Origin: a virus
Reading direction: 5' to 3' (one strand)
DNA: 24,605 nt
Virus record (IMG/VR): IMGVR_UViG_3300020578_003889
Location: 1 to 24,605 of that record
Of this stretch, positions 1-24,605 are shown piece after piece. Both the position numbers and the translations under genes were made by a program. Position 1 is the stretch's first letter. Every line of letters begins with the position of its first letter. Under the pieces are notes generated by a model that saw nothing but the letters and a program-made list of their open reading frames with translations, made no database searches and had not been told where the DNA came from.

Positions 1-606
1 CGGATCGCCGCGCACACACTTCTCAAACAGGATCCACTGCGGATCAGGTATGACTTTGGGGGCTTTGGTTTTTTTGTCAATTACCAACTTACCCTTTTTA
101 TCTAAGATACCGTCAAGAGTGTGAAGTTCATCGCTAACACCATTATATTGCTGCACATTTGATGCCAGTAACTGATAGAAATCTGTGTCTGAGGAAATAA
201 TCACGTGATTGTCATTGGGGTGTTGCTGTATAAATCCAGCAATAAGATCGTCTGCTTCAAGTTCCGGGTGTTGAAGAACTGTGCAATTGGTCTTTTCCTG
301 CAGAAATGTCTTAAGATTATCAAATGCTTCCCAAAATAGTCGATCCTCCTCCTGTTCTGTTTCGGTAAGTGCTGCACGAGCAACCGCACGATTTTTTTTA
401 TACGGTTCGTAATAATCTTTTCGCCATGAGCGTCCTTCTAAACAGAATACCACGTGATCGGCTTTCTGATCCCGCCAAGCCTTATTAACCGAACCAAGAG
501 TAACATGAATAGCAAATCCTAATCTATCCCAAGTGTCTGATTGACGGCTGGCAGAATGACGAGCACGAAAGAATGTATTTGCAGTATCTACAATAAGGTA
601 TCTCAT
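1..606 (-). CDS. 5'-3' exonuclease / flap nuclease (T4 RNase H-like), 3' end beyond window
   Basis: The gene is open from an ATG at 606 to the left edge, giving 202 residues without a stop. The protein begins MRYLIVDTANTFFRARH, typical of the PIN-like 5'-3' exonuclease/FEN family, with the first acidic metal ligand at D7. Further expected acidic motifs follow: ELEADDLI (about residues 115-122) and SSDTDFYQ (about 137-144). The sequence ends at the edge in KCVRGDP, which looks like the start of the GDxSDN helix-hairpin-helix segment. In T4 this enzyme (Rnh) removes RNA primers from lagging-strand fragments, which fits the polymerase and clamp elsewhere in the window. A good sigma70-like promoter lies directly upstream and no Shine-Dalgarno is visible, so the mRNA may be leaderless. 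The family call is firm; the exact T4 orthologue is inferred. Confidence 0.88.
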   Translation of the reverse strand, partial: MRYLIVDTANTFFRARHSASRQSDTWDRLGFAIHVTLGSVNKAWRDQKADHVVFCLEGRSWRKDYYEPYKKNRAVARAALTETEQEEDRLFWEAFDNLKTFLQEKTNCTVLQHPELEADDLIAGFIQQHPNDNHVIISSDTDFYQLLASNVQQYNGVSDELHTLDGILDKKGKLVIDKKTKAPKVIPDPQWILFEKCVRGDP

Positions 607-612
607 GTATGA

Positions 613-641
613 ATAATAGCATATTATAATAATGCAGTCAA
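613..641 (-). promoter_or_regulatory. sigma70-like promoter of the exonuclease gene
   Basis: On the minus strand TTGACT (641-636) and TATTAT (618-613) are separated by exactly 17 bases; each hexamer matches consensus at 5 of 6. Only 6 bases separate the -10 box from the ATG at 606, so the start site would fall at or next to the initiator codon. It overlaps the 3' end of the SGNH-like gene. Confidence 0.55.
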
Positions 642-1352
642 GTGGGGATATAAGAAGTCTGCCCATTTTTTGTGTGCATCTGCGTCAAAGTGATACCATT
701 TATTATGTTTACATCCTTGGGATTCTAAATATTTTCCATAACTTAAATCAGGAGAATAAGGCCATAGGTAGTTTGTACCCCAATCTTTTTTTCCGTATAA
801 AAGGTCATTAAATGTAAGCTGACAATTGAAAAATAAATGCGGAATATTTCTAGTGTTTAAGTCTTTATGAAAGTTCCAGATCTTTTCATGTGCCTCTTTG
901 ATCTTTTCATTCCAATCTACTTTTATCACAAATTGCTTGTAACGGTCAGTCCATTTTTCTGGTACAATATCGACACCTGATCCATTCACCTGATACCATT
1001 GATTATCTTCATCATTATACCATTCTTCGCGTTCCCAGGTAGACCAACCTATTAAAATAAAATCAGGTCTATAATCACTTAGGTACTCATATGTTGTCCT
1101 TATTATTCTATCGTTTGATCCTGCTGCCCTTGCATGACAATGTAACTTTGCTCCTAGTTTATTGGCCAATAATTTACCGTAAGAAACTTCAAGGTTATCA
1201 GGATAAGGGGCAAAAATTTTTTCATTATTCCAAAAATAAAAATGCTCATCAACATAACTTGGATGATACTTATCGTTGTCACATACGGAACATTCTGGGT
1301 ATATAGCTTCTGCTCCGGCACTATGGCTATCACCGTTTACATATAATATCAT
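624..1352 (-). CDS. SGNH/GDSL-hydrolase-like protein
   Basis: The 242-residue protein starts MILYVNGDSHSAG, placing a GDS nucleophile-type motif at residues 7-9. A GSND segment (about 78-81) resembles the block with the oxyanion Asn, and an Asp-Ala-His near the C-terminus (D225, H227) could supply the remaining catalytic residues. Together these suggest an SGNH fold, a family of esterases and deacetylases acting on lipids or acylated sugars. It has no signal peptide and is rich in Trp and Tyr. The start follows the stop of the upstream gene by three bases, with GGAG and GAAGA upstream. The His spacing differs from the textbook DxxH, so catalytic activity is unproven. A role in modifying surface glycans or virion proteins is only a guess. 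Confidence 0.6.
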   Translation of the reverse strand: MILYVNGDSHSAGAEAIYPECSVCDNDKYHPSYVDEHFYFWNNEKIFAPYPDNLEVSYGKLLANKLGAKLHCHARAAGSNDRIIRTTYEYLSDYRPDFILIGWSTWEREEWYNDEDNQWYQVNGSGVDIVPEKWTDRYKQFVIKVDWNEKIKEAHEKIWNFHKDLNTRNIPHLFFNCQLTFNDLLYGKKDWGTNYLWPYSPDLSYGKYLESQGCKHNKWYHFDADAHKKWADFLYPHLTALL

Positions 1353-1355
1353 TCT

Positions 1356-1742
1356 TCAACTGATCTCCGTTCTACCGTTTCCTAAATCATTGCGATCGAC
1401 TCTTCTTGGTCTTGAATCATATGGTTGATTAGCTTCCCATTGTTCATAATTTTCATTTAAGATATTGCGACAAATATTTTGGAACCAACGATCTACGATT
1501 TGATTATCGGTATCGTCCTTACGCTGCATATAGCCAGATTTGACTAATCTAGCAACAAATACATCATTCCAATCTAATTCAAAAGAGCCATTTCCGATAT
1601 CATTTGGATCTAATTCGATACTTAGTATGTTGATATAAGGTTCGCCTGCTTCAGTAGCCAATTCTTTTGGCGTTTTAGTTTTAGTTTTTAACTTTGGCTT
1701 TTCTTCTTTTACTTCTGATTTTTTCTTTAACCAATCAAACAT
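1356..1742 (-). CDS. conserved phage protein of unknown function
   Basis: The start chosen is the ATG at 1742, which shares its A with the queE stop (TAATG), a classic re-initiation overlap; a longer reading from 1754 would intrude into queE. The protein has 128 residues. A Lys/Glu/Thr-rich low-complexity N-terminus (MFDWLKKK, then many K and T, about 1-30) is followed by an acidic folded region with INILSIELDPND, FELDWND and IVDRWFQNICRNI. No catalytic motif or membrane segment is evident. It sits directly downstream of queD and queE, so it is probably cotranscribed with them. It recalls proteins common in marine T4-like phages, but I cannot assign a role. Confidence 0.7.
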   Translation of the reverse strand: MFDWLKKKSEVKEEKPKLKTKTKTPKELATEAGEPYINILSIELDPNDIGNGSFELDWNDVFVARLVKSGYMQRKDDTDNQIVDRWFQNICRNILNENYEQWEANQPYDSRPRRVDRNDLGNGRTEIS

Positions 1743-2593
1743 TATGTTCCCCATTCGTTCTTGAATAATGGCACTTGTAATCTGTCAGAATACCTTAGTC
1801 CGTTACGCATTGCGAATTCTGCTACTCTACGATTATTAAGTGTGTAAATCTTTTCAACCCCGCCCACCGGCATCAAATATACTGGTCCTTCAAATCCTGC
1901 ATCTCTGTATTCTTTCGTTGCTCGCAAGGCATCTGCACAATCTTCTCCTGTGGCAACTACAAATTTAAGATACACATAACCATATTCATCATATTCGTTG
2001 ATGATTTCTGGACGGATAGCATCCTCCCAAGACTCTCCACTGCCGGGAAGTTTTGGACTTACACTAAATGTAAATGTGTTAAATCCTTTGTAATGATGCC
2101 AATTTTGATGAATCCAAGTTTTAAAATCTTTTGATAACTTTTGTGTGCCATTTGTTTCAAAAGTTAATTCTTTTAAACTGTTCATTTTAGGATGATCGAG
2201 CAAATCAATGTATGCTCGTTGCCAACCTAATAATGGTTCGCCACCGGTAATAACTAAATGTTCATCCTGCCACTTGCCATGTGGTAGTATTTGCATGATA
2301 CGATCCACAATAGCATTTGATTCTAACATGGGACTAAGATCTTTGAATCTGGGATCCCACGACGCATAACTGTCGCAACCTGTGCTGACCAGTGGCAGAT
2401 CTTCATATCTATTAAAGTAATGGACTCTTGCTGCTATATCTTCTAGTTCTCTAGATAGTTTGCCTCTAGGCATGCCAAATCCTTGACAGGTAAAGTTGCA
2501 ACCAAATGTGCGTAAGAACACACTTGGTACACCCATATATCTGCCTTCGCCTTGTATTGAATAAAATAGTTCAGCTACTTTGATCTTACTCAT
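1742..2593 (-). CDS. queE: QueE-like radical SAM 7-carboxy-7-deazaguanine synthase
   Basis: QueE converts 6-carboxy-tetrahydropterin to 7-carboxy-7-deazaguanine (CDG) using S-adenosylmethionine, an Fe-S cluster and Mg2+. Family marks in this 283-residue protein are the N-terminal LFYSIQGEGRYMGVPSVFLR, the cysteine segment GCNFTC (C32, C36), the SAM-binding TGGEPLLGWQ (GGEP at 117-120) and TFETNGTQ. The usual CX3CX2C is broken: the position of the third Cys is F39, and the next cysteine, C73 in TGCDSYASWDP, lies 37 residues further on. An insertion therefore appears to separate the cluster ligands. The gene follows queD after two bases, with AAGGA upstream of the ATG inside the queD end. It belongs with FolE and the transglycosylase in making modified DNA bases. 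Confidence 0.88.
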   Translation of the reverse strand: MSKIKVAELFYSIQGEGRYMGVPSVFLRTFGCNFTCQGFGMPRGKLSRELEDIAARVHYFNRYEDLPLVSTGCDSYASWDPRFKDLSPMLESNAIVDRIMQILPHGKWQDEHLVITGGEPLLGWQRAYIDLLDHPKMNSLKELTFETNGTQKLSKDFKTWIHQNWHHYKGFNTFTFSVSPKLPGSGESWEDAIRPEIINEYDEYGYVYLKFVVATGEDCADALRATKEYRDAGFEGPVYLMPVGGVEKIYTLNNRRVAEFAMRNGLRYSDRLQVPLFKNEWGT

Positions 2594-2595
2594 GA

Positions 2596-3120
2596 TTATC
2601 CTTGGTAGGTGGCTGAATTTGCACCATGCTCAAATACTTCTACACTTTTTATACGCACAGTGGGATTGATCGGATAACGCATAGCGCCACCGGCTAACAT
2701 TTCAGCCATCTTGTCATAGCACATCTTGGCAAACATTTCACAGCCTACACCCGGAACGATGCGTAGATCACACAATGCGCCTCGTTCGTATGGTTTGACT
2801 GTTTCTACACTGCCTGTTCCGGACACAGGCATATTGCCTTGATGACTCATTCTCACAAAAAAGTCTAGATGGGGATCATCTTCAGCAATTAATAAGGTGT
2901 GATCAAACATGTAATCTGCCCAGGCTTTGAATTCTTTGAGGCCTCCAAAGTCCATACACCAGTTCTTATCATCTAGTGTGTCGCATTCAAACACAAGTCT
3001 GATACCTATTGAGTATCCGTGCAGTGTAGAACAATGACTGTGTGTAGCACGCCATTGCCTGAAGCAACATGATAGTCCTCGGTCGTTACCATATGTTTTT
3101 GTTGAATAAAACTTTGCCAT
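2596..3120 (-). CDS. queD: QueD-like 6-carboxy-5,6,7,8-tetrahydropterin synthase
   Basis: QueD turns 7,8-dihydroneopterin triphosphate, the FolE product, into 6-carboxy-tetrahydropterin, the QueE substrate. The 174-residue protein shows the T-fold pattern: a zinc/catalytic segment THSHCSTLHGYS (H27, H29, C30, H34), CMDFGGLKEF (about 55-64), FDHTLL with D73-H74, and the C-terminal substrate-anchoring Glu in EVFEHGANSATY. The usual HGH zinc pair reads HGY here (Y36), so H29 may replace the missing ligand; this is inference. The start has AGGAG seven bases upstream. It is the first gene after a late-type promoter and a hairpin that includes part of the Shine-Dalgarno sequence. It could belong to the wider 6-pyruvoyl-tetrahydropterin synthase family, but the adjacent queE favours QueD. 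Confidence 0.85.
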   Translation of the reverse strand: MAKFYSTKTYGNDRGLSCCFRQWRATHSHCSTLHGYSIGIRLVFECDTLDDKNWCMDFGGLKEFKAWADYMFDHTLLIAEDDPHLDFFVRMSHQGNMPVSGTGSVETVKPYERGALCDLRIVPGVGCEMFAKMCYDKMAEMLAGGAMRYPINPTVRIKSVEVFEHGANSATYQG

Positions 3121-3128
3121 TGAATTCT

Positions 3129-3151
3129 CCTATGTTAAATTTTAGCATAGG
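3129..3151 (-). promoter_or_regulatory. inverted repeat overlapping the queD ribosome binding site
   Basis: CCTATG (3129-3134) pairs with CATAGG (3146-3151), and after one mismatch TAAA pairs with TTTA around a single-base loop centre, giving a 23-base near-palindrome. In the mRNA the downstream arm ends in AGG, which is part of the AGGAG Shine-Dalgarno of queD. It could mask the ribosome site or act as a protein operator. Confidence 0.5.
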
Positions 3152-3206
3152 CCTGCAGAATTTGTAAAGCGGGATGAAGTGCCAGGAAGGCCGCTGTTGA
3201 GATATA

Positions 3207-3214
3207 TATTTATA
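3207..3214 (-). promoter_or_regulatory. T4-type late promoter octamer for queD-queE
   Basis: The minus strand carries an exact TATAAATA, the T4 late -10 octamer, just past the stop of the phosphoribosyltransferase gene. Transcription would begin near 3200 and leave a leader of about 80 bases before the queD ATG at 3120. No sigma70 -35 box is evident, as expected for late promoters. Confidence 0.5.
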
Positions 3215-3216
3215 CT

Positions 3217-3765
3217 TTAATTGGCCCACCACGATTCCCATGGGAACACTGCCCAACAAGGATCATCAAATTTATTAATCTTTTTAGCACTGTAATCAAT
3301 GTCTTTAAAATGACTTGATTCGTTGTTAACTAACACTGCAAATTTAACATTGCGATTCCATATGGCGGACCAAGCCGGATGATCGGGCAAGCAACCAGAT
3401 GGCCAATCCCTTTTGATCCATTCCAGTGTAGCACCGGTATCGTTAATGTCGTCTACTATTAAAATGTTTTTACGGTAAGCAGGATCTGTATCTGCGTCTC
3501 CGGAACCGCGTTCTTCTTTTGGTACATATCCAAAAGCCTGTTCGGCCATCCACAGATTACTTTCTGATTCGCCGCCGTCGCGTAAACTAATTTTTAATGT
3601 TTCGCATGGAACATTAAAGTAATGACTAATCATCAAAGCAGGCACTAATCCACCACGAGTAATGCCAAGTACATAATCAGGTAGCCATGCACTATTAACA
3701 ATGTCTCTACAAAGTGAATGCACTAGGCCCTTTAATTCACGATTTGATATAGTAAGGTTATTCAT
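3217..3765 (-). CDS. type I phosphoribosyltransferase (purine/xanthine-guanine type)
   Basis: The 182-residue protein carries the PRPP-binding loop of type I phosphoribosyltransferases, ILIVDDINDTGATLEWI (about residues 100-116), and an upstream GITRGGLVPALMISHYF segment typical of the xanthine-guanine/hypoxanthine group. Such enzymes join a free base to PRPP to give a nucleotide. Base specificity cannot be read here. The C-terminus is Trp-rich (CWAVFPWESWW), which may form the base pocket. Its ATG overlaps the stop of the upstream small gene as TAATG. Lying next to queD/queE, it could salvage guanine released when a transglycosylase exchanges bases in DNA; that link is inference from position. 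Confidence 0.8.
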   Translation of the reverse strand: MNNLTISNRELKGLVHSLCRDIVNSAWLPDYVLGITRGGLVPALMISHYFNVPCETLKISLRDGGESESNLWMAEQAFGYVPKEERGSGDADTDPAYRKNILIVDDINDTGATLEWIKRDWPSGCLPDHPAWSAIWNRNVKFAVLVNNESSHFKDIDYSAKKINKFDDPCWAVFPWESWWAN

Positions 3766-3953
3766 TAATCTCTCTCCATTAAGGCTGCATCACGAATTAA
3801 GTTGATTAGTTCTTCCATATCTTTACACAGGATTTTAGCAGTAACCCAATCGCTATTATCATCGCGACCGCCAATTTCTAGCATAAAGCCATTGTCGTAC
3901 ATATATACAGTAAAGTTGTCATTAACTTTTTTAATCTTATCATTTAGTTTCAA
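3765..3953 (-). CDS. small protein of unknown function (62 aa), TTG start
   Basis: The reading frame begins at TTG (3953) with AAGGA about seven bases upstream. No ATG lies nearby in frame; the first is at residue 18. The protein reads MKLNDKIKKVNDNFTVYMYD, then GFMLEIGGRDDNSDW and an acidic helix ending in LIRDAALMERD. The pattern of two beta-strand-like segments and a helix suggests a compact alpha/beta domain. It is translationally coupled (TAATG) to the phosphoribosyltransferase gene. No family is recognised. Confidence 0.6.
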   Translation of the reverse strand: MKLNDKIKKVNDNFTVYMYDNGFMLEIGGRDDNSDWVTAKILCKDMEELINLIRDAALMERD

Positions 3954-3992
3954 AATTATTCCTTGTTCAAAGAAAGCAAGATATATGCCTGA

Positions 3993-4070
3993 TTACCCAA
4001 TCATACTTTTGAAATAATCCGTGTTCGAATACACATTTCTTTGTTTATCAGCAACTTGCCACAAAGTCAT
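3993..4070 (-). CDS. possible 25-aa microprotein in an overlapping gene chain
   Basis: An ATG at 4070 overlaps the TAA of the preceding small membrane gene (TAATG) and opens MTLWQVADKQRNVYSNTDYF, ending at TAA 3993-3995. The peptide is 25 residues, mixed polar, with no recognisable domain. Its only support is the coupling geometry and its place in a string of overlapping small genes, so it may be fortuitous. Confidence 0.3.
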   Translation of the reverse strand: MTLWQVADKQRNVYSNTDYFKSMIG

Positions 4071-4213
4071 TAATTATCTCTGTCGATTTGTTCGGCTAGA
4101 TCGTATAAAAATAAAAAACTAATTCCTAAGACTAGTATAGCAAATAAATCACCTAAGCGCAATGACGCAGTCATTAAAATGAGAAAAAAAACAAAAATAG
4201 TAATTTTCCTCAT
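4070..4213 (-). CDS. small membrane protein (47 aa)
   Basis: The ATG at 4213 forms an ATGA overlap with the stop of the upstream Lys-rich gene. The 47-residue product starts MRKITIFVFFLILMTASLRLG and continues with LFAILVLGISFLFLYDL before a charged end (AEQIDRDN). The two hydrophobic stretches (about 4-17 and 22-38) suggest either a small protein with two membrane passes or a signal-like segment plus one pass. It is followed by a TAATG junction. No family is recognised; composition and gene spacing support it as real. Confidence 0.6.
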   Translation of the reverse strand: MRKITIFVFFLILMTASLRLGDLFAILVLGISFLFLYDLAEQIDRDN

Positions 4214-4440
4214 TTGACTCCTTTTTTCTTTTTATTTTCATTCATACCTTCGGCTATCATTTTTTTAAAAATTAACATGACTCTACCTTTTTCTTTTTCG
4301 GTTAGATATTTTACCAACATTAACTTATCATCATAACTTTTGGCATTGTCCAAAAAGTCTGCTGGTACAGTGAGTTTGGGTTTTTTTGGTTTAAATTTCT
4401 TTAAATCTTTTTTAGAATCATTGTTATTATTGTCGGTCAT
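4210..4440 (-). CDS. lysine-rich small protein of unknown function (76 aa)
   Basis: The protein starts with an Asn/Asp run (MTDNNNNDSKKD), then a Lys-rich stretch KKFKPKKPKLTVPADFLDNA. A short helical core (YDDKLMLVKYLTEKEKGRVMLIFKKMIAEGM) is followed by a Lys-rich tail. High positive charge at both ends would suit binding to nucleic acid or membranes, but no domain is recognised. It lies six bases after the Bax-inhibitor-like gene and overlaps the next small membrane gene by ATGA. There is only a weak Shine-Dalgarno. Confidence 0.65.
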   Translation of the reverse strand: MTDNNNNDSKKDLKKFKPKKPKLTVPADFLDNAKSYDDKLMLVKYLTEKEKGRVMLIFKKMIAEGMNENKKKKGVK

Positions 4441-4446
4441 AAATTA

Positions 4447-5124
4447 TTATTCTTTTCTATCTCCAAACAAATAAAGCAAACTTAGAAACAAGTTAATGAA
4501 ATCTAAGTAAAGGGTAAGAGCACCCATAACTTCAATTGCAGGACCGTCTGATTCCATTAATTGCTCTCTAATCTTTTGAGTATCATATGCTGTTAGGCCT
4601 AAGAAGATAACAACCGCCACGGCACTAATTATGGTTTGAAGTAGACTAGATCCTATAAAGATATTTACGATACTTGTAATAATAATTGCTATTAAAGCAA
4701 CTATAAGGTACTTGCCTAAACTATCTAAACTCTGTTTTGTAAAATATCCATACGCACTCATGGTTAGAAATAAAATTGCAGCACCAAAGAATGCACTGGC
4801 AATACTAGCTGCTGTATAAATTACAAAGATAGTGGCAAAACTTAAGCCCATTAGTGCTGCAAATCCATGCAAACATAATTGTGCTGTAGATCTACTTGGA
4901 TTATTACCTAGTACATAACCTACAGCAAATATAGCTGCCAATGGTGCAAATATCACAATCCATTTTACAATACCAGTAAACAAAAATGCCATCAAAGATG
5001 CATTTGATGACACCAACATACTAACAACCATACTGGTAATTACTGCCAATGCCATATTGTTATAAACACGGAGCATGCCAGTGTTTATTTCAGATGGGGT
5101 TTTATAAGGTAAAGAATAATACAT
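4447..5124 (-). CDS. Bax inhibitor-1 (TMBIM/YccA-YbhL) family membrane protein
   Basis: The 225-residue protein has about seven hydrophobic segments and the family's C-terminal signature: LGLTAYDTQKIREQL near 175-190, then GALTLYLDFINLFLSLLYLFG near 200-220. The two aspartates in YDTQ and YLDF match the di-aspartyl pH-sensor pair of BI-1 family calcium-leak channels such as BsYetJ; that mechanism is family knowledge, not shown here. Bacterial members sit in the inner membrane, and E. coli YccA modulates FtsH. In a phage it may alter host membrane proteolysis or ion balance, or delay cell death. The start has a strong AGGAGG nine bases upstream, suggesting high expression. It lies in the minus-strand run after FolE and the zinc-ribbon miniprotein. 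Confidence 0.88.
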   Translation of the reverse strand: MYYSLPYKTPSEINTGMLRVYNNMALAVITSMVVSMLVSSNASLMAFLFTGIVKWIVIFAPLAAIFAVGYVLGNNPSRSTAQLCLHGFAALMGLSFATIFVIYTAASIASAFFGAAILFLTMSAYGYFTKQSLDSLGKYLIVALIAIIITSIVNIFIGSSLLQTIISAVAVVIFLGLTAYDTQKIREQLMESDGPAIEVMGALTLYLDFINLFLSLLYLFGDRKE

Positions 5125-5140
5125 TTTTTATTTCCTCCTA

Positions 5141-5332
5141 TTAATAAAGAACATCAAGAAAACCAAGCACTCGAGTGAATCCGTATAACATAATAGTACA
5201 AAAAATTATTGCCACTGCATAACCTATTAATAATCCTCTACTTGATCCTATCATAGGCATTTGAAATGGACAGCGACCTTGATTCCAAGTACAATCAGGT
5301 GAATATTCTTGTCTGCATATTTCACATTTCAT
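5141..5332 (-). CDS. zinc-ribbon plus single-TM miniprotein (63 aa)
   Basis: The start overlaps the folE stop as ATGA. The N-terminus has CEICRQEYSPDC and then C21 in GRCPFQMP, a set of four cysteines (C3, C6, C14, C21) that could hold one metal ion. A hydrophobic span GLLIGYAVAIIFCTIMLYGF (about 33-52) follows. It probably anchors a small zinc-binding head to the membrane. It sits between folE and the Bax-inhibitor-like gene. No named family is recognised. Confidence 0.65.
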   Translation of the reverse strand: MKCEICRQEYSPDCTWNQGRCPFQMPMIGSSRGLLIGYAVAIIFCTIMLYGFTRVLGFLDVLY

Positions 5333-6024
5333 CTTGGTGCAAACTCTTGTTGTAGTTTGATATTATCAAAAAATTCTTTCTTAGTGCTTTGGTCATCTTT
5401 GAACGCACCTCTTAGCACTGTTGTCTGGGTAAGACTACTGTGTGCCATAATTCCGCGATTCTCACAACAGCCATGTGTGGCCTGAATATACACACCAATG
5501 TCATTGGCGCCAGTAGCCTTGCCAATCTCTTGGGCAATAGTATTGGCCAGTTCTTCCTGTAGAGTGCCGCGGCGAGCACACCACTGTGCAATGCGTGTAT
5601 ACTTGCTCAAGCCAATGAGTTTATCGGCAGCAATAATACCAATGTAGGCAACACCGCTGACCGGCTGATGATGGTGACTACACATACTGCGAAGTTCGCT
5701 GCGTACAACCAGCATGCCTTCATAGCGATCAGTGCTGTCATTGGGAAAGGCTGTAGTGTCAGGTGCAGGCTCATATCTGCCTGCCATTATTTCGTTGAAG
5801 TACATCTTGGCCAGGCGACGTGCTGTGCCCTGACTATTTGGATCGTTTTCGCGATCAATAAGCAGACGATCCAGCACTAGCTCGAAGGCTTCGGTGGCCT
5901 CGTCAATGAGCTTGTGCTTCATTTCTTTATTGACATATTCGCTGATGTTATCGCCAGCCCAAAAGCGTTTTCCGTCACGTCGCATATTTTCTTTAATTGC
6001 CTGTGCTAGATATTTTCCTGACAT
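5329..6024 (-). CDS. folE: FolE, GTP cyclohydrolase I
   Basis: FolE opens GTP to 7,8-dihydroneopterin triphosphate, the first step of both folate and 7-deazaguanine synthesis. The 231-residue protein has the zinc-ligand segments SMCSHHHQPVSG (C115, H118) and ATHGCCENRGI (C186), and the signature KLIGLSKYTRIAQWCARR with LQEELANTIA. The catalytic His of HGC is H184. Its length is normal for type IA enzymes. The ATG at 6024 follows the upstream stop with no gap (TAAATG), with GGAG nearby. With QueD and QueE it completes the route from GTP to CDG, so here it more likely serves base modification than folate, although it could do both. Confidence 0.93.
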   Translation of the reverse strand: MSGKYLAQAIKENMRRDGKRFWAGDNISEYVNKEMKHKLIDEATEAFELVLDRLLIDRENDPNSQGTARRLAKMYFNEIMAGRYEPAPDTTAFPNDSTDRYEGMLVVRSELRSMCSHHHQPVSGVAYIGIIAADKLIGLSKYTRIAQWCARRGTLQEELANTIAQEIGKATGANDIGVYIQATHGCCENRGIMAHSSLTQTTVLRGAFKDDQSTKKEFFDNIKLQQEFAPR

Positions 6025-6609
6025 TTATTCTCCAATAATTGTAATATCTCTTAGATCTGGATATTCGTGATATTTAGGCGGTTCGTTTACAAAGTATAAT
6101 TTTTCTAAACCACGTCTTGCATCTTCAATGGTGGGACGATAATGGTAACCAACCTGGAAAACATGTTGCGATTGCCATGGTTGTGTTGAAAGATCGCGGC
6201 CATCATACCTCTGTCGTAATAAAAACTCATACGCCTGCTTGTCGTCTAACAGTATAGCACCACCGTGGCCTATCTGTAAAGGCTTGTTATGACCGAAACT
6301 TAAACATTGCATTTGACCGGGTTTGTACATTCCCGTTTCTAATCTACGAGCACTATCCCAAATATCTGTGCCATAGAAACGATATTCTCCCGTCCATTTT
6401 TCTGGAACTAATTTATATTCTATGCCTAATTTATGCATGGTCATAGGAATAGAAAGATAGGTGTATGCTGTAAATTGTACTCGTTTTACTTTACAATATC
6501 TAAGACACAACTCAATTGCATGAGTACAGCAATCAGTCATTATGGCGTAGGGTGCTCCGGTTTTTTTTGCTAGTAGTTGTTCGAATTGTGAAATTTCTTC
6601 AAATGCCAC
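6025..6609 (-). CDS. short DegT/DnrJ/EryC1/StrS-like PLP protein
   Basis: With a GTG start at 6609 (overlapping galE by 11 bases) the protein has 194 residues; a TTG at 6636 would add nine. Features of sugar aminotransferases of the DegT/StrS family are PYAIMTDCCTHAIELCLR (cofactor phosphate region), DIWDSARRLETG (pyridine-nitrogen Asp) and SFGHNKPLQIGHGG, whose Lys aligns with the PLP Schiff-base lysine. Family members are usually about 370 residues, so this is roughly half size and lacks much of the C-terminal domain. It may be a minimal enzyme or a non-catalytic relative. With the adjacent epimerase and glycosyltransferase it suggests synthesis of an amino-sugar or other nucleotide sugar. 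No start has a convincing Shine-Dalgarno. Confidence 0.7.
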   Translation of the reverse strand: MAFEEISQFEQLLAKKTGAPYAIMTDCCTHAIELCLRYCKVKRVQFTAYTYLSIPMTMHKLGIEYKLVPEKWTGEYRFYGTDIWDSARRLETGMYKPGQMQCLSFGHNKPLQIGHGGAILLDDKQAYEFLLRQRYDGRDLSTQPWQSQHVFQVGYHYRPTIEDARRGLEKLYFVNEPPKYHEYPDLRDITIIGE

Positions 6610-7564
6610 GAGTATACCATCGATGTGCCGAATCAACGATTTGATTTACGGTTGAATAATTTGGCCGCCAGCCCAGTATGTTCTTTGCTAGTGTAGCATC
6701 GGCAATTAATCGGTCAGGATCTCCAGGCCTGCGTGGGCCTACAAATAATTTTAACTGACCATAGTGAAGTGTAATGTAATCTACTATCTCTTGATTGCTG
6801 ATACCGGTATTAGTACCAAGATTAAACACTGCATATTGCTTATTTTTATTCCATTGTATTGCACGATTGTGTGCATCAGCTAGATCCCAGACATGTATAT
6901 AATCTCTTATGCAAGTCCTATCTGGAGTATTGAAATCTACACCATTTAGTGTAAAGAATTCGTCACGAATTTTTGATTCTAATAATCTTGCTATGATATG
7001 TCCTGCACCTGGTGCTTGACCTAGATCGTAATTATAAGGTTCGGCACCTGCTGCATTAAAGTATCTAAAACATACCGCAGGTAGATCATACGCCTGATTA
7101 TAATTTAATAAAACTTGTTCAACGATATCTTTAGTATGGCCATATGGACTAATGGGATTTATCCTGTCTGTTTCAACCAATGGAACATGGTCAGGATTAC
7201 CGTACACACTAGCACTAGAACTAAAAAGAATAAGCGGTTTCTTTTGATAATCCTTAACATGATTTAAAAATGTTATAGTCTTTGCTACATTGTTATCATA
7301 ATACTTTGCTGGATCTTCTACACTTTCTCTGACAGAAATATCTCCAGCACAGTGTACAATGACATCAGGTTGAAATTCATCTAACCATAATAGGCTCTGC
7401 TTTGACACATAATCGGCGTGTAAGAAACCATCAATATTTTTTAGTGTATGATCTCTGCGTTCTCGGTCAATCGTATATACTTGACTGCTTTCGTTGCACT
7501 GTTTGAGATAACGAGCGATGTGACCACCAATATAGCCACATCCTCCGGTGACAACTATTTTCAT
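6599..7564 (-). CDS. galE: NAD-dependent epimerase/dehydratase, UDP-glucose 4-epimerase (GalE)-like
   Basis: The 321-residue protein is an extended short-chain dehydrogenase. It has the Rossmann motif TGGCGYIGGH (GxxGxxG at 7-13), HCAGDISVRESVEDP, the catalytic SSSASVYG (about 115-122) and YGHTK (Y141, K145), then FRYFNAAGAEP and the GalE-type RTCIRDYIHVWDLADAH. GalE interconverts UDP-glucose and UDP-galactose (or the N-acetyl forms). Its ATG overlaps the glycosyltransferase stop (TGATG), and its end overlaps the PLP protein, so the three are one unit making and transferring a sugar. Specificity for UDP-glucose is inferred from overall motifs. Confidence 0.88.
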   Translation of the reverse strand: MKIVVTGGCGYIGGHIARYLKQCNESSQVYTIDRERRDHTLKNIDGFLHADYVSKQSLLWLDEFQPDVIVHCAGDISVRESVEDPAKYYDNNVAKTITFLNHVKDYQKKPLILFSSSASVYGNPDHVPLVETDRINPISPYGHTKDIVEQVLLNYNQAYDLPAVCFRYFNAAGAEPYNYDLGQAPGAGHIIARLLESKIRDEFFTLNGVDFNTPDRTCIRDYIHVWDLADAHNRAIQWNKNKQYAVFNLGTNTGISNQEIVDYITLHYGQLKLFVGPRRPGDPDRLIADATLAKNILGWRPNYSTVNQIVDSAHRWYTRGI

Positions 7565-8757
7565 CAGTACTTACTTTCGTGAGTATGTCGTCTATAGTCA
7601 GTGCTCATACGCAACCATTGTTCTCCCTTGCCTTCGAGAATATCGCAGATGCGATCAATAGTTGCATCGTTCCACGCACTAAATTTACCCATGTTGGCGT
7701 GCGGATGTTGTAGTAAGGGTACAAGTTTTTGTACTGCATCTCTAAGCGACCACGGGACATAAAGTCTCTCGCTATCATTTGCAAAAGCTTCGGGGAAACT
7801 TCTGTAGGCTGGGTATAGTATATTAGCCCCAAGAGCGTCCGCTTCGCTAGCTGTATTTGATACCCAATCCTGAAGAGCACAATTAAAAAGTACTCGCGTA
7901 TCGTTAAGTAGTGCATAGTAATCATTCTTTTCAAGATCTTCATGTACTGTCAGTTTGCCTTCTCTTTGTAGTCTGCGTGTACGATCCATGTATGAACTAT
8001 TGTTGGATCTCAGTTTACTGCCACTAAACACACAGAATTCAACTTGTGGCCAGTTATTATAAGGCAATTCCTGTAGTCTACAATATTCCTCAATGAGATC
8101 CATGTAAAAGTCAGGTTGCTTTTCTTGATCCCATCTAGCAGCAAACCCTACACGGTAAGTACGATCTTTAAACGGTTTCAGTTCACCGGTTACACGACTG
8201 CGAACTTCGTTTTGACCAAATGCAAGACCACTAATATTGTACACTGGTGCCTGCCATCCTGCAACCTTCATGTGCATGACCATTTCTTCGTTAGTAGCAA
8301 GAACAATATCCGCAAATGAATCTACCATCTTTTCATAGTGACCCATCCACGTTTGCATGCCCCAGACGTGAACAAAATCATCTGGGTCAATAGTTTGTGC
8401 AAGACAACGAACGGCAATGCGAGGACGCATATTACTAGGCACTTGATCAAGAATATAAGGTAGGCTCTCGATGCCGGGTTGAAACATGTCTTCAAAGTAT
8501 ATAATGTCTTCACTAGTAACTTCGCCTGCTTTCATTCGTCGAATCAAATTCATCAACTGACTCATACCAAAGTATGTACGACCATGTGCATCTAATACTT
8601 GGCCAGTAACAATTGCTTGATCGTTACTGAGTGTTTCTCCGGGCACGATTTCATAATCAATACCCCTGCGCTCAAATACAGCCTGATTCCACTCTTGTAG
8701 TTGTAGTGTGTATCTTGCTTTGTAAGGCTCTAGGCCCATATACCAAAGTTTACGCAT
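7564..8757 (-). CDS. GT-B glycosyltransferase (GT4-like)
   Basis: The 397-residue protein has the layout of a two-domain GT-B transferase. An N-terminal half includes MRKLWYMGLEPYKARYT and an acidic IIYFEDMFQPG, and a C-terminal half opens with YRVGFAARWDQEKQPDFYMDL, the usual start of the nucleotide-sugar domain. VSNTASEADALGANILYP near 305-325 matches the position of the donor-binding E-x7-E-like segment. The acceptor is unknown: DNA base, virion protein or host envelope sugar are possible. It lies directly upstream of galE and overlaps the preceding small gene by eight bases. Confidence 0.78.
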   Translation of the reverse strand: MRKLWYMGLEPYKARYTLQLQEWNQAVFERRGIDYEIVPGETLSNDQAIVTGQVLDAHGRTYFGMSQLMNLIRRMKAGEVTSEDIIYFEDMFQPGIESLPYILDQVPSNMRPRIAVRCLAQTIDPDDFVHVWGMQTWMGHYEKMVDSFADIVLATNEEMVMHMKVAGWQAPVYNISGLAFGQNEVRSRVTGELKPFKDRTYRVGFAARWDQEKQPDFYMDLIEEYCRLQELPYNNWPQVEFCVFSGSKLRSNNSSYMDRTRRLQREGKLTVHEDLEKNDYYALLNDTRVLFNCALQDWVSNTASEADALGANILYPAYRSFPEAFANDSERLYVPWSLRDAVQKLVPLLQHPHANMGKFSAWNDATIDRICDILEGKGEQWLRMSTDYRRHTHESKY

Positions 8758-8974
8758 TAGTTCTATCCTTTTTTACGTGCCACATGTTTCGTGGTTCGCG
8801 ACCTCTTAAACTGCGTTGAAATTCGCCCCATGGACTTTTTTCATTGTACAAGTGACGTTCGTCAAATGGATGCCCGTATTGTACACAAAATTCACGATAA
8901 CGATCTAAATCGTCAAAGATAGTTGATACTTCTGATTTCATTACCAGATATTTTTTAAGCCATTTAGTGGCCAT
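8750..8974 (-). CDS. conserved small phage protein of unknown function (74 aa)
   Basis: A strong AGGAGAACAAA precedes the ATG. The sequence MATKWLKKYLVMKSEVSTIF is followed by an Arg/Tyr-rich helical part and a C-terminal basic stretch with FQRSLRGREPRNMWHVKKD. It has no membrane segment and no metal motif. It overlaps the glycosyltransferase start by eight bases. It resembles small proteins seen in marine T4-like phages, without known role. Confidence 0.7.
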   Translation of the reverse strand: MATKWLKKYLVMKSEVSTIFDDLDRYREFCVQYGHPFDERHLYNEKSPWGEFQRSLRGREPRNMWHVKKDRTNA

Positions 8975-8983
8975 TTTGTTCTC

Positions 8984-9418
8984 CTAAATTTTTATTGATA
9001 GAGAGGGTTGATGAGTAGCATAGGTGATAGAGCAACCATTTTCGTTATCTTCACTTACACTTATTGTAACATTTCTTTCAGGATATCTGTTTGCTATTTG
9101 AACATATAGATCATCGGCAATCATTTCACAGCTTTTATAATCCAATGCTAAAATCGAATTGGAATTACTATACAAGCTTTCCAACCAGCGTTTGAATTGG
9201 ATGAATTCGATGTCCCTGTCATTATGGAACACATCGATTGACACCCTAAAGTGGAAGATGTGACGATGAGGGTAACCAAGAAAAGATACATCCGCAAGAC
9301 CAGGATCCTCCAATGCTGCTGGGTATTTATGGATCCCTTCGCGAGTAAATGTTACCCAAATTTGTCTTGCTGCACGTTCCATTATTCTATCTACTGTTTG
9401 TCTTTGTTCTTGATTCAT
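8984..9418 (-). CDS. possible T-fold (PTPS/QueD-like) protein of unknown function
   Basis: The 144-residue protein has FLGYPHRHIFHFRVSIDV (H51, H53 and H56 region), LDYKSCEMIADDLYVQIANR and a final VTISVSEDNENGCSITY. The order of a His-rich strand, a helix with an acidic pair, and a strand ending in an acidic, Gly-containing segment recalls the layout of 6-pyruvoyl-tetrahydropterin synthases, where it would be one T-fold domain. The resemblance is faint and the family is not confirmed. A second pterin-like fold would fit the 7-deazaguanine genes nearby. The Shine-Dalgarno is weak; upstream is the AT-rich end of the radical SAM gene. Confidence 0.55.
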   Translation of the reverse strand: MNQEQRQTVDRIMERAARQIWVTFTREGIHKYPAALEDPGLADVSFLGYPHRHIFHFRVSIDVFHNDRDIEFIQFKRWLESLYSNSNSILALDYKSCEMIADDLYVQIANRYPERNVTISVSEDNENGCSITYATHQPSLSIKI

Positions 9419-9427
9419 AGTTATTAA

Positions 9428-10621
9428 TTATATAAAGGATTTATATATATCAGGAAAAACTTTATGACTATCTAAGTTACGTCTTTGATCTAGTACCTTT
9501 AATTCATGCAACAGTGTTGATTCATAATTAGAATTATTATTTAAAAAAGAAATTAGCGTATTAAGTTTATTATTAAATCTTTCATCTTTAGCGTTTAATG
9601 ATATTGTATTTTTTTGAATCAAATTTTGTTTAATTATTTTGATACATTCGTCAATGTAATATGGCGGCAAACTTCTAGGATCCAAATAATCTTTTTTTTG
9701 CCCTGCATGCACATAATAGATATCAAAACAATTTTTTGGAAACCCTTCTTTTACCAAAGCATCTATGGCTGTAAAAATAGTTTTAGCATTTAATGATGTG
9801 TAAGTCATACTAAAACTTATGTTCTCAATGCCTACATCTTTTTTAAGTTTAAGTAGGTTGTTGTAGAAATTATTCCAATCACCAGGATATCTAATATAGT
9901 TATAACGATCTTCCATGTCATCAAAACTTACTATCCAGTGACAACTTTTAAATTTAAGCAAAGTTTCATAAATCTTATTATTTGTTATTAAAGAAAGATT
10001 TGTATTGATGCTTATATTGCAATCTAAATTTACTTCAGATAAAGCAGTAAGAATTGATAAATTTTCTTTTATTAACAATGGCTCACCACCGGCTATATAA
10101 AGATAACTTATTTTAGATATATTGTCAAGATAATATTGAATTAAGTCATCTATTTTGTCTTTTGGTAATCCAATTGGTCGATTTAATTCATCTGCCCAAA
10201 GTGAACTACATAATGGTCCACAATATACACATGCATAATTGCATGTGTTTCTAAATCGTAGATCTGCATATCTATATTCAAACGCATTTACATCAGAATA
10301 AATTTTTTTACTATTATTTTGTTCGCGTTCAATAAAATCATAACGCATTGTACTTTTATAGTTGAAATCTGCAGGTTTTATTGTGTTATCTTGAGGATAG
10401 CATGCTTTACAGCCAGCAACTTGCATTCTGGATATCATGTCTTGTTTTATTTGTATAACTTTATTACTGTTTAGTATAGAGTTGATAGAATCATTATTTA
10501 GATTCCCTAATTCGTTTTTAGATTGACAGCAGTTTTCAACTCTACCATCTCCCCAAATGTAAAAAGTTGTCCAAGGCGCAGGGCAAAACTCTTTGTTATT
10601 ATAATATTCTTCGTCTTTCAA
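9428..10621 (-). CDS. twitch-domain radical SAM protein
   Basis: The 397-residue protein has two metal regions. The N-terminal twitch-like part holds FCPAPWTTFYIWGDG (C13), VENCCQS (C31, C32) and GCKACYP (C71, C74), suited to an auxiliary Fe-S cluster. The radical SAM core follows with CNYACVYC (C127, C131, C134) and YIAGGEPLL (GGEP 178-181). Such enzymes start radical chemistry on peptides or small molecules; the substrate here is unknown. The start is TTG, overlapping the upstream stop as TTGA, and no in-frame ATG exists early. It is clearly related to the protein at 19301-20464: both share NKI(Y/F)E-LL, W-(I/V)SFD and the cysteine spacing. Confidence 0.85.
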   Translation of the reverse strand: MKDEEYYNNKEFCPAPWTTFYIWGDGRVENCCQSKNELGNLNNDSINSILNSNKVIQIKQDMISRMQVAGCKACYPQDNTIKPADFNYKSTMRYDFIEREQNNSKKIYSDVNAFEYRYADLRFRNTCNYACVYCGPLCSSLWADELNRPIGLPKDKIDDLIQYYLDNISKISYLYIAGGEPLLIKENLSILTALSEVNLDCNISINTNLSLITNNKIYETLLKFKSCHWIVSFDDMEDRYNYIRYPGDWNNFYNNLLKLKKDVGIENISFSMTYTSLNAKTIFTAIDALVKEGFPKNCFDIYYVHAGQKKDYLDPRSLPPYYIDECIKIIKQNLIQKNTISLNAKDERFNNKLNTLISFLNNNSNYESTLLHELKVLDQRRNLDSHKVFPDIYKSFI

Positions 10622-11130
10622 TTTACTATTACATCCATTTTATATTTTGACCAATCAGTAAAACAATTCCTGTGCATCAAATTATGAACACTATGACACC
10701 ATACGCCCGGATTAGTTGCAGCAAAGTCTTTGTCGTCTAGTTTAATTGTAGCATTGTATCCTAATTGTTGTATATATGGCATTTTTACTGATAACATTGG
10801 AATAAATTGATTATATTCTGTTAGTCCAGATTCTGACAAACCTTCTGCTTCGCTTATGTCAATATCTAAAGTGCACCAATAACCCCTGCCTATAAAAGGC
10901 ATAATCATATTTTCCCATCTAGTCCAGTCTGCACTGTCTGCGCGGCCGTTTGGAAAACTTTGATTAGCACCAAAGTAAATGTGTGTACAATTATGAGCAA
11001 TTGCTGCTGCTTCAATTAATTCTTTTTCTTGAACACCAACTACAAATAATGTTTTTTGATTATATGCAGGCGTATGCTCCACTTCTAGACCTACAAAAAG
11101 CCTTGTATTGATGTGTTCTGCTCTATTCAT
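10618..11130 (-). CDS. conserved phage protein of unknown function downstream of the transglycosylase
   Basis: The start chosen is the second of two ATGs (11130) because AAAGGA lies seven bases before it but only one base before the first (11136). The 170-residue protein reads FVGLEVEHTPAYNQKTLFVVG, THIYFGANQSF, GYWCTLDIDI and GYNATIKLDD, ending with NPGVWCHSVHNLMHRNCF. The repeated strand-like segments, conserved His/Asp/Glu and two late cysteines suggest a small enzyme domain, but no family is assigned. It lies two genes downstream of the DpdA-like gene and overlaps the radical SAM start, so it is a candidate partner of either. Confidence 0.7.
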   Translation of the reverse strand: MNRAEHINTRLFVGLEVEHTPAYNQKTLFVVGVQEKELIEAAAIAHNCTHIYFGANQSFPNGRADSADWTRWENMIMPFIGRGYWCTLDIDISEAEGLSESGLTEYNQFIPMLSVKMPYIQQLGYNATIKLDDKDFAATNPGVWCHSVHNLMHRNCFTDWSKYKMDVIVN

Positions 11131-11335
11131 TGCCATATCCTATCCTTTGAGTTTCTTCTTCCCATTGTAGTTTATTCAATCTGCTGATTTCATCTTTTAA
11201 TTGTAATTTTTTCTTTTTTAAATCAGTCAAATATTCTAAATCTACACCTGGATGATTGTTTTGCATTTCGTAAATTTGTTTATCTAATAGTTTATGCATC
11301 TCTTCCAAATGTTTAATTCTGCCTTTATAACTCAT
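11123..11335 (-). CDS. DUF465/YdcH-like short coiled-coil protein
   Basis: The start is ATG at 11335, one base after the transglycosylase stop with GGAG eight bases upstream; a longer frame from 11503 lies mostly inside that gene and is not credible. The 70-residue protein is charged and helical: KGRIKHLEEMHKLLDKQIYE, then DLEYLTDLKKKKLQLKDEI and SRLN. This matches the YdcH/DUF465 pattern of a helical hairpin whose second half carries a Leu and Lys-rich LKKKKLxLKDEI stretch. Its biochemical role is unknown. Confidence 0.72.
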   Translation of the reverse strand: MSYKGRIKHLEEMHKLLDKQIYEMQNNHPGVDLEYLTDLKKKKLQLKDEISRLNKLQWEEETQRIGYGNE

Positions 11336-11336
11336 A

Positions 11337-12893
11337 TTATTGCTCCAAATGTGATTGAATGATATTAGTGGCATCAAAATCTGACATTTTATTTTCAGTG
11401 TTGTCCACAGTTTCAAAAAGTGCATTATACATTGTGTTTGAATTTTTTGTCTTTTTACCTTTGAAGCCTCTAGTGCCAACGATATCCATCCAGTATCTAT
11501 CATAATGTTCTATAATTGACTCAGCAGTATTACGATCCGGTGCTGTAAATATTGCATCAACTATGTCTTCAAATTTTGTGTGATCGCCGTTACGATACCA
11601 AAGCATAGCAGGTCTTTCGCCCGAATCAAATTTTCTATTTGCTCTTTGTACTGATTCTAAATGCATCCATACATTATGTCCCATCATTAATACATAGCTA
11701 AAACTATCCCAACTTGTCTTGCCCTCTTTACCATTTTTATTAATATCCCCGGGTTTATAAATGCATATGTCTTTGATAAGTAAATGTTTGCTTATTGGAC
11801 TTTCATCAAATACATCAAAAATACCATCCTGTAGTACAGCATCTTTGAATGTTCTTGTATCAGTGGCATACTTTTTATCATCTGCACTGGGACTCATTCT
11901 GTAGCACCATTTACCTTGGTTTGGTAAATCAATATGATGATAGACTTGTCCATTGGCAGTTGCAAGAAACGGACTTGCACAATCAAAACTGATAGTAAAA
12001 TTAGGATTGACATATTTACGAACAGCACGTTGGATAACTGTGAGTAATACTGCCCATTCTAACTTTGATGTACCTAAGAAGTGCATCCAGTCATGCACAC
12101 CCTCTTGTAGTAAATTATCATAACGCAAAGTTACTAGACGTTTAAGTATTAAATGTATATCACACATGTTCTGACCGCCCATGGCCCAACCGTCAAAATG
12201 TGTGTCAGGATATTTTGTAGGGTTGCAGTATTCTTTCATGATCTCGTACCATTCGTCAGCTGACGTATGATTGTCACCTTGTAATACATTCAAAAACTTT
12301 GCACCGCCGTTGTGTTTGCCTTTTCGATGCTGCATGAAATATTCATTATTAAACTTTGTAGCATCAACTGCTTGTTGTAAAGCTAGTTTTTTGTCGGTAG
12401 TACTGAAACCAATTTTTGCTGCAACTTTTTGATCATGAATGACCCAGGTAGGAATATCCAGGATCATACCATAGTCAGCGATACCGTCTAGCCATGCAAG
12501 TACAGACTCGCGTTTCTTTTGTGCTTTAGCGCAACCTGAATTGGCTCGCCAATCGCCTTCCCATAGACCCTTGGCAATCTGGAATCCTCCTGAATCTCCT
12601 AACATAAATGTGTCAGGTCCCCGTTTACGAACCATGTCTTCGCTGGGATCATCTTTAGACAAATCTAAGTTTGCGTGTCCACCTGAGTACAGGCTCCACC
12701 GGTAGGGGAACAGGGCCTGTTGGCCGTTGAGCCAATTAAATTGCTCCATGTCCGATAATGCCTGTGGCATACGAGCAGGATCAACATAATCATTGTTAAC
12801 ACGTTGTTTTCCTATAAAGGTTGCATAGAAACCAGATATAGCAGGCAAGAATATAGCATAATCTGATTGTTTAGAAGTTAAATCATCCTGCAT
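11337..12893 (-). CDS. dpdA: TGT-like DNA guanine transglycosylase (DpdA-type)
   Basis: The 518-residue protein aligns by eye with queuine tRNA-guanine transglycosylases. It has MLGDSGGFQIAKG (D100, the general acid/base-type aspartate of DSGGxQ), YGMILDIPTW (D146, at the base-recognition Asp), FLNVLQGDN, FDGWAMGGQN in the GG(L/A)-type base loop, HFLGTS, and SFDCASPFLA, whose D304 matches the nucleophile of FDC. The C-terminal CxCxxC zinc site of tRNA enzymes is absent and the flanking domains differ, as expected for DpdA proteins that insert 7-deazaguanines into DNA. FolE, QueD and QueE in the same window support that role. The start overlaps the sulfotransferase-like gene by 11 bases. An RNA substrate cannot be excluded. 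Subfamily is not assigned. Confidence 0.78.
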   Translation of the reverse strand: MQDDLTSKQSDYAIFLPAISGFYATFIGKQRVNNDYVDPARMPQALSDMEQFNWLNGQQALFPYRWSLYSGGHANLDLSKDDPSEDMVRKRGPDTFMLGDSGGFQIAKGLWEGDWRANSGCAKAQKKRESVLAWLDGIADYGMILDIPTWVIHDQKVAAKIGFSTTDKKLALQQAVDATKFNNEYFMQHRKGKHNGGAKFLNVLQGDNHTSADEWYEIMKEYCNPTKYPDTHFDGWAMGGQNMCDIHLILKRLVTLRYDNLLQEGVHDWMHFLGTSKLEWAVLLTVIQRAVRKYVNPNFTISFDCASPFLATANGQVYHHIDLPNQGKWCYRMSPSADDKKYATDTRTFKDAVLQDGIFDVFDESPISKHLLIKDICIYKPGDINKNGKEGKTSWDSFSYVLMMGHNVWMHLESVQRANRKFDSGERPAMLWYRNGDHTKFEDIVDAIFTAPDRNTAESIIEHYDRYWMDIVGTRGFKGKKTKNSNTMYNALFETVDNTENKMSDFDATNIIQSHLEQ

Positions 12894-13509
12894 AAAAGTT
12901 TATAGATTCAATAAGTTGATAATCTTCTAAGAAGTACCTCCGAAGATTTTTCATGTATTTAGAATTATTTTGCAATGCTTGTAGAAATATATTTTTAAAT
13001 TTTTGTCTTTCTAAACTTGATTGAGTGGTGTGCTGATATTCGTAATTAAAATATCTATTTTCCATTCCATGTTGTTGTAAAAAAAGGCTAAAATATTTTC
13101 TGTAATTATCATTGCACCAAAAAAAAGCACAATTAGAAAGTGACAATCCTTCAAGAAATAACGTTTGTTTTTCTGTGTGATCATCTAACGCCACACGATC
13201 AAAAATTATATCAAAAAAACTTTTAGAAAGATGTGCTGTATCAATTTGATTGTGATATAAAAACATGTATTCTGCAATACCACTGAGCCATCGTTCAACT
13301 GGATCTCTTAAAACTATAATTGCCTGTTTATTATATAAATTATCAGTATGATAATTATAAGTTTCCCAATTCCAATCTTTTAAATTTGGCTTAGTCCATG
13401 AACTAGCATTTTTAGGTATATATACATACATAAGGTCCGACGAAGGATGACTCATACATTCTCCAAATACATGACCTTTGTCAATATAATATTCTAAAAA
13501 TTTTATCAC
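12883..13509 (-). CDS. sulfotransferase-like protein
   Basis: The 208-residue protein has the two PAPS-binding signatures of cytosolic and Golgi-type sulfotransferases: YVYIPKNASSW (5'-phosphosulfate loop, K33) and IVLRDPVERWLSG (3'-phosphate loop, R68 to G77). These proteins move sulfate from PAPS to sugars or other acceptors. It is short but includes both motifs, and the C-terminal part (residues 110-208) is AT-rich and helical. The start is GTG at 13509 overlapping the clamp-like gene stop (GTGA). The acceptor is unknown. No PAPS synthesis gene is visible here, so the host would supply the donor. Confidence 0.8.
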   Translation of the reverse strand: MIKFLEYYIDKGHVFGECMSHPSSDLMYVYIPKNASSWTKPNLKDWNWETYNYHTDNLYNKQAIIVLRDPVERWLSGIAEYMFLYHNQIDTAHLSKSFFDIIFDRVALDDHTEKQTLFLEGLSLSNCAFFWCNDNYRKYFSLFLQQHGMENRYFNYEYQHTTQSSLERQKFKNIFLQALQNNSKYMKNLRRYFLEDYQLIESINFYAG

Positions 13510-14228
13510 TTAGTCTGCGCCGGCAGTATGTAATTATAAATTGCTAGTCCTGAGTCTACTGTAATTTGTGCAGCACCTTCATCGCTAAATCTAATCATTT
13601 TATCGCCAGATAAACTTAAGATACTAATTACGGCACTAATTGGCCAATGCCATGCTTTACTTAGACTGCCTGCAATATCATGTGCAAAGACAAAATTACC
13701 AGCATGACTACTATGATCTCCAAAGTAAAAAATTAAGTTATTGTTTTCTGTTCGAGCAATAAATGTAGTTTCCTCGCTGTTTGCCTGCGCCTGAAATTTT
13801 AATCTTTGTATAGCTGCTACGCTAGGTTCAATTTCTACACCCCATTTAACACCCTTAAACTTGACTGTCTTTAATTGCTCATTTATAACTTCGGCACTCA
13901 TAAATCGATAATCATTTTTAAAATCACCAATTGAGTTTTCAAAGTGAATGCCTAATGGAATATTAGTGTCTTTGTTAATGATACTTAATTTCGCATCATC
14001 TCGATATTCAGGAATGTTTAAAATTGTGTTTAATTTTCCTAAATTAGGCATACCAAAAGTGCCAATAAACTCTGGTACAGGATTATGAAAAGTTGCGTTA
14101 ACAATAACAGTTCTTTCTTCACTTACTGTTTCGATGTTTGTAGTGCTATCTGTGCCAATTATTTTAATTAAATTTATGATTCCTAGGCTATGAGTATGCT
14201 GTACCATGTCGTGTAAATAGTCTTTCAT
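13506..14228 (-). CDS. DNA polymerase sliding clamp, probable gp45 homologue
   Basis: The 240-residue protein has the strand-rich layout of phage clamps. Two supporting segments are GTFGMPNLGKLNTILN (near 57-72) and the C-terminal MIRFSDEGAAQITVDSGLAI, ending in YNYILPAQTK; the latter resembles the GAAKF...ANYVVALEA end of T4 gp45. A clamp tethers the replicative polymerase to DNA and, in T4, activates late transcription. The nearby polymerase ends in TTFDSLFSFE, which looks like a clamp-binding tail. A strong sigma70-like promoter and TGGAGA Shine-Dalgarno lie upstream. The match is by pattern rather than a proven alignment. Confidence 0.62.
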   Translation of the reverse strand: MKDYLHDMVQHTHSLGIINLIKIIGTDSTTNIETVSEERTVIVNATFHNPVPEFIGTFGMPNLGKLNTILNIPEYRDDAKLSIINKDTNIPLGIHFENSIGDFKNDYRFMSAEVINEQLKTVKFKGVKWGVEIEPSVAAIQRLKFQAQANSEETTFIARTENNNLIFYFGDHSSHAGNFVFAHDIAGSLSKAWHWPISAVISILSLSGDKMIRFSDEGAAQITVDSGLAIYNYILPAQTK

Positions 14229-14249
14229 GTTTTTCTCCAGTGTGTAATA

Positions 14250-14278
14250 ATTTTACTAACAGTATTTTGAATTGTCAA
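14250..14278 (-). promoter_or_regulatory. sigma70-like promoter for the clamp gene
   Basis: On the minus strand TTGACA (14278-14273, perfect) and TAAAAT (14255-14250, 5 of 6) are separated by 17 bases, ending 21 bases before the ATG at 14228. This is the strongest sigma70-like promoter in the window and lies in the gap between the methyltransferase and clamp genes. Confidence 0.7.
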
Positions 14279-14280
14279 TT

Positions 14281-15207
14281 TTACTTTGTTTTTATTTCGC
14301 CAAGCACCTGACCAGCCTTATTTGTCTTCAAAATACCTGGTTTAACAAATTCTAATATTGAAAATGAGGGATTAATGTCTGCAGAAAATGATTCTCTAAA
14401 ACCTAAACTTTCTATCATTGGTACTGCCATACTTTTTGGTACATACGTCATGAAATCGCTTTCGGCATAAGCCGCAGAGGTAGGTAGATCGGCATTATTG
14501 TATGTAAATAATATTGATCCGCCAGGACGTAACCAATTAAAAGATTGAACCATTAATTGCTTAATACTATCTAAACTTAAGTAATTAAAAAAATTATAAC
14601 TAAAAATAAAATTAAATTGATTATTAGGTAAATTATCAATTTTGTAAAAATCGTGTACTAAATACTTCCTTAATCTATTTTGGTATAATGATGTAAATTG
14701 CTGCGAGGCAGTATCGAGAAATTCTTGAAAGTAGTCTGTAATGTACAATGGATCACTAGCAACGAGATATTTTGTATATTCACCATCTCGACATCCTATT
14801 TCTAAAGCAGGAAATTTCCATGTACTATGATAATTGATTCTTTGCACTAAGATTGATTCAAATTCTTCATTCTTGGCCATTACTCTTACTCGACGAATCA
14901 CGTTCAAGTCATTATAGGCTATTTCAACTTGATAATTATCTGAAAAAAACTTTGTAGATAAATTATCAATTTTATTTTGTACAGAATTAATTATACTATT
15001 AAGATAATCCACATCTAAGATTAAAGTATTTAAATTTGTTGTATGCTGGTGAATTAAATTCTGTATATCAACTTGTAAATCACTATCTATACCATTTTGT
15101 AAAAAGTCAAGCCGCTTTATATTATTATCAATTTCTTCACTGATTATTGATAAATTTATAGAACTACGTAGAAAATTTCTTAATTGTACTAATTGTGATA
15201 AGTTCAT
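14281..15207 (-). CDS. class I SAM-dependent methyltransferase with helical N-terminus
   Basis: The 308-residue protein has two parts. The first 90 residues are helical and Leu/Asn-rich (for example LTILDVDYLNSIINSVQNKI-type heptads), likely a coiled coil. A Rossmann-type domain follows with motif I FPALEIGCRDGEYTKYL (G138 to G142), then FNFIFSYNFFNYLS and SFNWLRPGGSILFTYN, the usual post-I and motif IV/V regions. It would transfer a methyl group from SAM; the acceptor cannot be told, since no NPPY or PC motif of DNA methylases is present. A late-type octamer lies just upstream. Confidence 0.75.
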   Translation of the reverse strand: MNLSQLVQLRNFLRSSINLSIISEEIDNNIKRLDFLQNGIDSDLQVDIQNLIHQHTTNLNTLILDVDYLNSIINSVQNKIDNLSTKFFSDNYQVEIAYNDLNVIRRVRVMAKNEEFESILVQRINYHSTWKFPALEIGCRDGEYTKYLVASDPLYITDYFQEFLDTASQQFTSLYQNRLRKYLVHDFYKIDNLPNNQFNFIFSYNFFNYLSLDSIKQLMVQSFNWLRPGGSILFTYNNADLPTSAAYAESDFMTYVPKSMAVPMIESLGFRESFSADINPSFSILEFVKPGILKTNKAGQVLGEIKTK

Positions 15208-15230
15208 GGAAAATCATTATATACACACTT

Positions 15231-15238
15231 TATTTATT
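15231..15238 (-). promoter_or_regulatory. late-type promoter octamer for the methyltransferase gene
   Basis: The minus strand reads AATAAATA, matching the relaxed NATAAATA late motif of marine T4-like phages. It overlaps the polymerase stop and sits 24 bases before the methyltransferase ATG at 15207, a good distance for a short leader. Confidence 0.4.
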
Positions 15239-17894
15239 CAAATGAAAACAGGCTATCAAAAGTTGTCTTGATGTCTGTATGCGAGGGTATATCCCACTCT
15301 AATACTCCTAATAGATTTTCTACTTTTTGATTAACAATTGTGCCTTCCATTTCTCCATCATCAAACGGTAGTTCTCGAAACCACGGTGGTAAATGACTTT
15401 CATCTGTTGGATACCCTACGCTAGTATAACCCAATGGATTGTCTTTTAACTTACAAACAATAGTTTTCATACCATCTACAATAGCCATACTGTATTGGTC
15501 ACCATGCATCCTACGCAAATTGTTCCAATTCATCGCTGCTCTTACATGCCCTGGCATGTTTGCTCGACCTAGTCGTTCTTCTTCTCGGGTGTATTTGGTT
15601 AAGTTATTAACACGCTTAGGTGTACCCTTTTCCCATGCTGGCCTATCTTGGAAAGCAAGTTTAAAATCTCGAACCTTGGTATAGACGTGTTCCGACGCAG
15701 CACCTGTAAGTACATCTGTTAACAAATCACTCAAAAAGTCTTGTACCACTTTGGGTGTATCACTTCGTTTGAGATCAAGACCCATTGCTTTTACTTTACC
15801 TGGCTTACCGTGTGTATCTAATCTGTTGTTTTCTAAATCATAAATGAGAACAGCGTACCGCTTCTTCTTTATAAATAGTCCCTTTGAAGCCACAAGCTCC
15901 CGTCCCCCTTTAATCAGTTCACCCATGTGTCTTGGTACATGACAGGCTCGTTCCATAAATGCAGGGAAACTTGCGTTAACTTGTTCGGCAATTGAATCGT
16001 AGAGTTGTACGCAGATTTCTTTATTCCATTCCATCCGTCCTGATTCGACATCCGCTTGAATTGCTGGCCAAGCCGTGAAATAGCATGAGTCAGTGTCACC
16101 ATAGATGATAGATTTGCCCACATGGTCATACTCTCCGAATATGCATTCATTGATATACGCATCCATGTGTCTCGCGATAATGCGTCCGGTAAGAGTAGTA
16201 CTTTGACCAATTCTCTTGTCAAAAAATCTACAACCTGGATTGAGTATTGCTCCATAGAGACTGTTCAGGTTAATCTTTTTGACCAGTTGTCTCTTATCCC
16301 AAAAAGCCTGGTCTTCTTTCGTAGTAGCTTCTTTTTTCTTGGCTTGCAACTCCTTGCGTTCTGCATACCACCTCTCTAACAACCCAGGCACAACTGCTTT
16401 TTGTTCATAACTAAAGATTGTGCCATTTGCACTTAGCATCCACGGACGATTACTATCAAATATCAGTCGCCATACGTCTGCGGCACTCATAATATCCGAA
16501 CCACTGGCTTCCCAATCAATGGTAATTTCTGTGCCAACTTCTCCATTCATAACTGCTGTATACTCAAGACTGCCAAACATGTTTTCCCAAGCATCTGCAA
16601 AGCTGCTGCCCGAGGCCATTTTGTCTTGAATATACCTTTCAGTCATTATCGGCCGGAGTTGTCCAACAATTGACTCTTGTGCCATGTTAAGAGCGCGGAT
16701 TGCTGACGGGTAAAGACTGTTGATGTCGATCGCTCCGATCCAGTCGTGCATGCCTTTCTTGGGGAAAGCAACATAGGCACCTGCTGCTTGGGTATCTCCT
16801 TGGTCATCTTTTCCTTTCCTATTAGGTACAACCATACCTCGTTGATGTGCTTCATTGATAATCGCCTGCTCAGTTACTGCTACTGCTCCCATTGTAGTAG
16901 GAAGCAATACTGTATTATCATGTGCAAGTTCATTTGCTAGATCTAAAAATCTTAATTTTTTATCTAATTTAGCAACAAGCATAGTATCCTGCCTGTTATA
17001 ATCAATGAACTTAGTAAAGTCTTTATTGTATAACTGATCTAGTGTGCCTTCGTATTGTGTTTTACGCTCATCTAGTTCATATTCGCCGATTGCATCTAAG
17101 GAATAACTGTGTCGCTCTTCATAAGTGTATTTGCGATACAATTGCATATAGTCCATATGCACTCGACCAGTCAAGTCAAAGGTCAAATTCTCTGCACCAA
17201 ATCGTTCAAAGGTCCTTTGCTTAGGCAGTTGTCCCCATAAGCAGAATCTACGAGTGTCATCTTTGTTAAGCACTCTAGTAACACGCATGACCATGTAAGG
17301 AATATCAAAACCTTCTGAGTTCCATCCGCTTAGGATGTCTGCATCATAAATGATATCCAAGAAAGTGCTAAGTAGATCTTCTTCGCGTTCAAACAAGAAA
17401 CAGTTATCGTACCTGTTGCATATTTCTTGTGCCGTAGCCCATGAATAACTTTTGGGTGGCACAACCAATGTAACTAGTCGATCCATCCAATCCAGATAAA
17501 CTGAAATGGCTGTGATAGGATTGAACGGATCTTCAGGTTTTGAGAAACCTCGGACCGGGTCAAAATCAACCTCAATGTCGAAAAAAGCTGTCTGTAGCTT
17601 AGGTGATTCAGCTGCCAAATAGTGTTCTTCAAGACATCGGAATACTGGATTAATATCTGACTCCCAAACACGCTTGTTGCTGTTAATACGCAACTCTTTT
17701 TGAAATTCCTTACTTGTACGGCTCGAAAACCTACTAACAGGAGTGCCGTAGACAGTACGGAACTTACCGCGAGGGTCATCGTAGTAAAAGATGAAAGTGG
17801 CCGGATATTCTTTATACACTCGTTCACCTTCGACACGCTCCACAATGTGGATGCGATCCTGGTTACGATCATATAGTGCGTCAACATAACTCAT
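15234..17894 (-). CDS. family-B replicative DNA polymerase with 3'-5' exonuclease (gp43-like)
   Basis: The 886-residue protein has the full set of family-B motifs: Exo I FFDIEVDF (D106, E108), Exo II SGWNSEGFDIPYM (D207), Exo III DYNRQDTMLV (D313), motif A AIDINSLYPSAI (D400), motif B KKINLNSLYGAI (about 549-560) and motif C IIYGDTDSCYF (YGDTDS at 608-613). The thumb and C-terminal tail follow; the tail ends TTFDSLFSFE, similar to the clamp-binding end of T4 gp43. Proofreading and polymerase sites both look intact. The ATG overlaps the stop of the upstream membrane gene (TAATG). It is the replicative polymerase of this phage. Confidence 0.96.
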   Translation of the reverse strand: MSYVDALYDRNQDRIHIVERVEGERVYKEYPATFIFYYDDPRGKFRTVYGTPVSRFSSRTSKEFQKELRINSNKRVWESDINPVFRCLEEHYLAAESPKLQTAFFDIEVDFDPVRGFSKPEDPFNPITAISVYLDWMDRLVTLVVPPKSYSWATAQEICNRYDNCFLFEREEDLLSTFLDIIYDADILSGWNSEGFDIPYMVMRVTRVLNKDDTRRFCLWGQLPKQRTFERFGAENLTFDLTGRVHMDYMQLYRKYTYEERHSYSLDAIGEYELDERKTQYEGTLDQLYNKDFTKFIDYNRQDTMLVAKLDKKLRFLDLANELAHDNTVLLPTTMGAVAVTEQAIINEAHQRGMVVPNRKGKDDQGDTQAAGAYVAFPKKGMHDWIGAIDINSLYPSAIRALNMAQESIVGQLRPIMTERYIQDKMASGSSFADAWENMFGSLEYTAVMNGEVGTEITIDWEASGSDIMSAADVWRLIFDSNRPWMLSANGTIFSYEQKAVVPGLLERWYAERKELQAKKKEATTKEDQAFWDKRQLVKKINLNSLYGAILNPGCRFFDKRIGQSTTLTGRIIARHMDAYINECIFGEYDHVGKSIIYGDTDSCYFTAWPAIQADVESGRMEWNKEICVQLYDSIAEQVNASFPAFMERACHVPRHMGELIKGGRELVASKGLFIKKKRYAVLIYDLENNRLDTHGKPGKVKAMGLDLKRSDTPKVVQDFLSDLLTDVLTGAASEHVYTKVRDFKLAFQDRPAWEKGTPKRVNNLTKYTREEERLGRANMPGHVRAAMNWNNLRRMHGDQYSMAIVDGMKTIVCKLKDNPLGYTSVGYPTDESHLPPWFRELPFDDGEMEGTIVNQKVENLLGVLEWDIPSHTDIKTTFDSLFSFE

Positions 17895-18199
17895 TAGTTA
17901 TAATTGTAATTTGAAAGTAATAATCTTATAAGACCAATTAAATCAATCGCAGTGATTAACAAATAATTTAAAAGCATACCAAAACTTTTTCTAGTCCAAG
18001 CAGCCCAGGAATACAGCACACATCCACCTATCCAAAAAGGATATAACCAATACAAAGGAGGATTTGGCACTGTAAGTGCAAATGCCAATGCACATCCTAC
18101 GCTGCAAGCCCAGGCCAAAATCTCAACAATAAATCTTAGTTTGTTGCTTTGCCAATCATCCTGTATCCATGAAAAAACTTTATATAGTTGGTCGTTCAA
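17894..18199 (-). CDS. small membrane protein (101 aa) upstream of DNA polymerase
   Basis: About three membrane segments can be seen: FIVEILAWACSVGCALAFAL (about 24-43), PLYWLYPFWIGGCVLYSW (about 48-65) and LLNYLLITAIDLIGLIRLLL (about 75-94). The soluble N-terminus starts MNDQLYKVFSWIQDDWQSNK. Such a protein between a DsbA-like gene and the polymerase gene recurs in marine T4-like phages as I recall. No function is known; residues such as Trp-rich segments do not identify a transporter. Its stop overlaps the polymerase ATG as TAATG. Confidence 0.72.
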   Translation of the reverse strand: MNDQLYKVFSWIQDDWQSNKLRFIVEILAWACSVGCALAFALTVPNPPLYWLYPFWIGGCVLYSWAAWTRKSFGMLLNYLLITAIDLIGLIRLLLSNYNYN

Positions 18200-18456
18200 A
18201 GAGTTTTACCTACAGTTTGAAGAATAGTGTTTAATTCTTCATTGTCGGCATTTTCCTCGCCAAGTTTTGATTTAAATGCAGTGCGAATAGCTTTTTTTAG
18301 AATGGCAGGTTTTATTTCCATTTCTTCAGCAACTGCTTTGATAGTGTCACTGAGCCCGCCCGACAAATCCTCAATTTCTTGAAGTACGCCAATACCCTCA
18401 TTAATTATTTGAGTAAGTTTTGCACGCTGTTCACTACTAAACATTCTGGACACCAT
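18196..18456 (-). CDS. DsbA-like double-strand DNA-binding late transcription protein
   Basis: The 86-residue helical protein begins MVSRMFSSEQRAKLTQIINE and includes GGLSDTIKAVAEEMEIKPAILKKAIRTAFK, resembling the compact helix-turn-helix-like core of T4 DsbA, which binds DNA at late promoters. The best start is ATG 18456 with AGGAGA upstream. It heads a unit with the membrane protein and polymerase behind a good promoter. The identification rests on similarity of the central segment and length, so it is moderate. Confidence 0.6.
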   Translation of the reverse strand: MVSRMFSSEQRAKLTQIINEGIGVLQEIEDLSGGLSDTIKAVAEEMEIKPAILKKAIRTAFKSKLGEENADNEELNTILQTVGKTL

Positions 18457-18484
18457 GTAAGTTCTCCTGTAAGTGTAAATTTTT

Positions 18485-18513
18485 ATTATACTAAATTATA
18501 ATTGATTTAACAA
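18485..18513 (-). promoter_or_regulatory. sigma70-like promoter of the dsbA-polymerase unit
   Basis: TATAAT (18490-18485, perfect -10) lies 17 bases downstream of TTGTTA (18513-18508, 4 of 6 to the -35 consensus) on the minus strand, in a 96-base AT-rich gap before the ATG at 18456. It would drive the DsbA-like, membrane and DNA polymerase genes. Confidence 0.6.
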
Positions 18514-18552
18514 ATAAATTGACTGAAAAAGAATAAATATCAGTTTATGTTC

Positions 18553-18732
18553 TTATTTTTTGGATTCGCAAGTACGTGTTCGTTGTATAGTACCGTTAGG
18601 TAATTTATCTTCACGCCACTCAGAGCATATCTGTGTCTCTGTTTTTTCTGGAACAACTTTGTTTATAGTCCAATTAGCGGCCATCCAACCCATTGCGCTG
18701 AAAAAACCCCAGACTATTATTTCAGCTATCAT
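18553..18732 (-). CDS. small single-TM protein with two cysteines (59 aa)
   Basis: The ATG at 18732 overlaps the lipase-like stop (ATGA) and the frame ends at TAA 18553-18555. The protein starts MIAEIIVWGFFSAMGWMAAN, a hydrophobic anchor, then has a polar outside part KVVPEKTETQICSEWREDKL and ends GTIQRTRTCESKK. The two cysteines (C36, C56) could form a disulfide if exported. At 59 residues it is easily missed. Support is the ATGA coupling and the sensible anchor-plus-polar layout. No family is recognised. Confidence 0.65.
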   Translation of the reverse strand: MIAEIIVWGFFSAMGWMAANWTINKVVPEKTETQICSEWREDKLPNGTIQRTRTCESKK

Positions 18733-19301
18733 CTAGGCAACCTTTTCTTTATAATTTCAATTACCTTGTCATTTAATACCACTTCATAATGATTACATTC
18801 TAGTTCTATTAAATCCATTATATCTTCTCTCGAGCGCTGACTGTGGATTGTGACTACACCATCGTTGGGTGCTGCAATCCAAGGAGCTGATCCTGTTGTT
18901 GTGACAATATTTAACCAGGGCCGGTCTAAATCAAAATTCATTGCTTTCTTCATTGCCCATGAATTTGGACCTATATCTTTTAACAATCTGCTGTAAGGTA
19001 AAAAATATTTTGCTACGTCAGCAGATTCAGCTCCACCGTACGGCGTACTTAAAGTGACTGCACCTAATACCTCATCTGAAAATTCTTGCGCCAAATGTAG
19101 TGCATAAATGCCACCTAAGCTATGACAAATATAAAACATATCTTTCTGAGCACTCAATAACTCTTTCATGTTTTCTAAATTTTTTTCAAAACCATTTCTA
19201 CTATCATAGTTAATTAAAAGCTCTTTACCTTTAATTTGCTTTCTTATGTAATTGAAACTTTCGCTAGTGGCACTAGCACCGTGTATATAAACTAATAACA
19301 T
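18729..19301 (-). CDS. alpha/beta hydrolase, lipase-like
   Basis: The 190-residue protein is a compact alpha/beta hydrolase. It has the oxyanion-loop HGAS near residue 7, the nucleophile elbow YICHSLGGIYALH (S61), the acid in APNDGVVTIHS (D147) and a late catalytic His in CNHYEVVLND (H171), the right order for a Ser-Asp-His triad. It resembles triacylglycerol lipase/PGAP1-type esterases; the substrate is unknown. There is no signal peptide. It overlaps the next small membrane gene (ATGA) and starts at the stop of the radical SAM gene. It may act on host lipids or remove acyl groups. Confidence 0.8.
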   Translation of the reverse strand: MLLVYIHGASATSESFNYIRKQIKGKELLINYDSRNGFEKNLENMKELLSAQKDMFYICHSLGGIYALHLAQEFSDEVLGAVTLSTPYGGAESADVAKYFLPYSRLLKDIGPNSWAMKKAMNFDLDRPWLNIVTTTGSAPWIAAPNDGVVTIHSQRSREDIMDLIELECNHYEVVLNDKVIEIIKKRLPR

Positions 19302-20464
19302 TATATTTGTCTGTATTCAGGCCATAGATTGTTAAATTTATGCTTAAAATTTGGCCAATAAGTATTTTCCTGAATTTCATGCCAATCATATATGTACAAA
19401 CAATCTTTGTTGTTATCGGCCTCCATTGTAGTTAAATTTTTAGCCATATCTTGTAGAAAATTTATCTGTCTAGGTTGTGTATGATATTTTATTGAGTTTG
19501 TAAGTTCTGTTGCTGCAAACATTTTAAATTTCTTTGGTAAGTTTGCTACCGCTAAAATTGATGGATGGTGTAGTGCATGCCATCTAAAGTTTGGTAAATT
19601 GTTTTTTGAAAAAAAATCGTGTAGTGTAGACAAATTAAGCGCATTATAAATGGAATATACTCCAGCTGTTCCTATAATATGTCCTTGTTTATCTTTTATA
19701 CAATCTTGAAGATATCTAATATTTTGTAGCTGTTTGTCCCAAGTTGCACCATGTCTTACATACTCAAATCTGTCCTCAACGGTGTCAAAACTTATATCCC
19801 ATGCTACATATTTTTTTGATAAAAGTTTTTCAAAAATTTTATTATTTTCTAAAGGCACACTTAAATTTGTAATCAAATTAATATTGACGCTGTCTGAGAT
19901 TACGTCTAATAGTAAATCGTTTTCTTTTTGTAGTAACGGCTCACCTCCTAATAAACCTAAGTTTTTTAGGCTAGAACGATTTTGTTCTATTAGATCAAGA
20001 ATGTTTGGCAGAGTGTCAGTATAATCTAATCTTTCAACGGGTATTTTTTGATACGCAGCCCATTGACTACTTGCATCATGTCCACAATATGTGCAACTTA
20101 AATTACATGTATTACTCCATCTGATATCTAAATTTTGTAAATGTTGATCTTCAAGATTATTAATATCAATTGTTGCACAATTAGAAATATCATCATACCA
20201 ACTACGTTCACTTGCACTAGACATTTGTTCCTGTCTAAGACAATTAGAGCAATTAGGGTGTTCTTGATTATTAAATATCGCTTGTTTGATTTCAGTTAAA
20301 TGATTTGATTTAATAACTTCTTGGATAGGTGTTCGTCTTAAATCTGCAATATTAATAGTACCACCACAACAAGTTTTATAGTCTCCTTGCGGGTTTATAT
20401 GAATGTTAGTCCACGGCGCATAACAAAAGTTACGCCCTATTGTTTTTGAAAGTTGTATAGTCAT
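19301..20464 (-). CDS. second twitch-domain radical SAM protein
   Basis: From ATG 20464 (MTIQLSK) the protein has 387 residues; the earlier ATG at 20488 lies inside a terminator-like hairpin and is unlikely. The twitch-like part has C14 (NFCYAPWTNIHINP), CC at 32-33 (KTCCGG) and C72/C75 (NCSNC). The radical SAM motif CNLSCTYC is at 120-127 and GLLGGEPLL follows. Spacing matches the protein at 9428-10621 nearly residue for residue, so they are paralogues. The C-terminal third is helix-rich and less conserved. The substrate is unknown. It ends at the lipase-like start (19301). Confidence 0.85.
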   Translation of the reverse strand: MTIQLSKTIGRNFCYAPWTNIHINPQGDYKTCCGGTINIADLRRTPIQEVIKSNHLTEIKQAIFNNQEHPNCSNCLRQEQMSSASERSWYDDISNCATIDINNLEDQHLQNLDIRWSNTCNLSCTYCGHDASSQWAAYQKIPVERLDYTDTLPNILDLIEQNRSSLKNLGLLGGEPLLQKENDLLLDVISDSVNINLITNLSVPLENNKIFEKLLSKKYVAWDISFDTVEDRFEYVRHGATWDKQLQNIRYLQDCIKDKQGHIIGTAGVYSIYNALNLSTLHDFFSKNNLPNFRWHALHHPSILAVANLPKKFKMFAATELTNSIKYHTQPRQINFLQDMAKNLTTMEADNNKDCLYIYDWHEIQENTYWPNFKHKFNNLWPEYRQI

Positions 20465-20469
20465 AAAAT

Positions 20470-20489
20470 AATGCGGCTGCTGCCGCATT
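20470..20489 (-). terminator. hairpin downstream of dps
   Basis: AATGCGGC (20470-20477) and GCCGCATT (20482-20489) form a perfect 8-base stem with a 4-base loop. It begins one base after the dps stop and is followed on the minus strand by ATTTTAT, a short U-rich tail, so it may be a weak intrinsic terminator or attenuator before the radical SAM gene. Confidence 0.6.
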
Positions 20490-20490
20490 G

Positions 20491-20925
20491 TTATTTAAGA
20501 GTAGAACGAAGCATCCAAGAATGTTTTGCGTGTGCATCTTGGCGACTGGCCAAGAAATCACTGAGCCCGTGCAGTCCCAGTTCTTCGGCGGCCCTGTAAA
20601 CAATTCGGAGCATTTCTGCCATTTTGTCGCTGTCTTGGAGTAATTCCACTAGCATTGCTTCGGCTGGCAACACTGCCGGATCTTCATCAAGTAGACTTAA
20701 TATACTGAATCTTGTGAACGAACCTGGAGTGTATGTTCCAGTAGCGCGAATTTCTTCTGCAAACTTGTCTATGCTGTTATACACTTCTTCGTATATGTTG
20801 CCAAACAATTCGTGGTATTGTGGAAAGTTAGGACCTTCAACATTCCAATGAAAGTAATGAGCTTTTAAATAAAAAGCATATTCGCTAGCAAAAGCGATTT
20901 TAAGAGCTTTGCGCAATGAGTCCAT
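20491..20925 (-). CDS. Dps-like ferritin-fold protein
   Basis: The 144-residue protein is a four-helix Dps/ferritin-like protein. It has AHYFHWNVEGPNFPQYHELF, with the ferroxidase His residues H26 and H38, and IDKFAEEIRATG with D53 and E57, matching the inter-subunit iron site of Dps. Dps shells oxidise iron with peroxide and protect DNA. A phage copy may limit oxidative damage to host and phage DNA. It is probably transcribed from the AT-rich gap shared with the plus-strand gene, and is followed by a strong hairpin. The length is slightly short because of little N-terminal tail, so DNA binding by that tail is not expected. Confidence 0.88.
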   Translation of the reverse strand: MDSLRKALKIAFASEYAFYLKAHYFHWNVEGPNFPQYHELFGNIYEEVYNSIDKFAEEIRATGTYTPGSFTRFSILSLLDEDPAVLPAEAMLVELLQDSDKMAEMLRIVYRAAEELGLHGLSDFLASRQDAHAKHSWMLRSTLK

Positions 20926-20938
20926 ACTAAGTTTAACC

Positions 20939-20946
20939 TATAAATA
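20939..20946 (+). promoter_or_regulatory. late-type promoter octamer for the plus-strand gene
   Basis: An exact TATAAATA on the plus strand lies 31 bases before the ATG at 20978. It is the expected distance for a T4-type late promoter with a short leader and drives the only plus-strand gene in the window. Confidence 0.55.
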
Positions 20947-20961
20947 AATATTGTTATAGTA

Positions 20962-20969
20962 TATTTATT
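20962..20969 (-). promoter_or_regulatory. late-type promoter octamer for dps
   Basis: The minus strand reads AATAAATA here, 36 bases before the dps ATG at 20925. With the plus-strand octamer 15 bases away it makes a divergent pair in a 52-base gap. The match is to the relaxed NATAAATA form. Confidence 0.4.
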
Positions 20970-20977
20970 CAATTTTG

Positions 20978-22360
20978 ATGATTAATATTTGTAAAATTTA
21001 TCTTGGATATGTTAGAAAATGTGAATGGCTAATATCAGATTTACAGTATAACAGTGACCTCATAATAAATGGCAATTATTCACTAGATGGTGATGAATAT
21101 AAAATATTGAATATCGATGACACAGCGTCTTTAGAAACTTGCACTGATATTGTTAACAAGGAAATTCAAGCATCAGAAATAGTTTACATGCAGAATCTTT
21201 TACCGATAATTCCAAATGAGTGGAATTGGCTTAAATTCATTTTCATGTATAAAAATATGATTTTTGTTTTTGACTTTGAGTTATTTAAAATGGTCAAACA
21301 TGAAAAAAAGATTATGGTTGCGAAAACTTGGCTGTATGGGGGGGATCCACCAGAAAACAGATCAAATCAAAGAAACTATTTTAATGTGTTTGTTGATAAT
21401 AGTGATTTTATAGCCCAGAGTGTCACTTTGAATATTATGTTGGTGCCAGAACTTAGTGGCCATACCGAGTTGCCAGTTTTTTTTCCTGCGATTGATTTGG
21501 CTAATACCATCTTTATTGGTCAGTCAACTGTTTTTAAAAATGCTTTAAACATTCCATTTCAGTGGTGGATATTAGAAACCGTGCATGTAAACATCAAGAG
21601 TTGGGTGTTACATAGACAACTTGATTTGTTAAACTATAATGCTAAAAAGCCAATATTGTTTGATTGTTTGATGGGGAAGCCTAAACAATGCAGAATAAGT
21701 TTTTATCAAAAAATACAAAGGTATAATTTGCTGAAAGATTGTTTAGTCACTGTCCACAACTGGCCAAAAAGCCCGTTTGAAAACGAAAATAGTTTTTCAA
21801 TTCCAAAAAAACTTGAAGAAGCGGTTAAAAAAGCACATCCAAAATTAAGATTCGTACCAGATAAAATAAATGGAAATAGAGTCATTGTAGAAGGTTTTCC
21901 TGATTCAACATTAAAATTTGACTTAGGGAATGCTTTTCTATCATTGAGTCAATTTATTGATTTAGATTTTTATAATCAAACCGCATATTCTATTGTATCC
22001 GAAACTCACTGGTGGGAAAACTTAAATAGCGAAAATGAAACCTATTTGATGACAGAAAAAATTTGCAAACCTATTCTAGCAAAAAGAATGTTTTTAGTAC
22101 TAGGAGTTCCTAATTATCTACAAAACCTTAGAAATCTTGGTTTTAAAACATTTGATAGTGTTATTGATGAATCATATGATAAAGTTATTGATCCAAATGA
22201 AAGACAGGAATTAGTAATCCAAGAAATGGAAAAACTTGTAAGTATTGATCAGGATGTGATATTAAAAAAAATTGAGCCAATCGTGCAACACAATTTCTAT
22301 CATGTCATGAAACTTTACCACAACGATGATGTAAATTACTTAATGAGACAATTTTTGTAA
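20978..22360 (+). CDS. glycosyltransferase-like protein (GT10/exostosin-type C-terminus)
   Basis: This is the only plus-strand gene. The ATG at 20978 is preferred; a TTG lies directly before it. The 460-residue protein has a long variable N-terminal part and a conserved C-terminal block: SIVSETHWWENLN, TYLMTEKICKPILAKRMFLV, GVPNYLQNLRNLGFKTFDSV and DESYDKV. The order TEK-x-KPI then a short loop and LR-x-GFKTF-(x)-DESYD recalls fucosyltransferase/exostosin-like GT-B enzymes, where this region binds the nucleotide sugar. The gene is AT-rich, has its own late promoter and ends four bases from a convergent gene, so it may be an acquired accessory unit. Donor and acceptor are unknown. Confidence 0.7.
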   Translation: MINICKIYLGYVRKCEWLISDLQYNSDLIINGNYSLDGDEYKILNIDDTASLETCTDIVNKEIQASEIVYMQNLLPIIPNEWNWLKFIFMYKNMIFVFDFELFKMVKHEKKIMVAKTWLYGGDPPENRSNQRNYFNVFVDNSDFIAQSVTLNIMLVPELSGHTELPVFFPAIDLANTIFIGQSTVFKNALNIPFQWWILETVHVNIKSWVLHRQLDLLNYNAKKPILFDCLMGKPKQCRISFYQKIQRYNLLKDCLVTVHNWPKSPFENENSFSIPKKLEEAVKKAHPKLRFVPDKINGNRVIVEGFPDSTLKFDLGNAFLSLSQFIDLDFYNQTAYSIVSETHWWENLNSENETYLMTEKICKPILAKRMFLVLGVPNYLQNLRNLGFKTFDSVIDESYDKVIDPNERQELVIQEMEKLVSIDQDVILKKIEPIVQHNFYHVMKLYHNDDVNYLMRQFL

Positions 22361-22364
22361 TTTT

Positions 22365-22514
22365 CTATCTGCCTTGTCCTCTATACGCTTTGTAGCTACG
22401 CCGGTAGCTTTTATTCATTGCACTGGTTTTGGGACGTAGGCCACCAATGTGAGTGCGTTTTACAACGTGATCGATTACTGGTTTACCTGTTGCTGTGCCT
22501 TTTGCTTTTGCCAT
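22365..22514 (-). CDS. small basic protein (49 aa) of unknown function
   Basis: The ATG at 22514 has AAGGAG seven bases upstream, which overlaps the end of the previous gene, and the frame stops at TAG 22365-22367. The protein reads MAKAKGTATGKPVIDHVVKR, then THIGGLRPKTSAMNKSYRRS, then YKAYRGQGR. It is strongly basic with an Arg/Lys/Tyr-rich tail, suggesting RNA or DNA contact or a packaged protein. No family is recognised. It ends four bases from the convergent glycosyltransferase-like gene. Confidence 0.65.
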   Translation of the reverse strand: MAKAKGTATGKPVIDHVVKRTHIGGLRPKTSAMNKSYRRSYKAYRGQGR

Positions 22515-22516
22515 TG

Positions 22517-23167
22517 TTATTCTCCTTGAATTTTTTCATACATCACTGTATCGGTGTCACCTAAACGCCATTTGGGATTTTGTTCCACTACATATTTACG
22601 AGTACAAACACGAAAATCAGGAAATTTCATATCTGTTGGATTGCTTGCTGCATCATAAAACAAACAACGATTATTTGGTTGTGCTGCATATTGTCCGTTG
22701 TCTAATTCTATAAAGTTGAAACTTTTGTGATCTTCAGGCCATTCGCTATAGCCTGTGTCTATCGTATTTTGATCAGGATGTGCGTTATCTACTGTAAAAA
22801 GATAATTACCAGAATACATTTGTTTGTCTTTGGCGTAGAATTTGCAAGAGAGATTTTTTAAGAAAGCCTTTTGAATTACAGCAATATCATAATCGAAGCA
22901 ATCCCAGATTTGCAATGTGTCTAGAGGTAAAAAATTTTCTGTGTCAAGATCGTCTTTGCGTGACACAAACGCTGATAAAGGTAATTTGTCATAAAGTGCG
23001 CCATAATTTGGTAAGTAAGCTTCAATTCTAAATGCCTGTCCTCTAATACTTTTAATAGTGATCCATATACAGGGCTCATATTCCCCATGGCCCTTTGCAA
23101 AGTCATATAAAAATTCACGCCTGATATATGAGTGAATTGGTGGTATGTTAGCTACTAGAAATGACAT
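22517..23167 (-). CDS. conserved phage protein of unknown function (216 aa)
   Basis: The protein starts MSFLVANIPPIHSYIRREFL, then EYEPCIWITIKSIRGQAFRI, GALYDKLPLSAFVSRK, a Tyr/Asp-rich middle and KFPDFRVCTRKYVVEQNP near the end. It looks like an all-beta soluble domain followed by an alpha/beta part. The layout matches conserved hypothetical proteins of marine T4-like phages as I recall. It has no signal peptide or catalytic motif I can name. It precedes the basic 49-residue protein by two bases and may be a structural or assembly factor. Confidence 0.72.
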   Translation of the reverse strand: MSFLVANIPPIHSYIRREFLYDFAKGHGEYEPCIWITIKSIRGQAFRIEAYLPNYGALYDKLPLSAFVSRKDDLDTENFLPLDTLQIWDCFDYDIAVIQKAFLKNLSCKFYAKDKQMYSGNYLFTVDNAHPDQNTIDTGYSEWPEDHKSFNFIELDNGQYAAQPNNRCLFYDAASNPTDMKFPDFRVCTRKYVVEQNPKWRLGDTDTVMYEKIQGE

Positions 23168-23179
23168 TAATTACACACA

Positions 23180-24361
23180 TTATCGTTGATCTTGGTCTTG
23201 TTGCATTCTTCTTATAATACTGTGATTCTGTTTATTAGGATCAATATAATTTTTTATTTCTTGCTCAGGATTTCGTAACAATCGATTCACTGTTAAAACT
23301 TTTCCTAGAAAACCTAGACCTTTTTGTATTGCATTGGGTTCTTGTTGTTGTTCTGGTGATGGTTGTAATTCAGGTATGCCCTGTTCTTTCATTCCTCTCG
23401 TTTTGGTAGCAACATTCCGTGCAGGACCACGACGTTCGGGATTAGGATCTTCTCTGCGTTTTTTGGCAGCACTACTGGCGCGACCTTTTTTACCTAGGCT
23501 GTGAGCTTTACTTGCAGGCAAGCATTTTGGTTTACCCTCGCCGCTGGTCCTGCCACCACAGGAACCACGGATCTTACCATCGGGTCCAAATCTAACCCAT
23601 TTTTCTCGGAACCATTTCTTAAGATCTTCTTCAAGTTCAGATTCGGTCAATTGACTCAAATCATATTCGTATTGATCTACACTTTCAGACTGTCTAGTCT
23701 GCTTGGGCCCTTTACGAGTTTTCCATTTTTTATCAGTTGAACAGTAATAACGACCATATCCCTCAGTAACGTTTTCGTCTGTTTTTTTAACGCTGTTGAT
23801 ATATCTGCGGTATACGGCTGCTGCCTCAGTTTTGCCTGCTGCTTTGGCTCGCTGTTCCATGGCCACAGCAGCCTGTATCTTGTGGGCATGACTGCGACCG
23901 CTGTTTCTAATTTTTGTAACGCTGGCTCTAGCATCTGCTGCTGTGGCAAACTTCAAGCCTGTTATTGTGCCACGTGGATTTTCATCTGTGTATAGATCGC
24001 TATGCTTTTTACTGTTAGCAGGTTGTCCGGGCTTCCGCGCTATACGCTTGCCTTCCGCCACACCTTCCTTATAAGGCATGCGAATTTTGGGCTTATGTTC
24101 TCCGCTAGGAGTTTCGTGATCACCTACTTTGGCCTGCTTGTAGACTTTTTTCCCTGTGTTAGGGCTGATATAGTAGTCACCGTTCTTATCTTTGCCTATG
24201 CTTTTTATTTTATATTTGGCACCGCCTGAGCCTTCCGCCACACCTTCGTTGCTTTTCTTTTTGTTTTTTACACAGTTAGGATATCGTTTGCCAAACATGG
24301 TTTTCATACCCTCTTTGTGGTAGCCTTTCCAACAGGCTTCTAGTATTTCTTTATATTTCAT
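23180..24361 (-). CDS. modular Lys/Gly-rich protein with DUF5872-like domain
   Basis: The 393-residue protein is built of short blocks: EACWKGYHKEGMKTMFGKRY (1-30, with C10 and C30), a Gly/Lys-rich block, a helical AADARASVTKIRNSGRSHAH block, YGRYYCSTDKKWKTRKGPK, then LEEDLKKWFREKWVRFGPDG and GSCGGRTSGEGKPKCLP, which resembles DUF5872. The blocks are joined by VAEG (41-44, 101-104) and VTEG (198-201). The tail is Gln-rich. It overlaps the upstream gene by ATGA. The makeup suggests a head or scaffold-associated protein, perhaps cleaved at the V-x-E-G joints, but this is inferred. Confidence 0.65.
   Translation of the reverse strand: MKYKEILEACWKGYHKEGMKTMFGKRYPNCVKNKKKSNEGVAEGSGGAKYKIKSIGKDKNGDYYISPNTGKKVYKQAKVGDHETPSGEHKPKIRMPYKEGVAEGKRIARKPGQPANSKKHSDLYTDENPRGTITGLKFATAADARASVTKIRNSGRSHAHKIQAAVAMEQRAKAAGKTEAAAVYRRYINSVKKTDENVTEGYGRYYCSTDKKWKTRKGPKQTRQSESVDQYEYDLSQLTESELEEDLKKWFREKWVRFGPDGKIRGSCGGRTSGEGKPKCLPASKAHSLGKKGRASSAAKKRREDPNPERRGPARNVATKTRGMKEQGIPELQPSPEQQQEPNAIQKGLGFLGKVLTVNRLLRNPEQEIKNYIDPNKQNHSIIRRMQQDQDQR
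24050..24067. repeat. 18-base direct repeat, copy 1
   Basis: The 18 bases GCCTTCCGCCACACCTTC occur here and again at 24230-24247, 180 bases apart. On the minus strand each copy encodes EGVAEG, the joint between protein blocks. Confidence 0.9.
24230..24247. repeat. 18-base direct repeat, copy 2
   Basis: This is the second exact copy of the 18-base repeat, encoding the first EGVAEG joint. The 180-base distance is a multiple of three, so recombination between the copies would delete or duplicate 60 residues in frame. Confidence 0.9.
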
Positions 24362-24605
24362 TTTTTACTCTTATTACCCCAGTTCTTTGCACCTACTTTG
24401 CGACAGCGTACCAATGCACCCGATGCATAAGCACTAGGCCATACTTTGTAACGACTTTTTACTTTGTGATAGCAAGCATCTTGTTTTTCTGCAAGCATGC
24501 GATCTGAAACAACTTCGTATCCTGCTCGACCAAGTTCTTCGATGTAGCGTTCACGATCTTCGTTGGTCACATTGTATTTTTTCTTTAGTTCTGCGGTTTG
24601 TTTCA
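24358..24605 (-). CDS. small basic phage protein of unknown function, 5' end at or just past window edge
   Basis: The frame runs from the right edge to TGA at 24358, giving at least 81 residues. A GTG at 24570 is one possible start. Upstream codons KQTAELKKKYN stay open to the edge, and the edge bases TG AAA would be ATG AAA if the next base outside is A, making MKQTAELKKKYN the likely true start. The protein has ERYIEELGRAGYEVVSDRML and then YKVWPSAYASGALVRCRKVG, a segment I recall from phage modular proteins. It overlaps the next gene by ATGA. The role is unknown; its WPSAYASGA module suggests kinship with the DUF5872-like protein. Confidence 0.6.
   Translation of the reverse strand, partial: KQTAELKKKYNVTNEDRERYIEELGRAGYEVVSDRMLAEKQDACYHKVKSRYKVWPSAYASGALVRCRKVGAKNWGNKSKK

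Follow-up and report, generated by a model that had tools for sequence, protein, structure and literature searches.

The stretch of DNA that was analyzed (referred to as the window, 24,605 nucleotides) is a 24.6-kb virus record, in which the PHROG search found a DNA polymerase gene that we read as T4-type and in which FolE is also encoded. On the minus strand, a phosphoribosyltransferase gene is followed by queD and then by queE, which is the next gene of the queD unit (Table 1). In Synechococcus phage BUCT-ZZ01, a phosphoribosyltransferase gene lies between queE and queD, and because such a gene is kept there as well, the enzyme encoded beside queD may act on a deazaguanine base as a possible substrate. 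Elsewhere on the minus strand (11337–12893), the window encodes a 518-aa protein that is kept in 22 of 26 relatives and also occurs in PA5oct-like phages, and for which no match was found in Pfam, PHROGs, PADLOC, or the PDB. Its relative in Vibrio phage 2.275.O adjoins queF, a yhhQ-type transporter gene, and queC, and judged from this gene context the protein is a candidate base-inserting (DpdA-like) enzyme.

An initial annotation of the region upstream of queD had described a late promoter, a leader of about 80 nucleotides, and a 23-nt near-palindrome that includes the AGG of the Shine-Dalgarno (SD) sequence, all of which can be read from the letters as claimed. The TATAAATA at 3207–3214 is an exact match on the minus strand, the leader has the length given, and the near-palindrome (3129–3151) is an inverted repeat with 11-nt arms (3129–3139 and 3141–3151) that are 91% complementary, whose downstream arm holds the AGG of AGGAG. 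Taken alone, the promoter 8-mer and the palindrome appear to be about at chance level: the AT-rich window contains three copies of TATAAATA versus 4.0 expected, and the leader on its own folds no better than its shuffles (z of −0.3 to −0.5). The case presented here rests on the comparison with relatives, which brought out the main feature that the annotation had overlooked, namely a conserved 46-nt H-type pseudoknot (3150–3195, minus strand) that shares two bases with the palindrome. It is the single match of the model R1 in the window (51.5 bits). The P2 helix of the window pairs as GGC-A-CU/AGGCC, and internal P2 mismatches occur in some leaders of its group (group A, see below), the window among them.

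Table 1. Genes, promoter elements, and predicted RNA elements around the queD leader of the window
Feature	Position	Strand	Basis
Phosphoribosyltransferase gene, directly upstream of queD	3217..3765	-	Pfam
queD, gene under putative control	2596..3120	-	Pfam PTPS E 7.5e-16; PHROG QueD-like
queE, next gene of the queD unit	1742..2593	-	PHROG QueE-like E 8.3e-51
Late-promoter core TATAAATA, predicted start ~3201	3207..3214	-	Exact match; TAAATA conserved in group A
P1 5' strand AGCGG	3191..3195	-	R1 match; P1 pair types
Loop L1 CCUUCCU, family consensus start nCU	3184..3190	-	Parsed leaders
P2 5' strand GGC-A-CU, one bulged A	3178..3183	-	Pairs with 3150-3154; family covariation
Loop L2 UCAUC, last C adjoins P1	3173..3177	-	That C in every parsed leader
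P1 3' strand CCGCU	3168..3172	-	P1 pair types, covariation
Loop L3 UUACAAAUUCUGC, consensus nnAnAnAYUCUGC	3155..3167	-	Parsed leaders
P2 3' strand AGGCC, final CC = first CC of SD hairpin	3150..3154	-	Family covariation
SD-hiding hairpin CCUAUG...CAUAGG (the palindrome)	3129..3151	-	Inverted repeat; folding energy; variants in relatives
Possible internal sigma70 promoter: TTTACA (3163-3168), 18 nt, TAAAAT (3139-3144), TGC before	3139..3168	-	Group A conservation
Shine-Dalgarno AGGAG	3127..3131	-	Sequence

Distribution and covariation of the pseudoknot core

The pseudoknot was found to be conserved upstream of queD in several hundred phage loci, many of them from lake and ocean phages. When QueD relatives were fetched from IMG/VR by protein, 74 of the 80 loci carried the core just upstream; the core was absent from the other six (L017, L038, L053–L055, and L078), several of which seem to have an upstream reading frame reaching the queD start. 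A motif-only pattern scan of viral contigs gave at least 119 stretches, and the readable ones lead back to queD: in the readable matches listed, queD follows directly or after one inserted gene, and it is present in all 106 listed matches that have 3 kb of downstream sequence. In L119, L126, and L131, the extra genes between the element and queD encode a cupin-like protein, a protein that is methyltransferase-like by eye, and an unknown product. In large contigs (101–355 kb), R1 gave exactly one strong match in each of 25, and no match in one that has queD but no such leader. In these scans, the element sits at the head of the queD unit, once per large phage contig. L056 (1347–1392) and, at the same place, L061 have a second copy some 1.6 kb upstream of the one before queD; it carries a long AU hairpin, is not directly followed by a gene, and is perhaps the remnant of a queD that was lost or has moved.

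The motif was absent from eight isolate phages with queD, a blastn search with two consensus leaders as queries gave no match in 50,697 phage records, and four further large phages gave weak matches only, one of which is the leader of Vibrio phage 2.275.O described below. Among 84,980 bacterial and archaeal genomes, four pattern matches were obtained, three of them by chance. The one real match lies on a 5.9-kb contig of a metagenome bin and has a leader like the phage ones.

Across relatives, the core is ordered as P1, L1 (nCU...), the P2 5' strand, L2 (UCAUC), the P1 3' strand, L3 (nnAnAnAYUCUGC), and the P2 3' strand, with about a dozen nearly invariant unpaired bases. In 46 diverse cores, which were selected by P1 pairing, changes on both sides were observed in four of five P1 pairs and in five of five P2 pairs. 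Double-change cells of P1 and P2 together number 106 versus 38.7 in shuffles, and the covariation score is 0.585 versus 0.167 and is lost when the partner strand is slid by one to three columns; loci from one collection share ancestry, and such counts are of related sequences rather than of independent events. A looser parse without the P1 requirement gave a complete best nearby P1 partner in 158 of 162 sequences (best of 17 offsets). The third P1 pair varies between C-G, A-U, and U-A, and the P2 strands occur in 46 co-varying combinations (for example, GGCAU/AUGCC, GACGC/GUGUC, and GACUU/AAGUC, further pairs being GGAA/UUCC and GGGC/GUCC). It is unlikely that P2 is a search artefact because it was never a filter and because a second leader set, described below, was fetched by QueD protein only.

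The loops are nearly invariant at many positions, with the restriction that in the first leader set some L1, L2, and L3 positions are set by the parsing rules. Positions 2 and 3 of L1 are C and U in all 155 parsed leaders (partly by the parsing rule), and the first L1 base is C (35%), A (33%), or U (32%). The base directly 5' of the P1 3' strand is C in 155 of 155, and the base before it is U (95%), A (3%), or C (2%) in L2 loops of 5 nt. Taken together, these patterns point to a conserved leader RNA with a covariation-supported structure, as is expected of a riboswitch.

The competing helix over the ribosome site and the promoters

The P2 3' strand is common to a second helix, which covers the SD in group A, whereas in groups B and C it covers the start codon. 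In group A (74 unique leaders including the window), the hairpin CCUAUG...CAUAGG lies over the SD and its first two C are the last two P2 bases; arm variants are CCUAUA/UAUAGG, UCUAUG/CAUAGG (with a U-G pair), and CUCUAUU/AAUAGAG, and the loop varies in length. The initial annotation had staked its reading on conservation of the palindrome among related phages, and the SD hairpin is indeed kept in the window's group, its stem showing U-G wobbles and some compensatory changes across related leaders. For the window, the calculated hairpin energy is −5.0 kcal/mol when the shared CC is included and 0 when it is left out. Other readings of this region were dropped, namely an intrinsic terminator since no U-run follows the hairpin, a DNA dyad operator since the arm spacing varies, and a tRNA after a tRNA check.

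Groups B (35 leaders) and C (37 leaders) are without the SD hairpin; here, the P2 3' strand and the bases following it pair with the start codon. The pairs covering the start codon include UGCCAUUG/CAAUGGCA, UGUCAUUGUUA/UAACAAUGGCA, and GUCAUC/GAUGGC, and more rarely AAGUCAUC/GAUGACUU, UGUCAUCUU/AAGAUGGCA, and CCAUAAC/GUUAUGG. A helix that covers the ribosome-binding site (RBS) and starts inside the P2 strand was found in every leader of group B (35/35) and group C (37/37), and the base after CAU is complementary to the base before AUG in 75 of 75. In three leaders of the second set described below (L363, L371, and L394), the SD is hidden by ACUCC/GGAGU-type helices, which again start inside the P2 strand. 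In another three (L478, L485, and L487), P2 is GGUA/UACC and the second QueD codon is GTA or GTG instead of GCA; codon 2 and P2 have changed together, and the pairing of UACCAUAUU with AAUAUGGU(A/G) across the AUG is thereby preserved. The RBS-covering helices comprise 5–11 bp in most leaders, and in a few (e.g., L489 and L367) the competing helix is weak or was not found.

When the P2 strand was blocked instead of free, the calculated cost of opening the SD and AUG went from 6.4 to 3.5 kcal/mol in group A, from 9.8 to 3.3 kcal/mol in group B, and from 8.9 to 5.1 kcal/mol in group C. These drops of 2.9, 6.6, and 3.8 kcal/mol compare with 1.4, 1.7, and 0.4 kcal/mol for shuffled strands, the contrast being weakest in group A, partly because much of its hairpin lies outside of the P2 strand. 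The second leader set was obtained from three more QueD sets fetched by protein only, in which R1 finds the core in 78, 54, and 68 of 80 loci each. Its 88 new leaders contain the competing helix in 83 cases (swapped control: mean 47.3 and maximum 62 in 200 runs), and in 82 of the 88, the opening cost falls by more than 1 kcal/mol once the P2 strand is blocked. Judged from the shared bases in the 155 and 88 leaders, the leader would thus have two mutually exclusive structures, one of which hides the ribosome site.

A quick QueD tree (145 rows, with long branches in places and many weak forks) has the leader types interleaved, and its well-supported branches by themselves force at least 13 changes for group A, 11 for group C, and 9 for group B. 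Leader type and enzyme have thus been recombined, but pairing with the start region has persisted.

The promoters differ among the groups as well. A TAAATA core ends 5–25 nt upstream of P1 in 52 of the 74 group A leaders, versus 2.5 expected and 7 in the largest shuffle. As in T4 late promoters, a TATAAATA-type element is located about one turn upstream of the predicted RNA start. With its core conserved in this way, the late promoter of the initial annotation is credible, and the transcript would start at the P1 edge. In groups B and C, sigma70-like promoters are commoner before P1 (28/34 and 14/36, respectively, by a loose rule). In group A, 66 of 74 leaders moreover contain TGnTAn[AC][AC]T within the loop of the hairpin, a −10 form that is absent from groups B and C, and 63 of 74 have it together with nnnACA inside L3, 17–18 nt upstream. 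This is a possible internal promoter, which would yield an mRNA without the switch.

Comparison with known leader elements

Rfam 15 gave no credible family match to the queD leader at gathering and permissive thresholds, and the absence of a matching preQ1 family agrees with the initial annotation, which had seen no clear preQ1 riboswitch consensus. In 18 phage records, the preQ1-I model (RF00522, types I–III) stayed far below its threshold, with no match above 39 bits and a single 9.3-bit match that overlaps a motif, and cmscan of the core regions returned no RF00522 match. PreQ1-I riboswitches are defined as H-type pseudoknots with a P1 of 5–6 bp (PMC10622847). In these, UC or AC with a strictly conserved C precedes the P1 3' strand, a U as the first L1 base contacts the ligand, and the C next to P1, the closing G-C, and the A-rich L3 read its guanine-like face (PMC11625349). 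The queD element resembles them as a small H-type pseudoknot with a 5-bp P1 in the leader of a deazaguanine-pathway gene, with UC or AC before the P1 3' strand. It also has the fixed closing G-C, the fixed C 5' of the P1 3' strand, and the A-rich L3 (PMC11625349). In contrast to preQ1-I, the first L1 base is C, A, or U in equal parts, matches to the RF00522 covariance model stay below the threshold, L3 comprises 13 nt and ends with YUCUGC, and the P2 of 4–5 bp does not contain the SD. Furthermore, the queD pseudoknot would expose the ribosome site rather than hide it, and the element is almost confined to phages. By the tests run, it is a new riboswitch candidate of preQ1-I-like architecture outside of the preQ1-I family. 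PreQ1-II and preQ1-III (RF01054 and RF02680) are likewise pseudoknotted leaders of queuosine-related genes; however, preQ1-III has no match to the queD leader, and the only preQ1-II matches score 13.4 and 15.1 bits against a threshold of 47, skip the aptamer, and fall on the tail of the SD hairpin.

An H-type pseudoknot that acts on translation is also found in another T4-type phage leader, that of the T4 gene 32 mRNA (PMC3014915). The queD element, however, is followed by queD in all readable cases among the matches listed and is not found before gene 32, the gene of the binding protein; it also differs by its conserved loop bases and by the strand-sharing competing helix over the SD or AUG. 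Glutamine riboswitches are carried by aquatic and marine T4-like phages (PMC9004378), but that class is known from bacteria (glnA motif), whereas the queD element has one real match in the bacterial and archaeal genomes scanned. A description of a queD phage riboswitch was not found in the papers searched, which covered few subscription journals and no bioRxiv preprints.

In Vibrio phage 2.275.O, queC is preceded by a short pseudoknot leader that is preQ1-I-like (L259:1844–1887, corresponding to about 334843–334886 of MG592671). It reads AGCGG-ACCGUAACC-CCGCU-AUAUAAAUUC-AGGAG (R1 E 0.006) and has P1 and the start of L3 in common with the queD element, of which it is a possible relative. Rfam does not report this leader, and when viral contigs were scanned with a pattern for the short Vibrio-phage type, no copy was found.

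Proposed switch, rival explanations, and significance

The comparison of relatives shows a predicted pseudoknot core together with an alternative helix that reuses the P2 3' strand over the RBS. We propose that the queD leader acts in cis as an RNA switch of translation and that this switch is most likely a metabolite riboswitch, and we put the probability of this reading at roughly 65%. The initial annotation had suggested a translational switch or operator centered on the hairpin; the switch is supported by the conserved leader element, but the role of sensor would pass from the hairpin, which would be the expression platform only, to the upstream pseudoknot. P2 and the RBS helix would exclude each other: as long as the pseudoknot is stabilized, P2 would keep its 3' strand and the ribosome site would be open (ON), and once the strand is free, it would fold onto the SD or AUG (OFF). 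Late transcription from 3207–3214 would begin at the 5' edge of P1, so that late mRNA would carry the switch.

That the loops hardly vary is an argument for a specific binder. As in preQ1-I, the C beside the P1 3' strand is invariant, P1 is closed by G-C throughout, and L3 is rich in A, and the stabilizer may therefore be a small molecule with a guanine-like face. Candidates would be CDG, preQ0, preQ1, or a pterin, i.e., intermediates of the pathway served by queD. QueE is present in 24 of 26 large contigs (in two of these weakly), and a recognizable QueC is mostly missing, the matches above the cut-off being just short partial ones in 5 of 27 records. CDG may thus be the last intermediate made by these phages themselves, which a host QueC could take further, and for this reason it serves as our example ligand. 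Biosynthetic genes are not usually turned on by a ligand, and this ligand-ON logic is the least certain step of the model. The model in its full form, an essentially phage-confined new riboswitch class that senses a 7-deazaguanine intermediate (e.g., CDG) and turns queD translation on, with SD- and start-codon-hiding platforms exchanged repeatedly under one aptamer, is put forward tentatively and falls somewhat short of even odds. Counts over related sequences, the weak contrast in group A, the few weak or missing helices, and the P2 mismatches speak against the switch reading.

The same two structures might also be set by a phage or host protein that binds the pseudoknot, for which QueD itself and a T4-type translational regulator are candidates. 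Such an operator would be in line with the conserved loops and the covariation as well, and T4-like phages do use a leader pseudoknot in this way, as gp32 acts on its own mRNA leader (PMC3014915). Autogenous binding of QueD is nevertheless awkward, as the core is nearly fixed while the downstream QueD proteins diverge to ~31–45% identity. Moreover, the C beside P1, the closing G-C, and the A-rich L3 look like a small-molecule pocket, and we consider a protein operator unlikely.

A leader that has no ligand, whether an RNA thermometer or a static device for tuning translation, is quite improbable; here, melting or ribosomes would open the RBS helix, and the only role of the pseudoknot would be to stabilize the 5' end. 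The RBS-covering helices of 5–11 bp in most leaders are in favor of this reading, which however leaves both the nearly invariant loop bases and a covarying pseudoknot that shares a strand with the RBS helix unexplained. Signals at the DNA level only, with the palindrome as an operator around the internal promoter (TTTACA, 17–18 nt, TGnTATAAT) and a leader RNA that is no switch, would account for the promoter-like hexamers conserved in 63 of the 74 group A leaders. This reading appears highly improbable, as groups B and C have the pseudoknot but no palindrome and cover the start codon rather than the SD, and as the variable spacing of the palindrome arms and the kept U-G pairs fit RNA rather than a DNA dyad.

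Riboswitches have been described as rare in phages (PMC9004378). The phage cases found so far belong to classes known from bacteria. If the reading of the queD leader as a metabolite riboswitch is true, a widespread and nearly phage-only pseudoknot switch would mean that phages meter deazaguanine chemistry by RNA, in a pathway that can feed protective DNA bases. The riboswitch field would gain a small aptamer candidate (~46 nt) whose ligand can be guessed, and the shared-strand design, with SD- and start-codon-hiding versions under one core, would provide natural experiments in the evolution of expression platforms.

Follow-up and report, generated by a model that had tools for sequence, protein, structure and literature searches.

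TGTs (tRNA-guanine transglycosylases) use an aspartate to attack the guanosine at its sugar; guanine is released, and a 7-deazaguanine base takes its place. The first step toward 7-deazaguanines is carried out by FolE, and the product of QueE is 7-carboxy-7-deazaguanine. Both dCDG and dDG reportedly occur in phages, and DpdL is said to be a predicted phage 7-carboxy-7-deazaguanine decarboxylase. Sugar-capped pyrimidine derivatives are well known from phage DNA.

The protein compared here with the described systems (the target) is a putative DpdA-superfamily DNA-guanine transglycosylase of 518 aa (from ATG), encoded at positions 11337 to 12893 on the minus strand of a viral DNA stretch of 24,605 nucleotides (IMG/VR record IMGVR_UViG_3300020578_003889), the whole of which is called the window. 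We consider it probable, at roughly 70%, that this DpdA-type enzyme exchanges a 7-carboxy-7-deazaguanine-derived base into phage DNA and that glycosylation follows.

Like DpdA2 of Vibrio phage nt-1 (YP_008125322; Hutinet 2019), the target has no CxCxxC motif and has folE, queD and queE nearby, and the motifs of both proteins stand in the same order (DSGG, LDxP/FDEIP, QG/HGN, GG/SG, HxLG, and SFD/SYD). The DNA of nt-1 is modified (PMC6884629). Unlike the window-type relatives, which are without QueC, the DpdA2 carriers nt-1, KVP40, pf16, and Moby have it, and direct comparison of DpdA2 with the target family gave no tblastn or HMM match. DpdA1 of Enterobacteria phage 9g resembles the target in its proposed reaction, in the absence of CxCxxC, and in a gene position beside clamp and polymerase; however, it has 317 aa, shows no detectable sequence match, and occurs with QueC. 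The bacterial, eukaryotic, and archaeal TGTs (PF01702) share the barrel and the catalytic aspartate and were the best fold matches in the PDB, whereas the target has an extra, predicted helical C-terminal region and was not classed as a TGT because it has neither a PF01702 match nor the CxCxxC zinc site. Bacterial DpdA of the dpd genomic island is alike in superfamily and presumed reaction, but the PADLOC DpdA model and NCBIfam NF041059 missed both the target and its bacterial relatives (E <= 1), and this assignment was also rejected.

Sequence motifs, fold and family of the DpdA-like protein

The three aspartates of the target were found in GDSGGFQ (D100), LDIPTW (D146), and SFDCASP (D304), while residues 233 to 242 read FDGWAMGGQN. 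The initial annotation, which had aligned these aspartates with TGT active-site residues and the last motif with the base-recognition loop, had placed all four correctly. Across an alignment of 79 relatives (identity down to 31%), D100, D146, and D304 were invariant, so the motif is not due to chance; H271, G274, and other residues were likewise invariant.

No CxCxxC was present in the target, as had been noted from its translation, and the same held for each of the 237 phage and 53 bacterial relatives checked. The motif was also missing from the phage 9g DpdA and from all seven DpdA2 proteins tested; since DpdA1 and DpdA2 lack it too, its absence is a weak argument for a DNA substrate, and the argument was dropped. 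A cysteine (C377, conserved in 92% of relatives) and a histidine (H406, 100%) are separated by 29 residues, the spacing of C304 and H333 in E. coli TGT, to which they may correspond judging from the sequence. Because this pair persists at the E. coli TGT spacing, the zinc subdomain appears to have degenerated, not just to have been replaced, which refines the earlier view that the tRNA-gripping domain is not the usual one.

Searches of Pfam, PHROGs, NCBIfam, PADLOC, and PDB sequences (protein or profile) gave no significant match to the target, and fold and profile-profile comparison were therefore used. The AlphaFold2 model (79-row alignment) had a pLDDT of 92.5 and a pTM of 0.89. In this model, the conserved TGT motifs are predicted to sit at the ends of strands 3 to 8 of an eight-stranded barrel, which would reach about residue 335 and be followed by a helical C-terminal region without CxCxxC. 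Foldseek against the PDB gave Zymomonas TGT (1q63) as the top match (E 2.4e-7, probability 1.00), with mouse QTRT1 and archaeosine TGT among the further top solved structures. The TM-scores to TGT were modest (0.40 by query and 0.53 by target), as expected from the long insertions and the differing C-terminus. Matches among the viral models of BFVD included nt-1 DpdA2 (E 1.4e-10), an annotated phage TGT, and a protein whose length, 596 aa, identifies it as the relative from Vibrio phage 2.275.O. HHalign of the target family against DpdA2 gave 94% (E 1e-7) with the catalytic motifs in register, while the comparison with E. coli TGT was weak (21%) and paired FDGWAMGG with FDGYAVGG and FDCASP with FDCVMP. 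The proposal of a DpdA-like enzyme with a TGT barrel and catalytic aspartates was thus upheld by fold, profile comparison, and conservation. The features of the DpdA superfamily found here are the TGT barrel, the catalytic aspartate pair, the recognition motifs, and linked 7-deazaguanine biosynthesis genes.

A tblastn search of 50,697 phage records returned relatives in only 13, all annotated as hypothetical: eleven Pseudomonas jumbo phages (Paride, PA5oct, and their kin), Vibrio phage 2.275.O, and Sinorhizobium phage Phosso. The IMG/VR search gave more than 600 relatives, and about 53 homologues at roughly 25-35% identity were found in bacterial genomes, mainly of Alpha- and Betaproteobacteria. 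In the tree, which the initial annotation had suggested for assigning the subfamily, DpdA2 formed its own clade (100/100) that excluded the target clade, the phage 9g DpdA stood on a separate branch (100/100), and the target grouped with other phage and bacterial members (96/90), with long branches. Marine phage proteins bridging the two groups matched the target family (E about 1e-46) and DpdA2 (E 2e-5). Assignment to DpdA2 was rejected on the tree and the missing direct HMM match, though both are clearly related; assignment to the 9g-type DpdA1 was ruled out by the separate branch and by the lack of a detectable sequence match. The target is a member of a large clade outside DpdA2 that has no name so far and may fall inside DpdA3 or DpdA4. 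The complete regions of Campylobacter phage CP81, a possible DpdA3 reference, gave no match in HHalign of single sequences only. The polymerase of the window was closest to those of the jumbo phages Phosso and Atu_ph07 (46-50%), and the fragment is therefore probably from a jumbo phage.

Gene neighbourhood and QueC distribution

All genes of the neighbourhood described here lie on the minus strand. Just upstream of the DpdA-like gene is a phrog_12062 protein (13506-14228), a probable sliding clamp whose identity comes from its Phosso homologue, annotated as DNA polymerase III sliding clamp, and this is followed further upstream by a family B DNA polymerase (15234-17894; phrog_262, E 6e-185). 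Among 241 loci, DpdA was preceded by the probable clamp in 238, and the polymerase was just upstream in 221. The recurrent genes downstream of DpdA were those for phrog_17812 (196 loci), a 172-aa protein (193), a glycosyltransferase (183), and FolE (131). In the window, the 172-aa protein (10618-11136) is of unassigned function, and its homologue also adjoins DpdA2 in phage ACP17; the phrog_17812 protein (8984-9418) is a QueD/PTPS-type T-fold paralogue by fold and profile match; and the DpdA partner at 7564-8757 is a putative GT-B type glycosyltransferase (weak PF13524 match, E 7e-4). These are followed by a GalE-like nucleotide-sugar epimerase (6599-7564; PF01370, E 4e-45; 83 of 241 loci) and by FolE, GTP cyclohydrolase I (5329-6024; PF01227, E 4e-39; phrog_2197). 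A phosphoribosyltransferase (3217-3765; PF00156, E 8e-11) was near DpdA in 74 of the 241 loci, and its counterpart in the BUCT-ZZ01 cluster is annotated as xanthine-guanine PRTase. The remaining biosynthesis genes encode a QueD, 6-carboxytetrahydropterin synthase-like protein (2596-3120; PF01242, E 7.5e-16; phrog_2389) and a QueE-like radical SAM enzyme (1742-2593; phrog_2076, E 8e-51). FolE was present in 28 and QueE in 29 of the 31 genomes searched. QueC had no match in the 24,605-nt window, which is a fragment, and queC could lie outside it.

The model of the phrog_17812 protein (pLDDT 90.7) had E. coli QueD as its best fold match (E 3e-5, probability 1.00). Against one QueD sequence the protein scored low (12%), and against a QueD profile it scored better (83%); the fold search was the clearest. 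Known QueD structures have a zinc-binding histidine triad and a glutamate that holds the pterin ring. In phrog_17812, H30, H51, H53, and E123 were invariant and, by analogy, would fit this triad and glutamate. In Vibrio phage Bakedbeans (L321:6212-7363), phrog_17812 is fused into a 383-aa protein, of which it makes up the C-terminal part.

The presence of queC, phrog_17812, and the glycosyltransferase was tallied over 38 genomes; these are partly related, so the independent events number fewer than 38 and no p-value is claimed. A clear QueC was found in 7 of the 38 (2.275.O, G024, Moby, nt-1, 9g, KVP40, and pf16), with partial weak matches in G004, G013, and X1 scored as not clear, and all seven were without phrog_17812 and without the glycosyltransferase. 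Every one of the 31 genomes without a clear queC carried phrog_17812, and 29 of them also carried the glycosyltransferase; it was missing from Cellulophaga phage phiST and Rhizobium phage RHph_I1_18. Both states, queC or phrog_17812, occurred inside the target DpdA family and inside DpdA2. Because phiST carries phrog_17812 without QueC, phrog_17812 is a candidate for DpdL.

The homologue of the glycosyltransferase in Phosso is annotated as a glycosyltransferase. A reverse search starting from this protein yielded 65 loci flanked by 6 kb or more on both sides. Of these, 58 contained a DpdA2 or a member of the target DpdA family, and a 9g-type DpdA1 (HHalign >98%) was present in at least two of the remaining seven. 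The glycosyltransferase was paired with DpdA2 in phages BUCT-ZZ01, X1, and ACP17, and seven bacterial loci had the same glycosyltransferase beside a DpdA-like homologue. The pair of phrog_17812 and glycosyltransferase accompanied three DpdA subfamilies, and this recurrence of one partner with different subfamilies is the strongest sign that the glycosyltransferase belongs to the pathway.

Proposed pathway and alternative explanations

DNA is supported as the likely substrate of the putative transglycosylase by its DpdA2 homology and by the neighbouring folE, queD, and queE; the suggestion of DNA in the initial annotation holds on these grounds and not on the missing CxCxxC, which the phage DpdAs checked are without as well. 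In the proposed pathway, FolE, QueD, and QueE would convert GTP to 7-carboxy-7-deazaguanine, which, with no QueC, would not be converted to preQ0, and the QueD-like phrog_17812 protein would probably process it in place of QueC. The product of 11337-12893 would then swap the base into DNA; the neighbouring gene for a probable sliding clamp suggests that this may take place shortly behind the replication fork. By TGT chemistry, D304 is the predicted nucleophile on the sugar of the target guanosine. The putative GT-B glycosyltransferase would probably transfer a sugar, either to the free base or to the base in DNA, for which the GalE-like epimerase perhaps supplies the donor, while the phosphoribosyltransferase may salvage the guanine freed by the exchange. 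The modified base may protect the phage DNA from host nucleases. The weakest link of the proposal is that, if phrog_17812 decarboxylates, there would be no obvious handle for the sugar. The initial annotation, made without pathway context, had listed CDG, preQ0, and 7-deazaguanine as bases to assay; the genes point to a 7-carboxy-7-deazaguanine-derived, probably glycosylated base and not to preQ0. A broader version, in which a QueC-free base, QueD-like processing, DpdA exchange, and a sugar cap make up a pathway that is widespread in phages, spans three DpdA subfamilies, and is shared by some mobile elements of bacteria, is put forward tentatively, at somewhat less than even odds.

The strongest competing explanation is that DpdA inserts a 7-deazaguanine and nothing more, with the glycosyltransferase acting elsewhere (on capsule, protein, or another base) and its linkage incidental. 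Phages phiST and RHph_I1_18, which have phrog_17812 without the glycosyltransferase, favour this, as does Vibrio phage 2.275.O, where the target DpdA family occurs with QueC, QueF, and YhhQ and without the glycosyltransferase. However, the glycosyltransferase tracks the pathway over three DpdA subfamilies, adjoins the bacterial homologues too, and is missing from all seven genomes with a clear queC, and insertion without glycosylation therefore appears unlikely, though it deserves serious weight. It is more doubtful still that a preQ0-type base is made with a QueC from the host or from beyond the fragment. The target DpdA family does occur with a clear QueC in 2.275.O and G024, and the window is only a fragment; against this, no QueC match was found in large closest relatives such as G001, G002, and G003 (135-144 kb), which do carry FolE and QueE, and QueC is likewise missing from Paride, Phosso, and BUCT-ZZ01, whose genomes are complete.

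A phage tRNA-guanine transglycosylase that acts on tRNA of the host or the phage and not on DNA would account for the TGT barrel and TGT residues, and phages with a preQ0 pathway but no DpdA may raise queuosine in host tRNA (Hutinet 2019, PMC6884629). This is very improbable in view of the missing CxCxxC, the kinship to DpdA2, which is carried by a phage with modified DNA, nt-1 (PMC6884629), and the gene position just after clamp (238/241 loci) and polymerase (221/241).

No report of a sugar on a 7-deazaguanine, and none of DpdA joined with a glycosyltransferase in such a pathway, was found in the searchable literature, outside which most subscription papers lie; in the Paride paper, nothing was found on modification of the phage DNA. 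If exchange followed by glycosylation is correct, a sugar-bearing 7-deazaguanine would be a new class of DNA modification, its carriers would include the isolated phages Paride and BUCT-ZZ01 and hence be open to mass spectrometry, and many genes annotated as hypothetical would gain a function. The replacement of QueC by phrog_17812 would also give a rule to predict which 7-deazaguanine a phage uses.

Bacterial loci and other genes of the window

Tyrosine integrases, recognised by eye, were nearby at 35 bacterial loci, and a YhhQ-like protein was present at 8. At the bacterial loci L259-L314, the homologue was often beside a tyrosine integrase and a conserved 550-aa upstream gene. These chromosomal loci resemble DNA-modifying mobile elements.

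The window also encodes two radical SAM proteins at 9428-10621 and 19301-20488, both on the same strand and found in only a minority of related loci, the former with a SPASM domain (Pfam). By eye, a membrane protein at 4447-5124 looks similar to the Bax inhibitor-1 family. A gene for a sulfotransferase-like protein (12883-13509; weak Pfam match) separates DpdA from the clamp in 45 of the 241 loci, and a Dps/ferritin-like protein (20491-20925, by eye) was upstream of the polymerase in 44 of the 241.
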